Source: Trinickia symbiotica
Lineage (GTDB): Bacteria > Pseudomonadota > Gammaproteobacteria > Burkholderiales > Burkholderiaceae
NCBI RefSeq assembly: GCF_002934455.1
Contig: NZ_PTIR01000007.1
Span: 186,001 to 250,000, forward strand
DNA: 64,000 nucleotides
Reading direction: 5' to 3'
The position numbers and the translations under genes were made by a program. Under the pieces are notes generated by a model. It saw only the letters and a list, made by a program, of their open reading frames with translations, ran no database searches and was not told the DNA's origin. The number at the start of each line of letters is the position of its first letter. The stretch's first letter is position 1. This document shows, piece after piece, positions 1 through 64,000 of the stretch.

Positions 1-924
1 CTGCGCTTCGATGAGCCCGCTTTTTGCCCCGCGCGGCAGGTCGACCTGCGTCGTGTCGCCGGTGACCACCGCTTTCGAGCCGAAGCCGATGCGCGTGAGG
101 AACATCTTCATCTGCTCGGGCGTCGTGTTCTGCGCTTCGTCGAGAATGATGAACGCATGATTGAGCGTACGGCCGCGCATGTAGGCGAGCGGGGCGATCT
201 CGATCATCTGCCGCTCGAACATCTTGGCCGTCTTGTCGAAGCCGAGCAGATCGTATAGCGCGTCATAAAGCGGGCGCAGATACGGATCGACCTTCTGCGC
301 GAGGTCGCCCGGCAGGAAGCCGAGGCGCTCGCCCGCTTCGACGGCCGGCCGCGTGAGCACGATGCGCTTCACCTGATCGCGCTCGAGCGCGTCGACCGCG
401 CAGGCCACGGCGAGATAGGTCTTGCCCGTGCCGGCCGGCCCGACGCCGAACGTCACGTCGTGCGAAACAATCTGTTTGAGGTATTCGCGCTGGTGCGGCG
501 TACGCCCGCGCAGATCGGCCCGGCGCGTATAGAGCTTGGGCCCGAGCTCTTCCAGATCCTCGTCGTCGAGCCCCGCCGGCTCGTCGAACGGGTGATCGGG
601 GTCATAGCGGACGCCCGCCGCCTCGAGCGGTTCGTCGGCCATGCCCGCGCCACGGTTGCCGGGATGGCGTGCCTCGACGAGGGCGAGTTGAATGTCGTCG
701 ACCGATAGCGGCTCGCGCGCGCGATTGTAGAAGTTCTCGAGCGCGCCGAGCGCAACCTTGGCGCCGCGCCCGCGGATCGCGATCCGGTGCCCGCGGCGCT
801 GCAGCGTCACATCGAGTGCCTGCTCGATCTGCCGCAGATTCTCGTCGAGCGGTCCGCAAAGGTTGGCAAGGCGCGCATTGTCGTCGCGCGGTGCGTTGAA
901 TTCCAGGGGCTGGGCTGTTTTCAA
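1..924 (-). CDS. ybeZ: PhoH-family ATPase (YbeZ-like), C-terminus cut by window edge
   Basis: Cytoplasmic P-loop ATPase of the PhoH/YbeZ family, linked to RNA metabolism and ribosome maturation with YbeY. The reading frame runs for 308 codons off the left edge. A Walker A motif GPAGTGKT lies near residue 161 and a Walker B motif FIILDEAQN near residue 265. The start is taken as TTG at 924 (reading M-K-T-A-Q-P-L-E-F); no ATG is available between it and the in-frame stop of miaB, and TTG at 930 is an alternative. The gene follows miaB on the same strand after about 42 bases, the usual miaB-ybeZ-ybeY order. The C-terminal part is missing because of the window boundary, not truncation. Confidence 0.9.
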   Translation of the reverse strand, partial: MKTAQPLEFNAPRDDNARLANLCGPLDENLRQIEQALDVTLQRRGHRIAIRGRGAKVALGALENFYNRAREPLSVDDIQLALVEARHPGNRGAGMADEPLEAAGVRYDPDHPFDEPAGLDDEDLEELGPKLYTRRADLRGRTPHQREYLKQIVSHDVTFGVGPAGTGKTYLAVACAVDALERDQVKRIVLTRPAVEAGERLGFLPGDLAQKVDPYLRPLYDALYDLLGFDKTAKMFERQMIEIAPLAYMRGRTLNHAFIILDEAQNTTPEQMKMFLTRIGFGSKAVVTGDTTQVDLPRGAKSGLIEAQ

Positions 925-966
925 GGTCAAACGGTTGTCCCGAACGGTAGTCCTGAAAGAGGATTC

Positions 967-2334
967 TCAATGCGCCGCGAGATCGGCATCGGCGAGCAGG
1001 AGCTCGCCGCGCAGCGAGTGCGGATAAGCATGACCGATGCGCACGTCGATCATTTGCCCGATGAGGCGCGCGTGCGCCGCGGGCGGCGCCGGAAAGTTCA
1101 CGACGCGATTGTTTGCCGTGCGTCCGGCGAGCTCGGTCGGATCCTTGCGCGACGGTCCCTCGACGAGAATGCGCTCGATGCCACCCACCATCGACTGGCT
1201 GATCCGCGCGGCGTTGCCATCGATCGTCGCCTGCAGGTGTTGCAGGCGCTTCAGCTTCACTTCCCGCGGCGTATCGTCGTGCAGGTTCGCGGCCGGCGTG
1301 CCGGGGCGCGGGCTGTAGATGAACGAAAAGCTCGTGTCGTAATTCATCTCGTCGACGAGCGCCATCGTCTTGGCGAAATCGGCTTCAGTCTCGCCTGGAA
1401 AGCCGACGATGATGTCGGTCGAGAGCGACAGGTCGGGGCGGATCGCGCGCAGCCGGCGGATCACCGATTTGTACTCGAGCACCGTGTAGCCGCGCTTCAT
1501 CGCCATGAGGATGCGGTCGGAGCCGTGCTGCACCGGCAAGTGCAGGTGCGAAACGAGCTTGTCGACCTTCGCGTAGGTGTCGATGAGGCGCTGCGTGAAC
1601 TCTTTGGGGTGCGAGGTCGTGTAGCGAATCCGCTCGATGCCGGGCATGTCGGCGACATATTCGATCAGCGTGGCGAAGTCGGCGATCTCCGGGCAGCCCG
1701 CCGTGAGCGGTCCGCGGTACGCGTTGACGTTCTGGCCGAGCAGCGTCACTTCACGCACGCCCTGGTCGGCGAGGCCGGCGATTTCAGTCAGCACGTCGTC
1801 GAGCGGGCGCGACACTTCCTCGCCGCGCGTGTATGGCACGACGCAGTAGCTGCAGTACTTGCTGCAGCCTTCCATGATGGAGACGAACGCGCTCGGACCT
1901 TCGACGCGCGCGGGCGGCAGATTGTCGAACTTCTCGATCTCGGGAAACGAAATGTCGACTTGCGCCCGCCCCGTCGCGCGGCGCGCGCCGATCATCTGCG
2001 GCAGGCGATGCAGCGTCTGCGGCCCAAAGACCAGATCGACATAAGGCGCGCGCGCAACGATGGCCGCGCCTTCCTGGCTGGCGACGCAGCCGCCGACGCC
2101 GATCAGCAGATCGGGGTTCGCTTCCTTGAGCTCGCGCACGCGGCCCAGATCCGAGAAGACCTTTTCCTGCGCTTTTTCACGCACCGAGCACGTATTGAAG
2201 AGGATGACGTCGGCCTCTTCGGGCGTATCCGTCTTGACGAGGCCTTCCGCCTGCCCGAGCACGTCGATCATCTTGTCGGAGTCGTACTCGTTCATCTGGC
2301 AGCCGAAGGTCTTTACATACACTTTTTTGGTCAT
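967..2334 (-). CDS. miaB: tRNA-2-methylthio-N6-dimethylallyladenosine synthase MiaB
   Basis: Radical-SAM methylthiotransferase that converts i6A37 to ms2i6A37 in tRNAs reading UNN codons. The 455-aa protein begins [20 protein letters not shown], the UPF0004 domain with its cluster cysteines (Cys12 and two later ones in NTCSVRE and GVGGCV). The radical-SAM triad CSKYCSYC sits at about residues 157-164, and a TRAM domain closes the C-terminus. The ATG at 2334 is chosen because upstream residues in the longer frame do not resemble the family. Length matches known MiaB proteins. It precedes ybeZ and is probably cotranscribed with it. Confidence 0.96.
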
Positions 2335-2667
2335 GAAGTCGCCGATCGCAGTGGTTGACCTGGGGGCGGTGAAATTCGAAAAATAAGGGCGCGATCTCGG
2401 CCGGCCGGACCGGCACGCCACGCCACGCTCCGCATAGCCCTTGATTATAGCCCTTTAGGTTGCCGTCCTCGGCTCGGGGAGCGTGCGTCCGGCACCTCGG
2501 CGCCATCGCAATCGCAAAAGAGTGAGTCGTAGATGAGCATGGGGCGCATCCCTGGAGGCGGCCGACCTCGCGGGATGCTTTTTTGTTTGATGAGGCCCCA
2601 TGACACGTAGATTGCGCGGTCCTGCTCTACCTTTCGTCGAGCGGGTCGGGGCTCGTTGTTCGCGGCG
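2335..2667. other. intergenic region between miaB and glpF
   Basis: This 333-base gap separates the end of the glp operon from miaB, both read leftward. It carries no convincing protein-coding frame. Its one clear element is a strong rightward intrinsic terminator at 2546-2584, described separately, which has no rightward gene upstream. The leftward miaB promoter must also lie here or in the end of glpF, but I cannot assign it. Confidence 0.5.
2546..2584 (+). terminator. orphan rightward intrinsic terminator
   Basis: Arms GCATCCC (2546-2552) and GGGATGC (2572-2578) enclose a further stem GAGG/CCTC (2555-2558 with 2566-2569) and a 7-base loop, followed directly by six T (2579-2584). The T tract is on the plus strand only, so it would stop rightward transcription. 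Neighbouring genes all run leftward, which suggests an unannotated rightward RNA starting within about 2400-2540 or antisense to miaB. Confidence 0.7.
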
Positions 2668-3375
2668 TCAATGCATGTGCATATAGACCCACGATGCCAT
2701 CGCTCCGCCCGCGAGCGGCCCGCATACAGGGATCCACGCATAGCGCCAGTCGCTCCCGCGTTTGCCCGGAATCGGCAGCAGCGCATGCATGAGGCGCGGC
2801 GCCAGATCGCGCGCCGGACTCATCGCGTAGCCGGTCGGCCCGCCCAGCGAGATGCCGATGCCGAGCACGAGCAGGCCGACGGGCAGTGCGTCGAGTGCGC
2901 CGAGGCCCACCTGCGGTGAGGCCAGATAGAGCACGCCGAGAATCAGCACGAACGTGCAGATCATTTCGGTCACGACATTGTGCGGCACGCTGCGGATCGC
3001 CGGCGCAGTGCAGAAGCAGGCGAGCTTGACGTCGGGATCGTCGGTCTTCGAAAAGTGTTGCCGGTAGGCGAGCCAGACCAGGAAGGCACCCGCCATCCCG
3101 CCGAGCATCTGCGCCGCCACGTAGCCGGGCACCTTGCTCCAGGCGAATTTGCCGGCGAGCGCGAGACTCACGGTGACGACCGGGTTCAGGTGAGCGCCGC
3201 TGAACGAAGCCGTGACGTATACGGCAACGAACACGACCATTGCCCAGCCCCAGACGATGACGATGAGATCGGCGCCCTTGCCCTTCGTGCGCGCGAGCAA
3301 CACATTGGCAACGGCGCCGTTGCCGAGCAGCACGAGCAGCGCCGTGCCGACGAATTCAGCAATGAGAGGTGACAT
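2668..3375 (-). CDS. glpF: glycerol facilitator / aquaglyceroporin GlpF
   Basis: Inner-membrane major intrinsic protein that lets glycerol diffuse in. The 235-aa protein has six predicted membrane helices and the two half-helix loops of the MIP family. The first box reads GAHLNPVVTV (Asn64-Pro65-Val66) and the second GYAMSPARDLAPR (Ser186-Pro187-Ala188). So the canonical second NPA asparagine is serine and the first NPA alanine is valine. The arginine after the second box (Arg189, selectivity filter) is kept. The ATG at 3375 starts directly with the first helix (MSPLIAEFVGTALLVLL). It lies downstream of glpD and glpK on the same strand, as the last gene of the glp operon. Confidence 0.93.
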   Translation of the reverse strand: MSPLIAEFVGTALLVLLGNGAVANVLLARTKGKGADLIVIVWGWAMVVFVAVYVTASFSGAHLNPVVTVSLALAGKFAWSKVPGYVAAQMLGGMAGAFLVWLAYRQHFSKTDDPDVKLACFCTAPAIRSVPHNVVTEMICTFVLILGVLYLASPQVGLGALDALPVGLLVLGIGISLGGPTGYAMSPARDLAPRLMHALLPIPGKRGSDWRYAWIPVCGPLAGGAMASWVYMHMH

Positions 3376-3524
3376 GGTTGTCTCCGGAATGGCATTCGTT
3401 GGTATCGAGTCGCGGGTTGGGGCGATGCCGCCCGCGCTTGCTTTTTTGTCGTTCGGATCGGCTGCTCTTCGGTCGCACGGCCCATGCGATCGGTGAGCGG
3501 GGCTCGGCCGTCCGCCGGCGCGAG

Positions 3525-5024
3525 TCAGGTGGCGTCCGCCCAGGCTTTCGCGGCCGCGACCGCGCGTTGCCAGCCGGCCAGGCACTCGCGCGCCGCTCCT
3601 CGCTCCATCGCCGGCGAGAAACGCTTGTCGAGCTGCCACTGGCTCTCGAGCTCGCCGATGTCTTTCCAGTACCCGACTGCCAGCCCGGCGAGATAGGCGG
3701 CGCCGAGCGCCGTCGTCTCGCTGACGCGCGGGCGCACGGCCGCCACGCCGAGCAAGTCGGCCTGAAACTGCATGAGCAGATCGTTCGCGCAGGCGCCGCC
3801 GTCGACACGCAATTCGCCCACGCGGATACCCGAATCGGCTTGCATGGCCGTCAGCACGTCGACTGACTGGTAGGCGATCGAATCGAGCGCCGCGCGCGCG
3901 AGGTGTGCGCTCGTCGTGCCGCGCGTTACGCCGAACACGGTGCCGCGCGCTCGCGGGTTCCAATGAGGCGCGCCGAGGCCGGCGAAGGCCGGCACCAGGT
4001 ACACGCCGTCGCAATGCGGCACGCTCGCGGCGAGCGCTTCCACTTCGCTCGCCGACTTGATGATGCCGAGACCGTCGCGCAGCCACTGAACCACGGCCCC
4101 CGCGATGAAGATGCTGCCTTCGAGTGCGTAGTCGACACGATCGCCGATCTTCCAGGCGAGCGTGGTAACAAGGTTGTTCTTCGATTCGATCGGCTTCGCG
4201 CCCGTGTTCATGACGAGAAAGCAGCCGGTGCCGTAAGTGTTCTTCACCATGCCCGACTTCGTGCACATTTGCCCGAAGAGGGCGGCGTGCTGATCGCCCG
4301 CGATGCCCGCGAGCGGAATCTTCGAGGCAAAGACGGTCGTCACCGTCGGCCCGTAGACCTCGGACGAGGACCGCACTTCGGGCAGCATGCTGCTGGGGAT
4401 ATCGAGCGCTTCGAGCAGGTCGCCATCCCATTGCAGCGTATGGATGTTGAATAGCATCGTGCGGGAGGCGTTCGTCACGTCGGTGACGTGCAGCGCGTGC
4501 TTCGTGAAGTTCCAGACGAGCCAGCTGTCCACGGTGCCGAATGCGAGCTTGCCTTGCTTGGCTTTTTCGCGCGCGCCCTCGACGTTATCGAGAATCCAGC
4601 GGATTTTCGTTGCCGAGAAGTAGGCGTCGATCGGCAACCCAGTCTTCGCGCGGACCTTGGCCTCCAGCCCTTGTGCTTTGAGTGTGTCGCAGAGCTCGGC
4701 CGTGCGGCGGTCCTGCCAGACGATCGCGTTGTGGATGGGCTGGCCCGTCTCGCGATCCCAGACGATCGTCGTCTCGCGCTGATTCGTGATGCCGATCGCG
4801 GCGATCGAGCCGCCGTTCAAGCCTGCGCGCGTGACGGCTTCGGCCGCGACGCCGGCCTGCGTCGACCAAATCTCCTGCGGATCGTGCTCGACCCAGCCGG
4901 GCCGGGGGTAAATCTGCGTGAACTCCTTTTGGGCGACGGAGACGATATTGCCCATTCGGTCGAAGACCATCGCGCGCGAACTGGTCGTGCCTTGATCGAG
5001 CGCAAGAATGTATTGGTCCTGCAT
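3525..5024 (-). CDS. glpK: glycerol kinase
   Basis: Phosphorylates glycerol with ATP to sn-glycerol 3-phosphate in the cytoplasm. It is an FGGY-family kinase of 499 aa, the normal GlpK length. The N-terminal phosphate-binding stretch [13 protein letters not shown] is present, followed by the family segment [10 protein letters not shown] in the middle and an intact C-terminal FGGY domain ([20 protein letters not shown]). The start MQDQYILAL is unambiguous. The gene lies between glpD upstream (85-base gap) and glpF downstream (about 150 bases), so substrate entry, phosphorylation and oxidation are encoded together. Confidence 0.97.
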
Positions 5025-5109
5025 TGTCTGCCCTCCATGTGATTGTCGTCATTCGCCGCGGCCCGCGTGCGGCGTGTGTTTGCTCCGGCCGCGCTTTGCG
5101 CGCCGCCGG

Positions 5110-6714
5110 TTACTGCGAAAAAACGGAATCCCGCGAAGCGCTGTCACGCGACCGGGATCGGGTGAACCACGTGTCGATCCGCGATCGCACCGCGTCGAGC
5201 GTGCCCGGCGCGAGATGAAGACCGAGCTTCGAACGGCGCCAGAGCACGTCGTCGGCGCAGCGCGCCCACTCCGTGCCGCTCAGATAGGCCAGTTCGCGCT
5301 CGTACAGCCCGGGCGCCAGCTCGGCCCCGAGATCGGAGAGCGAGCGCGCCTCGCCGATCATGCGCTCGGCCCGGGTGCCGTAAGCTCGCGCATAGCGGTG
5401 CGCAAGCTCCGCCGGAAGCCAAGGATGCCCGCTCGCGAAGCGTGCTGCAAACCGATCGAATTGCCCGTTCGCGATGTCGCCGCCCGGCAGCGCCGCACCC
5501 GCCGTCCATCCGGGCGCGCGGTGGTCGAGCGCCTCGCCGAGGAGGTCCACGGCCTCTTCGGCGAGCTTGCGAAACGTCGTGATCTTGCCCCCGAAGACTG
5601 ACAACAGAGGGGCGTCTGGTCCGCTCGCGTTCGTGCCGGTATCGATCTCGAGCCGGTAGTCGCGCGTGACGGCCGACGGGTCGGCGGCGCCTTCCTCCTC
5701 GAGGAGCGGCCGCACGCCCGAGTAGCTCCAGCAGACGTCGGCCGGTGCGATCTTGCGCTTGAAGTAGCGATTGATCGATTCGCAGAGGTAGCGTATCTCC
5801 GCGTCGTCGATCGCGACTCGGGCTGGATCGTCGTGATACTCGACGTCCGTCGTGCCGATCAGTGTGAACTCACGCTCGTAGGGGATCGCGAAGATGATCC
5901 GCTTGTCGGGGTTTTGAAATATGTACGCGTGATCGTGCTCGAAGAGGCGCCGCGTCACGATATGACTGCCCTTGACCAGTCGCACGGTATGCTGTGCGCC
6001 GCGCCCTAGCGCCTCGTGCAGGACCTGGCCGACCCACGGCCCCGCCGCGTTCGCGAGTGCGCGGGCACGGACGGCCAGCCGCGTGCCGTCGGCGCGCTCG
6101 AGCTCGGCTTGCCATTCGCCTCCGGCACGGACGGCTCTGACCAGCTTCGTGCGGGTTTCAATCGCGGCCCCGCGTTCGCTCGCATCGAGCGCGTTCAGCA
6201 CGACGAGCCGCGCGTCGTCGACCCAGCCGTCGGAGTAGACGAACCCGCGGTCGATCGAATCGACGAGCGGCGCTCCGGCCGGATGACGGCGCATGACGAT
6301 GCCGCGCGAGCCCGGCAGCAGCTCGCGCCGCGCGAGGTGGTCGTAGAGGAAAAGCCCGGCGCGAATCAGCCACGCCGGACGCAGATTCGGCATATGCGGC
6401 ATCACGAAGCGCAACGGGCGGATGATGTGCGGTGCGGCGCGCAATAGTGTCTCGCGCTCCTTCAACGCTTTCCGAACGAGCGAAAACTCCTTGTATTCGA
6501 GGTAGCGCAGCCCGCCGTGAATGAGCTTCGTGCTCGACGACGACGTATGCCCGGCGAGATCGTCCTGTTCGACGAGCAGCACGGCGAGCCCGCGCCCCGC
6601 GGCGTCTCGCGCGATTCCTGCTCCGTTGATGCCGCCGCCGACGACGAGCAGATCGTATCGCGCCCCTTCCCTCAGTTCTGTCACTCGCTCACCTCTTTGC
6701 CTGGCCATCTGCAT
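5110..6714 (-). CDS. glpD: glycerol-3-phosphate dehydrogenase (FAD), aerobic
   Basis: Membrane-associated flavoenzyme oxidising glycerol 3-phosphate to dihydroxyacetone phosphate and passing electrons to quinone. The FAD Rossmann motif YDLLVVGGGINGAGIARDA lies near residue 20, followed by the GlpD signature with STKLIHGGLRYLEY. A C-terminal DAO-C domain completes the 534-aa frame, slightly longer than E. coli GlpD. The first Met (6714) and the third residue Met are both possible starts, as is GTG at the VTELREG segment. A GlpR-type operator sits 40-80 bases upstream, so this is the promoter-proximal gene of glpD-glpK-glpF. Confidence 0.95.
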   Translation of the reverse strand: MQMARQRGERVTELREGARYDLLVVGGGINGAGIARDAAGRGLAVLLVEQDDLAGHTSSSSTKLIHGGLRYLEYKEFSLVRKALKERETLLRAAPHIIRPLRFVMPHMPNLRPAWLIRAGLFLYDHLARRELLPGSRGIVMRRHPAGAPLVDSIDRGFVYSDGWVDDARLVVLNALDASERGAAIETRTKLVRAVRAGGEWQAELERADGTRLAVRARALANAAGPWVGQVLHEALGRGAQHTVRLVKGSHIVTRRLFEHDHAYIFQNPDKRIIFAIPYEREFTLIGTTDVEYHDDPARVAIDDAEIRYLCESINRYFKRKIAPADVCWSYSGVRPLLEEEGAADPSAVTRDYRLEIDTGTNASGPDAPLLSVFGGKITTFRKLAEEAVDLLGEALDHRAPGWTAGAALPGGDIANGQFDRFAARFASGHPWLPAELAHRYARAYGTRAERMIGEARSLSDLGAELAPGLYERELAYLSGTEWARCADDVLWRRSKLGLHLAPGTLDAVRSRIDTWFTRSRSRDSASRDSVFSQ

Positions 6715-6755
6715 GGCCGCGATTCGCCGGTATGGGAAAGCGTAGCGAACGCGTC

Positions 6756-6790
6756 ATGTTCGTTTTCGAAATCTATCGAACATTTTCGAA
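6756..6790. promoter_or_regulatory. GlpR-type operator upstream of glpD
   Basis: The half-sites ATGTTCG (6756-6762) and CGAACAT (6777-6783) form an inverted repeat, interleaved with two TTTTCGAA elements (6763-6770 and 6783-6790). This is very close to the E. coli GlpR consensus half-site ATGTTCGWTAWCGAACAT. It lies 42-76 bases before the glpD start, and glpR is encoded about 1.2 kb further on. Operator function is inferred from the match and position. No similar site is visible before glpK or glpF. Confidence 0.75.
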
Positions 6791-6898
6791 AAAGTAAAGG
6801 GAATGACTCGTGCGCCGCGGGTTTGAGCGGCGCGCATGCCGTCAGCGCGCGAGGGTGTGTGCGGCGCTACTATGACGAAAACTGCGAAGAGGTGGACG

Positions 6899-7267
6899 AT
6901 GCGAGGATTCGGATGGTGCGGTGTGGCGCTGGCGGTCGTGCTCGCTACGGGATGCGCGGCGGGCGTGGCCGGATTCGGCGCGCCGCCGCTCTCGGCGCTG
7001 CAGGCGCAATGCGGCGTGCAGGCGGACTACGGTGCGGATGCGCCGGCCGTCTATTCCGCGCTGCTCGACGCCTATGTCGGCTATCGGCACCGCCGCGTGA
7101 CACAGGCCGACTTTTGCGCGTTTCAAAACTCCATTGCCGAGCGGCATGCGGCGCTGGTCGCGGGCGGTTCGGATGCCCGGCCGGCCTGGGCGGAATTTTT
7201 CAACGAGGCGCGCGTGAAGGCGATCAATTGGCGCGCGGCCGTGGATCCGTCGCTGCGCGGAGGCTAG
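6899..7267 (+). CDS. small putative lipoprotein, unknown function
   Basis: I do not recognise a family. The predicted 122-aa product starts with a lipoprotein signal: a short basic N-terminus, a hydrophobic run and the lipobox LATGC, so it should be exported and lipidated. The mature part is alanine-rich, with two further cysteines that could form a disulphide (QCGV and DFCAF). The start at 6899 is preferred because GAGGTGG lies a proper distance upstream; longer in-frame starts at 6836 and 6872 lack one. It reads away from glpD and shares the 6715-6898 region with it. A link to glycerol metabolism is not evident. Confidence 0.7.
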   Translation: MRGFGWCGVALAVVLATGCAAGVAGFGAPPLSALQAQCGVQADYGADAPAVYSALLDAYVGYRHRRVTQADFCAFQNSIAERHAALVAGGSDARPAWAEFFNEARVKAINWRAAVDPSLRGG

Positions 7268-7445
7268 GGGTGAACTGAAGGGCGCAGGGGAGCGGTTCCA
7301 CCCAAATCCGAGCGCGCCGCATCGCGGCGAGCGCGCTACCGGCCTGAGCAGACCACGGGATCGGGCCTACGATGGCGCCGCACGTAAGCCCGCCTTTCGG
7401 CGCGGTGCGCCGCAAGGCTTCGAAAGCGGGTGAAACCGGTGGAAC

Positions 7446-7643
7446 CTACGACAGGCGTTTGATTGCTTTGACCGCAGAATCGCCCGATTCGGTCAGGCGC
7501 AATTCGCGGTGGCCCGAGGCGAGGCTCTCGAGACGCACGAGTTGATGCTCGAGGAGTGCATCGAGTTCTTCTCGGTCCATATCGACTTGGTTCGGGGCAT
7601 CCTTCACGAGTAGCAACGTAGCGAATTCATGCGGACTCAGCAT
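7446..7643 (-). CDS. conserved small hypothetical protein (65 aa)
   Basis: The product starts MLSPHEFATLLLVKDAP and is acidic and leucine-rich, with the look of a small winged-helix-like or dimeric helical protein (LDALLEHQLVRLES followed by RELRLTESGDSAVKAIKRL). The start at 7643 has a good ribosome binding site (GGAGAG) eight bases upstream, which argues against the longer frame from 7667. Similar short proteins are common as hypotheticals in Burkholderia-type genomes. Function is unknown. It lies alone between a convergent lipoprotein gene and glpR. Confidence 0.7.
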   Translation of the reverse strand: MLSPHEFATLLLVKDAPNQVDMDREELDALLEHQLVRLESLASGHRELRLTESGDSAVKAIKRLS

Positions 7644-7929
7644 TTCGTTCTCTCCATGCATGGGCAATCGAATTGCCGCGGCGGCCGCGTTTGCGGTTGC
7701 CGTCGAACTCCACCTTGGCGGAAGAGGGAGACATCGCGGCGCTTGAACGCGGTCATGCGCCGGGGAACTGCAGTGTAGTCAAGGGGAGTGCCTTATCCAA
7801 ATCGTCCCCTGATAATTTTCCGTTTGACAATTGATCGGGGCCAAAGCGGTTTGCCGTCCGTGGCAATTTCGCGAAAGTACTTCAAGTTTCGCGTGCGCCG
7901 CAGCATGATATGGCGGCGGCACGCGCCGC

Positions 7930-8715
7930 TCACTGCGGCTCGGCGATATACACCTGGGTGCCGGCGGCTTTGATCGCCTCGTCCATTTCCGGCGGGACCG
8001 GCCCATCGGTGAAAAGTGCGTCGACCTGGTTCAGGTGACCCTGCCGGACGAGCGCGGGGCGGCCGAATTTCGAGTGGTCGGCGGCCAGGAATACCGTGCG
8101 CGCGTGTTCGATGATGGCCTCGGCCACGCGAACCTCGCGCGTGTCGAAATCGCGCAGCGTCCCATCGGTCTCGATGCTCGAGGTGCCGATGATCGCGAAG
8201 TCGACCTTGAACTGGCGAATGAAATCGATGGCGAGCTCGCCGACGATCCCCTTGTCCCAGGGTCTCACGATGCCTCCGGTGACGAGCACCTCGCATTCCG
8301 GGTAGCCGCTCATCATGTTGGCGACGTTGAGGTTGTTCGTGATGACGCGCAATCCGCGGTGACGGTTCAGTGCGCGCGCGACTTCCTCGGTGGTCGTGCC
8401 GAGGTTGATGAAAAGCGATGCCTGATCGGGGATATGGGTGGCGACGAGCGCTGCGATGCGGCGCTTTTCGTCATGGAACATTCGCTGACGGGCCGTGTAG
8501 GAGACGTTTTCCGAGCTCGTCGGCAGGCTTGCACCGCCGTGGTAGCGGCGCAAGAGATTCATGTCCGCGAGCCAGTTGACGTCGCGGCGAATTGTCTGCG
8601 GCGTCACATCGAAATGCGAGGCTAGATCCTCCACGGTGACGAAGCCGTCGCGCTGGACCCATTCGAGCAGTTCCTGTTGGCGCGCATTGAGGCTCAGGCG
8701 GGGGTCTCGGGTCAT
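7930..8715 (-). CDS. glpR: DeoR-family repressor of glycerol 3-phosphate regulon, GlpR
   Basis: Cytoplasmic DNA-binding repressor. An N-terminal DeoR winged helix-turn-helix is present (QQELLEWVQRDGFVTVEDL, then VTPQTIRRDVNWLADMNLLRR), followed by a sugar-phosphate sensor domain of the DeoR/isomerase fold (LFINLGTTTEEVARAL, ITNNLNVANMMSGYPECEVL, FLAADHSKFGRPALV). This matches GlpR in length (261 aa) and motifs. The start at 8715 (MTRDPRLSLNARQQELL) is chosen over 8733. Its target site is recognisable upstream of glpD, so glycerol 3-phosphate-responsive control of glpDKF is expected. Confidence 0.88.
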   Translation of the reverse strand: MTRDPRLSLNARQQELLEWVQRDGFVTVEDLASHFDVTPQTIRRDVNWLADMNLLRRYHGGASLPTSSENVSYTARQRMFHDEKRRIAALVATHIPDQASLFINLGTTTEEVARALNRHRGLRVITNNLNVANMMSGYPECEVLVTGGIVRPWDKGIVGELAIDFIRQFKVDFAIIGTSSIETDGTLRDFDTREVRVAEAIIEHARTVFLAADHSKFGRPALVRQGHLNQVDALFTDGPVPPEMDEAIKAAGTQVYIAEPQ

Positions 8716-9191
8716 GGTGGGCGGCGTTCGCATTGGGCAAATTGAGGTGCGTATTGTAAGACGAGCGCGTTCTTGGACGAGCGCGTTCCAGGGCGAGCGT
8801 CAAAGGGCGAGCGTCAAAGGGCGAGCGTCAAAGGGCGAGCGTCAAAGGGCGAGCGTCAAAGGGCGAGCGCGCGGGGCGACGTTGCGCGCTCTCTTTCGTA
8901 ATACGCCGAAAGACGTATGCACCCATCGCCGGCCGATCGAGGTGATCAGGGCCGGAACCGGCGATACGCTTCGGCGGTCATTGGAGTGTGCCGAAGCACT
9001 TTCGTCCAACTCCGGCTAACATGCCGGCATAAGGTTTAATTAACTGAAGCGCCGCATTGGATTTCCTGCACGCATAGGCGGGCCCGAGGCTTGCCTGAAA
9101 TACGTCTTGGGAAATCTCTCGATTGGGTATTCGCGCGAGTTGACCGGCGCGCGGCCGACCCCATGGGACGCGGCTTTGGGAGCTCAATGCA
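8716..9191. other. intergenic region before the ferritin-like gene
   Basis: This 476-base gap between divergent glpR and the ferritin-like gene holds a short tandem repeat (8791-8870, listed separately) and no plausible gene. The stretch 8900-8920 has a small dyad (ATACG and CGTAT arms) that could form a hairpin. Promoters for glpR and for the gene at 9192 must lie here but I cannot place them with confidence. Confidence 0.4.
8791..8870. repeat. 14-bp direct tandem repeat, 5 perfect copies plus partial
   Basis: The unit GGGCGAGCGTCAAA occurs at 8791, 8805, 8819, 8833 and 8847, all identical, followed by a partial sixth (8861-8870). Preceding sequence (8763-8790) has related GACGAGCGCGTT blocks. 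There are no spacers, so it is not a CRISPR. A simple variable-number tandem repeat in the glpR 5' region is the best description. Confidence 0.95.
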
Positions 9192-10022
9192 ATGACGTAC
9201 ACGGACTCCACGCATGTGATGCCCTGGCGCATCGAGGACATCGATTTGACCCGGATCGACCGCCAACGCGCGGCCGCGAACGAAGACTTGCTGCTGCTTT
9301 TGTGCGCGGCTTCGTTCATTGAAAGCGGTTCCGATCTGTACACGAGCAACCTCACGTCCTACTTCGACGACGATCCCGAAGTCTCGGCCTGGCTCAACCA
9401 TCAGTGGGAGCCCGAGGAGTTGCAGCACGGACGCGCCTTGAAGGCCTACATCGCGTACGTTTGGCCCGAATTCGACTGGGACACCGCCTTTCGCAACTTC
9501 TTCGACGAATACTCGCGGACCTGCTCGGTCGAAGAGTTCGAGAAGACGCGCGCGCTCGAGATGGTGGCGCGCTGCGTCGTCGAGACGGGCACGGCCACGC
9601 TTTACCGCGCGATCAACGAGTGCTCGGATGAGCCTGTGCTGAAGGAGATCACCGACAACATCCGGACCGACGAAGTCCGCCATTACAAGCACTTCTTCAA
9701 ATACTTCAAGAAGTACAACAAGGTCGAAGGCAACGGCCGGCTGGCCGTCCTTGGCGCGTTGATGCGCCGTGTGATGGAGATCAAGAGCGAGGATTCCGAG
9801 ATCGCATTGCGGCACGTTTTTGCGATCCGCTACCCCGAGCGCGTGCACGATACGGCTTACAACCGCGAGCGCGCGGCGCGCATCAACGCGCTCGTGCGTC
9901 GCAATCTGTCGGCTGAAATGTGCGTGAAGATGCTGCTGAAGCCGCTCGACCTTCCCGCGCGCATTCAGCCCGGCGTCCACTACCCGCTTGCGAAAATCAC
10001 GCAGCATGTGTTTTTTCGATAG
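9192..10022 (+). CDS. ferritin-like diiron protein (acyl-ACP desaturase/ferritin-like superfamily)
   Basis: A 276-aa, mainly helical protein with a full set of carboxylate-bridged diiron ligands: Glu44, the ExxH pair Glu76/His79 (EELQH), Glu131, and the second ExxH pair Glu161/His164 (DEVRH). That arrangement is characteristic of ferritin-like four-helix-bundle oxygenases and desaturase relatives. The substrate is unknown; no electron-transfer partner is encoded next to it. The ATG at 9192 (MTYTDSTHVMPWRIEDID) begins after a 476-base gap. The PNPOx-like gene follows 18 bases after its stop and is probably cotranscribed. Confidence 0.8.
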   Translation: MTYTDSTHVMPWRIEDIDLTRIDRQRAAANEDLLLLLCAASFIESGSDLYTSNLTSYFDDDPEVSAWLNHQWEPEELQHGRALKAYIAYVWPEFDWDTAFRNFFDEYSRTCSVEEFEKTRALEMVARCVVETGTATLYRAINECSDEPVLKEITDNIRTDEVRHYKHFFKYFKKYNKVEGNGRLAVLGALMRRVMEIKSEDSEIALRHVFAIRYPERVHDTAYNRERAARINALVRRNLSAEMCVKMLLKPLDLPARIQPGVHYPLAKITQHVFFR

Positions 10023-10040
10023 GGTGTCCGGAGCACGCAG

Positions 10041-10592
10041 ATGAGCGATCCTTCCTCTCGAGCGCGTGCACTCGAGTCGCAAGTCTTCGACGAATGGCCG
10101 TCCGAGTTGCGCGCGTTGTTCGACGGGACGGCGCTCGCCCGTGAGACCGGCTTTACGGCATCGCTCGTGACGGTCGATGCCAACGGGCACCTGCGCACCT
10201 CGCTCCTGAGCCTCGGCGAACTCTATGCGCCGGATGCGCGGACGCTTTCATTTTCGCTATGGCCGGGTGCGCGCGCCGCACGCGCGCTGACCGCGCAGGC
10301 GGCAAAGGGCTCTGCTCGCGCCGCGCTGACGTTCGTTCACGATGCGGCGTTTTATCAGGTGCAATTGAACGTCGATATCCTGCCCGACGACGGCGAGCTG
10401 GCTTCCTTCCAAGCCTCGATCGATACGGGGGAGCTGCAGCGCGTCGCCTATGCGCGGCTCACGGGCGGAATCGCTTTCGAGCTCGCCGACGAAAGCCGCG
10501 ATGCCGTGCTCGACCGTTGGCGGAGCCAGGTCGATCGCCTGCGGCTCGCGGCGCAAAACCGACGAGCCGCGCGGGGAGCGAGCGGCGATTGA
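10041..10592 (+). CDS. pyridoxamine 5'-phosphate oxidase-like (FMN split-barrel) protein
   Basis: The 183-aa product has the pattern of a PNPOx-like split barrel: beta-strand segments TASLVTVDANGHLRTSLLSLGEL, RTLSFSLWPGARAARAL and ARAALTFVHDAAFYQVQLNVD, where substrate-free family members read sequence about allowed chemistry and cofactor. FMN binding and reaction are inferred from fold resemblance, not from a diagnostic motif. It starts at 10041, 18 bases after the ferritin-like gene, suggesting a two-gene unit. It could also be a flavin- or heme-binding protein of the same fold. Confidence 0.55.
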   Translation: MSDPSSRARALESQVFDEWPSELRALFDGTALARETGFTASLVTVDANGHLRTSLLSLGELYAPDARTLSFSLWPGARAARALTAQAAKGSARAALTFVHDAAFYQVQLNVDILPDDGELASFQASIDTGELQRVAYARLTGGIAFELADESRDAVLDRWRSQVDRLRLAAQNRRAARGASGD

Positions 10593-10604
10593 TGGCGGTT
10601 GCGG

Positions 10605-12302
<1,698 letters not shown>

Positions 12303-12350
12303 AGCGTTATCTTTACGAGAGGCGCGACGCGTGACTCACGCGTCATCGCC

Positions 12351-12398
12351 AAAAAGGCGAGGGCGCGGCCGCGGTTGCCCGCGTGGCCGCGCCCTCGC
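12351..12398 (-). terminator. strong intrinsic terminator after cytochrome c genes
   Basis: A 14-bp perfect GC-rich stem (12357-12370 with 12385-12398) with a 14-base loop is followed, reading leftward, by five U (A run 12351-12355 on the plus strand). It lies 12 bases beyond the stop of the three-heme cytochrome gene and ends that leftward transcript before the helicase promoter. Confidence 0.85.
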
Positions 12399-12409
12399 GC
12401 ATCATGGGC

Positions 12410-13705
12410 TCAATCGAGCGGTGCGGAGCGCAGGTCGCTCACTTGTTGCGGCGAGACCGGCGTGCCGTGGTTGCCCCACGACATACGGATATACGTGACC
12501 ACAGCCGCGACTTCCTGGTTCGACAGAGCCTGAGCGAACGGCGGCATGCCGTACGGCTTCGGATTGCCACCCGTGCTCGGCGGATAGCCGCCGTTCAGCA
12601 CCATGCGGATCGGGTTCACGGCCGAAGGCATCTGGATCGACTGGTTGTTCGCGAGCGGCGGGTATGCCGGCGGCTTGCCGAGGCCGTTGTCGGCGTGGCA
12701 CTTCGCGCAGTTGTCCTTGTAGATCTTCTGGCCCTGGTCGAGCAGCTCGCTGCCGAACTTCTGAGACGTTTCGTACTGCATCGTCTCGGGCGCTTCGCTC
12801 TTCTGCGGGATCGTCTTCAGGTACGTCGCCATCGCGCGGACATCGTCGTCCGACAGATACTGCAGGCTGTTGTGGACGACCTCGGCCATTGGCCCGAACA
12901 CGGCGCCGCGCTCGGAGACACCGGTCTTGAGCAGGCTGGCGATGTCCTTGATGTCCCAATCGCCGAGACCCGCTTCCTTGTTCGACGTGAGCGACGGCGC
13001 ATACCAGTTCTGCAGCGGGATCAGCCCGCCCGCGAATGCCGCCGAGTTGACCGGGCCGCCCATCATGTTGATCGACGTATGGCACATCGTGCAGTGCCCG
13101 AGACCCTCGACGAGGTAAGCGCCGCGGTTCCATTCGACCGATTTGGTCGGATCGTCCTTGTACTCGCCTTCACGGAAGAAGAGCGTGCGCCAGCCGATCA
13201 GCAGATTGCGGTTGTTGAACGGGAAGCGCAGCTCATGCGGGCGGCTCGGCACTTCCGCCGGCGGAACCGTGCGCAGGTACGCGTAGATCGCGTCGGAATC
13301 GGCGCGCGTCACCTTCGTGTAGCTCGCGAACGGGAACGCCGGATAGAGCAGGCTGCCGTCCTTCGAGCGGCCCGTGTGCAGGGCGCGATAGAAATCGTCG
13401 GCCGACCACTTGCCGATACCGTATTGATCGTCCGGGGTGATGTTGGGTGTGTAGAGCGTGCCGAACGGTGTCGCCATCGGCAGGCCGCCGGCGAATTGCT
13501 GGCCGCCGCGCACGGTGTGACAAGCGATACAGTCGCCGGCGCGGGCGAGGTATTCGCCGCGCTTGACGAGCGCGGCCTGATCGGCCGGCGTGGCCGCGAC
13601 AGCCGCGCCGTTGTGCAGGTTATCGCCGCCCGACCAGAGGACGGAGCCGAGCGCCGCGGCCGCGACGACGACGGCCGTGAGGGCGAACAGGGACTTGCGT
13701 TTCAT
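12410..13705 (-). CDS. three-heme membrane-associated cytochrome c (alcohol/sugar dehydrogenase-type subunit)
   Basis: Periplasmic electron carrier of the family that serves as cytochrome subunit for membrane alcohol, gluconate or sorbitol dehydrogenases. The 431-aa protein has an N-terminal signal/anchor (MKRKSLFALTAVVVAAAALG) and three heme c attachment motifs, CIACH, CTMCH and CAKCH, spread evenly over the chain. The terminal domain resembles a cbb3-type fixed methionine region (NGGYPPSTGGNPKPYGMPPF). It would take electrons from a dehydrogenase and deliver them to quinone or an oxidase. No dehydrogenase gene adjoins it. It sits 20 bases after the two-heme cytochrome gene, in the same transcript. 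Confidence 0.88.
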   Translation of the reverse strand: MKRKSLFALTAVVVAAAALGSVLWSGGDNLHNGAAVAATPADQAALVKRGEYLARAGDCIACHTVRGGQQFAGGLPMATPFGTLYTPNITPDDQYGIGKWSADDFYRALHTGRSKDGSLLYPAFPFASYTKVTRADSDAIYAYLRTVPPAEVPSRPHELRFPFNNRNLLIGWRTLFFREGEYKDDPTKSVEWNRGAYLVEGLGHCTMCHTSINMMGGPVNSAAFAGGLIPLQNWYAPSLTSNKEAGLGDWDIKDIASLLKTGVSERGAVFGPMAEVVHNSLQYLSDDDVRAMATYLKTIPQKSEAPETMQYETSQKFGSELLDQGQKIYKDNCAKCHADNGLGKPPAYPPLANNQSIQMPSAVNPIRMVLNGGYPPSTGGNPKPYGMPPFAQALSNQEVAAVVTYIRMSWGNHGTPVSPQQVSDLRSAPLD

Positions 13706-13725
13706 GTTTATGTCTCTCCTCGCGC

Positions 13726-14457
13726 TTATTGCGGTTCGCTGCCGCAGGCAAGCGGAGTCTTCATCGAGCGGGCCGGAGCCGGAACGGGGTTTTGGGGAGC
13801 GCGCTGCGTCGCGAGCCAGGCCGCGACGGCGTTGACGTCGTCGTCGGTCAGGCGCGTCGCGATTTCATGCATGCAGTCGGGCGCTTTCGCGTGACGCGTG
13901 CCCGAACGCCAGGCGCCCAGTTGCGCGCTGATGTAGTCCTGATGCAGACCGACGAGACCCGGGATGGCCGGCTCCATGCCCGTCAGCCCCTTGCCGTGGC
14001 AGGCCGCGCAGGCAGGGACGTTTTTCGACGGATCGCCGTTCAAGACGATCTGCTTGCCGCGCGCGAGCGTATCGGCCGAGACGGTCGGCTTCGACGGATC
14101 CGGGTAGGGCGGACGCTGCTTGGAGAAATAATCCGCAATCTGGTGCAGGTAGTCGTCCGAAAGGTACGTGACGAGGTAGTTCATCGGCGGATACTTGCGC
14201 CGGCCCTCGCGGAAATTCTGGAGCTGGTTGAACAGGTACTCGGCCGGTTTGCCCGCCAGACGCGGGAAGTAGTCATTATCGGTGCCCTGCCCGTGACTGC
14301 CGTGGCACGCCGTGCAACCCTGCACGCGCTGTTCCATCGTATCGGGGGCTTGGGGCTGCGTCTGCGCTTGCGCACTGATCGAGAGACCGATACCGCCAAT
14401 CAGCAGAAGGGCGAGTAGCGGGCGGAAAATGCGTCTTGAAGACACGCGTAACTCCAT
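13726..14457 (-). CDS. di-heme cytochrome c (c4-like)
   Basis: Periplasmic two-domain cytochrome. A cleavable signal peptide precedes SAQAQTQPQAP, and two heme motifs, CTACH and CAACH, occur in two similar domains, each with the family stretch of LAGKPAEYLFNQLQNF or VGLHQDYISAQLGAW type. That duplicated layout and the 243-aa length are typical of cytochrome c4-like carriers. It is first of the two-gene cytochrome unit with the three-heme protein downstream. The pair together provides five hemes, suggesting an electron relay from an unlinked periplasmic dehydrogenase. Confidence 0.87.
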   Translation of the reverse strand: MELRVSSRRIFRPLLALLLIGGIGLSISAQAQTQPQAPDTMEQRVQGCTACHGSHGQGTDNDYFPRLAGKPAEYLFNQLQNFREGRRKYPPMNYLVTYLSDDYLHQIADYFSKQRPPYPDPSKPTVSADTLARGKQIVLNGDPSKNVPACAACHGKGLTGMEPAIPGLVGLHQDYISAQLGAWRSGTRHAKAPDCMHEIATRLTDDDVNAVAAWLATQRAPQNPVPAPARSMKTPLACGSEPQ

Positions 14458-15006
14458 CGTTATTCGTGGGACCTGCCGGACTTCGATCGGCCCGGTGGTG
14501 CTCTGTGATTGGCTCGTGACTGCCGGATGTGGGCTCGGTGCCTACGGTGCGGGACACCTTCCGGCCGGCGTGCTGCGGCGTTGCGACGCAGCATTCTAAC
14601 ATCGATGCCGGTCACGAGCTATTCGTTGCGCATGGCCGCGATACCGCATGACGCGTTCCCGCGACAATTTGCCGCGTCGGAGCCGTGCGCAGGGCTCATG
14701 CGGGATGGGTTGAGGGCTGCCTGCGGATCGTGTTGGTATCAAAGCCGATGCGTGCTTCATTCGCAATGGATCGTCCGTGAACTCACGTCGTCGGCCGAGG
14801 TCTGCCGACAGCGTACACTCTCGCCTGGCGCGCGAGGCGAGTGTCGCGGCATGCGCGACGCCTCCGCGCTTTTCGTCTTCCTGTCGTTTTTCTTTCCATT
14901 GGCCGCTCATGAAGCTTGTTCGTCAGTCCTCCCGCGTGCCCTGCGGCATGCTGTCGCATCCAGACGCCGTTCCCGTATCGCCGGTCTTCGCGGGGTACGC
15001 CGACCG
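14458..15006. other. intergenic region between cytochrome c and copD-like gene
   Basis: This 549-base gap lies between divergently read genes. A rightward open frame exists upstream of copD (from about 14509), but its translation is arginine/cysteine-rich and unlike any protein I know, and the CopD family starts at 15007. I see no CopC-like gene, RNA or repeat. It should contain the two divergent promoters. Confidence 0.45.
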
Positions 15007-15924
15007 ATGAATCTCGACGGATTGCTGATCGGGCAGGCCACGCTGGCCGCATTGATGAATATCGCTTTTGCGTTCGTCGTCGGCTCGGTGCTTTTCGAGC
15101 GGTGGCTGGCGGGGGATGGCGCCGGGGTGCGCAATGCGTCATCGCATTCGGCCTGGCATCGGGCACGCTCGTCCATCGTCGCCGCCGCGTTCGTCCTCGT
15201 GCTCGCCGACGGCGGCTGGCTGGTCTACGAGGCTGCCTCGATGAGCGGCGCGGGGTTGGTCGACGGCGTGGCCTACCTGCCAGACGTACTCGTGAAGACG
15301 CACGTCGGCCACGCCTGGTGCGTGGCGTTCGGCGGGGCGGCCGTGCTCGTTATCGCGGCTTGCATGTATCGTGGCGGGCCCTTCGGCCGATTCGCGATGG
15401 GGCTCGCGGCGCTGGCTTGCGCATCCGGTGCCGCGCTACTCGGCCATGCAGCCGATGCGGGCGTGCTCTCGTTCGCGGCGGCGACGCAAGTTTTGCACGT
15501 GCTGTCGACGGCGGTGTGGGGCGGGCTCGTGTTGGCCGGTGGCTTCGTGGTGCTGCCCGCGCTCGACGCGTCGACGACGCGCGGCGCCATGATCCGCGTG
15601 GCCGGTTTTGTGTCGACGACTTCAGTCGTCGCGCTCGTCGTCGTTGCGGCGACGGGCCTCGTCAGCGCGGAGCGCGGCCTCGGCGGCACGCTCACCGCGC
15701 TGCGCACGAGCACCTGGGGCCATGTGTTGGCGCTCAAGGCCGCACTCGTGTTGTTCGCCATCGTGCTCGGCGGGCTCAACCGGATATCGGTGTTGCCGCG
15801 CTTGCGCCGCTCGGCCTCGACGGCTGATGCGCACACGTTCAACAATGTGCTGCATCTCGAGGCGTTCGTGATACTGGGCGTGTTCATCGCGGCGGCGGTG
15901 CTTGCGCTTACGCCGCCTGCGTGA
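15007..15924 (+). CDS. copD: CopD-family copper resistance/import membrane protein
   Basis: Polytopic inner-membrane protein of the CopD family, associated with copper transfer across the inner membrane. The 305-aa product has about eight hydrophobic helices and family features in TQVLHVLSTAVWGGLVLAGGFVVL and in the late segment with LRTSTWGHVLALKAALVLFA, where histidines in membrane helices are the expected metal ligands. Start at 15007 (MNLDGLLIGQATLAAL) is where family similarity begins. There is no CopC gene next to it, so it stands alone. Assignment of copper specificity is by family only. Confidence 0.8.
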   Translation: MNLDGLLIGQATLAALMNIAFAFVVGSVLFERWLAGDGAGVRNASSHSAWHRARSSIVAAAFVLVLADGGWLVYEAASMSGAGLVDGVAYLPDVLVKTHVGHAWCVAFGGAAVLVIAACMYRGGPFGRFAMGLAALACASGAALLGHAADAGVLSFAAATQVLHVLSTAVWGGLVLAGGFVVLPALDASTTRGAMIRVAGFVSTTSVVALVVVAATGLVSAERGLGGTLTALRTSTWGHVLALKAALVLFAIVLGGLNRISVLPRLRRSASTADAHTFNNVLHLEAFVILGVFIAAAVLALTPPA

Positions 15925-16006
15925 AGCCGAACCCGGCTGCGGCGGCGGTCGTCCACGATGGCGGCGCGGCGCCTGCCGGACGTTGCGTTCGCGCCGTGCT
16001 TGGCGC

Positions 16007-16309
16007 CTATTCGTAACCCAGCTTGTGGCTCACGATCGGCGCGCAAAACAGCGCGATCGCGCAGCCGATGACTTTGCCTTCGAGCTCGGCGGTTGCTGCG
16101 GATACGAGGTACGCATGCGAGAGCAGATCGACGATCTGCGGGGCGCAATAAAGAACGGCCGCGGCGATGCCAGCCTTGTCGACCAAAGCGACATGCCAGC
16201 CGCGGCGTAAAGCAAACGCCGCGGCCAGCACGCGCAGCACGCCGAAGATCACGAGCGCGCCCACCGCCATTTGTTCCCGGATTAAATAGTCCGGCAGATA
16301 CTCCGCCAT
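16007..16309 (-). CDS. small integral membrane protein, unknown function (100 aa)
   Basis: I do not recognise the family. The 100-aa protein starts MAEYLPDYLIREQMAVGALVIFG and has three hydrophobic stretches (near residues 15-35, 45-65 and 75-95), so it is probably an inner-membrane protein. The start at 16309 has a GAGAGG ribosome binding site; the upstream part of the frame is low-complexity and not protein-like. It lies convergent to copD with 82 bases between the stops. Confidence 0.7.
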   Translation of the reverse strand: MAEYLPDYLIREQMAVGALVIFGVLRVLAAAFALRRGWHVALVDKAGIAAAVLYCAPQIVDLLSHAYLVSAATAELEGKVIGCAIALFCAPIVSHKLGYE

Positions 16310-16543
16310 GGCGGCCTCTCCCTGATTGGTCGTTTTGCGGTGACACTTTGCAAAACGCAGGCCAGGTCGGGTACCGCGGATGCCGAGGGGTGCGCTCGAA
16401 GGCGCGCTGCCTGATGGGGCGAGGCGTTGCGGGAAGACGCGCGATTCGCGCAACGCTCGGCGGGCGACCGGTTCGACCAGGATTGCCCGCGGCGTTACGT
16501 CCTTCGCGTTACGTGTTACGGCCGCACGGTGACGGCTTTTCGA

Positions 16544-17692
16544 TTACCACTCGGCGACGCTGCCGTCCTCGTGGCGCCAGACCGGATTGCGCCAGCGATG
16601 ACCGACCTTCGCCATTTCGCGCACCTTCGCTTCGTCGACTTCGATGCCGAGCCCCGGCCCTTGCGGGATCGATACAAAGCCGTCTTCGTATTTGAAGACC
16701 TCCGGGTTGCGGATGTAGTCGAGGAGGTCGTTGCCCTGGTTGTAGTGAATGCCGAGGCTTTGTTCCTGGATGAACGCGTTGTAGCTGACCGCGTCGATCT
16801 GCAGGCAAGCCGCGAGCGCGATCGGTCCGAGCGGGCAGTGCAGTGCGATGGCCACGTCATAGGCTTCGGCCATGGTCGCGATCTTGCGGCATTCGCTGAT
16901 GCCGCCGGCATGCGAGGCGTCGGGCTGAAGGATGTCGACGTAACCGCCCGCGAGGATGTTCTTGAAGTCCCAGCGCGAGTAGAGCCGCTCGCCGAGCGCG
17001 ATCGGCGTGTTGGTCTGGTTGACGATGTCGCGCAACGCTTCCGCGTTCTCGGAAAGCACCGGCTCTTCGATGAAGAGCAGCTTGTACGGATCGAGCTCTT
17101 TCGCGAGCACTTTCGCCATCGGCTTGTGAATGCGGCCGTGGAAATCCACGCCGATGCCGACGTGCGGGCCAACGGCCTCGCGCACGGCGGCGACGTTCGC
17201 GATGACGCGCTCGACTTTGTCGTAGGTATCGACGATCTGGACTTCCTCGGAGCCGTTCATCTTGAGCGCCTTGAAGCCGCGCTCGACGACCGCGCGCGCG
17301 TTGTTCGCGACGTCGCTCGGGCGGTCACCGCCGATCCATGAATAGACCTTGATCCGATCGCGAACCTGCCCGCCGAGCAGCGCGTGCACCGGTACGCCGT
17401 GGTGCTTGCCCTTGATATCCCATAGCGCCTGGTCGATGCCGGCGATCGCGCTCATCGAGATCGGACCGCCGCGATAGAAGCCGGCCCGGTACATCACCTG
17501 CCAGTGATCTTCGATGGCGAGCGGATCTTTGCCGATCAGATAGTCGGCGAGCTCTTGGACGGCGGTTTCGACCGTATGCGCGCGGCCCTCGACGACGGGC
17601 TCGCCCCAGCCGACGATGCCCTCGTCGGTCTCGATCTTGAGGAACAGCCAGCGCGGCGGGACGACGAAAGTTTCGAGCTTGGTGATCTTCAT
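16544..17692 (-). CDS. dgoD: D-galactonate dehydratase
   Basis: Enolase-superfamily enzyme that converts D-galactonate to 2-dehydro-3-deoxygalactonate. The 382-aa length equals E. coli DgoD. Sequence features include the capping domain start [19 protein letters not shown], the catalytic-base region ALKMNGSEE, metal ligands in [11 protein letters not shown] and [19 protein letters not shown], and the His general acid in [12 protein letters not shown]. The start at 17692 replaces a longer frame. A GntR regulator gene is divergent, and a perfect palindrome lies in the shared promoter region. The other dgo genes (kinase, aldolase, transporter) are not in the window, so the product must be processed elsewhere. 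Confidence 0.93.
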
Positions 17693-17813
17693 GGGGGAGC
17701 GTTCTCCTGTCTCCAACGATTGCTATGACGATTGGCGGTATCCCCGGTGCCGACTTTGCGATTGCTCAGAGGCGACTGCGGTTGGAGACGAATCGTACAC
17801 GAAATCGTTATGA

Positions 17814-17831
17814 AGTACTATTAATAGTACT
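17814..17831. promoter_or_regulatory. 18-bp perfect palindrome between dgoD and dgoR
   Basis: AGTACTATTAATAGTACT is identical to its own reverse complement over 18 bases and lies in an AT-rich island of an otherwise GC-rich intergenic region. It is about 122 bases upstream of the dgoD start and about 107 upstream of the regulator start. GntR/FadR-type regulators bind such dyads, so it is a likely DgoR operator. That function is inferred. Confidence 0.7.
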
Positions 17832-17937
17832 ACTAATCCTTATCTGACGCGGGGTTGCGCTTTTCCTGCATGTCGCGATAATCCCCGTCGTCGGCGCGGA
17901 TTGAAAGGAAAGCGTCGGCATCCACGAGACCACACAT

Positions 17938-18630
17938 TTGGGGAGAACGATCATTCAGCGCGATCTGCATGGGCGCGTCGCCTACCTGCTTGCGACCGGC
18001 ATTCTGCGCGGCGACTACGCACCGGCATCGACGCTGCCGCGCGAAGCCGAGTTGATGGAGACATTCGGCGTCAGCCGCACGGTGTTGCGCGAGGCGCTGC
18101 GCACGCTGACATCGAAGGGGCTTGTCGAGTCGCGGCCGAAGGTCGGCACGCGCGTGCGGCCGCGCCACGCCTGGAACCTGCTCGACGCGGACTTGCTCGA
18201 GTGGTACTCGCAGGTGGCGCCGCCGCTCGAATTTGCGCTCAAGCTGCAGGAGATGCGCGAGATGGTGGAACCTTACGCTGCCGCGCTTGCGGCGCGTGCG
18301 CAAACGGACGAGGCGATGGGCGCGCTCGCCGACGCGCACGCGGCGATGGCGGCGGCGCGCAGTATCGACGAGTGGGTGCGGGCGGATCTGCGCTTTCACC
18401 TCGGGATCCTGGCCGCCAGCCGCAACGAGCTTCTGATGCCGCTAGGCTCGGTCATCGAGCGCACCCTCGAGGCGCAGTTGCGGCTCAACGCGAAGCGCGC
18501 CGACGTCTTCAACGCGGCGCTCGGCGAGCACACGGCCGTTTTCGATGCGATCCGCGCGCGCAACGTGGAGGCGGCGCGCGCGGCGATGGCCGGGCTGCTC
18601 GGCATGACAAGGCGGCGCATCGAGGCGTGA
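17938..18630 (+). CDS. dgoR: GntR/FadR-type regulator of galactonate use (DgoR-like)
   Basis: Transcription factor with an N-terminal GntR winged helix (REAELMETFGVSRTVLREALRTL) and an all-helical FCD ligand domain (REMVEPYAAALAARAQ, ADLRFHLGILAASRNELL, LGEHTAVFDAIRARN). It is divergent from dgoD, so it most likely senses galactonate or its dehydration product. The only in-frame bacterial start codon before the conserved region is TTG at 17938 with a weak ribosome site; the frame closes at 17902. Related proteins usually have 15-20 more residues at the N-terminus, so the start may be rare or the 5' end shortened. Confidence 0.82.
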   Translation: MGRTIIQRDLHGRVAYLLATGILRGDYAPASTLPREAELMETFGVSRTVLREALRTLTSKGLVESRPKVGTRVRPRHAWNLLDADLLEWYSQVAPPLEFALKLQEMREMVEPYAAALAARAQTDEAMGALADAHAAMAAARSIDEWVRADLRFHLGILAASRNELLMPLGSVIERTLEAQLRLNAKRADVFNAALGEHTAVFDAIRARNVEAARAAMAGLLGMTRRRIEA

Positions 18631-18737
18631 GGCAGTGGGTCGAGCCGGGCAGGGCGGCTCCTGGAATGACGGTTGCTCGATTCATCAGTACACCGAACTA
18701 ACGGTGAACGAATCCGCAACTACCACAGGAGAGGACC

Positions 18738-18890
18738 ATGCCACTGCGAAAAGGTACATCTCGTGAGGACGTCTCGAAGAACGTCAAGACCGAAATGAAA
18801 CACGGCAAGTCGCAAAAGCAGTCCGTTGCGATCGCCCTCAATCAGGCGCGCAAGCACGGCGCGAAGATTCCGAAGAAGCACGAGCGGTAG
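18738..18890 (+). CDS. small basic DUF6496-type protein (50 aa)
   Basis: The 50-aa frame begins MPLRKGTSREDVSKNVKTEM and ends with a Lys/Arg-rich stretch containing IALNQARKHGAKIPKK. It matches the short basic DUF6496-like proteins common in Burkholderia-type genomes, which have no known biochemical role and resemble DNA- or RNA-binding tails. A very good ribosome binding site (GGAGAGGA) lies seven bases before the ATG, which supports real translation. Confidence 0.75.
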   Translation: MPLRKGTSREDVSKNVKTEMKHGKSQKQSVAIALNQARKHGAKIPKKHER

Positions 18891-19038
18891 GGCGACTAAA
18901 GCGACAACCAGGGCGGCGTTGGCCCGCAGGCTCGGCCGTGCACGCGGGCACGGTGAATCTTTGACGGGCTGGCTGCCGCCCCCGCGCCGTTGCTATGATT
19001 GCATCCAGCTAGACTCCGCAAGACAGTTGGATGCCGCG

Positions 19039-19377
19039 ATGAACCACATTGATCATGAAACGGAAGATGCCGTTCGGCGCTTTCTCGAGCTGATCGCCGA
19101 CCGATACGATACGGCCGGCGCGTTCTTGTACGGCAGCCGCGCACGCGGGACTCATCATCGCGACAGTGATGCAGACGTCGCGGTTCTGCTTCGAGGCGAA
19201 CACCAACGTTATCTGGGGACGGCGTTGGCTATGGCGGATATCGCTTTCGACGTCTTGCTCGAAACCGGCGTCAACATTTCGCCACTCCCTGTCTGGCTCG
19301 ATGAATGGGAGCACCCGGAGCAGTATTCCAATCCCGCGTTGCTGCGCAATATCGCCAACGAGGGGGTTCGACTGTGA
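19039..19377 (+). CDS. minimal nucleotidyltransferase (MNT domain), antitoxin-like
   Basis: A 112-aa protein of the minimal nucleotidyltransferase family. The core motif is FLYGSRARG at residues 29-37, then DSDADVAVLL with Asp44 and Asp46 as metal ligands. MNT proteins pair with HEPN toxins and can AMPylate and silence them. The following gene should start at the overlapping GTG (19376), but there the frame stops after nine codons (MSNWGDVWL), which looks like a lost HEPN partner. The next gene, on the contrary, is a PhnZ-like oxygenase. Standalone MNT proteins also exist, so the antitoxin role is inferred. Confidence 0.8.
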   Translation: MNHIDHETEDAVRRFLELIADRYDTAGAFLYGSRARGTHHRDSDADVAVLLRGEHQRYLGTALAMADIAFDVLLETGVNISPLPVWLDEWEHPEQYSNPALLRNIANEGVRL

Positions 19378-19393
19378 GCAATTGGGGTGACGT

Positions 19394-19981
19394 GTGGCTT
19401 TAAGCCTCGACGATATTCGCGCCTTGTTCCAACAGCACGGCGACATTTCATACAGCGGCGAACCCGTCACGCAGCTTCAGCATGCGCTTCAGTGCGCCAC
19501 GTGCGCCGAGCGCGAGAACGCAGGCGACGCGCTCGTCGCGGCCGCTTTGCTGCACGATCTCGGTCATCTGCTGAACCTGCAGGGCGACACGCCCACCGCG
19601 CACGGCATCGACGACATGCACCAATACTTCGCGCTGCCGTTTCTGCGCCCCGTGTTGCCTGACAGCGTGCTCGAGCCGATCCGCCTCCATGTCGATGCAA
19701 AGCGCTATCTCTGCGCTGTCGACGACGGCTATTACGAGCGGCTCTCTGCTGACTCCAAGCGCAGCCTGGAACTACAGGGCGGCGTGTTCAGCCGAGAGGA
19801 CGCCGAGGCTTTTTCTCGCAAGCCGTATGCGTCCGACGCCGTACGTCTGCGGCAATGGGACGACGCCGCGAAGGACGCCTCGATCGTCACTCCTGACCTA
19901 GAGCATTTTCTCGCCGCGGTTACACGCGTCATGAAACCCGCGCACGGCGAACAAGCCTCGACCGGCGCGACCGCCGTGTGA
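19394..19981 (+). CDS. PhnZ-like HD-domain oxygenase (phosphonate degradation type)
   Basis: Mixed-valence diiron HD-domain oxygenase of the PhnZ type, which cleaves 2-amino-1-hydroxyethylphosphonate to glycine and phosphate after PhnY. The 195-aa protein has His30, His54-Asp55 (LLHDLGHLL) and His76, the metal-ligand order of the family. It also has Tyr20 and Glu23 with the same spacing (3 and 7) as the Tyr24/Glu27 pair before the first histidine of PhnZ. PhnY, PhnW and phosphonate transport genes are absent here, so the substrate could be another organophosphonate. Start is GTG at 19394. Confidence 0.78.
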   Translation: MALSLDDIRALFQQHGDISYSGEPVTQLQHALQCATCAERENAGDALVAAALLHDLGHLLNLQGDTPTAHGIDDMHQYFALPFLRPVLPDSVLEPIRLHVDAKRYLCAVDDGYYERLSADSKRSLELQGGVFSREDAEAFSRKPYASDAVRLRQWDDAAKDASIVTPDLEHFLAAVTRVMKPAHGEQASTGATAV

Positions 19982-20186
19982 GTCCCGCCGCTCGACGCTG
20001 GACATCCCCGATGCCGCCACTTGCCCGAGCGGCGACGTCTTCTCCGAGCGCTATCCGATCGGCATCGGTCGAGGCAGTCGCGCGCCGCGGTTGCACGCGC
20101 GAAGCCATCGTCCTATAAACGCACTAGTCCGTCCGCGCGGCGAAGCGGTCGCCGGCCTCGAAATACAACCACTCGGAGACAACGTG

Positions 20187-21770
20187 ATGAACTACGTCAT
20201 CGGCATCGATATCGGCACGCAAAGCACGAAGGCGATACTCGCCGATGAGAACGGAACGATCATTGCGCAGCATGCGCAAAGCTACCGGCCCGATACGCCG
20301 CGGCCATTGTGGGCCGAGCAATGGCCGAGCGTATGGTTCGATGCCGTCGTGAACTGCATCGCGTCCTGCACGCGCGACGCGCGCGCCAAGGACGTCGAGG
20401 CCCGCGACATCAAGGCGCTCGCGATCAGCAGTCTCTACGGCGGCTCCGGCATTCCCGTCGACGACGAAATGCGTCCGCTTCACCCGTGCCTCATCTGGAT
20501 GGATCGGCGCGCGACAGCCGAAGTCGAATGGGTGCGCCGCAACGTCGACATGGAGCGGCTTCTCGCGATCACAGGCAATGGCGTCGATAGCTACTATGGC
20601 TTCACCAAGATGCTCTGGCTGCGCGAGCACGAGCCCGACGTCTGGGCCAAGACGCGCTATTTCCTGCCGCCGAACGCTTACGTCGCCTATCGGCTGACCG
20701 GCGAGGTAGCCGTCGACCACAGTTCAGCGGGCAACATCGGCGGCATCTATGACGTGGCCGCGCGCCGCTGGTCCGACGAAGCCCTCGCGATGCTCGGCAT
20801 TCCAGCCGCCATGCTGCCGCAGCGGCTCGTCGAGTCGTCTGAGGTCGTCGCCGGGCTGCTTCCGCAATGGGCGGACGAGCTCGGCCTCGAAGCAGGCATG
20901 CCGATCGTCGCGGGTGGCGTCGACGCGGCCATCGCGACGCTCGCCGCCGGCGTCTCCCGCGCCGGTCAACACGTTGCGATGATCGGCACAAGCATGTGTT
21001 GGGGCTATATCAACCAAAGCGTCGACGCGCGGCACGGGCTCGTCAGCATGCCGTACGTCGTCAACGGGCGCCGCGATCTCTACGTGTTTGGTGGCGCGAG
21101 CTGCGCGGGTGCCTGCGTGGCCTGGTACCGCGATCAGTTTTGCCAGGCCGAAGTCGAAGCGGCCAAGGCCGCCAAGGAGGCCGGCAGCCTCGCGCCCGGC
21201 GACGCTCATGTGCTGCTGGAGCGAGCCGCCGCCGAGGTGCCGGCGGGCTGCGGCGGCGTGGTGTTTCTGCCGTACTTGATGGGCGAGCGCAGCCCGATCT
21301 GGGATGCGCAGGCGAGCGGCGCGTTCGTCGGTCTCAATCTCGTCCATACACGCGCGCATCTCTATCGCGCCGTGCTGGAGGGCGTCGCCTTCGCGCTGCA
21401 GCACAATATCGAGGCAGGCCGGCGCGGCGCGGGCGCCCTCGACGAACGGCTCATCGTCGTCGGCGGCGCGGCCCACTCGGATCTTTGGATGCAAATCATC
21501 GCCGACGTGACGGGATACCCGGTCTTTACGATCGAGCAGGAAGTCGAGGCGGCGATGGGGGCGGCACTGTTGGCGGCGATCGGCTCAGGGCTCGCCGACG
21601 AGGTGGCGGCCACCCGCGGCTGGGTGACGCTGCGCGAGCATGCGCGCCCCGACCCTGCCCGCCGTGCGATCTACGCGCGGCAGTTCGAGGTCTACAAGGG
21701 GCTCTATCCCGCGTTGCAGGCCTCGATGCATCGATTGCGTACCGATGACGCCGACAAGACCGATCGGTAG
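20187..21770 (+). CDS. FGGY-family carbohydrate kinase
   Basis: ATP-dependent sugar kinase of the xylulokinase/ribulokinase/LsrK group. The 527-aa protein has the phosphate-binding motif GIDIGTQSTKAI (residues 5-16), MIGTSMCWGY, and a C-terminal FGGY domain with VVGGAAHSDLWMQIIADVTG. Start at 20187 is set by similarity and a CGGAGA ribosome site; the longer frame is not conserved. It is the first gene of the deoC-ALDH-mutarotase-kinase-ABC series, which already has a ribokinase-type enzyme, so the two kinases may act on different ring or acyclic sugars. Exact substrate cannot be read from sequence. Confidence 0.88.
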   Translation: MNYVIGIDIGTQSTKAILADENGTIIAQHAQSYRPDTPRPLWAEQWPSVWFDAVVNCIASCTRDARAKDVEARDIKALAISSLYGGSGIPVDDEMRPLHPCLIWMDRRATAEVEWVRRNVDMERLLAITGNGVDSYYGFTKMLWLREHEPDVWAKTRYFLPPNAYVAYRLTGEVAVDHSSAGNIGGIYDVAARRWSDEALAMLGIPAAMLPQRLVESSEVVAGLLPQWADELGLEAGMPIVAGGVDAAIATLAAGVSRAGQHVAMIGTSMCWGYINQSVDARHGLVSMPYVVNGRRDLYVFGGASCAGACVAWYRDQFCQAEVEAAKAAKEAGSLAPGDAHVLLERAAAEVPAGCGGVVFLPYLMGERSPIWDAQASGAFVGLNLVHTRAHLYRAVLEGVAFALQHNIEAGRRGAGALDERLIVVGGAAHSDLWMQIIADVTGYPVFTIEQEVEAAMGAALLAAIGSGLADEVAATRGWVTLREHARPDPARRAIYARQFEVYKGLYPALQASMHRLRTDDADKTDR

Positions 21771-21772
21771 AG

Positions 21773-21802
21773 ATGATCGTAACAACCTATTGTCACGATC
21801 AT
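21773..21802. promoter_or_regulatory. 30-bp near-perfect inverted repeat upstream of deoC
   Basis: Arms ATGATCGT (21773-21780) and ACGATCAT (21795-21802) match perfectly and an inner ACAA/TTGT pair (21782-21785, 21790-21793) extends the dyad. It lies just after the kinase stop and about 95 bases before the deoC start. There is no T tract, so an operator is more likely than an intrinsic terminator, possibly for the DeoR encoded at 31735. Confidence 0.6.
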
Positions 21803-21897
21803 ATCGGCTGCGCTAGGATGGGTGCCAGTTAGCGCTCGGCTTTCCCTCGCATTGCGAAAGCGGCGAGCGCTTTTCGCTGATCGAGGCCCCCATTCCT

Positions 21898-22902
21898 ATG
21901 TCCGAAGCTCCCTCGAACTCCGTCGTCGCGCTGCGTCAGGCGCCGCTCGTGCACGCGGCGCGAAACGCGGGCGTTCCATTCGACGCCGGATGGTTCGATA
22001 CGTTGCGCGTCAACCATTCGGCCGTCGAGCGGCGCACCGCCACCCTCGGCACGCGCCGCTCGGTCAAGAAGGATGCGCAAGCGGCCTGGCTGCTGAAGGC
22101 CGTCACCTGCATCGATCTCACGACGCTGAACGGCGACGATACGGAAGGCCGCGTGCGCCGCTTGTGCGCGAAGGCGCGCCGGCCCGTTCGCGAAGACATT
22201 CTCGAGGCGCTAGGCATGGCCGGCGCGCCGATAGCAACGGGTGCGGTCTGCGTCTATCACCGGTTCGTCGCCGCGGCGGTCGATGCGCTCGCGGGCAGCG
22301 GCATTCCCGTGGCGGCCGTCTCGACCGGTTTCCCGGCCGGCCTGACGCCGCATCCCCTGAAGCTGAAGGAAATCGAAGCATCGGTGGCGGACGGCGCCGC
22401 GGAGATCGATATCGTCGTCACGCGCGAGCACATCCTGACCGGCAACTGGCGCGCGCTTTACGACGAGGTGCGCGATTTTCGCGCGGCTTGCGGCCCGGCG
22501 CACGTGAAAGCGATCCTCGCCACGGGCGACATTCGCACCCTTTCGAACGTGGCAAGAGCTTCGATGATCTGCATGATGGCCGGCGCCGACTTCATCAAAA
22601 CCTCGACGGGCAAAGAAGGCGTGAACGCGACGCTCGACGTGTCGCTCGTCATGGTGCGCGCGATTCGCGAGTATCGCGAGCGCACGGGCGCGATGGTCGG
22701 CTTCAAGCCGGCCGGCGGCGTCTCCACGGCGAAGGCCGCGCTTGCCTACCAGATCCTGATGAAAGAAGAGCTCGGCCGTCCGTGGCTCGAGCCGGCGCTC
22801 TTTCGCATCGGCGCCTCGAGCCTTTTGGCCGATATCGAACGGCAACTCGAGCATCACGTGAGCGGTCGTTACTCCGCTTTCCACCGACACCCCGCAGCCT
22901 GA
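21898..22902 (+). CDS. deoC: deoxyribose-phosphate aldolase
   Basis: Class I aldolase splitting 2-deoxyribose 5-phosphate into glyceraldehyde 3-phosphate and acetaldehyde. The 334-aa protein is longer than E. coli DeoC, mainly through an N-terminal extension of about 60 residues. Active-site residues are recognisable: Asp171 in AAEIDIVV, Lys204 in HVKAILATG, and Schiff-base Lys234 in FIKTSTGKEG. Start at 21898 (MSEAPSNSVVALRQAPL). It lies between an FGGY kinase and an aldehyde dehydrogenase that could remove the acetaldehyde, so the pathway step and its by-product handling are encoded together. Confidence 0.94.
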   Translation: MSEAPSNSVVALRQAPLVHAARNAGVPFDAGWFDTLRVNHSAVERRTATLGTRRSVKKDAQAAWLLKAVTCIDLTTLNGDDTEGRVRRLCAKARRPVREDILEALGMAGAPIATGAVCVYHRFVAAAVDALAGSGIPVAAVSTGFPAGLTPHPLKLKEIEASVADGAAEIDIVVTREHILTGNWRALYDEVRDFRAACGPAHVKAILATGDIRTLSNVARASMICMMAGADFIKTSTGKEGVNATLDVSLVMVRAIREYRERTGAMVGFKPAGGVSTAKAALAYQILMKEELGRPWLEPALFRIGASSLLADIERQLEHHVSGRYSAFHRHPAA

Positions 22903-22917
22903 CCGAGCCGATTTCCG

Positions 22918-25302
22918 ATGAGCGTAGCCGAGTATTTTTCTTCGATGGAGTACGGTCCCGCCCCTGAGGCCGACCAGCCTGTGCGCGAGTGGCTCGCGCG
23001 TCACGGCGAGGGATTCGGCCATTTCATCGGCGGCGCCTGGCGCGCGCCGGCCGCCGGGACGTTCTTCGACGTCATCGCGCCGGCCACGGGCGAAACGCTC
23101 GCGCGCGTCGCGCAGGGCGATGCCGCCGACGTCGAGGCGGCTGTCGCGGCGGCGCGCGCGGCGCAGCCAGCGTGGCATGCGCTTGGCGGCCCCGGGCGTG
23201 CGCGGCATCTTTACGCGCTAGCGCGGATGGTTCAGCGGCACAGCCGCCTCTTCGCGGTGCTCGAGGCACTCGACAATGGCAAGCCGATCCGCGAGACGCG
23301 CGATATCGACGTGCCGCTCGTCGCGCGTCACTTTCTTCACCACGCCGGGTGGGCTCAGCTGCAGGAGAGCGAATTTTCCGAATGGGCGCCGCTCGGCGTG
23401 ATCGGGCAGATCGTGCCGTGGAACTTCCCGCTGCTGATGCTGGCGTGGAAGATCGCACCGGCCATCGCGCTCGGCAATTGCGTCGTACTGAAGCCCGCCG
23501 AGTACACGCCGCTTACCGCGCTGCTCTTCGCCGAGCTCGCGCAGCGCGCGGGGTTGCCCGATGGCGTGCTCAACATCTTGACCGGCGACGGCCGGACCGG
23601 CGCGGCACTCGTCGATCACCGGGGCGTCGACAAGATCGCGTTCACGGGCTCGACGGAAGTCGGCCGGCAGATCCGCGCGGCGACGGCGGGATCGGGCAAG
23701 TCGCTCACGCTCGAGCTCGGCGGTAAGTCCCCTTTCATCGTCTTCGACGATGCGGATCTCGATTCGGCCGTCGAGGGCGTCGTCGACGCGATCTGGTTCA
23801 ACCAGGGGCAAGTCTGTTGCGCGGGCTCGCGGCTGCTCGTGCAGGAAGGCGTCGAAGCGCAATTCATCGAGAAGCTGAAGCGCCGCATGGCGACGCTGCG
23901 CGTCGGTCATTCGCTCGACAAGGGCATCGACATGGCGGCGATCGTCGACCCGGTGCAGCTCGCGCGCATCGAATCGCTCGTCGAGACGGGGCGGGCTGAA
24001 GGCTGCACGATCTGGCAACCGCGCGAAGTCGCGCTGCCCGAGCGCGGCTCGTTCTATCCGCCCACGCTCGTCACGGATGTGGCGCCGGCCTCGACGCTCG
24101 CACAAGAGGAAATCTTCGGACCGGTGCTCGCGGCGATGAGCTTTCGCACGCCCGAGGAGGCGGTCGCGCTCGCGAACAATACGCGCTATGGGCTCGCGGC
24201 CAGCATCTGGAGCGAGACGATCGGCCGCGCGCTCGACATTGCCCCCCGGCTCGCCTGCGGCGTGGTCTGGGTCAACGCGACGAATCTTTTCGATGCGGCG
24301 GTCGGGTTCGGCGGCTATCGCGAATCGGGCTACGGGCGCGAGGGCGGGCGTGAGGGCGTCTACGAATACCTGAAGCCGCAGGCATGGAGCAAGCTGCCGC
24401 TGCGTACGCCGAGGCGGGCCGATGAAGCCGGTCATGTCGACGACGGTTCGCGCATCGAGAGAATCGACAGGACTGCCAAGCTTTTCATCGGCGGCAAGCA
24501 GGTCCGGCCCGACAGCGGCTACTCGCGGGCCGTCCTTACGCCGGGCGGCGAGCTCGTCGGCGAAGTCGGCGACGGCAACCGCAAGGATGTGCGCGATGCC
24601 GTGGCCGCCGCGCGCGCGGCGGGCAAGTGGTCGCAGGCGAGCGCGCATGGTCGCGCGCAGGTACTCTACTACCTCGCCGAGAACCTTGCCGCGCGCGCCG
24701 ATGAATTCACTCGGCAGCTCGCGCGCCGCGCGGGCGTGGTCGCCCTCGACGCGCAACGCGAAGTCGATGCGGCGATCGGGCGGCTTTTCAGCTACGCGGC
24801 GTGGGCCGACAAGTTCGACGGCGCGGTGCACGCCCCGCCGCTGCGCGGCGTCGCTTTGGCGATGCACGAGCCCGTCGGCGTGATCGGCATCGCCTGTCCC
24901 GACGAAGCGCCGCTTCTCGCTTTCGTCTCGCTCGTTGCGCCCGCGCTTGCGCTAGGCAATCGTGTCGTGGTGTTGCCGAGCGAGGCTTGCCCGCTGATGG
25001 CGACCGACTTTTATCAAGTCGTTGAAACGTCGGATGTGCCGGCTGGGGCGCTCAATATCGTCACCGGCTCGCGGAGCGCTTTGTTGCCCGCGCTCGTGAA
25101 GCACGACGACGTCGACGCGGTATGGAGCTTCGGGCGTGCCGACGAGTCGACGCTCGTCGAGCGCGAGTCCGTCGGCAATTTGAAGCGGACTTTTGTCGAC
25201 TACGGACGGCAAATCGACTGGTTCGACCGCTCGAGCGAGGGCCTGCCGTTTTTACGTCAGGCTACCCAAATCAAGAACATTTGGATACCGTACGGCGATT
25301 GA
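22918..25302 (+). CDS. double-domain aldehyde dehydrogenase (ALDH16-type)
   Basis: NAD(P)-dependent aldehyde dehydrogenase of unusual length, 794 aa. Residues about 1-500 form a full ALDH with catalytic Glu266 (LELGGKS) and Cys300 (GQVCCAG). Residues about 500-794 form a second, partial ALDH-like domain (ALAMHEPVGVIGIACPDEAP) with no catalytic cysteine region. This is the ALDH16 layout, known in some bacteria and animals, in which the C-terminal domain is structural. It follows deoC by 15 bases, so acetaldehyde from the aldolase is the plausible substrate. Single frame, no frameshift. Confidence 0.9.
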   Translation: MSVAEYFSSMEYGPAPEADQPVREWLARHGEGFGHFIGGAWRAPAAGTFFDVIAPATGETLARVAQGDAADVEAAVAAARAAQPAWHALGGPGRARHLYALARMVQRHSRLFAVLEALDNGKPIRETRDIDVPLVARHFLHHAGWAQLQESEFSEWAPLGVIGQIVPWNFPLLMLAWKIAPAIALGNCVVLKPAEYTPLTALLFAELAQRAGLPDGVLNILTGDGRTGAALVDHRGVDKIAFTGSTEVGRQIRAATAGSGKSLTLELGGKSPFIVFDDADLDSAVEGVVDAIWFNQGQVCCAGSRLLVQEGVEAQFIEKLKRRMATLRVGHSLDKGIDMAAIVDPVQLARIESLVETGRAEGCTIWQPREVALPERGSFYPPTLVTDVAPASTLAQEEIFGPVLAAMSFRTPEEAVALANNTRYGLAASIWSETIGRALDIAPRLACGVVWVNATNLFDAAVGFGGYRESGYGREGGREGVYEYLKPQAWSKLPLRTPRRADEAGHVDDGSRIERIDRTAKLFIGGKQVRPDSGYSRAVLTPGGELVGEVGDGNRKDVRDAVAAARAAGKWSQASAHGRAQVLYYLAENLAARADEFTRQLARRAGVVALDAQREVDAAIGRLFSYAAWADKFDGAVHAPPLRGVALAMHEPVGVIGIACPDEAPLLAFVSLVAPALALGNRVVVLPSEACPLMATDFYQVVETSDVPAGALNIVTGSRSALLPALVKHDDVDAVWSFGRADESTLVERESVGNLKRTFVDYGRQIDWFDRSSEGLPFLRQATQIKNIWIPYGD

Positions 25303-25404
25303 CCGCTTTCGTTCGCCGGATCGAGACAGAGTTCGATAGGGCGACGCGCCTGACCGGGGCCGCCCGCGGCGCAAAGCGGCACAACATCGAAATGGAGGAG
25401 ACAT

Positions 25405-25890
25405 ATGCTCAAACAACTCGACCCGCTGTTGAATCCCGACATCCTCTATGCGTTGAGCGCGATGGGACATGGCGACGAACTCGTCATCTGCGACGCGAAC
25501 TTCCCGGCCGATTCGGTCGCGCGCGCGACGACGCTCGGGCGGCTCCTGCGCATGGACGGCGCCGACTCCGCGCGTGCCGTGCGCGCCGTTCTTTCGCTGC
25601 TGCCGCTCGACACGTTCGTCGAAGCGCCCGCGATGCGCATGGAAGTGGTGGGCGACCCGAACGCGCTGCCCATCGTTCAGCGCGAGGCCCAGGCCGAAGT
25701 GGATGCCGCGGAGGGGCGCGCCGTGCCGTTCGCGCCGATCGAGCGCCACGCGTTCTATGCCCGTGCGCGCAAGGCCTATTGCGTGATCGCTACCGGCGAG
25801 CAGCGCGGCTATGGCTGCTTCATCTTCGCGAAGGGCGTGATTCTCGCGCCCGATGCGCCGAGCGGCGGCGCAACGGAGCGGGGACAATGA
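25405..25890 (+). CDS. FucU/RbsD-family sugar mutarotase
   Basis: Cytoplasmic enzyme interconverting sugar anomers, so that the imported ring form suits the kinase. The 161-aa protein opens with MLKQLDPLLNPDIL and AMGHGDELVICDANFP; the His in GHGDE and the Asp in DANFP match the FucU signature, closer to FucU than to RbsD. It ends with conserved YARARKAYCVIATGEQRGYGCFIFAKG. It overlaps the ribokinase-family gene by four bases. This is consistent with use of a pentose or deoxypentose. Confidence 0.9.
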   Translation: MLKQLDPLLNPDILYALSAMGHGDELVICDANFPADSVARATTLGRLLRMDGADSARAVRAVLSLLPLDTFVEAPAMRMEVVGDPNALPIVQREAQAEVDAAEGRAVPFAPIERHAFYARARKAYCVIATGEQRGYGCFIFAKGVILAPDAPSGGATERGQ

Positions 25891-26831
25891 GCGGGCGCGT
25901 CGTCATCCTCGGCATTTACGTCACGGATCTCGCGTTTCGCGCGAATCGCATGCCGCTCATCGGCGAGACGATCGCCGGTTCGGCTTTCGCGCTCGGCCCG
26001 GGCGGCAAGGGCTCCAATCAGGCCGTGGCGGCGGCGCGCGCCGGTGCCGAGGTCGTGTTCTGCACGCGGCTCGGCAACGACGCGTTCGGCGAAATCGCCC
26101 GCTCGACCTGGCAAGCCGAAGGCATCGTGGCGCGCGCGAAGGTCCTCGACGGTGTGGCGACGGGCGCCGCGCACATCTTTGTCGAGGAAGGAACCGGCCG
26201 CAACGCGATCATTGTTGCGGCTGGCGCGGCCGCGACGATGGACGCGAGCGACGCCGACGCGATCGAAGCCGACATCTCGGCCGCCCAGGTCTTCGTGACG
26301 CAGCTCGAGCAGCCGGTCGCGGCCGCACGGCGAGGTCTCGAGATCGCGCGCCGCCATGGTGTCGCCACGGTGCTGAACCCGGCGCCCGCGCTGCCGCTTC
26401 CCGACGACCTCTTTCCGCTTTGCGACTACATCACGCCGAACGAAACCGAGGCCGCCGCGCTGACGGGCATCGAAATCCGCGATGCAGACGATGCACGGCG
26501 CGCGGCCGACGTCCTGCTGGCGAAAGGCGCGGGCGCGGCGATCGTCACGCTCGGGGAGGCCGGCGCGCTACTGCATTCACGTTCGCAATCGGTGCTCGTG
26601 CCGGCGTTCCGGTGCGGTACGGTCGTCGAAACGGCAGGGGCCGGGGACGGGTTCACGGGCGGCTTCGCGGCGGCGCTTGCGCGCGGTGCGGAATCCCTCG
26701 AAGCGGTGCGCTTCGGCTGCGCGCTCGCCGGCATCTCAGTGACGCGCGCGGGCACCGCGCCTTCCATGCCGCGTTTGGCCGAAGTGCAAGCGTTGCTCGG
26801 CAACGCCGCGCCGATGCGTGAAAGCGCGTAA
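25887..26831 (+). CDS. ribokinase-family (PfkB) sugar kinase
   Basis: PfkB-type kinase, 314 aa, with the N-terminal glycine pair in FALGPGGKGSNQAVAAARAG and the C-terminal signature with catalytic Asp, VVETAGAGDGFTGGFAAAL. Phosphorylates ribose, deoxyribose or a related sugar at the 5-hydroxyl. Given deoC and a DeoR-like repressor in the same cluster, deoxyribokinase activity (to deoxyribose 5-phosphate) is the best guess. Start at 25887 overlaps the mutarotase stop, so the two are translationally coupled. Confidence 0.9.
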   Translation: MSGRVVILGIYVTDLAFRANRMPLIGETIAGSAFALGPGGKGSNQAVAAARAGAEVVFCTRLGNDAFGEIARSTWQAEGIVARAKVLDGVATGAAHIFVEEGTGRNAIIVAAGAAATMDASDADAIEADISAAQVFVTQLEQPVAAARRGLEIARRHGVATVLNPAPALPLPDDLFPLCDYITPNETEAAALTGIEIRDADDARRAADVLLAKGAGAAIVTLGEAGALLHSRSQSVLVPAFRCGTVVETAGAGDGFTGGFAAALARGAESLEAVRFGCALAGISVTRAGTAPSMPRLAEVQALLGNAAPMRESA

Positions 26832-26865
26832 CTACCGAGATTGCGATTAGGAGCCCATTGTCGCC

Positions 26866-27915
26866 ATGTGGTCCTCATTGACGCTTCGCCGATGGTTCGC
26901 CGATCGGCAATTGAACTTCCTCTTGACCGTCAACCTGGTCGTGGTGCTCGTCGCTGTCTGGTTTTCGCAAGGGCAGTTCGTCGGCATCGACAACCTGCAG
27001 TCGATGGGCTCTCAGCTGCCCGAAGTCGGCCTGCTGGCATTCGGCATCATGCTGTCGATGCTGTCGGGCAACGGCGGCATCGATTTGTCGGGCGTCGGGC
27101 TCGCGAACCTGTCGGGGATGGTCGCCGCGCTCGTCGTGCCGCGCTTCGTCAACGGCGACGACTCGCCGGTGCTCTATACGTCGCTTTTTTGCGTGATCGT
27201 CGTCTGTATGGGGCTCGCAGGCGGCTTTCTGAACGGCATGGTCATCGCGCGGCTGCGCCTCACGCCGATTCTCTGCACGCTCGGCACCCAGCTCGTCTTT
27301 ACGGGCTTCGCGGTCGCGCTCAGTAATGGCGCGTCCGTTCACATCGACTACATCGAGCCGCTTTCCGACATCGGCAACGGCACGTTCCTCCAGGTGCCGA
27401 TTTCGTTCGTCATCTACGTTGCCGTGGCGCTGCTGCTGGGCTGGCTGCTCGCGCGCACGCCGTTCGGCTTGCGGCTCTATCTGATGGGCACGAATCAGCG
27501 CGCGGCCTTCTATGCGGGCGTGCCCAATGCGCGGATGCTTGTCATCACCTACACGATCTGCGGCGTCCTCGCGTCGGTCGCCGGGCTCATCAGCTCGACC
27601 CATACGATGAGCGCGAAGTGGGACTACGGTAACTCGTATCTGCTGATCGCGATCCTGATCGCCGTCATGGGCGGCGTCAACCCGGCGGGCGGGTACGGAC
27701 GCGTGATCTGCGTTGTCTTCGCCGCGACCGTTCTGCAGTTTCTGTCGAGCCTTTTCAACCTCATGAATCTCTCGCAGTTCTTTCGCGATTGCACATGGGG
27801 GTTCCTGCTCCTGCTGTCGCTCGCGTTCGCGGGCGGCGAGCGTGTGCGCGCGATCTTCGGCGTCGGCGGCGTGAAGCCGCCTGCTGCCGCGGGCAAGCGC
27901 GAAGGCGGCGGTTAG
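26866..27915 (+). CDS. CUT2 sugar ABC transporter permease 1
   Basis: Inner-membrane permease of the RbsC/LsrC/D type, with about eight to ten hydrophobic helices in 349 aa. The family segments are LLAFGIMLSMLSGNGGIDLSGVG and ILIAVMGGVNPAGGYGRV (the EAA-like coupling loop region). A second, different permease occurs at 30649, so the two form a heterodimer around one ATPase. The C-terminus ends in a short charged tail. It follows the ribokinase gene by 34 bases. Confidence 0.9.
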   Translation: MWSSLTLRRWFADRQLNFLLTVNLVVVLVAVWFSQGQFVGIDNLQSMGSQLPEVGLLAFGIMLSMLSGNGGIDLSGVGLANLSGMVAALVVPRFVNGDDSPVLYTSLFCVIVVCMGLAGGFLNGMVIARLRLTPILCTLGTQLVFTGFAVALSNGASVHIDYIEPLSDIGNGTFLQVPISFVIYVAVALLLGWLLARTPFGLRLYLMGTNQRAAFYAGVPNARMLVITYTICGVLASVAGLISSTHTMSAKWDYGNSYLLIAILIAVMGGVNPAGGYGRVICVVFAATVLQFLSSLFNLMNLSQFFRDCTWGFLLLLSLAFAGGERVRAIFGVGGVKPPAAAGKREGGG

Positions 27916-28008
27916 CGCCGAACAGCATTCGGTAATCGACGAGCGCCAAGCCTCGGGCGCCGCGTCGCGTAACAAGGGGCGTCAAGCGAAAAAAGAAGGA
28001 GACACGGC

Positions 28009-29010
28009 ATGAAATTGAATCGATTGAGCCTTGCGCTCGCGGCGTGTGCATTGAGCGCGGGCATCGTCGTGGCCGCGCAGGCGGCGACGAACGAAACGAT
28101 CGTCACGGTGGTCAAGGTGACCGGTATCAGCTGGTTCAACCGGATGGACGAAGGCGTCAAGGAATTCGCGAAAGCGCAGGGCGTCAACGCTTACCAGACC
28201 GGGCCGGGCACGGCCGATGCCGCGCAGCAGTCGCAGATCATCCAGGATTTGATCGCGAAGAAGGTGACCGCGCTTGCCGTCGTCCCGTACGATCCGCCAA
28301 CGCTCGAGCCCGTCCTCAAGAAGGCGATGGACAAAGGCATCAAGGTCGTCACGCACGAGGCCGACAACGAAAAGAACACGATGGTCGACCTCGAGGCCTT
28401 CGATAACTCCGCATACGGTGCCGCGCTGAACGATCGGCTCGCCAGCTGCATGAAGAGCGAAGGCAAGTGGGCGACGCTCGTCGGCTCGCTCGGCAGCCGC
28501 TCGCAGGTGCAATGGGCGGACGGCGGCATCGACAACGCGAAGAAAAAGTACCCGAAGATGGAGCTCGTCGAGAAGAATCTCGAGACGAACAACGACGGCG
28601 AGCACGCCTATGTCGTCGCCAAGGAGGTGCTGCGCAAGCACCCGGACATCAAGGGTTTCCAGGGCTCGTCATCGCTCGATGTGCTCGGCATCGGCCGCGC
28701 CGTCGAGGAAGCCGGCTTGCAAGGCAAGGTCTGCGTCTATGGCACGGGCCTGCCGACCGAAGCGGCCAAGTATCTCGAGAGCGGTGCGATCAACGGCATC
28801 GCGTTCTGGGATCCGAAGCTTGCGGGCCTCGCGATGAACAAGATCGCGCAGATGCTGATCGACGGCAAGACCGTCAAGAACGGCGACAATCTCGGACTGC
28901 CTGGCTACGAGAGCGTGACCGTCAGCAAGGGACCCGGCAAGGGCATCATCGTACGCGGCAAGGGCTGGGTCAGCGTCGACAAGTCGAACTACAAGCAGTA
29001 CAACTTCTGA
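28009..29010 (+). CDS. periplasmic sugar-binding protein (LsrB/RhaS-like, Peripla_BP_4)
   Basis: Exported substrate-binding component of the CUT2 importer. The signal peptide MKLNRLSLALAACALSAGIVVAAQA ends at about residue 26. The body shows the two-lobed Peripla_BP_4 fold: TGISWFNRMDEGVKEFAKAQ, AVVPYDPPTLEPVLKKAM, KVVTHEAD, KGFQGSSSLDVLGIGRAVEE and the ending SNYKQYNF. It resembles AI-2/rhamnose-type binders (LsrB, RhaS). Ligand is undetermined; the surrounding enzymes favour a deoxypentose. Expected to be the most abundant product of the operon. Confidence 0.9.
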   Translation: MKLNRLSLALAACALSAGIVVAAQAATNETIVTVVKVTGISWFNRMDEGVKEFAKAQGVNAYQTGPGTADAAQQSQIIQDLIAKKVTALAVVPYDPPTLEPVLKKAMDKGIKVVTHEADNEKNTMVDLEAFDNSAYGAALNDRLASCMKSEGKWATLVGSLGSRSQVQWADGGIDNAKKKYPKMELVEKNLETNNDGEHAYVVAKEVLRKHPDIKGFQGSSSLDVLGIGRAVEEAGLQGKVCVYGTGLPTEAAKYLESGAINGIAFWDPKLAGLAMNKIAQMLIDGKTVKNGDNLGLPGYESVTVSKGPGKGIIVRGKGWVSVDKSNYKQYNF

Positions 29011-29104
29011 TCGGATCGGCGAGAAGCACGGCGCGCGCTCGGACGTCGAGCGCGCGCCCGAGTTCTGTAAAGGTTTGACGCAAACGGTGGACGGTAACTC
29101 GACG

Positions 29105-30652
29105 ATGAACGGGGACAAGGCTTCTGAGCCGCTGCTGCAGGTGGTCGGCATCCACAAGCGCTTCACGGGCGTGCATGCGCTGCGCGGCGTCACGCTCGCG
29201 TTCGAGCGAGGCCAGATCTATCACCTGCTCGGCGAAAACGGCTGCGGCAAGAGCACGCTGATCAAGATCATTTCGGGTGCGCAGCCGCCCGATGAAGGCG
29301 AGCTCGTGATCGAGGGCAGGCATTATGCGCGGCTGACGCCGCTGCAGGCGTTGGATGCCGGTATCGAGACCGTCTATCAGGATCTTTCGCTGCTATGGAA
29401 CATGAGCGTGACCGAAAACGTCGCGCTCACGCCCGAGCTCGCCGAGCATGGCGGACGCCTCGCGCGGACGCTCGATCGCCGCGTCCTCGCGGCGACCGCC
29501 GCGAAGGCGCTCGAATCGGTAGGACTGCCGAGCGATGCCGACTTCCAGGCGACGCTGATCGAGCAGCTGCCGCTTGCCACGCGCCAGCTCGTCGCCATCG
29601 CGCGTGCGATCGCGAGCGAGGCGAAGTTCGTCATCATGGATGAGCCGACGACGTCGCTCACGCAAAAGGAAGTCGCGAATCTGATCGAGGTGCTCGGCGC
29701 GCTGCGCGCGCAGGGCGTGACGGTGCTGTTCGTCAGCCACAAGCTCGACGAGTGCTATGCGATCGGCGGCGAGGTCGTGGTGTTGCGCGACGGTCAGAAG
29801 GTCGCGCAGGGGCCGATTACCGACTACACGAAAGCGCAGCTTTCCGAGCTGATGACGGGGCGGCAGCTATCACAGGAGCGCTATCGCGAAGCGGCTTCGC
29901 AAAGCGAGGTCGTCCTCGATGTGCGCGACCTTGCGCGCCGCGGGCAATTCCGCGACATCTCGTTCGCCTTGCATCGCGGTGAGATTCTCGGCGTGACGGG
30001 TCTGCTCGACTCCGGCCGCAACGAGCTCGCCCGCGCACTGGCGGGCGTGGCGCCTGCCGATGCGGGGCGCATTACGCTCGAGGGAAAGCCCGTGACGCTG
30101 GCGACGCCCGCCGACGCGAAGCGGCACCGGATCGGCTACGTGCCCGAGGATCGCTTGAGCGAAGGCCTTTTTCTCGATAAATCGATTCGCGAGAACGTCA
30201 TCACGGCGATGATTTCGAGCCTGCGTGACCGCTTCGGCCAGATCGATCGCAAGCGCTCGCGCGCGCTCGCCGAGCGGACGGTGAAGGAGCTGCAGATCGC
30301 GACGCCCGACGTCGATCGCGCCGTGCAGTCGCTCTCGGGCGGCAACCAGCAGCGCGTGCTGATCGGGCGCTGGCTCGCGATCGATCCGCATGTGCTGATC
30401 CTGCACGGGCCGACCGTCGGCGTCGACGTGGGATCGAAAGACATCATTTATCGCATCGTGCAGCGGCTCTCGCAGCAAGGGATCGGCATCTTGCTGATCA
30501 GCGACGACCTGCCCGAGCTTTTGCAGAACTGCGATCGGATTCTGATGATGAAGAAAGGCCGCGTCGTCGGCGAGTATGGCGCCGAAGGGCTCACGGAGGC
30601 CGCGTTGTACCGTGCTCTCCTCTCGGACGCACCTCTCTCGGAACCAGCATGA
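29105..30652 (+). CDS. CUT2 sugar ABC transporter ATPase (two ABC domains)
   Basis: Fused double ATPase of the RbsA/LsrA type, 515 aa from the ATG at 29105; a TTG 30 bases earlier is also in frame. The first half has Walker A GENGCGKST and a degenerate signature (LATRQLVAIARAI). The second half has DSGRNEL in place of Walker A and the signature SGGNQQRVLIGRWL, as is normal for this family. It energises the importer with the permeases at 26866 and 30649, and overlaps the latter by four bases. Confidence 0.92.
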   Translation: MNGDKASEPLLQVVGIHKRFTGVHALRGVTLAFERGQIYHLLGENGCGKSTLIKIISGAQPPDEGELVIEGRHYARLTPLQALDAGIETVYQDLSLLWNMSVTENVALTPELAEHGGRLARTLDRRVLAATAAKALESVGLPSDADFQATLIEQLPLATRQLVAIARAIASEAKFVIMDEPTTSLTQKEVANLIEVLGALRAQGVTVLFVSHKLDECYAIGGEVVVLRDGQKVAQGPITDYTKAQLSELMTGRQLSQERYREAASQSEVVLDVRDLARRGQFRDISFALHRGEILGVTGLLDSGRNELARALAGVAPADAGRITLEGKPVTLATPADAKRHRIGYVPEDRLSEGLFLDKSIRENVITAMISSLRDRFGQIDRKRSRALAERTVKELQIATPDVDRAVQSLSGGNQQRVLIGRWLAIDPHVLILHGPTVGVDVGSKDIIYRIVQRLSQQGIGILLISDDLPELLQNCDRILMMKKGRVVGEYGAEGLTEAALYRALLSDAPLSEPA

Positions 30653-31689
30653 TGAATCAATCGACGATGAGCACCCCCAAAGCCATGGATATCGCGCGAG
30701 AAGGTCGGCCGCCCGCCTGGCGCGCGAAGCTCGCACGCAATCCGGAATGGTTCACGGTCGCGCTGATCGTGCTGACGTCGATCGTCGTCGCGGTACTCAA
30801 TCCGCGCTTTCTGCAGTGGGCGACGCTCTTCGACATGCTGCATTCGGCCACGACGACATCGCTTTTCGCGCTCGGCACGCTCGTCGTGCTGGCATCGGGC
30901 GGCATCGATGTGTCCTTCACCGCGATCGGCGCGCTGACGATGTATTCGATCACGAAGGCCGTGCTCGTCTGGTGGCCCGATGCGCCGTTCGCGCTGATTC
31001 TTTGCACGGGCGCATTAGGCGGCGTACTGCTCGGCGTCGTCAACGGCTTGCTCGTGCATCGGCTCAAGGCGCCTTCGCTGATCGTGACGATCGGCACGCA
31101 ATATCTCTATCGCGGCATTTTGCTGACGTTCGTCGGGACGACGTTCTTCATGAACATCCCGCACAGCATGGATCGCTTCGGCCGAATTCCGCTCTTTGCC
31201 TATCAGACTGCCGACGGACTCCACGCGGTCCTGCCCGTTTCCGTGATCGCGCTCCTCGTCGCGGCGGTCCTCACTTGGTGGCTGCTGAACCGGACAATGA
31301 TGGGGCGCGCCGTCTATGCGATGGGCGGCAGTCTCGCGATCGCCGAGCGGCTCGGGTACAACCTGCGCGCCGTCCATCTCTTCGTGTTCGGCTATACGGG
31401 CCTGCTGGCCGGCATCGCGGGCATCATCCACGTGTCGAACGGGCGGATCGCGAATCCATTCGATCTCGTCGGCTCCGAGCTCGACGTGATCGCGGCCGTC
31501 ATTCTCGGAGGCGCGCGCATTACGGGCGGGACCGGCACGGTGGTGGGCACGCTGCTCGGCGTCGTGCTCGTCACGCTCATCAACAGCGTGCTGATTCTCG
31601 TCGGTGTGCCGAGCACCTGGCAAAAGGTCATCATCGGCGCGTTCATCCTGGTCGCGGGTACGCTCTTCGCGTTGCGCCGGCGCGGCTGA
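30649..31689 (+). CDS. CUT2 sugar ABC transporter permease 2
   Basis: Second inner-membrane permease of the importer, 346 aa, with about nine hydrophobic helices and family segments ALGTLVVLASGGIDVSFTAIG and AVILGGARITGGTGTVVGTL. It starts at 30649 inside the end of the ATPase gene, suggesting translational coupling. It ends 45 bases before the convergent deoR stop and is the last gene of the sugar cluster. Confidence 0.92.
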   Translation: MMNQSTMSTPKAMDIAREGRPPAWRAKLARNPEWFTVALIVLTSIVVAVLNPRFLQWATLFDMLHSATTTSLFALGTLVVLASGGIDVSFTAIGALTMYSITKAVLVWWPDAPFALILCTGALGGVLLGVVNGLLVHRLKAPSLIVTIGTQYLYRGILLTFVGTTFFMNIPHSMDRFGRIPLFAYQTADGLHAVLPVSVIALLVAAVLTWWLLNRTMMGRAVYAMGGSLAIAERLGYNLRAVHLFVFGYTGLLAGIAGIIHVSNGRIANPFDLVGSELDVIAAVILGGARITGGTGTVVGTLLGVVLVTLINSVLILVGVPSTWQKVIIGAFILVAGTLFALRRRG

Positions 31690-31734
31690 TCGCCAAGCGG
31701 TGCTTCGTTGCCCGCGGCGGCGCGGGCCGTCGCG

Positions 31735-32463
31735 TCACGTCTTGCGCGTTTGCCGCTCCTGCCCCTTCTCGGTGATGATCGAATCGAAGTCTTCGATCTG
31801 CGAGAAGCGCACGGCCTTGACGATGCCGAACTTGCTCGAATCCGCGACGAGATGCCGTTCCACGGCGTTGGCCATCGCCGCCTGCTTGATCGCGACCTCG
31901 TGAAAGTTCCAGCAGGTGACGCCGCGCGCGGCATCGATGCCGCCCGCCGAAATGAACGCCTTGTTGATTCCCATCCGGCGTAGCGTCTCGAGGCTTTCGT
32001 CGCCCGCGAACGAATCGGACGACGGTACGTAGACGCCGCCGAGCATGATCATCCGCACGTTCGACATGCGCCGCACGATCTCGGCGATATTCAGCGAATA
32101 GCAGACGACTGTCAGCTGCATGCTGGCCGGAATGAGGCGGGCGAGCGCGGTCAGCGTCGTGCCGCAGTCGATGAAGATCGTTTCGTGATCGGCGATGAGC
32201 CGCGCCGCGTGCGCCGAGGCCTGCGCCTTCGCCTGTGCGAAATGGTCTTTTTCCTGCTCGAGCGAGTAGCCCGCCGCGTTCGGCACATCGACGGCGCTGA
32301 CGATGTAGCCGCCCAGATAGGTAAAGCGGTCTGGATGCGCGGCGATGTCGCGCCGCACCGTCATCTCGGACACGCCGAGCAGCGTGGCCGCGTCGCGCAG
32401 ATGCATGACGTTGTGCTTGGCGAGCGCATCGACGAGCGAGCGCAGGCGTTCGGTCTTGAGCAT
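31735..32463 (-). CDS. deoR: DeoR transcriptional repressor of deoxyribose catabolism
   Basis: DeoR-family repressor of 242 aa. Resemblance to E. coli DeoR is strong along its length: HLRDAATLLGVSEMTVRRDI (helix-turn-helix), TYLGGYIV, FIDCGTTLTAL, TVVCYSLNIAEI, and the end VADSSKFGIVKAVRF. E. coli DeoR responds to deoxyribose 5-phosphate, so this is the best evidence for the sugar handled by the preceding genes. The start at 32463 is chosen over the track-long frame because the extra residues are not conserved. Convergent to permease 2 and read away from the glc operon terminator. Confidence 0.88.
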   Translation of the reverse strand: MLKTERLRSLVDALAKHNVMHLRDAATLLGVSEMTVRRDIAAHPDRFTYLGGYIVSAVDVPNAAGYSLEQEKDHFAQAKAQASAHAARLIADHETIFIDCGTTLTALARLIPASMQLTVVCYSLNIAEIVRRMSNVRMIMLGGVYVPSSDSFAGDESLETLRRMGINKAFISAGGIDAARGVTCWNFHEVAIKQAAMANAVERHLVADSSKFGIVKAVRFSQIEDFDSIITEKGQERQTRKT

Positions 32464-32505
32464 AGGAATCGGTAGCGCAGCCGCCCGGCGCGTAGCGCGC
32501 GGAGC

Positions 32506-32541
32506 GTTATATTTGTATCGATGACGTGATCGGATTATAAC
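32506..32541. promoter_or_regulatory. imperfect dyad upstream of deoR
   Basis: GTTATA (32506-32511) and TATAAC (32536-32541) frame a 24-base spacer about 43 bases upstream of the deoR start, in a local AT-rich stretch. It could be an autoregulatory site. The symmetry is short and may be chance. Confidence 0.35.
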
Positions 32542-32550
32542 AAGCGGGCT

Positions 32551-32580
32551 CAAAAAAAACCGCCCTTTGAGCAAGGGCGG
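32551..32580 (-). terminator. intrinsic terminator of the glc operon
   Basis: Stem CCGCCCTT/AAGGGCGG (32560-32567 with 32573-32580), followed leftward by a run of eight U (A run 32552-32559). It lies about 55 bases after the glcB stop and separates it from deoR, read in the same direction. Confidence 0.9.
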
Positions 32581-32634
32581 CAGGCACGGTATGAAGCGCA
32601 AATGCGGCTTCCCGAGAGGAATATGGCGTGACTT

Positions 32635-34815
32635 TCAGTGCCGCGCGGATTTCTTGATCTCGAGCCTGAACCGATGCAGCAAAGGCTCGGTATAGCCGCT
32701 CGGCTGCGCACGGCCTTGCAGCGCCAGCGCACAGGCCGCCTTGAATGCGACGGAAGCCGCATAGTCGGGCGCCATCGGCCGGTAGTTCGGATCGCCGGCG
32801 TTCTGCTTGTCGACGACGGTGGCCATGCGCTCGAAGACTTCCTTCACGAACGCTTCGTCGACGATCCCGTGGCGCAGCCAGTTCGCGATGTGCTGGCTCG
32901 AAATGCGCAGCGTCGCGCGGTCTTCCATGAGGCCGACGTTATGAATGTCGGGCACCTTCGAGCAGCCGACACCCTGATCGATCCAGCGCACCACGTAACC
33001 GAGAATGCCCTGCGCGTTGTTCTCGACTTCACGACGGATATCCTCTTGCGACCACTGGGCGCGCTCGACGACGGGCACGGTCAAGAGGCCGTCGATGAGT
33101 GCGCTGCGCTCGCTCGCATAGTCGATGTTCTCGAGCTCTTTTTGCACTGCCTGGACGTCGACATCGTGATAGTGGAGCGCGTGCAGCGTGGCGGCCGTCG
33201 GCGACGGGACCCAGGCCGTGTTGGCGCCCGCGCGCAGTTGCGCGGCCTTTTGCTCGAGCATCGCATGCATCAGGTCGGGCATCGCCCACATCCCCTTGCC
33301 GATCTGCGCGCGGCCGCGCAGCCCGCAGGCGAGGCCGACGAGCACGTTGTGGCGCTCGTAGGCCGAGATCCACGTCGACGTCTTCATGTCGCCTTTCCTG
33401 AACATCGGGCCGGCTTCCATCGCCGAATGCATCTCGTCGCCGGTGCGATCGAGGAAGCCCGTGTTGATGAACGCGACGCGCGCGCTGGCCGCTGCGATAC
33501 AGGCGGCGAGGTTCACGCTCGTGCGGCGCTCCTCGTCCATGATGCCCATCTTCAACGTGTTACGCGGCAGACCGTAGAGATCCTCGACGCGATCGAACAG
33601 CTCCCCGGCAAACGCGACTTCGGCCGGGCCGTGCATCTTGGGCTTCACGATGTAGATCGAGCCCGTGCGCGAGTTGAGCTTGCTCGCGCGATCGTGGAGC
33701 GCGCAAAGCGTCGTCACCACCGCATCGAGAATGCCTTCGGGAATTTCGTTGCCATCGCGATCGAGCACGGCGCCGTTCGTCATCAAATGGCCGACGTTGC
33801 GCACGAAAAGCAACGAGCGTCCATGCAAGGTCAGCGTCTTGCCGTCCGGCGTGCGATAGCTGCGGTCCGCGTTCAAGCGGCGCACGAACGTCTTGCCGCC
33901 CTTCGTGACCTCCTCGGTGAGCGTGCCCTGCATAAGGCCCAGCCAGTTGCGATAGAGGGCGACTTTGTCGTCCGCGTCGACGGCGGCCACCGAGTCCTCG
34001 CAATCGATGATCGTCGTCACGGCGGCCTCGAGCAGCACGTCTTTCACATGCGCGGGATCCGTGCGGCCGATCGGCGTCTCCTCGTCGATCTGAATCTCGA
34101 TGTGCAACCCGTTGTGCTTCAGCAGGACGGCCGTCGGCGCATCGGGCTCGCCGAGAAAGCCCACGAACTGGGCCGGCGTGGCGAGCTTCGTCGCGCCCTT
34201 CGCCGTGCTGACGGTGAGCACGCCATCGACTACCGCATAGCGCGTCGCGTCACGATGCGAGCCGTTCTCGAGCGGCGCGGCGCGATCGAGGAACGCGCGC
34301 GCGTATTGAATCACCTGTGTCCCGCGAATCGGGTTGTAAGCGCCACCCCGCGCCGCGCCATTGTCCTCGGGCAATGCGTCGGTGCCGTAAAGCGCGTCAT
34401 AGAGGCTGCCCCAGCGCGCGTTCGCCGCGTTGAGCGCATACCGGGCGTTCGAGAGCGGCACGACGAGTTGTGGGCCGGCTTGCTCGGCGATCTCGACGTC
34501 GACGTTCGAGGTCGTCACCTGCACCCGCTGAGGCGCGGGTGCGAGGTAGCCGATCTGCTCGAGGAAGGCGCGATAGGCATGCGGATCGGTCACGGGGCCG
34601 GGATGCGCGCGGTGCCACTCGTCGAGAGCCGTCTGCAGACGGTCGCGCTCCGCGAGCAGCGCGCGGTTTTTCGGCGCGAGATCGTGGACGATCGCCGAGA
34701 ACCCTTGCCAGAATGCGTCGCGATCGACGCCGGTGCCGGGCAGCGCTTCGTCTTCGATGAAGCGGACGAGCGCGTCGTCGACGCGCAAGCCGTGAAGGTC
34801 GGTCAGATTGCTCAT
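32635..34815 (-). CDS. glcB: malate synthase G
   Basis: Condenses glyoxylate with acetyl-CoA to malate, completing glycolate use. The 726-aa product has the malate synthase G size and motifs: [26 protein letters not shown] near the start, [43 protein letters not shown] and GMWAMPDLM. The start [10 protein letters not shown] at 34815 is preferred; Met at 34824 is also in frame. It is the last gene of glcDEFGB and is followed by an intrinsic terminator. Confidence 0.95.
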
Positions 34816-34852
34816 GATGGTCATGCGTATGGGGTTGTTGTTGAAGGGGGCC

Positions 34853-35266
34853 TCAGGCGGCACGCTGCGTGACGCTTGCGGCGCCGGCCTTGGCGATTTG
34901 CGCATCCTGGTCCGACTTCACGCCCGATACGCCGACCGCGCCGACGCACTGCCCATCGACGACGATGGGCACCGCGCCTTCGAGCGTACCGGCGAGCGGC
35001 GCGCTGAGGAAGGCGTAGCGTCCGCCATTGATCATATCCTCATAAGCTTTCGATTCTCGCCGGCCGAGGGCCGAGGTACGTGCCTTCTCCGTCGACATAT
35101 AAGCGCTGCTCGGCGGGGCGCCGTCGAGGCGCAGCAGGCCGAGCGGATGGCCGCCGTCGTCGACGACCGCGATCGCCACCGCCCAGCCGTGCCGTTCGGC
35201 TTCGGCGCGCGCCGCGGTGAGGATGTCGTTGACCTCGGCGACGCCGAGTACGGATTTCGTATTCAT
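34853..35266 (-). CDS. glcG: GlcG/HbpS-family protein
   Basis: The 137-aa product has the DUF336/GlcG/HbpS fold, seen in [41 protein letters not shown] and the end [20 protein letters not shown]. GlcG has no proven enzyme activity; relatives bind heme or corrinoid in other species. It sits between glcF and glcB, as in E. coli, supporting a role linked to glycolate oxidation. Confidence 0.9.
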
Positions 35267-35350
35267 CTCGATTCTCTCTTTTCTCTTCGGACTACTGACT
35301 GATCTGGCGCGGGCGTCCGTGCTTGCCGATGTCGATCGACGAATCTCGAT

Positions 35351-36601
35351 TCAGGAGGACGCCAGCGATGCGTCGACGAGTTCGATCCAGTGCCGCACGG
35401 GCGTGCGGCCAGCACCGTTCAGATGCGTCTGGCAGCCGATATTGGCCGTCACGATCGTGTCGGGACCGCCGGCTTCGAGCGCGTCGAGCTTATTGTCGCG
35501 CAACGTGCGGGCCAGTTGGGGCTCAGTGATCGAATAGGTGCCGGCCGAGCCGCAGCACAGGTGTCCGTCGGCCGTTTCGGTGAGATCGAAGCCGAGGCGC
35601 CGCAGCAGCGCTTCGACGCTGCCGCCGAGCTTTTGCGCGTGCTGCAGCGTGCACGGGCAATGCACGGCGATACGGCCCGCGCGGTGGGCGCGATCCTTCC
35701 CGGTCGAGCCGGGCGGCTGCAGCGCCTCGACGGGCTCGACCGCGAGGACTTCGACGAGGTCGCGCGCAAGCTCGCTCACGCGTCGCGCTTTCGCCGAATA
35801 GGCCGCGTCGTCGCGCAACAGATCGCCGTACTCCTTGACGAAGGCGCCGCAGCCGCTCGCCGTCAGCACGATCGCTTCGGCGCCGGCCTCGATCGCCGGC
35901 CACCAGGCGTCGATGTTGCGCCGCGCGCGCTGTAGCCCGGCGTCCTGCGCGTTGAGATGATATTCGGCCGCGCCGCAGCAGCCGGCCTCGCGGGCGGGCT
36001 TCACGCTGATGCCGAGCCTGTCGAGCACGCGCGCGGCCGCCGCGTTCGTGTTGGGCGAGAGCGACGGCTGGACGCAGCCCTCGAGCAGCAGGACGCGCCG
36101 TGCATGCCGTACCGGCGGCCGCGGCAACGCGCGAGCGGCCGACGCGGGAATCTTCCGGCGCAGCGAGCCGGGCAAGAGCGGGCGCACCGCGCGGCCCGCC
36201 GTCAAAAGCTTGGCGAAGAGCGACGAGTTCGGCACGACGCGGCGCAAGCCGGCGCGAAGCAGCCGCTCTTTCACGGGACGCTCGCTGCGCCGTTCGACTT
36301 CGGCGCGGCCGATGTCGAGCAGCGTGTGATAGCGGACGCCCGACGGACAGGTCGTCTCGCAGTTGCGGCAGGTGAGGCAGCGGTCGAGATGGGTTTGCGT
36401 CGTGGCGCCGACCGGCTTGCCCTCGAGCAGCTGCTTGATCAGATAGATGCGGCCGCGCGGACCGTCGAGCTCGTTGCCGAGCACTTGATAGGTGGGGCAA
36501 GTCGCGTTGCAGAAGCCGCAATGGACGCAGGCTCGCAAGATCGCTTCGGCTTCGTCGGCCCGGGCGATCGACCGGGCTTCTTCACTCAGAGTGGTTTGCA
36601 T
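35351..36601 (-). CDS. glcF: glycolate oxidase iron-sulfur subunit
   Basis: Fe-S subunit of the membrane-bound glycolate dehydrogenase GlcDEF, carrying electrons to quinone. Two ferredoxin-type CxxCxxCxxxCP motifs lie at Cys25-28-31-35 and Cys75-78-81-85, each for a [4Fe-4S] cluster, then two CCG domains (EAGCCGAAEYHL, HLCCGSAGTYS). 416 aa, the usual length. It follows glcE after 71 bases. Confidence 0.95.
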   Translation of the reverse strand: MQTTLSEEARSIARADEAEAILRACVHCGFCNATCPTYQVLGNELDGPRGRIYLIKQLLEGKPVGATTQTHLDRCLTCRNCETTCPSGVRYHTLLDIGRAEVERRSERPVKERLLRAGLRRVVPNSSLFAKLLTAGRAVRPLLPGSLRRKIPASAARALPRPPVRHARRVLLLEGCVQPSLSPNTNAAAARVLDRLGISVKPAREAGCCGAAEYHLNAQDAGLQRARRNIDAWWPAIEAGAEAIVLTASGCGAFVKEYGDLLRDDAAYSAKARRVSELARDLVEVLAVEPVEALQPPGSTGKDRAHRAGRIAVHCPCTLQHAQKLGGSVEALLRRLGFDLTETADGHLCCGSAGTYSITEPQLARTLRDNKLDALEAGGPDTIVTANIGCQTHLNGAGRTPVRHWIELVDASLASS

Positions 36602-36672
36602 CGATTTGGGTAATCGGATTCGGGTGTTCGCGTGGTCGTCTTTTCAGCCGCGGTGCGTTCAGCGCCGGGCGT

Positions 36673-37755
36673 TCAGAGTCCGGCGTAGAGGCGGCCGGGG
36701 TTGAAGATCCCGTGGGGATCGAGTTGCGCCTTCAACTGTCGATGAATGCGCAGGAGCGCGGGGGAAAGCGGCTCGAACGGTTCATCCACGAGCTCGGGCG
36801 TGAAGCAGGTGGCATGTCCGCCGAGCGCACGCACCGCATCGCGCACGACGCGGGGCGGCGCGTCGGTTTTGAGCCAGCGCTGCATGCCGCCCCAGTCGAG
36901 CAATGGCTTGCCCGGCAGTTCGACGAGCGGGGCCGAGGCAGGCACGGAGAGCCGCCAAAGCGGCTCGGGACGCGCGAAAAACGGCAAGGCGAACGCGCGC
37001 AGCGCGGCCCAGAACGCACCATCCGACACGACGCCGCCCAAGCGCGCCCGCGCGTCGCGCACCGAACCCGCGCCGCCTTCGAGCCGCAGCCGGAGCATGC
37101 CGTCGTCAAAGCAGGCGCCTGCGATCGGCACGCCTTCTCGCAGCCAGCCTGCCAGCTTGGGCAGGGCGGCCTCGGGCGGCATGTCGAGCGCGAGATCGGC
37201 CGTGGCGCGCGGCTTCGGCACGACTTTCAGCGAGACTTCGGTGATGATTCCGAGGCAGCCGAAGCTGCCCGCGAGAAGGCGCGAAACATCGTAGCCGGCG
37301 ACGTTCTTCATGACCTGGCCGCCGAAGCGCAGGTGCTTGCCGTGACCCGTCACGACGCGGCACCCGAGCACGTAATCGCGCACGGCGCCGGCCCATGGGC
37401 GGCGCGGCCCGGACAGGCCCGCGGCGACCATGCCGCCGACCGTTGCGCGGCCGTCGAACGTGGGAGGCTCGCAGGCCAGCATCTGCCCGGCTTCGTCGAG
37501 CGCGGCCTCGAGATCGGCGAGCCGTGTGCCCGCGCGAGCCGTGATGACGAGCTCGGTCGGATCGTAGCTGACGATGCCGGCGTGAGCGGTCGTATCGATC
37601 GGCACCGCGCGGCCGTCGTGCCCATCGACCGGTCGGCCGAGGAAAGCCTTCGTGCCGCCGCCGCGGATCGCGAGCGGCGTGCGCTTGTCGATGGCGGCGC
37701 GCACGGCTTCGACGAGCGCTTCGCTGCCGTCGGTCGAGTTGAACTCTCGTCGCAT
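36673..37755 (-). CDS. glcE: glycolate oxidase FAD-binding subunit
   Basis: FAD subunit of glycolate dehydrogenase, 360 aa, with the VAO/PCMH FAD-binding segments PLAIRGGGTKAFLGRP, IVSYDPTELVITARAGTRLADLEAAL, and GGMVAAGLSGPRRPWAGA. The start codon at 37755 overlaps the stop of glcD by one base, a sign of translational coupling. The longer frame into glcD is an overlap, not part of this gene. Confidence 0.94.
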   Translation of the reverse strand: MRREFNSTDGSEALVEAVRAAIDKRTPLAIRGGGTKAFLGRPVDGHDGRAVPIDTTAHAGIVSYDPTELVITARAGTRLADLEAALDEAGQMLACEPPTFDGRATVGGMVAAGLSGPRRPWAGAVRDYVLGCRVVTGHGKHLRFGGQVMKNVAGYDVSRLLAGSFGCLGIITEVSLKVVPKPRATADLALDMPPEAALPKLAGWLREGVPIAGACFDDGMLRLRLEGGAGSVRDARARLGGVVSDGAFWAALRAFALPFFARPEPLWRLSVPASAPLVELPGKPLLDWGGMQRWLKTDAPPRVVRDAVRALGGHATCFTPELVDEPFEPLSPALLRIHRQLKAQLDPHGIFNPGRLYAGL

Positions 37756-39254
37756 CAGAAGCGCTCCAGCTCGCGGAACGGCACGTTGCCGTGGTGCACG
37801 TGCATGCCGCCGAACTCGGCGCAGCGATGCAGCGTCGGGATGTTCTTGCCCGGGTTCAAAAGGCGAGACGGATCGAATGCGGCCTTGACGGCGTGGAAGA
37901 ACTCGATTTCGTCGCTCGAAAACTGCACGCACATGTGGTTGATCTTCTCGCGGCCCACCCCATGTTCACCGGTGATGCTGCCGCCCACGGCCACGCAGAG
38001 TTCGAGGATTTTGCCGGCCAGCGCTTCGGTGCGCTCGAGCTCGCCAGGTCGATTCGCGTCGAACAGGATCAACGGGTGAAGGTTGCCGTCGCCGGCATGA
38101 AAGACATTGGCGACGCGCAAGCCGTATTCGTCCGAAAGGGCCGCGATCCCTTTCAGCACGCCGGGCAACTCGCGGCGTGGAATCGTGCCGTCGATGCAGT
38201 AGTAATCGGGCGCTAGCCGGCCGACCGCGGGAAACGCGTTTTTGCGGCCCGCCCAAAGTCGCAGGCGTTCCGCTTCATCGCGCGCGATCCGGATTTCGAC
38301 CGCGCCGGCGCTTGCCAGCAGCTCGCTCACGTGCGCCAGATCTTCGTCGACGTCGCTCGCCGCGCCGTCGAGCTCGCAAAGCAGAATCGCCGCGGCGTCG
38401 ACGGGGTAGCCCGCATGGATGAAGTCCTCGGCGGCCCGGATGGCGAGGTTGTCCATCATCTCGAGCCCGCCCGGAATGATGCCGGCGCCGATGATCCGGG
38501 CAACGGCGTTGCCGGCCGTCTCGACGTCGTCGAAGCTCGCCATCAGCATCTTTTGGCATTGCGGCTTGGGCAGCAGCTTGACCGTCACTTCGACGACGAC
38601 GCCGAGCATGCCCTCCGAGCCCGTGAAGAGCGCGAGCAGGTCGAAGCCGGGACTATCGAGCGATGCGGCGCCGAGCGTCATGCGTTCGCCGTCGATGGTG
38701 ACGATGTCGACCGCGAGAATGTTGTGCACGGTGAGCCCGTACTTGAGGCAATGCACGCCGCCAGCGTTCTCGGCGACGTTGCCGCCGATCGAGCAGGCGA
38801 TTTGCGACGAAGGATCGGGCGCGTAATAAAGGCCGTACGGCGCGGCCGCCTGCGAGATCGCGAGATTGCGCACGCCGGGCTGAACCCGCGCGATACCGGC
38901 CGATGCATCGATCTCGAGAATGCGGTTGAACTTCGACATGGCGAGCAGGATGCCTTTTTCGAGGGGCAGCGCCCCGCCCGAGAGACCGGTGCCGGCGCCG
39001 CGCGCAACGACAGGCACGCCCCGCTTCGCGGCGAGCTCGAGCACGGCGCAGACCTCGTCGACCGTCTCGGGCAGCACGACGCAAAGCGGCACCGTGCGGT
39101 AGGCCGAGAGCCCATCGCACTCGTAAGGGCGCAGCCGTTCCGGCTCGTGCAGGACTTCCATGGTCGGTGAAAGGCGATGCAGCGCGGCGATCAGCGCCTC
39201 GCGATCGACCGGCGGCAAGGCGCCGTCGATTCTTTCGTCATAGGTGAAGCTCAT
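37755..39254 (-). CDS. glcD: glycolate oxidase catalytic FAD subunit
   Basis: Oxidises glycolate to glyoxylate. 499 aa, with the VAO FAD-binding pattern (VVARGAGTGLSGGALP, IGGNVAENAGGVHCLKYG), the vanillyl-oxidase family C-terminal domain (VFHAGDGNLHPLILFD, GEHGVGREK) and a start at 39254 (MSFTYDERIDG). First gene of the leftward glcDEFGB operon; a GlcC-type operator lies about 72 bases upstream and glcC is divergent. Confidence 0.95.
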   Translation of the reverse strand: MSFTYDERIDGALPPVDREALIAALHRLSPTMEVLHEPERLRPYECDGLSAYRTVPLCVVLPETVDEVCAVLELAAKRGVPVVARGAGTGLSGGALPLEKGILLAMSKFNRILEIDASAGIARVQPGVRNLAISQAAAPYGLYYAPDPSSQIACSIGGNVAENAGGVHCLKYGLTVHNILAVDIVTIDGERMTLGAASLDSPGFDLLALFTGSEGMLGVVVEVTVKLLPKPQCQKMLMASFDDVETAGNAVARIIGAGIIPGGLEMMDNLAIRAAEDFIHAGYPVDAAAILLCELDGAASDVDEDLAHVSELLASAGAVEIRIARDEAERLRLWAGRKNAFPAVGRLAPDYYCIDGTIPRRELPGVLKGIAALSDEYGLRVANVFHAGDGNLHPLILFDANRPGELERTEALAGKILELCVAVGGSITGEHGVGREKINHMCVQFSSDEIEFFHAVKAAFDPSRLLNPGKNIPTLHRCAEFGGMHVHHGNVPFRELERF

Positions 39255-39325
39255 TCGATGATGTTCCCTTGTGGTGCGAATGATTGTTGTACGGGGTTGC
39301 CCCATCTGTCCATGGGGAAGTCTGG

Positions 39326-39336
39326 TGGTCATACCA
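39326..39336. promoter_or_regulatory. GlcC-type operator box 1 upstream of glcD
   Basis: TGGTCATACCA fits the TGGT-N3-ACCA dyad used by FadR-group GntR regulators. It lies about 72 bases before glcD. An identical box occurs 107 bases away at the glcC start, with several flanking bases also shared (GGTGGTCATACCAGT). Confidence 0.72.
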
Positions 39337-39432
39337 GTTTTTGGATGACCTCTTTGCGAGGATGGTCAGACGGCGCTTATCATTAGCGGCATGGGAGCGC
39401 GATGCAAACGCGTCGCCCAGATTGAGCGCAGG

Positions 39433-39443
39433 TGGTCATACCA
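39433..39443. promoter_or_regulatory. GlcC-type operator box 2 at the glcC start
   Basis: Second copy of TGGTCATACCA, ending at the base before the preferred GTG start of glcC and overlapping its ribosome binding site. Bound regulator here would block its own translation initiation region or promoter, suggesting autorepression. Confidence 0.72.
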
Positions 39444-40214
39444 GTGGAACAGAGACTCGAAGAGAGGGCGGCCAGGCGGGTCGCTGACGTCGTCGCTGAG
39501 CGGATCGAAACCTTGATCGTCGACGGCGTTTTGAAAGAAGGGCAGGCATTGCCGTCCGAGCGGCGCTTGACGGAGAAGCTCGGCGTTTCGCGTACCGCAT
39601 TGCGCGAGGGGCTCAAGCTGCTGCGCGCGCGCGGCATCATCGAGACGGAGCAGGGGCGCGGCTCGTTCGTCGCGCGCCTCGCCTCGCGCGAACATACGAC
39701 GCCGATGATGCATTTGCTTGCTTCGCAGCCGCGCACGCTCTACGACCTCTTCGAGGTGCGCGGGCTGCTCGAGGGCGAATCGGCGCGGCTTGCCGCGCTG
39801 CGCGGCACCTCCGCCGACTACGTGCTCATCAAGCGCCGGTACGAGGAAATGATCGACACGAGTGCGGGCGAGCGCGACGCCGAGACGCATGCGCGTCTCG
39901 ACCACGCGTTTCACCTTGCGATCTGCGAGGCGTCACATAACCCTATCCTCGTGCATACGCTTCGTTCGCTGACGGACTTGCTCCTCAGTTCGGTCTTCGC
40001 ATCGGTCAACAACCTGTATCACCGCGAAGCCGAAAAGCACACGATCGACCGGCAACATGCCCGGCTTTACAACGCCGTCGTGGGCAAGATGCCCGAGCAG
40101 GCTCGGCGCGCGGCAAGCGACCATATCCGAACTGTGGCGCTCTGCCTGAGAGAGATCGAGCAGGAAGAGCAGCGTCTCGTACGCTCGACGCTCAGGCTCG
40201 AAGGATGGAAGTAG
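39444..40214 (+). CDS. glcC: GntR/FadR-type regulator of glycolate use, GlcC
   Basis: Glycolate-responsive regulator, 256 aa, with a GntR winged helix (SERRLTEKLGVSRTALREGLKLL) and an FCD ligand domain (DLFEVRGLLEGESARLAAL, DHAFHLAICEASHNPIL, DRQHARLYNAVVGK). GTG at 39444 (M-E-Q-R-L) is chosen because an AGGTGG lies eight bases upstream; an in-frame GTG at 39432 lacks it. Divergent from glcDEFGB with two identical operator boxes in between, which supports control of both promoters. Confidence 0.9.
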   Translation: MEQRLEERAARRVADVVAERIETLIVDGVLKEGQALPSERRLTEKLGVSRTALREGLKLLRARGIIETEQGRGSFVARLASREHTTPMMHLLASQPRTLYDLFEVRGLLEGESARLAALRGTSADYVLIKRRYEEMIDTSAGERDAETHARLDHAFHLAICEASHNPILVHTLRSLTDLLLSSVFASVNNLYHREAEKHTIDRQHARLYNAVVGKMPEQARRAASDHIRTVALCLREIEQEEQRLVRSTLRLEGWK

Positions 40215-40272
40215 CGCGCGAAGAGAGGGGCGGGCGCGCCGTCCGGGCACCGTGTTGGCCGATCGCACGATC

Positions 40273-40315
40273 GAAAACAAAGAGCCGCTTCCACCGTTTC
40301 CGGTGCAAGCGGCTC
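40273..40315 (-). terminator. long intrinsic terminator with leftward U tract
   Basis: GAGCCGCTT/AAGCGGCTC (40282-40290 with 40307-40315) stacked on CACCG/CGGTG around a four-base loop gives a 15-bp stem with one C/C mismatch. Reading leftward it is followed by UUUGUUUU (40274-40281). Reading rightward there is no T run. It thus ends a leftward transcript, not glcC primarily. Confidence 0.75.
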
Positions 40316-40332
40316 GAACGACTGAGTCGGGA

Positions 40333-40440
40333 CTACTCGTTGACTACGTATTCGATACCCCCGTTGGTCTCTTCGCTGCTCTGATACCCCGTTGCGCCTG
40401 ACAGCCAGGCGGCGCCGACCTTCGGCGCCGCGGCCGCCAT
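40333..40440 (-). CDS. possible 35-aa protein or remnant, unknown
   Basis: The leftward frame reads MAAAAPKVGAAWLSGATGYQ and ends with EYVVNE, followed 18 bases later by a terminator. The composition looks like a true protein end. Another start MSIQQLM occurs 40 bases upstream in a different frame and stops at once, so a single-base insertion may have broken a longer gene. No good ribosome binding site is visible. Function unknown. Confidence 0.35.
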   Translation of the reverse strand: MAAAAPKVGAAWLSGATGYQSSEETNGGIEYVVNE

Positions 40441-40924
40441 TCTGGACGCGAATGCTTTACATCAACTGCTGAATCGACATGGTCAGTACTGCCAACTACG
40501 AACTGCAACCCGTGTACTGCCGATCGCGCCCGCGTGAATCGACAACCTGTCGCGGCTGCGCGCTGCTGCCACTACTGAACTGCTTTTCGAACTGCTACTG
40601 CTGTTGGCATGGCCTTGATTTCCGGCACTGCTGAACTGCCCACGCGAGGGGAGCGCGCGGATGGGGTCGATGCCGCACCCCATGAGAAGAAGTGTAGTCG
40701 CGGGTCCGTTGGATCAATTCCTCGAAACGAGCGGTGTATGGTGCCCATTTCGATCGATTGCGGCGAACCCGTTGATGGGTCGCCCGTCACGGCCCCGATT
40801 GTCTAAGGGTATGTCCGGGTTGGGCGACTCCAGGTGAAGCACTCCAGATAAAATATCGCGGCGGCTCGCCGGGTCGCGGCGGCGGGTCTTGGGTAGCAGT
40901 TCTCAACGTCGATAGAGGTACAAC

Positions 40925-41803
40925 ATGTCGAGAAATATCGGTGTCATCGGACTTGGCGCCATGGGCGCGGGCGTTGCACAGTCGCTGCTGCGCGCGGGCT
41001 TCGCGGCCCACGCGTGCGACCTGCGTCGCGACGCGCTCGATGCGTTCGCGGCGCAAGGCGGCGTAGCCTGCGCGACGCCGGCGGAACTGGGGCAGCGTTG
41101 CGAAGTGGTGCTGACGCTCGTCGTCAATGCGGCACAGACGGAAACAGTGCTCTTCGGCGAACAAGGCGCGGTGCCCGCGATGGCGCGCGGCGGTGTCGTG
41201 ATCGCGAGCGCGACCGTGGGTCCGGAGTTCGCGGCTGCGCTCGGCAAGCGCGTCGAAGCGGCGGGCCTTCAGATGCTCGATGCGCCGGTTTCGGGCGGCG
41301 CCGCGCGGGCGGCGTCGGGCCAGATGACGATGATGACCTCGGGTCCGGCCGCCGCCTACGAGAAATGCGAGGATGTGCTGAGCGCGATCGCGACGAAGGT
41401 CTACCGGCTCGGCGCCGAGCACGGCATCGGCTCCAAGGTCAAGATCGTCAATCAGCTTTTGGCCGGCGTGCATATCGCGGCCGCGGCCGAGGCCATGGCG
41501 CTCGGCATCCGCGAAGGCGTCGACCCGCAAGCGCTTTACGAGGTGATTACGAACAGCGCCGGCAACTCGTGGATGTTCGAGAATCGCGTGCCGCATATTC
41601 TTGCCGGCGATTTCACGCCGCTTTCCGCGGTCGATATCTTCGTGAAGGATCTCGGCCTCGTTCTCGATACCGCGCGACGCAGCAAGTTTCCGCTGCCGCT
41701 CTCGGCGGCCGCGCACCAGATGTTCATGATGGCTTCGAGCGCGGGGCACGGGGGCGAGGACGATTCGGCCGTCATCAAGATCTTTCCCGGCATCATCGAA
41801 TAG
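40925..41803 (+). CDS. ltnD: L-threonate dehydrogenase LtnD (beta-hydroxyacid dehydrogenase family)
   Basis: NAD-dependent oxidation of L-threonate to 2-oxo-tetronate. 292 aa with Rossmann motif [18 protein letters not shown], the substrate signature [18 protein letters not shown], catalytic Lys region [21 protein letters not shown]. Closest to the four-carbon-acid branch of the 3-hydroxyisobutyrate dehydrogenase family, supported by otnI and denD directly downstream. GarR-type tartronate semialdehyde reductase is the alternative. Confidence 0.85.
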
Positions 41804-41822
41804 CTATCCGAGGAACCGCACC

Positions 41823-42608
41823 ATGCCGCGCTTTGCTGCGAATCTGAGCTTGATGTACAACGAGGTTCCGTTTCTCGAACGCTTCGCCGCGGCGGCGAAG
41901 GACGGCTTCAAGGCGGTCGAGTACCTTTTTCCGTATGATTTTGCCGCGCCCGAAATCAAGGCGCGGCTCGACGCGCATGGGCTCGTGCAGGCGCTTTTCA
42001 ACGCCCCGCCCGGAGACTGGGCCAGCGGCGAGCGCGGTATCGCCGCGCTGCCGGGGCGCGAAGACGAGTTCGAGCGCGGTATCGAGACGGCGCTCGAGTA
42101 TGCGGCCGTCATCGGCAACAAAAAGCTGCATGTGATGGCGGGGCTCGTCAGTGCCAACGACGATCGCGTCCGTCATCGAGACGTCTACCTGCGTAATCTC
42201 GAGCATGCGACAAAAGCGGCGCGTTCGGCTGGCATCACGATTCTGATCGAGCCCATCAATACGCGCGACATGCCGGGATATTTTCTCAACCGCCAGGACG
42301 AAGGCCAGGCGATCCGCCGCGAGCTCGACGCGACGAATCTGCTCGTCCAGTTCGACTGCTATCACTGCCAGATCATGGAGGGCGATCTCGCCGTGAAGCT
42401 CAAGCGCGATATCGGCGGCATCGGCCACATCCAGATTGCCGGGGTGCCGGAGCGGCACGAACCCGATACCGGCGAGATCAACTATCCCTATGTATTCGAA
42501 TGCATCGACGCTCTCGGCTACGACGGATGGATCGGTTGCGAATATCGGCCGCGCGCGGGCACGTCCGAAGGGCTCAGATGGTTCGCGCCGTATCGCGGAC
42601 ACGCATAA
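41823..42608 (+). CDS. otnI: 2-oxo-tetronate isomerase OtnI
   Basis: Hydroxypyruvate-isomerase-like TIM-barrel enzyme, 261 aa, that interconverts 2-oxo- and 3-oxo-tetronates. Typical segments are [37 protein letters not shown] (metal ligand Glu), [17 protein letters not shown] and the end [11 protein letters not shown] with second-metal Glu. Follows ltnD after 19 bases and precedes denD by 15, so a short operon. Hydroxypyruvate isomerase is the alternative activity. Confidence 0.85.
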
Positions 42609-42623
42609 CCAAGAGGACGCTCA

Positions 42624-43601
42624 ATGAAAGTATTGATCACGGGAGGCGCGGGTTTTCTCGGCCAACGTCTTGCGCGCAAGCTGCTCGAACGCGGCATTCT
42701 CGCCGGTCCGGACGGTAAGCCACAGCCGATCTCGCAGCTCGTGCTGCTCGACGTTGCCGCCGCGCCCGACATGGGCGACGCCCGCGTGTGCGTCCACACC
42801 GGCGACATCTCGCAACGCGATGTCCTCGAAGCCGCCATCGATTCGGACACCTACGCGATTTTTCATCTCGCCGCCATCGTGAGCGGCCAGGCCGAAGCCG
42901 ATTTCGAGCTCGGCATGCGCATCAACTTCGACGCTTCGCGGCTGCTGCTCGATATATGTCGAGCACGAGGGCATCGTCCGCGGGTCGTCTTCGCGAGCTC
43001 GGTGGCCGTCTACGGTGGCACGCTGCCGGACGTCGTGGGCGACGACACGGCGCTCAATCCGCAGTCGTCCTACGGTACGCAAAAGGCGATGACGGAGCTG
43101 ATGGTTTGCGATTATGCGCGGCGCGGCTTTATCGAAGGTCGCGCCGTGCGACTTCCGACGATCAGTGTTAGACCGGGCCGGCCCAACGCGGCGGCGTCGT
43201 CGTTCGCGAGCGGCATCGTTCGCGAGCCGCTTGCGGGCGTCGAGACCATCTGCCCCGTCGAGCCCAGGACGCGCTTGTGGCTGCTCTCGCCGCGCGCCGC
43301 GATCGACGCGCTGATAGGGGTATATGAACTCGAGCAGCGCGCTTTTGGCGATCGCCCGGTCCTGAATCTGCCCGGTCTTTCGGTCAGCGTGGAGGAGATG
43401 GTCGACGCGTTGCGCGAAGTCGCGGGCGACGCCATCGTCTCGCGGATCATATGGCGGCGTGACGAGCGCATTGAACGGATCGTCGCGAGCTGGCCCGGCC
43501 GATGCGATGCGTCGCGCGCGGAATCGCTCGGCTTGCGCGGCGACCGCACCTTCGCCGATGTGATTCGCGCCTACTTGCATGACGACGCGCGGCGCGTGTG
43601 A
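42624..43601 (+). CDS. denD: D-erythronate dehydrogenase DenD
   Basis: Short-chain/epimerase-family (extended SDR) enzyme, 325 aa, oxidising D-erythronate. N-terminal cofactor motif ITGGAGFLGQRLARKLL, catalytic SSVAVYGG and YGTQKAM (Tyr-x3-Lys). The family is used together with LtnD and OtnI in bacterial four-carbon acid sugar pathways. Last gene of the trio. OtnK kinase and OtnC aldolase, usually between these genes, are not present in the window. Confidence 0.85.
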   Translation: MKVLITGGAGFLGQRLARKLLERGILAGPDGKPQPISQLVLLDVAAAPDMGDARVCVHTGDISQRDVLEAAIDSDTYAIFHLAAIVSGQAEADFELGMRINFDASRLLLDICRARGHRPRVVFASSVAVYGGTLPDVVGDDTALNPQSSYGTQKAMTELMVCDYARRGFIEGRAVRLPTISVRPGRPNAAASSFASGIVREPLAGVETICPVEPRTRLWLLSPRAAIDALIGVYELEQRAFGDRPVLNLPGLSVSVEEMVDALREVAGDAIVSRIIWRRDERIERIVASWPGRCDASRAESLGLRGDRTFADVIRAYLHDDARRV

Positions 43602-43830
43602 GATCGGTGATCGGTTCGGGAATGCGTTTGCTGCCCAACGTGACGTTCGCCTGAGCAAACGAAGGGGCCGATAGAGCGACACAAGCGCGCCGATTGTTAT
43701 CGTTTTTTGCGAAAGTGTTGTTGCGAATCGCGTATTTATCGCGAGTCTTCACCTCCGTAGACTTCAATCACCCGCTGCTGATGACGATCTCAGCGGCATT
43801 CAGGAAAACCAAGTTTCGGAGGAATCGATC

Positions 43831-44151
43831 ATGAACTCGCTCATCAAGGCTGTTATCGTTGCTGTCGCAGTTGCGGCTCCCGTCGCTTCGTTTGCCCAGG
43901 ACGCTCAACCCGTTACTCGCGCGCAAGTCAAGGCGGAGCTGCAGCAACTCGAGGCGGCCGGCTATCGTCCCAACGCCGGGACGGACCCGTACTACCCCGC
44001 CGATCTTCAAGCCGCGCAAGCGCGCATCGCGGCTGCCAATGGCAACGTGCAAACGCCGGCACAAGACGTCGGTGGCGTGACGGGCGCTGTCGCTCACTCG
44101 AGCGTGTCCACGAACAACGCCGGCGCGAAGTCGATCTATTTCGGCATGTAA
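43831..44151 (+). CDS. DUF4148 domain protein, exported
   Basis: 106-aa exported protein: signal peptide MNSLIKAVIVAVAVAAPVAS with cleavage before QDAQP, then the DUF4148 pattern of TRAQVKAELQQLEAAGYRPN and YPADLQAAQARIAA. This family is abundant in Burkholderia and probably periplasmic; role unknown. Preceded by GGAGG, followed by an intrinsic terminator. Confidence 0.9.
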   Translation: MNSLIKAVIVAVAVAAPVASFAQDAQPVTRAQVKAELQQLEAAGYRPNAGTDPYYPADLQAAQARIAAANGNVQTPAQDVGGVTGAVAHSSVSTNNAGAKSIYFGM

Positions 44152-44219
44152 GCTCAGCGTGAGGCGGTGCAATGTGCCGGACGGCCAATCAGCCGCGGCT
44201 GCACCGCCAATCCGATCGA

Positions 44220-44253
44220 CAAGCCCGCGCGTTTTTGCGCGGGCTTGTGTTTT
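44220..44253 (+). terminator. intrinsic terminator after DUF4148 gene
   Basis: Perfect 11-bp stem CAAGCCCGCGC/GCGCGGGCTTG (44220-44230, 44237-44247), six-base loop, then TGTTTTC. It ends the rightward DUF4148 transcript about 65 bases after its stop. Confidence 0.88.
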
Positions 44254-44336
44254 CGTGCGACGCCGGGTGCACCCCTTGAAATCGCATCGCTTCCCCCGCA
44301 TCTGGCAGCCACTGTTTCTTTTCAGGATCGCTGATC

Positions 44337-45383
44337 ATGGGAAGCCGTCCAGCCTTTATCGACGACCTTGCGCGCGGTACATCCGGCGACGACATAGCGG
44401 GCACCGCGAGCAACCTGTCAGGCCAAGACGACGATGCGCTGCTCGACGCCTACTCGCGCACCGTCATCGGCGCGCTCGAGCACGTGCAGCAGGCCGTCGT
44501 GTTCATCTCTGTAGACCGCAGCGCACCCGGAGAGACCGGGCGGCGCGGTGCACGCGGGGGAAGCGGATCGGGATTTCTGTTCACTCCGGACGGCTATCTT
44601 TTGACGAATAGCCACGTCGTTCACGGCGCCACGTCCGTTCGCGTGACGCTCGCGGATGGTTCCACGCACGAAGCCAGCATCGTGGGCGACGATCCGAGCA
44701 CGGATCTCGCCGTCTTGCGTATCGGCTCGGCGGAGCCGCTGCCGCATGCGGAGCTCGGCGAATCGTCGAAGCTGCGCGTCGGGCAGATCGCCATCGCGGT
44801 CGGCAACCCGCTGGGCCTCGCGCAAACGGTGACGACGGGCGTCGTTTCCGCGCTCGGCCGTTCGCTGCGATCGATATCGGGCCGCATGATCTACGACGTG
44901 ATCCAGACCGATGCCGCGCTCAATCCCGGCAATTCGGGCGGACCGCTCGTCAACTCGGCGGGCCAGGTGGTCGGCGTCAACACCGCGATCATCCCCGGCG
45001 CACAGGCCATCTGCTTCGCAACGGCGATCGATACGGCAAAGTGGGTGATCATGCAGCTCTTCGCCTACGGGCGCGTGCGGCGGGCGCATATCGGCGTGGC
45101 CGGCACGACTGTGCCGATCCCGCGCAAGGTGCAGCGCTACTTCGAATTGCCGGGTACGACGGGCGTGCGCGTGATGGAAGTCATCAAAGGTAGCCCCGCG
45201 GCCGAAGGCGGCGTGCGTGTCGACGATACGATCGTCGCGATCGACGGCATCCCGGTCGACGGCATCGACGCCTTGCAGCGCACACTCGATGCATCGCGGA
45301 TCGACCGCGTGGTCGAGATGACCGTCTTGAGGTTGACGCACAAACTCGTGCTGCGGCTGACGCCCGTCGAGCAGACGAACTGA
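44337..45383 (+). CDS. HtrA/DegP-like serine protease with PDZ domain
   Basis: S1C-family trypsin-like protease, 348 aa. Catalytic residues are His93 (TNSHVV), Asp123 (STDLAVL) and Ser200 (GNSGGPL), followed by one PDZ domain (RRAHIGVAGTTVPIP, AAEGGVRVDDTIVAIDG). There is no N-terminal signal or membrane segment, so unlike DegP/DegS it may be cytoplasmic or leave by another route. Family HhoA/DegP-type proteins degrade misfolded proteins or act as chaperones. Preceded by a terminator and followed by a convergent small lipoprotein. Confidence 0.88.
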   Translation: MGSRPAFIDDLARGTSGDDIAGTASNLSGQDDDALLDAYSRTVIGALEHVQQAVVFISVDRSAPGETGRRGARGGSGSGFLFTPDGYLLTNSHVVHGATSVRVTLADGSTHEASIVGDDPSTDLAVLRIGSAEPLPHAELGESSKLRVGQIAIAVGNPLGLAQTVTTGVVSALGRSLRSISGRMIYDVIQTDAALNPGNSGGPLVNSAGQVVGVNTAIIPGAQAICFATAIDTAKWVIMQLFAYGRVRRAHIGVAGTTVPIPRKVQRYFELPGTTGVRVMEVIKGSPAAEGGVRVDDTIVAIDGIPVDGIDALQRTLDASRIDRVVEMTVLRLTHKLVLRLTPVEQTN

Positions 45384-45390
45384 TCGATCA

Positions 45391-45516
45391 TCAATAGCGA
45401 TCGTCCCAGTCATGATGATGGTGGTGGTGGTAACCGTCGTCCGGCACGATGATGCAACCGCTCAGCGCGCCTGCGAGAAATGCCGCCGCCAGCATCCAGC
45501 CGATGATCCGCTTCAT
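45391..45516 (-). CDS. tiny His-rich lipoprotein (41 aa)
   Basis: Leftward frame with lipoprotein signal (MKRIIGWMLAAAFLAGALSG then Cys21). The mature part is only 21 residues and contains six consecutive His (residues 30-35) encoded by CAC/CAT, followed by DWDDRY. GGGGAC lies five bases before the ATG. Such a tail may bind Ni, Co, Zn or Cu at the membrane surface; that is inferred. It lies convergent to the HtrA-like gene. Confidence 0.65.
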   Translation of the reverse strand: MKRIIGWMLAAAFLAGALSGCIIVPDDGYHHHHHHDWDDRY

Positions 45517-45843
45517 GAAAGTCCCCGTGGGTGAGTGGTGCGCTCAGTTTAGGGAGCGACCGTATTACCGATGTGTGGGTGTGTAACAAGACGTGGCACG
45601 CGGATCGCGCTGACGTAGCACGCCGACGAGCGCCCGCGTCCGCAGCCGAAATAATCGGTTTCAGAACTCACAAAGCACCGCCCGCCGCGGGCGGGAAACA
45701 TCGCTGAGCGGCTCACGATTGCAAGAACCTGACGAGCCTTTCGCAAAAATTTTTCTTTGTCTAAACCGGCGCATCATCCTACGATGTGTGCTTGGTTCTC
45801 CCACAACACTGTCGTGAGCAGCTCACGACGACTCGATCCACCG
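45517..45843. other. intergenic region before GntR gene
   Basis: The 327 bases between the His-rich lipoprotein (leftward) and the GntR regulator (rightward) hold an AT-rich block near 45740-45765 (CAAAAATTTTTCTTTG) that could be a promoter or binding element. An in-frame TTG at 45757 and ATG at 45784 precede the chosen start. No other gene seen. Confidence 0.4.
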
Positions 45844-46611
45844 ATGACCCAAGAATCCGAAACCGCCGAGCCGGCATTGTGCGACGAGGTATCCGAAGCG
45901 GTCGTTTCCGCGGCAGCGGTATCGCGCGGGGACGACGCGTACGAGCGAATCCGCCGGGACATCCTCTCGTGCCGCTTCATGCCCGGCTCGACGCTGACCG
46001 AAAGCCAGTTGATGAGCGCCTATCAGATCGGCAAGAACAGCTGTCGCATCGCGCTCGTGCGGCTCGTGCACGAAGGTTTCGTCCGCTCGATGCCGCGTCA
46101 GGGCTATCGCGTCGCGCCGATCACGCTGCGCGACGTGGAGGAGGTGTTCGCGCTACGCGTGCAGCTCGAGCCGCTCGCCGCGCGGCTCGCGTGCGGCCGC
46201 GTGGACGTACCGCTCCTGAGAAGGCTCGAGGCCGCCTGCCGTGTCCCTCACCCCGAGCGAGAGCTGTCGGATCAGATCGGCGTCTTCCTCGATGCGAACC
46301 GCGAGTTCCATCTGACGATTGCGCGGGCAAGCGGCAACGAACGTTTGCATCGCGCACTCGCGAATCTGCTCGATGAGATGACGCGACTCGTCGCGCTTGG
46401 CTTCGGCGTGCAGGGCACGAAGCCTGAGATCAAGCATGACCACAACGCGATGATCGAGGCGTTCGAGGCGGGCGACGAGCGCCGGGCCGAAACAATCGCA
46501 CGCCGTCATATCGAGACCTTTCGCGACATGACGATGGAAAAGGTTTATGCCAGCCTGTCGAGCGCCGGAGCATCGCTGCCGGTCTTCTCGGTTGCGGAGC
46601 TGCGGCGGTGA
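45844..46611 (+). CDS. GntR-family (FCD) transcriptional regulator
   Basis: 255-aa regulator with a winged helix (DDAYERIRRDILSCRFMPGS, TESQLMSAYQIGKNSCRIALVRL) and an FCD-type helical ligand domain (ANREFHLTIARASGNERL, DHNAMIEAFEAGDERRA). ATG at 45844 is chosen; earlier starts at 45757 or 45784 are possible. It sits about 90 bases before the MDR-thioesterase-VOC-ligase genes and reads the same way, so it probably controls them in response to a carboxylate. Confidence 0.83.
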   Translation: MTQESETAEPALCDEVSEAVVSAAAVSRGDDAYERIRRDILSCRFMPGSTLTESQLMSAYQIGKNSCRIALVRLVHEGFVRSMPRQGYRVAPITLRDVEEVFALRVQLEPLAARLACGRVDVPLLRRLEAACRVPHPERELSDQIGVFLDANREFHLTIARASGNERLHRALANLLDEMTRLVALGFGVQGTKPEIKHDHNAMIEAFEAGDERRAETIARRHIETFRDMTMEKVYASLSSAGASLPVFSVAELRR

Positions 46612-46701
46612 TCGACGCCTGATCCACGCGCCAGCATTCGACCGGAGACCAGGCTCGGCCCGCGTTAGATGAGTTCATTCGATAACCATTAGGAGTCCTA
46701 T

Positions 46702-47730
46702 ATGGCATCCTCCCTTCCGTCGACGATGAAAGCGCTCGTCCTGCTTGCGCACGGCGAGCTCGATCAGCTCGCGGTCGTGAGCGACAAGCCTGTGCCGCGC
46801 GCCGCGTCCGATGGCGTCGTCATCCGCGTGCGCGCGTCATCGTTCAACTATCACGACGTCTTCACGGTGAAGGGCATGCCTGGCATCAAAGTACCGCTGC
46901 CGGTGGTGATCGGGCTCGATATGGCGGGCGAGATCGTCCAGGTCGGTGATAGTGTCGACGGCTGGAAGACGGGCGATCGCGTGCTCGTGAACCCGCTCAA
47001 TCGTGAGAAGGGATTGATGGGCGAGATGCTCGACGGCGGCATGGCCGAGTATTGTGCCGTCTCCGCGGCACAGCTCATCGCGCTACCCGACGCGGTCGGC
47101 TTCAACGAAGCGGCGGCGTTGCCGGTGGCTTATGGCACCGCTCACCGCATGCTCGTCACGCACGGCACCGTCAAGGCCGGCGATCGTGTGCTGATCCTCG
47201 GCGCGAGTGGCGGCGTCGGCACGGCGTCGCTGTTGCTTGCGAAGCAGCTCGGCGCCGAGGTGATCGCCTGCGCCGGCAGCGACGAGAAGGCAGCGCAGCT
47301 GAAGGCGCTCGGCGCCGACCATGTCGTCAACTATCGGACGACCGATTTTTCGAAATGGGCGATCGAGCACTATGGCAAGCCGCAGCGGCGCAACTATGAG
47401 GGCGGCGTCGATGTCGTCGTGAACTTCACGGGCGGCGAAACATGGGTGCCGTCGCTCAAGTGCCTCAAGCGCGGCGGCACGCTGCTCGTCTGCGGCGCGA
47501 CGGCCGGCCACGATCCGAAGGAAGACCTGCGCTACATCTGGAGCTTCGAGCTCAAAGTGATCGGCTCGAACAGCTTCTACGACGACAACTTGCGCGCGCT
47601 CGTCGAGCAGATTGCGCGAGGCGAACTGAAGCCGTCGATAGACCGCGTGCTGTCGCTCGGCGAGGCCGCCGAAGGCTTGCGTCTGATTCGCGACCGCGAG
47701 GTCCTCGGCAAGGTCGTCGTCAATCCCTGA
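46702..47730 (+). CDS. MDR-family zinc-type alcohol dehydrogenase/quinone oxidoreductase
   Basis: NAD(P)-dependent medium-chain reductase, 342 aa. GroES-like N-terminal domain and Rossmann domain with ILGASGGVGTASLLLAKQLG. It lacks the structural-zinc cysteine set and may be a quinone or enoyl reductase; the catalytic region NYHDVFTVKG resembles the latter. First of four co-directional genes (thioesterase, VOC, acyl-CoA ligase). Confidence 0.85.
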   Translation: MASSLPSTMKALVLLAHGELDQLAVVSDKPVPRAASDGVVIRVRASSFNYHDVFTVKGMPGIKVPLPVVIGLDMAGEIVQVGDSVDGWKTGDRVLVNPLNREKGLMGEMLDGGMAEYCAVSAAQLIALPDAVGFNEAAALPVAYGTAHRMLVTHGTVKAGDRVLILGASGGVGTASLLLAKQLGAEVIACAGSDEKAAQLKALGADHVVNYRTTDFSKWAIEHYGKPQRRNYEGGVDVVVNFTGGETWVPSLKCLKRGGTLLVCGATAGHDPKEDLRYIWSFELKVIGSNSFYDDNLRALVEQIARGELKPSIDRVLSLGEAAEGLRLIRDREVLGKVVVNP

Positions 47731-47792
47731 ATCGCACATCGAACCATTCCGATCCAACCGGACGCATTCCCATTCAATTCGAGGAAGCGAAG

Positions 47793-48251
47793 ATGACCGA
47801 AAACGCGGATGCGAAAGCGCTGCCCGATGCGCGCGAGATCGAGGCGCGTCTGCGGCGCGCCCCGTTTCACGACTGGCTGGGGCTCAAGGTGCTATCCGTG
47901 GGCGAGGGCGAGATCGAGCTCGCGGCCACATGGCGCGACGAGTGGGTCGTGAACCCCGAGAAGCGTTATACGCACGGCGGCATTCTTGCCGCGCTCGTCG
48001 ATCTCGCCGCGGACTGGGCGCTCGTCTCGAAGACCGGGCGTGGCGTACCGACGATCGATTTGCGTGTCGATTACCATCGCGCCGCCTTCCCGGGCGATTT
48101 GCGCGTGACCGGCAAGGTCGTTCGCTTCGGCGGACAAGTCTCGACAGCCGAGGCCTATGTCTACGATGCGGACGGTAAGCTCGTCGCGAGCGGCCGCGGG
48201 ACATACGCGAGCGCGACACCTTCGGCGCCGCCCGCGGCAAGCAAGGCGTGA
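47793..48251 (+). CDS. PaaI-type hotdog thioesterase
   Basis: 152-aa acyl-CoA thioesterase of the hotdog fold: APFHDWLGLKVLSVGEGEIEL, TYTHGGILAALVDLAADWAL in the same place as the active-site HGG motif (RYTHGGILAALVD), and VDYHRAAFPGDLRVTGKV. Releases a free acid from an aromatic or short-chain CoA ester. ATG at 47793 follows a GAGGAAG ribosome site; stop overlaps the VOC gene start. Confidence 0.86.
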   Translation: MTENADAKALPDAREIEARLRRAPFHDWLGLKVLSVGEGEIELAATWRDEWVVNPEKRYTHGGILAALVDLAADWALVSKTGRGVPTIDLRVDYHRAAFPGDLRVTGKVVRFGGQVSTAEAYVYDADGKLVASGRGTYASATPSAPPAASKA

Positions 48252-49009
48252 CGCTCGATCATCTCGTCGTCAACGCGCGCTTCGATATCGACGCGGCCGC
48301 GACGCTTTTCGCCCAGCTCGGCTTTACGGTGACGCCGCGCGGCTACCACACGCTCGGGTCCGTCAACCATACGATCGTGTTCGACGACCACTATCTCGAG
48401 CTGGTCGGTCTGCCGGCGGATGGCAAGACGATTCGCGAGGAGATCGTTGGGAGCCCGATCGGGCCCGAAGGTCTGGTGTTTCGCAGCGACGACGCTCGTC
48501 GGACCTTCGAGTGGCTAGGCCGCGTGGGCTTCGATGCGGGTTCACCGCAAACCTTCTCCCGCCCGGTTGAGCCGTTCGGCGATGCGCGCTTTACGACGGT
48601 GCGTCTCGCACCGGGGCAGTTGCCGGGCGGCCGGGTCTACTTCTGCCAGCATTTGACGCCCGAACTCGTGTTCCGCGAGCAGTGGAGGAGTCATGCAAAC
48701 GGGGCCTATGCGCTCGCGCAGCTCCATCTGATCGGCGCGGACCGCGAAGCTTATGAGCGCCTTGGCGAACCGACGTCAGATTTTTCGTTGGCCTTCTGGA
48801 CGCGCGCGGACTTCGTTGCGCGTTTCGGCGCCGCGGCCGCGCGGATCGAGGATCGATCGCCGCGCTTTGCCGCCATCACGATCCGCACGCCGCAATGGCA
48901 CGAGACGGGTACGCGCGCGATCACGGCAGGACAGCCCGTCGAAATCGACGGCATGCGCAGCGTCGTTGCGCTGCCGCGCTTCGACATGTTGCTGGAGTTC
49001 ATCCCGTGA
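48248..49009 (+). CDS. VOC/glyoxalase-like protein
   Basis: 253-aa protein beginning MTLDHLVVNARFDIDAA, the glyoxalase_3-like VOC fold with pairs of beta-alpha-beta units and a metal-ligand candidate in LDHLVV and YLELVG. GTG start overlaps the thioesterase stop. Likely a metal-dependent isomerase, epimerase or dioxygenase of an acyl substrate; not determinable from sequence. Overlaps the ligase start by four bases. Confidence 0.78.
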   Translation: MTLDHLVVNARFDIDAAATLFAQLGFTVTPRGYHTLGSVNHTIVFDDHYLELVGLPADGKTIREEIVGSPIGPEGLVFRSDDARRTFEWLGRVGFDAGSPQTFSRPVEPFGDARFTTVRLAPGQLPGGRVYFCQHLTPELVFREQWRSHANGAYALAQLHLIGADREAYERLGEPTSDFSLAFWTRADFVARFGAAAARIEDRSPRFAAITIRTPQWHETGTRAITAGQPVEIDGMRSVVALPRFDMLLEFIP

Positions 49010-50601
49010 CCCCATCGGACAACCTAGGCATGTTGATCGACCGCGAGAACGGCGCGCATGCCGATGCCGTGGCGCTGATCGAACTTGACGATGCGATGGA
49101 CCCCGTTCGATATACCTTCGGTGCGCTCGACGCGATCGCCGACGGCGTGGCTGCGACCTTGGCCGGCCGATACGATCGGGGGGATCGCATTGCGATCCTA
49201 GCCGCGAATTCGGCGCATTTCGTCGCTGCCGTGCTCGGCATCATGCGTGCGGGCCTTGTCGCCGTGCCGATCAATTTCCGCTTTCCGCGGGCGCTCATCG
49301 AGGATGTGATCGAGGATAGCGGTGCCCGGCTCGTCTTTTGCGACGCCGCGCGAATCGACCATGTGCCCGCGACGCTGCCGGGCGTCGTGTTCGATGCACG
49401 CGGCACGGCCATGTTGTCCGAACCGCCGCCCGCCAACGTCGTGACCTTTTCGGCGTTCGTTGCCGGCGCGAGCCCTTGCAATGATACCGACGCACACGGC
49501 GCACGTTTCGAAGCGATCGAACCCGAGCCGCGCGAGGCGGCGCTGATCCTCTATACGTCGGGCTCGACGGGCCGGCCCAAGGGCGTGGTGCTTTCGCACG
49601 AGAGTCATAGGTGGGTGGTTCGCACGCGCCTCCAATCGCAGCCGCTCGCCGGCGAGCGGCTGCTGATCGCGGCGCCGCTCTTTCATATGAATGCCCTGGC
49701 GCTTGCGTTTCTCGCGCTCGCGGCGTGTTCGACGATGGTGATGCTGCCGCAATTCAACGCGGCCAACTACATTCGCGCGATCGATGCATGGCGTTGCACA
49801 TGGCTCACGGCCGTGCCGCCGATGATCGCGATGATGATGCAAGAGCGCGCATTGCTCACGCAAAGCGACTTGTCGTCGTTGCGCTTCATTCGCATGGGCT
49901 CCGCGCCTGTCAGCGCTGCGTTGCTCGATCAGATTCATGAGCTGCTCCCCAACGCACGCATCATCAACGCATACGGCACGACCGAGGGCGGTCCTGTCGT
50001 GTTCGGCCCGCACCCGCGGGGATTGCCGACCCCGACGCTCTCGGTCGGCGCCGCGCATCCGCTCGTCGATCTTCGTCTCGTCGACGAGACAGGTGCCGAA
50101 GCCGACGAGGGCGAGTTGCAGCTGCGCAGCCCGGGCCTCATGAATGGCTATCACAATCGGCCCGGCCTGCCGCTGCCGTTCACGTCCGATGGCTATTACC
50201 GAACCGGGGATGTGTTTCAGCGCGACGCGAACGGTTTCTACACCTTTATCGGCCGGCGCGACGACATGTTCGTCTCGGGCGGCGAGAACATCTATCCCGG
50301 CGACGTCGAGCGAATGTTGGAACGCCATCCGCTTATCGAGCAGGCGTGTGTCGTGCCCGTCGTCGACGAGATCAAGGGCACAAAACCGGTCGTGTTCGTG
50401 AAGGTGAAGCCTGGCGCCGCACTGAGCGCCGACGACGTCAAACGATTTGCGCTCGAGCAGGCTCCCGCCTATCAACACCCACGCCGCGTCTGGTTCGTCG
50501 ACGGATTTCCGCTCGCCGCGACGAACAAAATCGATCGAGCCGCTTTGAAGATGGCGGCGATCGAACGCCTGCAAGACGAGAGGCGCATCGAAGGCGCTTA
50601 G
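49006..50601 (+). CDS. AMP-forming acyl-CoA ligase
   Basis: ANL-superfamily ligase, 531 aa. AMP-binding motif LILYTSGSTGRPKGV, INAYGTTEGG, YYRTGDVFQRD, and C-terminal lysine region RVWFVDGFPLAATNKIDRAAL are all present. It activates an unknown carboxylate with CoA. GTG start overlaps the VOC gene. With the thioesterase and MDR reductase it forms a four-gene CoA-ester pathway. Confidence 0.9.
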   Translation: MTPSDNLGMLIDRENGAHADAVALIELDDAMDPVRYTFGALDAIADGVAATLAGRYDRGDRIAILAANSAHFVAAVLGIMRAGLVAVPINFRFPRALIEDVIEDSGARLVFCDAARIDHVPATLPGVVFDARGTAMLSEPPPANVVTFSAFVAGASPCNDTDAHGARFEAIEPEPREAALILYTSGSTGRPKGVVLSHESHRWVVRTRLQSQPLAGERLLIAAPLFHMNALALAFLALAACSTMVMLPQFNAANYIRAIDAWRCTWLTAVPPMIAMMMQERALLTQSDLSSLRFIRMGSAPVSAALLDQIHELLPNARIINAYGTTEGGPVVFGPHPRGLPTPTLSVGAAHPLVDLRLVDETGAEADEGELQLRSPGLMNGYHNRPGLPLPFTSDGYYRTGDVFQRDANGFYTFIGRRDDMFVSGGENIYPGDVERMLERHPLIEQACVVPVVDEIKGTKPVVFVKVKPGAALSADDVKRFALEQAPAYQHPRRVWFVDGFPLAATNKIDRAALKMAAIERLQDERRIEGA

Positions 50602-50809
50602 ATGCGTCGGGGTTGGGGACCGATGTTTCACCGCCAATCCGGATCCCTTCAGGGCGACATCAAATATCGATAGGCGTCCTATTCCAGTTCGCGTGAAAAG
50701 AATCGGTAAGAAATCGAGAACCAACGATTCTCGGCTGATTCATCCGCGAGTGGTTGTAGGGATATCCTGAATCTCAGGTAAGGACGCTGGAAAGCGTCGA
50801 AAGCAACCG

Positions 50810-50836
50810 TAAAGTAATACGAATGCAGGTCGTAAT
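50810..50836 (+). promoter_or_regulatory. possible sigma-28 (FliA) promoter upstream of chemoreceptor
   Basis: TAAA at 50810-50813, then exactly 15 bases, then GTCGTAAT at 50829-50836, compared with the consensus TAAA-N15-GCCGATAA; four of eight bases match in the -10. Its place 70 bases before the chemoreceptor supports the idea. Weak match. The rest of the 50602-50906 gap holds no gene. Confidence 0.35.
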
Positions 50837-50906
50837 ACCGCTCCGTCATTGCGCGATTCGCATCGAGCATGGCCCGCTTGACAGCCACTTGTGTTTCGGA
50901 GATTGC

Positions 50907-52655
50907 ATGAGCATCGCTAACCTTTCCATTGCCCGGAAGCTTTACGCTACATTCGGCATCGTCATTGCCATATTGGTGATATTGGGCATTACGTTCTATT
51001 CATTCTTTTCGTCGGTGATGGAGGCGAACCGATGGAACGTCCACACCTATCAGGTAATCGACGAGACGCGCGCGTTGACCGAAAGTCTCATCAATATGGA
51101 AACGGGTCTGCGCGGCTATGCGATCGTCGGCGACGATGCGATGCTCGAGCCGTACCGCAATGGCAGCGAATCGTTCAAGCAGCACTTGGCGACGATCCGG
51201 AATCTCACGAGCGACAACGCGCAGCAACAAGAGCGGCTGCGCAAGCTCGAGAATCAGGAGACACAATGGGCGTCGAGCTTTGCGGACGACCTGCTTGCCA
51301 AGCGCAAGACCGTGATCTCGGGCAGCACGACGATGGACCAGTTCATCGCGTCGTTCAAGGGAAACACGGGCAAGGCGCAAATGGACGCGATGCGCGCGAC
51401 GTTATCGGAAGTGGCAGGCAACGAGTCTGCGCTGCTTTCCGTGCGCGAGGCCGAGGTCAAGTCGCTGCAGACGAAAACGCAGATTGTGCTGATCGCCGGT
51501 ACCTTGGCGGCAATTGCGCTCGCGCTTGTTTTTGCGACGTGGATCGCGCGGCTCATCGCGGTGCCGCTGCGCGAGGCGGTGGCGCTTGCCGAGGCGATTG
51601 CGGGCGGCGACCTCACACGCACGATCGTCTCGCGGACCACCGATGAAGTCGGCTCGTTGATGCGTGCGTTCGCCGGCATGCAGGACAAACTCGTCTCGGT
51701 CGTTTCCTCCATCAAGACTTCGACCGACTCGATCAACGTCGCGGCAGGCGAAGTGCGCGCCGGCAACGCCGACCTGTCGTCGCGCACCGAGCAGCAGGCC
51801 GCCTCCCTCGAGGAGACGGCATCCAGCATGGAAGAGCTGACGGCGACGGTGAAGCAGAACGCGGACAATGCGCGTCAGGCGAGCGGGCTCGCCGCCAATG
51901 CGTCGGAAGTCGCGGACAAGGGGAACGATGCGGTGGGCCGTGTGGTGGCCACGATGAGCGACATCAACGAGAGTTCGAGCAAGATCGGCGACATCACGGG
52001 CATCATCGAAGGCATCGCGTTCCAGACCAACATTCTCGCGTTGAACGCGGCCGTGGAAGCGGCGCGCGCCGGCGAGCAAGGTCGGGGCTTCGCCGTCGTC
52101 GCGAGCGAGGTGCGCAGCCTCGCGCAGCGCTCGTCGGCCGCGGCCAAGGAAATCAAGGAACTCATCGGCGCCTCGATCGACAAGATTCGCGGCGGCATGA
52201 CGGAGGTCGAGGAGGCCGGGCGGACGATGTCGGAAGTGACGCAGGCCATCAGCCGTGTGACGGACATCATGGGCGAGATCGCCGCCGCGTCGGACGAGCA
52301 GAGCCGCGGCATCGAGCAGGTCAATCAGGCCATCACGCAGATGGACCAGGTGACTCAGCAGAATGCCGCGCTCGTCGAGGAAGCCGCCGCCGCCGCTCAG
52401 TCGCTCGAAGACCAGGGCAGCGAGCTCGGACGCGCCGTTTCCGCCTTCCGGATCGCGACGAGCGCGACGGCCTTCACATCGGCCAAGGTTTCCGCTCGCC
52501 CCGCGGCACGTGCGCCCGCGAGGCCGTCGGCACCGCTCAAGCGGCCGGCGCTGAAGCCGGTGAAGCCGGCAGCGGCCGAGTCGGCAGACGCCGCGCCGGC
52601 GGTCTCGGCGCCGGCCGCCGTCGAATCGGCTGGTGCCGACTGGCAGACCTTCTGA
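50907..52655 (+). CDS. methyl-accepting chemotaxis protein with CHASE3-type sensor
   Basis: Inner-membrane chemoreceptor, 582 aa. Two membrane helices (residues about 10-32 and 192-212) flank a helical periplasmic sensor of CHASE3 type ([26 protein letters not shown]). HAMP and a signalling domain follow, with [32 protein letters not shown]. The C-terminus ends DWQTF, a CheR/CheB tethering pentapeptide of the xWxxF type, on a Pro/Ala-rich linker, so it recruits its own methylation enzymes. Followed after 15 bases by a small unknown gene. Confidence 0.94.
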
Positions 52656-52670
52656 CGAGTGAACGATTTC

Positions 52671-53021
52671 ATGAGCGACATCGACAAGCAAGCGGTGGCG
52701 GCCCTATTGACGTATACGTCGGCAGCGCAAAACATGGGTGAGATGGTGGGGTCGTGGGCCGAGATGGTCGAAGGGTACGGCGAGGCGGTGTCGCGCATCG
52801 GCGCGCGCATGGTCGTGCTCTGCAAATTCGTCGATGCGGTCCTGCCGCAATTGACCGCTGTGCAGTGCGCCGACATCGACCGGTCGTTCCGGCGCGGCGT
52901 CGAGGATGCGATGGCGCGCACCGACGACATGGAACTGCCGGGCGTCTACCATACGACGTTGCTCGATCAGACCAACGTCCTGCTCAGCGCGCTCGAAAGC
53001 AGGGGCGTTCGGCGGCGATAG
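52671..53021 (+). CDS. small hypothetical protein after chemoreceptor (116 aa)
   Basis: 116-aa, cytoplasmic, mostly helical, starting MSDIDKQAVAALLTYTSAAQNM; a GTG 12 bases earlier is in frame. It contains FRRGVEDAMARTDDMELP and a single Cys pair. I do not recognise a family. Being directly downstream of the receptor it could be a partner or adaptor, but that is speculative. Convergent with yceH, about 47 bases between stops. Confidence 0.65.
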   Translation: MSDIDKQAVAALLTYTSAAQNMGEMVGSWAEMVEGYGEAVSRIGARMVVLCKFVDAVLPQLTAVQCADIDRSFRRGVEDAMARTDDMELPGVYHTTLLDQTNVLLSALESRGVRRR

Positions 53022-53068
53022 GGCTCGTCGCCCGCGCGGGCGCGGGCGCGGTCGTCATCGCGCCGCGC

Positions 53069-53773
53069 TCACGATCGACGCATCAGGTCGTCGATATTGA
53101 TTCCGAGTTCCGTGGCCATCCGTTCGACGAACGCCTGCAGCCGGTTCACCTTCTCGATCAACTCCTTTTGCTCGGCCCTCAGTGCTTCGATCGCCGCTGG
53201 CGAGATGGTTTCCTCGCTGCCGCCGTGCTCAGGCGCTTCACTTGCACTGACTTCACCACATAGCAGATGCATCCAGCGACTCTCCCGTTCACCTGGTGCG
53301 CGCGGCAGCTTGACGGTAAGCGGGGGTTCGCGATTGGCGAGTTCGTCGAGAAATGCCTCGACCGATGAAATATCGGCGAAGTTGTGCAGACGCGCGCTGT
53401 TGAGCCGCAATTCCGCGGCAGTCTGCGGGCCGCGCAGCACCAGCGTCGCAAGCAACGCGGCGCTTTGGCTTTGGATGCCGAGCACGCGGTTGATGTTGTG
53501 CTCGAAGCGCGGCACGCGGCTGCTACTGCCTTCCAGCACCAGACTCAGGCGCTTCAAGCCGTCGATCGCGGTCAGCACCTCCGCCTCGCTGACATTCATC
53601 ACCGGCACGCGAGCCGTTTTCTGATTGCAGCCGGAGACCAAGGCGTTGAGCGATAGCGGATACGTGTCGGGCACCGTGTACTGCTTCTCGAAGAGGACAC
53701 CTGCCACGCGCGCCTCGAGTTGCGTGAGATGACGTATTGCGTGGCGCGAAGAGCTGTCTGCGCTGGAGTTCAT
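53069..53773 (-). CDS. yceH: YceH/DUF480 family protein
   Basis: 234-aa protein of the YceH family, two winged-helix domains (LTQLEARVAGVLFEKQYTVPDTYPLSLNALVSGCNQKT, LLATLVLRGPQTAAELRLNSARLHNF) and a C-terminal coiled coil (ALRAEQKELIEKVNRLQAFVE). No proven role; conserved throughout proteobacteria. Start MNSSADSSSRHAIRHL at 53773. Confidence 0.93.
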   Translation of the reverse strand: MNSSADSSSRHAIRHLTQLEARVAGVLFEKQYTVPDTYPLSLNALVSGCNQKTARVPVMNVSEAEVLTAIDGLKRLSLVLEGSSSRVPRFEHNINRVLGIQSQSAALLATLVLRGPQTAAELRLNSARLHNFADISSVEAFLDELANREPPLTVKLPRAPGERESRWMHLLCGEVSASEAPEHGGSEETISPAAIEALRAEQKELIEKVNRLQAFVERMATELGINIDDLMRRS

Positions 53774-53969
53774 GGGAGTCTCGGTGGAAGTCGCTGGTTG
53801 CCGTCGAGTCGCACGGGAGCCGGGCGGCCGCGAAATTCGGCTCGGAGCCCTATGATATCCGGCGCGAGTCCTCGTACCGCAACCGTGGGGTTTCCCTCAA
53901 AAGTGGAAAATCGATAGCAGAAATGCTTCGTTTGCCGCACGCGCGGCCCTGTCTACACTCCGGTCTCAT

Positions 53970-53983
53970 CTTGTCATTACAAG
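53970..53983. promoter_or_regulatory. CTTGT-N4-ACAAG dyad before the UTRA regulator
   Basis: CTTGTCATTACAAG at 53970-53983, six bases before the ATG of the HutC-type regulator. Dyads of the form TTGT-N4-ACAA are typical for HutC-group GntR proteins, so this is a likely self-regulatory operator that may also control the downstream flavoprotein cluster. Confidence 0.6.
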
Positions 53984-53989
53984 TGGAAC

Positions 53990-54766
53990 ATGACCGGAAG
54001 CAACCTCGTGCCGCTGGTGCCGCAGCCGCTATATGTCCAGATCAAGGATGCGCTGCGCGCGCGCATCCTCGACGGCACGTATCCCCCCCATAGTCGAATG
54101 TCGTCGGAGCACGAACTGTGCGCGATGTACGGCGTGAGCCGCATCACCGTGCGGCAGGCGCTCGGCGACTTGCAGAAGGAGGGCCTCGTTTTTCGGCTGC
54201 ATGGCAAGGGCACGTTCGTCTCTAAGCCGAAGGCGTTCCAGAACATTCGGTCGCTGCAAGGGTTCGCGGAGGCCATGTCGTCGATGGGCTATGAAATCGT
54301 CAACCAGCTTCGCAGCTTCAGCATCGTGAAGGCCGATCGCCATATCGCAGCGCGGCTCGCATTGCCGGAGGGCGCACCGGTTGCGCAAATCCACCGCGTG
54401 CGGCTGCTGAACCGCGAGCCTGTCTCGCTCGAGCTGACATGGGTGCCCGAGGCGCTCGGCAAGCGGCTCGCCAACGCGGATCTTGCGACGCGAGACATCT
54501 TCCTCATCCTCGAAAACGACTGCGGCGTGTCGCTCGGCCACGCGGACGTATCGATCGACGCGATCCTCGCGGACGAGGACATCGTCGATGCCCTTCGCGT
54601 CGAGGAGGGCAGCCCCGTGTTGCGCATCGAGCGCCTGACGCACGACGCAAGCGGAAAACCGATCGATTACGAATACCTCTATTTCCGCGGCGACGCATTC
54701 CAGTATCGATTGCGCATCGACCGCGACAAGGACAGAGGCCGCAACCCCGCAAGGAAAGCGCGATGA
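53990..54766 (+). CDS. GntR/HutC-type regulator with UTRA domain
   Basis: 258-aa regulator: GntR winged helix (SSEHELCAMYGVSRITVRQALGDLQKEGLVFRLHGKGTFV) and UTRA effector domain from about residue 90. Its stop overlaps the ATG of the AprA-like gene, so it is the first gene of this operon and its effector is presumably the transported compound. A dyad operator lies just before it. Confidence 0.9.
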   Translation: MTGSNLVPLVPQPLYVQIKDALRARILDGTYPPHSRMSSEHELCAMYGVSRITVRQALGDLQKEGLVFRLHGKGTFVSKPKAFQNIRSLQGFAEAMSSMGYEIVNQLRSFSIVKADRHIAARLALPEGAPVAQIHRVRLLNREPVSLELTWVPEALGKRLANADLATRDIFLILENDCGVSLGHADVSIDAILADEDIVDALRVEEGSPVLRIERLTHDASGKPIDYEYLYFRGDAFQYRLRIDRDKDRGRNPARKAR

Positions 54767-56508
54767 ACACCGAAGTACTCGAATACGACGTCGTGGTGGT
54801 GGGCGGCGGCACGGCCGGACCGATGGCGGCCGTCAAGGCCAAGGAACACGACAAAAACTTGAGAGTGCTGTTGCTCGAAAAGGCCAACGTCAAGCGCAGC
54901 GGCGCGATCTCGATGGGCATGGACGGGCTCAACAACGCGGTCATTCCCGGCCACGCAACCCCTGAGCAATACACGCGCGAGATCACGATCGCGAACGACG
55001 GCATCGTCGACCAGGAGGCCGTCTACGCCTATGCGAAGCACAGCTTTACGACGATCGAGCAGCTCGACCGCTGGGGCGTGAAATTCGAAAAGGACGGCAC
55101 CGGCGACTACGCGGTCAAGAAGGTTCATCACATGGGGTCGTACGTGCTGCCGATGCCGGAGGGGCACGACATCAAACGCATTCTCTATCGGCAACTGAAG
55201 CGTGCGCGCGTCGAGATCACCAATCGCATCGTCGCGACCCGGCTTATGACGGATAGCGAAGGCCGGGTGAACGGCGTGCTCGGTTTCGATTGCCGAACCG
55301 CGCAGTTCTATGTGGTGCGCGCAAAGGCCGTCATTCTCTGCTGCGGCGCGGCCGGCCGGCTCGGCTTGCCGGCCTCGGGCTATCTGATGGGCACCTACGA
55401 GAATCCGACGAACGCGGGCGACGGCTATGCGATGGCCTATCACGCGGGCGCCGCGCTCGCCAATCTGGAATGCTTTCAGATCAACCCGCTCATCAAGGAC
55501 TACAACGGCCCGGCCTGCGCCTACGTGACCGGCCCGCTCGGCGGTTTCACGGCCAACGGCAAGGGCGAGCGCTTCATCGAATGCGATTACTGGAGCGGAC
55601 AGATGATGTGGGAGTTCTATCAGGAGCTGCAAGGCGGCAACGGCCCCGTGTTCCTGAAGCTCGATCATCTCGCCGAGGAGACGATTCAGACGATCGAGCA
55701 GATCCTGCACACGAACGAGCGGCCGAGCAGGGGGCGCTTTCATGCGCGTCGCGGAACCGATTACCGGCATCAGATGGTCGAGATGCATATCTCCGAGATC
55801 GGCTTTTGCAGCGGACACAGCGCGTCGGGCGTCTACGTCAACGCGCGAGCGGAGACGACGGTGTCTGGGCTGTACGCGGCCGGCGACATGGCGGCGGTCC
55901 CGCACAACTACATGCTCGGTGCGTTCACTTACGGATGGTTCGCGGGGGAAAACGCTGCTCGTGATGTCGAAGGCCGCGCGCATACGCCGATCGACGAAGC
56001 GCAGGTTGCGGCGGAACGCGCGCGTATCTATGGCCCTCTCGAGCGTGAGAGCGGTCTTGCGCCGATGCAGGTCGAGTACAAGTTGCGCCGGATGGTGAAC
56101 GACTATCTCCAGCCGCCGAAGGTGACACGCAAGATGGAAATCGCGCTGCAGCGATTCGACGAGATCGCCGAGGACATCGAGTCGATCAAGGCGAACAACC
56201 CGCACGAGCTCATGCGGGCGGCCGAAGTGCGCGCGATTCGCGACTGCGCGGAAATGGCCGCCCGCGCTTCGCTGTTTCGGACCGAAAGCCGGTGGGGGCT
56301 ATACCACCATCGCGTCGACTACCCGCATCGAAACGACGCCGAGTGGTTTTGCCATACGCATCTCTACAAGGATGCGGACGGCCGGATGGCGAGCAAGAAG
56401 CGCGAAATCGAGCCGTACATCGTCCCGCTCGCAAACGAAGAGCGAAGCGCGTATGAGATGTTGCGGATTCGCGAACCGGCCGGCCTTGCCGAAGCCGCGG
56501 CCCATTGA
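54763..56508 (+). CDS. AprA-like flavoprotein (adenylylsulfate reductase alpha/fumarate reductase superfamily)
   Basis: FAD flavoprotein of 581 aa. The N-terminal FAD motif YDVVVVGGGTAGPMAAVKA is followed by the AprA-like LLLEKANVKRSGAISMGMDG. A C-terminal block, HELMRAAEVRAIRDCAEMAARASLFRTESRWGLYHHRVDYPHRNDAEW, parallels AprA of sulfate reducers. It is shorter than archaeal and bacterial AprA (about 610-660 aa). The next gene is an AprB-like ferredoxin. No Sat or Qmo genes are near, so sulfite or adenylylsulfate as substrate is not shown. Substrate may come from the downstream sulfonate-type importer. Confidence 0.82.
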   Translation: MNTEVLEYDVVVVGGGTAGPMAAVKAKEHDKNLRVLLLEKANVKRSGAISMGMDGLNNAVIPGHATPEQYTREITIANDGIVDQEAVYAYAKHSFTTIEQLDRWGVKFEKDGTGDYAVKKVHHMGSYVLPMPEGHDIKRILYRQLKRARVEITNRIVATRLMTDSEGRVNGVLGFDCRTAQFYVVRAKAVILCCGAAGRLGLPASGYLMGTYENPTNAGDGYAMAYHAGAALANLECFQINPLIKDYNGPACAYVTGPLGGFTANGKGERFIECDYWSGQMMWEFYQELQGGNGPVFLKLDHLAEETIQTIEQILHTNERPSRGRFHARRGTDYRHQMVEMHISEIGFCSGHSASGVYVNARAETTVSGLYAAGDMAAVPHNYMLGAFTYGWFAGENAARDVEGRAHTPIDEAQVAAERARIYGPLERESGLAPMQVEYKLRRMVNDYLQPPKVTRKMEIALQRFDEIAEDIESIKANNPHELMRAAEVRAIRDCAEMAARASLFRTESRWGLYHHRVDYPHRNDAEWFCHTHLYKDADGRMASKKREIEPYIVPLANEERSAYEMLRIREPAGLAEAAAH

Positions 56509-56518
56509 GGAGCCTCAT

Positions 56519-56764
56519 ATGCCCCACACCCCGCACGAAATCTTTCAGCGCACGAGCGCTCCGGTGACGATAGACGAGGACCTTTGCATTGCCGACAAGG
56601 GCTGCACCGTCTGCGTCGACGTATGCCCGCTCGATCTGCTTGCGATCGACATGACGAAGGGCAAGGCCTATATGCAGTTCGACGAATGCTGGTACTGCAT
56701 GCCGTGCGAGCGCGACTGCCCGACCGGTGCCGTGAAAGTCGAGATTCCGTATCTGTTGCGCTAG
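56519..56764 (+). CDS. AprB-like ferredoxin with two [4Fe-4S] clusters
   Basis: 81-aa ferredoxin. Cluster ligands are Cys23, 29, 32, 36 (CX5CX2CX3C) and Cys57, 60, 63, 67. The pattern and surrounding residues (DECWYCMPCERDCPTGAV) resemble the core of AprB, but the AprB C-terminal tail that clamps AprA is absent. Ten bases after the flavoprotein stop, so the two products likely form a complex, electron flow from FAD to ferredoxin or the reverse. Confidence 0.85.
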   Translation: MPHTPHEIFQRTSAPVTIDEDLCIADKGCTVCVDVCPLDLLAIDMTKGKAYMQFDECWYCMPCERDCPTGAVKVEIPYLLR

Positions 56765-56825
56765 CGACGGCAATTGGCCCGCAAACGCCATCGCTCTTCC
56801 CAACCCTATTCGACACGCCCTGACC

Positions 56826-58250
56826 ATGATGAGAATTCGAAAGCGAATATCGCGCATCCTCGCGACGCTGCTGCTGTTGACGCTGACAGGCGTCGCCCGC
56901 GCCGAAACGATTCGTGTAGCCATCGGCACGCAGGATACGACGATCAACTGCGCGGCCGGCGGCCTGCTGATTCGCGAATTGCATCTGCTCGACAAATACC
57001 TGCCGCATACCGGGAAATACAAGGATGCTCGGTACGACGTGCAGTGGAAGGACTTCACATCGGGCGCGCCGATCACGAACGAAATGATCGCCGGCAAGCT
57101 CGATTTCGGCGTCATGGCCGACTTTCCGGGTACGCTCAACGGTGCGGCGTTCGAGAAGGGCGGCCGGAAGAGCGTCTTCATCACCGTGCTCGAAGGCAGC
57201 ATCGACGGCAGCGGCAATGGCATCGTCGTGCCTGTCGATTCGCCGCTGCATTCGATCGCCGATCTCAAAGGCAAGACGATCTCGGTGCCGTTCGCGTCGA
57301 CGTCGCACGGCATGCTGCTGCGCGCGATCAAGGCGCAGGGATGGAATCCCGACACCGACGTCAACATCATCACGCAAGCGCCGGAAGTAGCCGGAAGCGC
57401 GTTGAAAGCCGGGAAGATCGATGCGCATGCCGATTTCGTGCCGTTCGCCGACCTCTTTCCCTATCGTGGAATCGCGCGGAAGATCTACGACGGCGCGCAG
57501 AGCCATGCACCGACGTTCCACGGCTCGCTCGTCGATGCGGCATACGCGCAAAAGTATCCGGAAGTCGTCGTCGCCTACTTGAGGGCGGCCCTCGAAGCGA
57601 ATCGCCTGCTCGCGCAGGATCCGGAGAAATACAGCCTGCTCATCGAGAATGTTACCGGCATCGAGGCACCTGTCGACTACCTCTATCACGGTCCGCTCGG
57701 CGTCCAGACGCGCGACCTCACGTGGAAACCCGAATACCGGCAAGCGGTTGCAACCGCGATCGAGACATTGAGGCTGCTGAAGAAGACGGACAGCCATCTC
57801 GACGTGAACACGTTCATCGACGATCGCTATATCCGCGAAGCGTTCAAGGAATCGGGCATCGACTACGAGGCGGCATTGAAGAACTATGCGAAAGAGCCGC
57901 TCATCGCGAACGACGCCGCGACGGGCAAGCCGATACGCGATCTCAACGATGTCGCGCAGATCTGGCTCGTCGGCGAAGATAAAGTGCGCGACTACGCGAC
58001 ACCCGCGCAGGCGTTCGATGCGCTCGGCAAGCTCGGCTCGGGCGCCAAGGTCCGCGCGGTGTACGTGCAGGACCACGGTACCGGTCTGAAGCTCTTTGCC
58101 GATCAAGCCTGGTATGTGAAGGATGCCACGGGAACTGTCACTGCGTTCCTGCTCAAGGGCGCGGCCGATGCATACGCACGGCGCGTATCCGGTTCGGTAG
58201 TCGATTACGCAGCCGCGAGGAGCGGCTCACAGGCCGTCGCGGTACGCTGA
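56826..58250 (+). CDS. SsuA/TauA-type ABC transporter substrate-binding protein
   Basis: 474-aa exported binder with signal peptide (RILATLLLLTLTGVARA) and the nitrate/sulfonate/taurine-binding fold: RVAIGTQDTTINCAAGGL, LDFGVMADFPGTLNG, LKGKTISVPFASTSHGML, KIDAHADFVPFADLFPYRGIA. It is longer than SsuA (about 320 aa), with an extra C-terminal region from about residue 330. Ligand unknown. Confidence 0.87.
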   Translation: MMRIRKRISRILATLLLLTLTGVARAETIRVAIGTQDTTINCAAGGLLIRELHLLDKYLPHTGKYKDARYDVQWKDFTSGAPITNEMIAGKLDFGVMADFPGTLNGAAFEKGGRKSVFITVLEGSIDGSGNGIVVPVDSPLHSIADLKGKTISVPFASTSHGMLLRAIKAQGWNPDTDVNIITQAPEVAGSALKAGKIDAHADFVPFADLFPYRGIARKIYDGAQSHAPTFHGSLVDAAYAQKYPEVVVAYLRAALEANRLLAQDPEKYSLLIENVTGIEAPVDYLYHGPLGVQTRDLTWKPEYRQAVATAIETLRLLKKTDSHLDVNTFIDDRYIREAFKESGIDYEAALKNYAKEPLIANDAATGKPIRDLNDVAQIWLVGEDKVRDYATPAQAFDALGKLGSGAKVRAVYVQDHGTGLKLFADQAWYVKDATGTVTAFLLKGAADAYARRVSGSVVDYAAARSGSQAVAVR

Positions 58251-58313
58251 ACCGGCCGCATACCGCCGCACGGGCATTCCGCGATTCATACGCTTCACCG
58301 ATACGGACACTGC

Positions 58314-59192
58314 ATGGCTGCCACACTCGAATATGTAGACCGCCGCTCACCGGACCCAATGCCGCCGGTGAAACAGGACGCCGCAAGTGCGGCCGCGCCG
58401 CGGAAACCCGCGCTAGCCACGCGGCGAAACGCCGTGCGTTTCGTATCGCTCGCGCTCGCGATTGGCCTATGGCAACTTGCCGCTCACTACGAACTCTCAC
58501 TTGGTGTCGTGAGCATGCGGAGCGTGCCGGCGCCGACCGACGTGATACCCGCATTGTGGGCCCTGCTGCATTCGCCGAAGCTGCCGATGCACCTGGCGGC
58601 CAGTCTGACGCGCGTACTGGCCGGCTTCGGTGCCGCCGCCATCGTCGGCGTCGGACTCGGTCTTGCAATCGGGCGTCATCGCGTGCTCGAAGACGCACTG
58701 TTGCCGCCGCTCGAAGTTCTGCGGCCAATTCCCGCCGTTGCGTGGATACCGCTTGCGGTGCTGATGTTTCCGTCGTCCGAGCTCAGCATGATGTTCATCA
58801 CGTTCATAGGTGCGCTCTTTCCGATTTTGCTCAATACCGTTCATGGAGTCGAGGCGATCGATGCCCGCCTGGTTGCAACCGCGCGCAGCCTGGGCACGCG
58901 GCGGCTCGCTCTCTATACCGAAGTCGTGCTGCCGGGCGCCGCGCCGGCGATTTTCACGGGGCTCTCGATCGGCATGGGAACAGCATGGTTCTGCCTCGTG
59001 ACGGCGGAGATGATTGCCGGCCAGTACGGGATCGGCTATTTCACGTGGGAGTCCTACACGCTGCAGAACTACGCGGATATCGTGGTCGGCATGGCGCTGA
59101 TCGGCATACTCGGCATGAGCAGCAGCCTGCTCGTGAAGCGGATCGGACGAGCGCTGACGCCGTGGTACCGCTTGGGAGGAGCGCGCCAGTGA
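58314..59192 (+). CDS. SsuC/TauC-type ABC transporter permease
   Basis: 292-aa permease with about six hydrophobic helices and the family EAA-like loop (EAIDARLVATARSLGTRRLALYTEVVLPGAAPAIFTGL). It follows the binding protein by about 60 bases; its stop overlaps the ATPase start. Confidence 0.9.
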   Translation: MAATLEYVDRRSPDPMPPVKQDAASAAAPRKPALATRRNAVRFVSLALAIGLWQLAAHYELSLGVVSMRSVPAPTDVIPALWALLHSPKLPMHLAASLTRVLAGFGAAAIVGVGLGLAIGRHRVLEDALLPPLEVLRPIPAVAWIPLAVLMFPSSELSMMFITFIGALFPILLNTVHGVEAIDARLVATARSLGTRRLALYTEVVLPGAAPAIFTGLSIGMGTAWFCLVTAEMIAGQYGIGYFTWESYTLQNYADIVVGMALIGILGMSSSLLVKRIGRALTPWYRLGGARQ

Positions 59193-59977
59193 GTGCGGAA
59201 TCTCTCGCTCACTATGGGCCAGGCCGTGTCGACGTTCGGGCGCTCACGATCGAAGTCGGGCCGCCGCACGCGCGAGTCGCCGCGCTCGATGCTCTCGACC
59301 TCGACGTCGAGCCCGGACAATTCGTCTGCGTGCTCGGACCGTCGGGTTGCGGGAAATCGACGTTGCTTGGCGCGATCGCCGGTCACATCGCCGCTACCGG
59401 AGGGGAAATCGCGATCGACGGTGTGCGGGTCGACAGTCCGCATCCCGAGCGCGGCCTCGTCTTTCAGCAGCACACGCTTTTTCCATGGAAGCGCGTCATC
59501 GACAACGTCGCCTTCGGCCTGAAGATGAAGGGTTTGCCCAAGCACGAGCGGCGGCGCGAGGCAGCCGAATTGCTCGCTCTCGTCGGGCTCGCCGGCTTCG
59601 AATCGCATTACCCGGCACAGTTGTCGGGCGGCATGCAACAACGCGTCGAGATCGCGCGCGTGTTGATCAATCGACCACGCATCTTGCTGATGGACGAACC
59701 GTTCGCCGCGCTCGATGCGCAGACGCGCCGCCGGATGCAGACACTGCTGCTCGACATCTGGTCCAAAGTCGGGACGACCGTAGTCTTCGTCACGCACGAC
59801 ATCGACGAGGCGCTGTTTCTCGGCGATCGCATCGTCATGCTGTCGCAACGCCCCGCGCGGATCGTCGCCGATATTGCCGTGCCGCTGCCGCGCCCGCGCT
59901 GCGACGAGTCGACGACGGAAGCGGCGTTTGTCGACATCAAGCGCCGTTGCCTGGCGCTGCTGCGCGAGTCGGATTGA
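59189..59977 (+). CDS. SsuB/TauB-type ABC transporter ATPase
   Basis: 262-aa ATPase: Walker A GPSGCGKST, Q-loop VFQQHTLFPWKRV, signature LSGGMQQRVEIAR, Walker B ILLMDEPFAALD, H-loop VTHDIDEA. GTG start at 59189 overlaps the permease stop. Completes a single-permease sulfonate/nitrate/taurine-class importer. Confidence 0.93.
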   Translation: MSAESLAHYGPGRVDVRALTIEVGPPHARVAALDALDLDVEPGQFVCVLGPSGCGKSTLLGAIAGHIAATGGEIAIDGVRVDSPHPERGLVFQQHTLFPWKRVIDNVAFGLKMKGLPKHERRREAAELLALVGLAGFESHYPAQLSGGMQQRVEIARVLINRPRILLMDEPFAALDAQTRRRMQTLLLDIWSKVGTTVVFVTHDIDEALFLGDRIVMLSQRPARIVADIAVPLPRPRCDESTTEAAFVDIKRRCLALLRESD

Positions 59978-60037
59978 CGATCGGCCGCTATTCACCCATC
60001 GCACGCGCGTGCTTTCGACCTTGTTCGCCGATCCATT

Positions 60038-61030
60038 ATGACTGCTCCACTTTTTACTGCCGCGAATGCGGATGCGTTGCCCGCTCGAGCGACGGCGCTG
60101 ATTGCGCGTCTTACCGATGCGGACGCCACCGTGCGTCGCATTGCGGTCCTCGATATTGCCGATCTCGAGGACGCAGATCTACTGCCTGCGCTCGTCAGCG
60201 TATTGCGCAACGACGACGCCGCCGAAGTGCGCAGCGAGGCGGCGCGCGTGCTGGCGTCGTGGGAGGAGGGCGACGTGATCGCCGCACTATGCGAGGCGTT
60301 GCTCGATGCCGATGCCGACGTTCGCGAGGCGGCGGCGCAAAGCCTTTCCGAGCTCAAAGATCCGGCGTCCGCGCATGTCCTCGTCGGATGGGCGGACCGG
60401 CCGGAACCGTTCGTACGGGCGGCTGTATTGCGTGGTCTCCGTGAATTGCGTTTCGCGGACAGCTTCGCGCTGGCGCTGCGTGCGCTTGCCGACGAGGCCG
60501 CAACGGTCAGGCTCGAGGCCGTCGCTGTGCTGGGATGGCTCAAGGATGCGCGAGCGTTGTCGACGCTGGCTGAGAAGGCCACCGGCGATGCGGACGCCGG
60601 CGTACGCCGCGCCGCGGTCGGCGCGCTTGGCTTTGCGACGCCCGCGGACGGTTTCGTCGTTGCGGCGCTTCTCGATGCGCTCCTCGACGACGCATGGCAA
60701 GTGCGCGAGGAAGCGGCGACCACGCTCGGCAAATTGCGTGCTCCGATTGCGCGCGACGCGCTCATTGCGGCACTCGACGACGCGTATTGGCAGGTCCGTG
60801 TGCGTGCGGCGCGTGCGCTGGGCCAACTTCGCGATGCCATGGCGGTCCGGCCTTTGCAGGCATTGCTGATTCATACGATCAGCAATCTGCGTAAAGAAGC
60901 GGCCCTCGCGCTCGGCGAATTGCGGGATCGCACAGCCCTGGCTGCATTGCACGACGCGCTCGACGACTCGGATCCCGATGTGCGCAAAGCGGCGCGGATC
61001 GCGATTCAACAGATCGAAAGTGCCGGCTGA
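60038..61030 (+). CDS. HEAT-repeat protein (PBS-lyase-type)
   Basis: 330-aa protein of at least nine HEAT-like repeats of about 31 residues, each with the pattern of DxxVRxxAxxALGxL (for example DADVREAAAQSLSELKD, DDAWQVREEAATTLGKLR, DDAYWQVRVRAARALGQLRD, DDSDPDVRKAARIAIQQIES). This is the fold of phycobilin-lyase-like and scaffold proteins, without catalytic motif. Stop overlaps the DUF971 start. As the sixth gene of this cluster it may scaffold the AprA-like complex; inference from context. Confidence 0.85.
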   Translation: MTAPLFTAANADALPARATALIARLTDADATVRRIAVLDIADLEDADLLPALVSVLRNDDAAEVRSEAARVLASWEEGDVIAALCEALLDADADVREAAAQSLSELKDPASAHVLVGWADRPEPFVRAAVLRGLRELRFADSFALALRALADEAATVRLEAVAVLGWLKDARALSTLAEKATGDADAGVRRAAVGALGFATPADGFVVAALLDALLDDAWQVREEAATTLGKLRAPIARDALIAALDDAYWQVRVRAARALGQLRDAMAVRPLQALLIHTISNLRKEAALALGELRDRTALAALHDALDDSDPDVRKAARIAIQQIESAG

Positions 61031-61308
61031 TGAAGTGGCCGTCCGAAGTCCGAGTAAACCATGGCGCAGGCGTGCTCACGCTGCGCTGGCCGGACGGCGA
61101 CGAACGAACGATCGGCCATGCACAGCTTCGCGAGGCATGTCCTTGCGCCGAATGCCGCCGGCTCCGCCTTGGCGGCGATGTGGTGCGCGCGGCACCTGGT
61201 GTCACGGTGACCGATTTGCGATCGATGGGCTACGGCGTGCAAATCGCATTCAGCGATGGCCACGCGCGCGGCATTTATCCGTGGACCTATCTTGCACAAC
61301 TTGCGTGA
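61030..61308 (+). CDS. DUF971 protein (gamma-butyrobetaine hydroxylase N-terminal-like)
   Basis: 92-aa protein of DUF971/GBBH-like N-terminal fold (VNHGAGVLTLRWPDGDERTIGH, LREACPCAECRRLR, RSMGYGVQIAFSDGHARGIYPWTYL). The CPCAEC pair may hold a zinc or contact an Fe-S protein; DUF971 proteins often accompany Fe-S assembly or Mrp factors. It overlaps the HEAT-repeat gene and is the last gene of the block. Confidence 0.85.
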   Translation: MKWPSEVRVNHGAGVLTLRWPDGDERTIGHAQLREACPCAECRRLRLGGDVVRAAPGVTVTDLRSMGYGVQIAFSDGHARGIYPWTYLAQLA

Positions 61309-61526
61309 ATCTTATCGCTCGTGGTTCTCGGCGGCTCCGTAGCGCAGCAGCAGTTAGCGCCTCGTGCGCGATTCGTCTTGGATGCGCGCTTGGTCGCTCG
61401 GTCGGCCGATAGCCGGTAAACTTTCACCTCCTGATCGAGCTGGTAGCGATGTCGGCGCGATATGGCGCTCACGATCTTGGATTTGTCGAATCCTGCGCTA
61501 CCAGCCATGCACCAGTGAGGCTTACC

Positions 61527-62000
61527 GTGGATGATCGATTCGACCGGCGAGAACTTCTTCTACACCTTGGCGATGTGCTCGAAGCAGCGAGCGGTGTCGC
61601 GAAGATTGACCGACCCGACGAACCCGTTTCGCGAGTCGCTTTGAGCGACTCCTCGTTGCAGGCCTTTCCGTTCTTGCGCAACGTGGCGACTACCGTGCTT
61701 GCCAAGGATTTTCCGCAACGCGTGGCGAGCGCATATGGGCATTGGCCGCGGGCGCTGCTCGACGCCGAGCTCGATCATGCGGCGCTGGCTTTGCCTGTCC
61801 GGCGCGAACTGTTCGATCGCGGCGCGGACGGTTGGGACGCGTATGTCGGCTATATGCGGCAAAAGGTCGTTTGGTTCGGGGTGGAGCTTCCCGATACCTC
61901 TACGTCGGATACGAAAACAGTGGGGCCATCGACTCCAGCGCCTGTGCAGGAGCGTTCACCGCTCGGAAAAACCGGATGGCCATGGACGCCGCTCGGTTGA
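61527..62000 (+). CDS. hypothetical protein, unknown (157 aa)
   Basis: Rightward frame with good coding character from the segment RRELLLHLGDVLEAASG to MRQKVVWFGVELP. GTG at 61527 is preferred (GAGG six bases upstream); ATG at 61449 and GTG at 61515 are alternatives. Helical, no recognisable family or signal. It lies in the degraded patch between the AprA-like block and tRNA-Met. Confidence 0.6.
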   Translation: MDDRFDRRELLLHLGDVLEAASGVAKIDRPDEPVSRVALSDSSLQAFPFLRNVATTVLAKDFPQRVASAYGHWPRALLDAELDHAALALPVRRELFDRGADGWDAYVGYMRQKVVWFGVELPDTSTSDTKTVGPSTPAPVQERSPLGKTGWPWTPLG

Positions 62001-62025
62001 TGACGGCGGCACGACGGCCGAGCGC

Positions 62026-62460
62026 TTAAGCGGCTTGCGCCAGCCAGCCTTCCTCCGTGTCCTGAAAGATCATTTTTTCGTCGACATGTCGATCGAGGTT
62101 CGAGATACGCTCGATCAATTCCTGCAGCTTCACGTTGCCATCGACTGTCTCCAGGTAGATGGCGCGGAACATCCTGTCGGCGGTTTTGGGAATCTTGCCT
62201 CGTTTCTCCCAAAGCGCTACGGTTTGCTCCGAAGTGCCTAGCAGGTCGGCCGCGCGATGTTGCGAGAGATCGAGCTCCTTACGCAGGAAGCGGAATTCGG
62301 CGCCTGTGAGATAGCTCTTGCGCGCAAGCGCTCGGCCGATGGCGCGATGAAGGCCGTCCGCGTCTTCAATGGAGACGGCTTTGCCATACGCCGTTTTCCG
62401 AACGTGATAGCCGTTGGCCAGCCACACGTTCTGCAACCCTGTTTCTGTGTAGTGGTACAT
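62026..62460 (-). CDS. XRE/MqsA-type antitoxin-like regulator
   Basis: 144-aa protein with a helix-turn-helix (FRFLRKELDLSQHRAADLLGTSEQTVALWEKRGKIP) after a conserved N-terminal part (MYHYTETGLQNVWLANGYHV). It lacks the zinc-binding cysteines of MqsA. It follows directly (7 bases) the broken DUF4258 gene, the standard order toxin-antitoxin, and is probably the antitoxin that binds the 19-bp dyad at 62782. Confidence 0.8.
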   Translation of the reverse strand: MYHYTETGLQNVWLANGYHVRKTAYGKAVSIEDADGLHRAIGRALARKSYLTGAEFRFLRKELDLSQHRAADLLGTSEQTVALWEKRGKIPKTADRMFRAIYLETVDGNVKLQELIERISNLDRHVDEKMIFQDTEEGWLAQAA

Positions 62461-62467
62461 GGCTTCC

Positions 62468-62781
62468 TTAATAAACGGTAATGACGACTACCCAGTCATC
62501 GTGGTCATCGCGCTCCAGCGCGGCTACGACTGTGACCTCGTCGCCGGCATGTCGTCGGGTGAGCGTGACTGCCAGCTGCCATGCAGATTGACGTGCGCGC
62601 GTTCCGATACCTGCCCGTTTCTCAGGCAATCGTAGACCTGCGTTGGCGTGATCTTTCGTTCCCGCATTCGCTTCTTTGCATGCGGGACGAAGAACACGCG
62701 AGCGGTATCGCGTGCCACTTCGTGGATCAGTCGCCGCAGGTTTGCGTCATTGAGCTTGAACGGTAGAACTTGGGACGGCAT
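62468..62781 (-). pseudogene. DUF4258 toxin-like gene, frameshifted
   Basis: The N-terminal part (MPSQVLPFKLNDANLRRLIH, PHAKKRMRERKITPTQVYDC) is a DUF4258 protein. In that frame it runs on with a nonhomologous tail to a stop near 62524. The proper C-terminus (LAVTLTRRHAGDEVTVVAAL, ending VVVITVY) continues in the other frame and stops at 62468. The switch lies near 62570-62585 and needs one added base, so this is a one-base deletion or a programmed slip. ATG at 62781 or 62787 starts the gene. Confidence 0.75.
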
Positions 62782-63139
62782 ACCCATAATTATTATGGGT
62801 GGCGGGCGAAGAAGCAAGAGGTACCTTATTCCTACAGACGGTCGCTACCCCCGCCCGGTACTTCCCTTCGCGTCTGGGCTGTAAGTGCCGGGTGGCCGGC
62901 GGATCCTTGACTGACGTCGCGGCCGGCAAGGACGCCTGCGCGTGTCCCGTTCCCCCTGCGCCAGGAATGCTGACAACGGGGTTGGTGCCCATGCGCACCA
63001 GGATCAGATTCGGATAGTCATAGGCAGCGCCTGAAGACGTGTCGACAACAACGCCAACTGCGCCGCCGAACACGATATTGCCGAATGCCATGAGCTTGGT
63101 CGACGACTTCCATCGGTTGCTTTTACCTATTGACCCCAT
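62747..63139 (-). pseudogene. fragment of a PEGA-type lipoprotein-like gene
   Basis: Leftward frame whose first part (KSSTKLMAFGNIVFGGAVGV, VDTSSGAAYDYPN) resembles the C-terminal segment of Burkholderia PEGA-type lipoproteins, but the signal peptide and PEGA domain are missing and a stop lies just upstream. The later part is unrecognised and overlaps the toxin operator. Probably a gene remnant. The 63140-63430 stretch holds no feature I can support. Confidence 0.45.
62782..62800. promoter_or_regulatory. 19-bp inverted repeat at toxin gene start
   Basis: ACCCATAAT (62782-62790), one central T, ATTATGGGT (62792-62800): perfect 9-bp arms overlapping the toxin start codon region. Classic toxin-antitoxin operator layout. 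Confidence 0.75.
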
Positions 63140-63423
63140 TTATCAATAAAGGTGCTGCCGCGCGTTGCCGTGGCGAAACGACAATCGCCAACGACATCCG
63201 ATCTAATGACGTCGACGCTGCTCATCGCGATCGCAGAAGGCGCAATGCGGCGCGCGGTAGAAGCCGCGCGCGGCCGAGGCAGAGGGGAGGTTTGCCATGT
63301 CGGTGTTGCCCGCCTTCTCGCTTACGGACATCCCTGCGACGTGCATCAGCGCCGTCGTGGTCGCCGACGGCGACCGCGCAGCGGCAGGTGCTGCAGGTTT
63401 GTGCTACCTGCCATAGGGGCCAC

Positions 63424-63460
63424 CAAAACAAAAGCCCTTGACCGTTAGGTCAAGGGCTTC
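63424..63460 (-). terminator. intrinsic terminator after tRNA-Met
   Basis: Perfect 11-bp stem AAGCCCTTGAC/GTCAAGGGCTT (63433-63443, 63450-63460) with a six-base loop, then leftward UUUUGUUUUG. It lies about ten bases beyond the tRNA 3' end and ends its transcript. Confidence 0.88.
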
Positions 63461-63469
63461 CGTGGATTT

Positions 63470-63546
<77 letters not shown>

Positions 63547-63686
63547 AAAGAAGGCGAATTATGGCCGCGCCGGCCGATGCTGTCAAGGGCTTCGCTCGTG
63601 ACAGGGCTTCGCTCGTGGCGGGCCCCCAGGCCGGACGGCGCTGAGTTCGCGCCGCCCGCCAGGCACCGCTCGCCGCCGCCCCCGTG

Positions 63687-64000
63687 TCAGTCCTGCGAAT
63701 AGATGTTCGAGTCCTTGGTCTCGCGCACGAACAGCATGCCGATCACAAACGTGATCAGCGCGACGATCACCGGATACCAGAGGCCGGAGTAGATGTTGCC
63801 GCTCGCCGCGACGATCGCGAACGCCGTCGCCGGCAGGAAGCCGCCGAACCAGCCGTTGCCGATGTGGTAGGGCAGCGACATCGACGTGTACCGGATCCGC
63901 GTCGGGAAGAGCTCGACGAGCATCGCCGCGATCGGCCCATAGACCATCGTCACGTAGATGACGAGCAACGCGAGAATCACGACCGTCATGGGCCAATTGA
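63687..64000 (-). CDS. MFS transporter (MHS family), C-terminal part; N-terminus off window
   Basis: C-terminal 104 codons of a metabolite:proton symporter. Hydrophobic helices are seen, and the family motif LVELFPTRIRYTSMSLPYHIGNGWFGGFLPA corresponds to the loop before the last helices of MHS-type (ProP/ShiA/KgtP-like) transporters. The gene extends past the right edge. Substrate unknown. Confidence 0.88.
   Translation of the reverse strand, partial: NWPMTVVILALLVIYVTMVYGPIAAMLVELFPTRIRYTSMSLPYHIGNGWFGGFLPATAFAIVAASGNIYSGLWYPVIVALITFVIGMLFVRETKDSNIYSQD

Follow-up and report, generated by a model that had tools for sequence, protein, structure and literature searches.

Fused and split bacterial ALDH16 proteins are consistently encoded with a long-type DeoC

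Introduction

What does a protein with two aldehyde dehydrogenase (ALDH) domains, one of them seemingly dead, do beside a deoxyribose-phosphate aldolase? The question is raised by a 794-aa frame of Trinickia symbiotica that begins just behind deoC. The aldolase encoded by deoC (DERA) cleaves 2-deoxyribose 5-phosphate to acetaldehyde and glyceraldehyde 3-phosphate. In the deo operon of E. coli, deoC, deoA and deoB encode the pathway enzymes, and the acetaldehyde passes to other enzymes.

Animal ALDH16A1 shares with the T. symbiotica frame both a family name and the double-ALDH arrangement. According to the available text of PMC10650815, human ALDH16A1 is an orphan with no known substrate, with reported links to maspardin, HPRT1 and gout; it has no catalytic triad and is classed as a pseudoenzyme. 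Bacterial ALDH16, by contrast, keeps its catalytic residues. The ALDH16 family itself is already known; what is new here is a consistent partnership with DeoC and a split architecture. A steady bacterial partnership with DeoC offers the family a concrete reaction, and with a free-standing dead half the odd fusion becomes a natural test of what a pseudo-ALDH subunit is for.

Related pathways have been described. In Paraburkholderia bryophila and Burkholderia phytofirmans, relatives of our organism, a deoxyribose kinase and DeoC serve growth on deoxyribose, as seen in mutant phenotypes, with the same kinase and DeoC logic as is proposed for the locus studied here (PMC6365646, available text); the term "aldehyde dehydrogenase" is absent from the main text of that paper, figures aside, by word-start match. 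SPU microcompartment loci likewise pair a DeoC-like aldolase with an aldehyde dehydrogenase, and deoxyribose-phosphate degradation has been proposed for them; unlike our proposal, that system is encapsulated, acetyl-CoA is proposed, and the AldDH is not named ALDH16 in the available text (PMC4207490). In the literature searched, which lay mostly outside subscription papers and in which ALDH16 was not paired with the word deoC, neither a tie between ALDH16 and DeoC nor a split ALDH16 was found, and the available parts of PMC9007349 and PMC4334477 contain nothing on the pair.

The gene cluster and its double ALDH frame

The window, by which we mean the whole stretch of 64,000 nucleotides that was analysed, contains the following features around the frame of interest.

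20187..21770, + strand: FGGY carbohydrate kinase, upstream of deoC (PF00370/PF02782; xylulokinase model matched below its cut-off)
21898..22902, + strand: deoC, long type, 2-deoxyribose-5-phosphate aldolase (334 aa; TIGR00126 at 139.7-141.2 bits, cut-off 117.3)
22918..25302, + strand: ALDH16 (794 aa, ATG start; catalytic ALDH domain at about residues 36-489, pseudo-ALDH domain at about 515-794)
22918..24402, + strand: catalytic ALDH half (residues 1-495), with Asn169, Lys192, Glu266, Cys300 and Glu398
24415..25299, + strand: C-terminal pseudo-ALDH half (residues 500-794), lacking the Cys and Lys found in active ALDHs
25405..25890, + strand: FucU/RbsD-type sugar mutarotase (PF05025, 133.7 bits)
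25887..26831, + strand: PfkB kinase of the ribokinase type, proposed deoxyribokinase with a putative preference for deoxyribose (TIGR02152 at 302 bits, cut-off 299.65)
26866..27915, + strand: sugar ABC permease (PF02653)
28009..29010, + strand: sugar-binding periplasmic protein (PF13407)
29105..30652, + strand: sugar ABC ATPase (PF00005, two stretches)
30649..31689, + strand: second sugar ABC permease (PF02653)

A previous sequence-only reading of this DNA had placed the start of ALDH16 15 bases past deoC, as is indeed the case, the deoC frame stopping at 22902. It had also spoken of a deoxyribose cluster, a label that is a deduction from deoC together with the ribokinase-type kinase, the FucU/RbsD protein and the ABC importer. 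As the PfkB kinase scores just above the ribokinase cut-off, another 2-deoxy sugar is a possible substrate of the cluster. The importer, with two permeases, an ATPase and a binding protein, is of the ribose type.

The description of the frame as a double ALDH was accurate. Pfam Aldedh (461 positions) matches two stretches of the 794-aa ORF, the first match spanning model positions 1-459 and the second 14-237 in a search of the organism's own genome. Glu266 and Cys300 lie at the positions claimed for them, within ELGG and GQVCC, and the active-site set of an NAD-dependent hydrolytic ALDH (Asn, Lys, Glu, Cys) is complete. The second domain had been called incomplete and catalytically silent, with which its partial coverage of the Aldedh model and the absence of the catalytic Cys agree. 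Residues 1-793 align to PDB entries 6MVR and 6MVU, labelled "bacterial ALDH16" (E 8.5e-292), and, judged by this alignment, the frame is a true bacterial ALDH16 and a member of a known family. These entries belong to LsALDH16 of Loktanella sp. (6MVR, 6MVS, 6MVT, 6MVU), which resembles the window protein in the alignment over residues 1-793, the two-domain plan, the catalytic Cys and the dead second domain; neither gene context nor physiological substrate is given for LsALDH16 in the available text of PMC8160307.

The supposed rarity of the arrangement, on the other hand, did not survive wider sampling of related bacteria, ALDH16 being present in 74 of 299 sampled genomes of the organism's family and in 44 of 398 of its phylum. 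A class-wide search with the full-length protein was flooded by ordinary ALDHs (among the matches listed, both domains were covered only in the query's own protein and in G093), and subsequent searches were for this reason run with the C-terminal half. The family count refers to strong matches in these searches, which also gave matches in 9 of the 11 genomes sampled from the genus and in 11 of 250 from the order.

Linkage to deoC in Pseudomonadota

Gene neighbourhoods were compared at 124 strong-match loci: 74 from the family (window excluded), 49 from other parts of the phylum or order, and in addition G093, a 501-base fragment in G1204 being omitted. Lack of a conserved deoC link had been named beforehand as what would refute the sequence-only reading, but the link is conserved, with a same-strand deoC upstream of ALDH16 in 120 of the 124 loci of Pseudomonadota. 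The four loci without deoC comprise two that start at contig ends (L120 and L171) and two 5'-truncated remnants, L192 and L231, in which deoC is gone together with the first 99 and the first 478 residues of ALDH16, respectively. Over 117 measurable loci the gap between the two genes has a median of 24 bases; it is at most 50 in 94 loci, exceeds 300 in 8 and reaches a maximum of 1482, so that in a few loci deoC and ALDH16 are near each other without adjoining. Open frames of 1000-1165 aa had hinted at deoC-ALDH16 fusions, a possibility we rejected because the deoC stop precedes the ALDH16 start in all 117 measurable loci.

When ORFs of at least 90 aa from the 50 loci outside the window's family were clustered, deoC was the sole widely kept neighbour (48 loci). 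The next neighbour family, which we read as generic ABC ATPases, occurs in 13, and a thymidine-phosphorylase cluster, its representative confirmed, lies beside ALDH16 in 9. At 60% identity or more, a PfkB sugar kinase is found at 76 of the 124 loci, namely 73 of 74 in the family and 3 of 50 outside, and an FGGY kinase near the ALDH16/deoC pair at 5 of 124; the GntR regulator is kept at a single locus. The sugar kinase and importer are a trait of the window's family, and are mostly absent from loci outside it.

The DeoC that accompanies ALDH16

Among 62 family genomes, close relatives of the long DeoC (E <=1e-60) were detected in 15, precisely the set that also encodes ALDH16. The window's genome encodes a second deoC elsewhere, of the E. 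coli type (265 aa), which scores 202.1 bits on the deoC model versus 139.7 for the long DeoC. We read its flanks as a deoA-like frame after it and a nucleoside-transporter-like frame before it; no ALDH16-like frame occurs in the 3.6 kb inspected at that site. DeoC as such thus does not require ALDH16, and, taken with the matching distribution of the long DeoC, this indicates that ALDH16 accompanies one kind of DeoC and not DeoC in general. That kind does not appear sharply set apart by its sequence: the window DeoC is 43-47% identical to DeoCs of the split loci described below (229-252 bits) versus 42% to the genome's second deoC (159 bits). Asp171, Lys234 and Lys270 are invariant in 179 of 179 linked DeoCs, two cut sequences having been left out; by analogy with E. 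coli DERA they would be the Asp and the two Lys of the aldolase, the Schiff-base Lys among them. Human DERA is probably closer to the long bacterial DeoC than to E. coli DeoC.

A split form in other phyla

A collection of contigs was scanned with the C-terminal half, in a query led by the divergent G093. At least 590 stretches were returned, at least 582 of them encoding relatives, and the best 80 of 582 were examined. In 68 of these 80 the protein is split, a separate catalytic ALDH gene (about 490 aa) being followed by a separate gene for the dead half (about 290-330 aa). No fused form occurs among the best 80 of 582, an absence that is partly due to the G093-led query and implies no frequency. 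Of the 63 split pairs with readable upstream DNA, 60 are preceded by deoC, and three (L265, L297 and L306) lack a nearby deoC. The records of the split loci are assigned to the Bacteroidota, Verrucomicrobiota, Balneolota, Lentisphaerota, Spirochaetota, Fidelibacterota, Planctomycetota (L306) and the Woeseiaceae of the Pseudomonadota; since most are metagenome-assembled genomes, individual assignments may be wrong. Bacteroidota pairs include those of Fluviicola chungangensis (L264) and Ferruginibacter (L258). The unexpected result of this work is that other phyla encode the dead half as a gene of its own, which is inherited along with a distinct catalytic ALDH and DeoC.

In the remaining 12 of the best 80 the dead half stands alone. 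Six of these border on a contig edge, L277 offers too short an upstream stretch for deoC to be judged, and five (L255, L293, L304, L311 and L313) have room for both partners. These five genomes, together with those of L277 and L286, were searched, and a split-type catalytic ALDH was found elsewhere in six of the seven, at 66-77% identity; in that of L304 this gene is broken into two frames, and in those of L293, L286 and L311 it has a deoC in the fetched flank. In the L313 genome a close catalytic partner was not found, the best match being 45% identical. After the lone dead halves of L311 and L313 (Verrucomicrobiota) comes deoB, joined in L313 by a gene for a pyrimidine-nucleoside phosphorylase. 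It is as if the lone dead halves had been relocated from the operon and retained.

Co-occurrence was assessed in 198 Bacteroidota genomes with cut-offs fixed ahead of each search. Of these, 42 had the pseudo-ALDH, 41 the catalytic ALDH and 43 the long DeoC, and all 41 genomes with the catalytic ALDH contained all three genes (Fisher p <1e-39, a value that ignores the kinship of the genomes). By the thresholds set, the genes are adjacent in 36 of the 41, ordered with a wider gap in 2 and on three different contigs in 3. The dead half lies within frames of 1061 and 895 aa in G1369 and G1452, of which the latter counts among the 41; both look like fused forms within the Bacteroidota. G1453 has DeoC without the other two genes.

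Catalytic and dead domains

All 119 full-length fused proteins compared (118 loci and the window, six broken, cut or split loci being omitted) have Asn169, Lys192, Glu266, Cys300 and Glu398, and the catalytic residues are likewise kept in 63 of 63 split ALDHs, aligned with the window protein as a 64th row. The dead half was compared in 199 C-domains, 119 of them from fused proteins and 80 taken from the scan, cut ones included. Cys never occurs at the Cys300 column, nor does Lys at the Lys192 column; Asn occupies the oxyanion position in 11 and Glu the base position in 4.

The predicted structure of the free-standing pseudo-ALDH from Fluviicola (L264; mean pLDDT 93.1) has three ALDH16 structures as its top PDB matches (E 4.5e-26, TM 0.88 on the query) as against E 1.4e-22 and TM 0.79 for ordinary ALDHs, and sequence comparison agrees (205.5 versus 112.1 bits). 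The model retains the cofactor-binding fold, lacks the catalytic domain and has long strands at 136-151 and 273-281, which, going by the model, may be oligomerisation strands.

Trees were quick IQ-TREE runs with SH-aLRT support only. One tree was built from a selected set of 58 catalytic domains; its 18 fused and 20 split sequences form one clade (98) apart from 20 other ALDHs, and within it fused (99) and split (99) sequences are each monophyletic, giving two sister clades. A second tree comprises 56 sequences: dead domains from 11 fused and 13 split proteins, 15 catalytic domains of ALDH16 and 17 other ALDHs, three long-branched ones of the latter being left out. It unites all dead domains in one clade (100). 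Six lone dead halves group on the split side (100), among the split rows, where inner branches are weak. The distances obtained for DeoC, for the ALDH and for the dead half are correlated with one another (Spearman 0.67-0.77 over 48 fused loci and 0.58-0.66 over 60 split loci), as expected if the three were inherited jointly, though common ancestry alone would also produce such a correlation.

Proposed function and alternatives

Linkage of this kind points to a partnership of ALDH16 with DeoC and not to the identity of a substrate; because the link is conserved across genomes, acetaldehyde is the best-supported candidate. From comparative sequence evidence we infer substrate, product and subunit role, and consider it probable that ALDH16 serves the DeoC step as a dedicated acetaldehyde dehydrogenase, with the dead half as its fixed partner subunit. 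In the window's organism, free 2-deoxyribose would enter through the ABC system, undergo mutarotation by the FucU protein and receive its phosphate from the PfkB kinase, whereupon DeoC would split deoxyribose 5-phosphate and release acetaldehyde. The first domain of ALDH16 would oxidise acetaldehyde with NAD+ to acetate by the ordinary Cys/Glu mechanism, and its removal would keep a toxic product from accumulating. The second domain, a dead ALDH with the cofactor-binding fold and putative oligomerisation strands but without a catalytic domain, would serve as a fixed partner subunit, fused here and separate elsewhere.

The substrate could nevertheless differ, with the long DeoC cleaving another phosphorylated 2-deoxy sugar and ALDH16 oxidising some other aldehyde or glyceraldehyde derivatives. 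The linked DeoC is, after all, unlike the canonical one of the same genome in model score and, at 42%, in identity, and the cluster kinases are merely ribokinase- and xylulokinase-like. We nonetheless judge this version unlikely: the DERA Asp and both Lys are invariant in every linked DeoC compared, genes of the deoA and deoB type adjoin some loci, and, as is established chemistry, DERA cleavage of a 2-deoxyaldose 5-phosphate yields acetaldehyde. Nor do we give much credence to the absence of any functional coupling, whereby a general detoxification ALDH would merely accompany deoC on DNA that is mobile or has moved laterally. Large plasmids do often carry ALDH16 copies (155 plasmid records, 78 of them Sinorhizobium), and pSymB of Sinorhizobium meliloti 1021 encodes the C-terminal half, but the co-occurrence holds in the 3 of 41 Bacteroidota genomes with the genes on three different contigs, and outside the window's family few further neighbours are retained; such an account seems very improbable.

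As to the product, ALDH6 uses CoA. ALDH6A1 is described as having a slightly different mechanism, with Asn in place of Glu (PMC10650815, available text). In ALDH16 the corresponding water-activating Glu is invariant in fused and split ALDHs alike, which makes CoA acylation unlikely and speaks against CoA as the acceptor, which the sequence-only reading had named beside NAD for an enzyme assay. An ALDH16 that forms acetyl-CoA as a CoA-acylating acetaldehyde dehydrogenase would hold the same logical position as the AldDH proposed for the deoC-bearing SPU microcompartment loci (PMC4207490, available text). When ALDH16 was scored against curated ALDH models, however, the top models were non-acylating ALDHs, and the CoA-acylating MMSDH model gave 296.7 bits (cut-off 448.5), although none of the listed models reaches its cut-off. 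With Glu invariant as well, we regard this alternative as highly unlikely. The ExaC acetaldehyde dehydrogenase model NF050026 also missed its threshold (464.1 bits, cut-off 900), which leaves the proposed acetaldehyde dehydrogenase role untouched.

Concerning the second domain alone, and compatibly with a dedicated acetaldehyde dehydrogenase, the pseudo-domain may simply stabilise the ALDH through subunit contacts unrelated to DeoC. In the available text of PMC8160307, two chains of LsALDH16 mimic the classical ALDH tetramer; if a dimer imitates four subunits, the split form would be expected to assemble from two catalytic and two dead subunits. The long strands kept by the free-standing model, read as oligomerisation strands, also suit a stabilising role. 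That two free-standing copies precede deoB, and that the lone copies tested appear to have been moved and not lost, speaks against it, neither point being strong, and we find the matter evenly balanced. A dead subunit that also bound DeoC would, at a guess, account for its own retention. Extended further, and possible only in a tentative sense, the pseudo-ALDH could be the dedicated coupling subunit of a three-part DeoC-ALDH-pseudoALDH assembly that passes acetaldehyde from the aldolase to the dehydrogenase. Human ALDH16A1, having lost catalysis yet retained the overall plan, would in that case scaffold or regulate DERA and the breakdown of deoxynucleosides. If true, this would bear on the reported links of ALDH16A1 to urate and HPRT1. 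The dead half is separate in the Bacteroidota, Verrucomicrobiota and others, and fused in most of the Pseudomonadota seen and, going by the family name, in animals.

Organization of ALDH16 as one or two genes

ALDH16 also occurs as two adjoining genes, one for the catalytic ALDH and one for the pseudo-ALDH, at L265, L297, L306 and 65 more loci among the best 80 of 582 relatives in the genome_contigs scan, and these same 68 loci are spread over several phyla and the Woeseiaceae.

In two Verrucomicrobiota loci, a free-standing pseudo-ALDH gene is directly followed by deoB (L311:7842-10043 and L313:7968-11405), with a pyrimidine-nucleoside phosphorylase gene also downstream in the latter. Two Bacteroidota genomes each carry an apparent fused ALDH16 that shares its contig with DeoC (G1369:C42:4351-5082 and G1452:C1:1931340-1932170), possibly reflecting lateral acquisition.

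Genomic surroundings in Burkholderiaceae

Upstream of the cluster, the window contains:

16547-17716, minus strand, galactonate dehydratase gene (NF010624, 746.6 bits)
17938-18630, plus strand, GntR/FCD regulator
19394-19981, plus strand, frame of 195 aa in which visual inspection suggests an HD-like motif

The dehydratase and regulator both lie near ALDH16, at at least 60% identity, in one (L162) of the 124 other Pseudomonadota loci fetched. The 195-aa frame matched no Pfam family at E 0.001.

The window's genome holds a second deoC, of the E. coli type (G000:C3:295328-295963), flanked by a nucleoside-transporter-like gene on one side and a deoA-like gene on the other; no ALDH16 is present in the flanks seen.

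Elsewhere in the Burkholderiaceae, L192 and L231 have lost deoC and the front of ALDH16 together, as if the pair decayed as a single unit. One genome carries a second, divergent deoC-ALDH16 pair (L233, G431:C100:96290-97123), the C-terminal half of its ALDH16 giving 54-55% in the C-terminal-half search.
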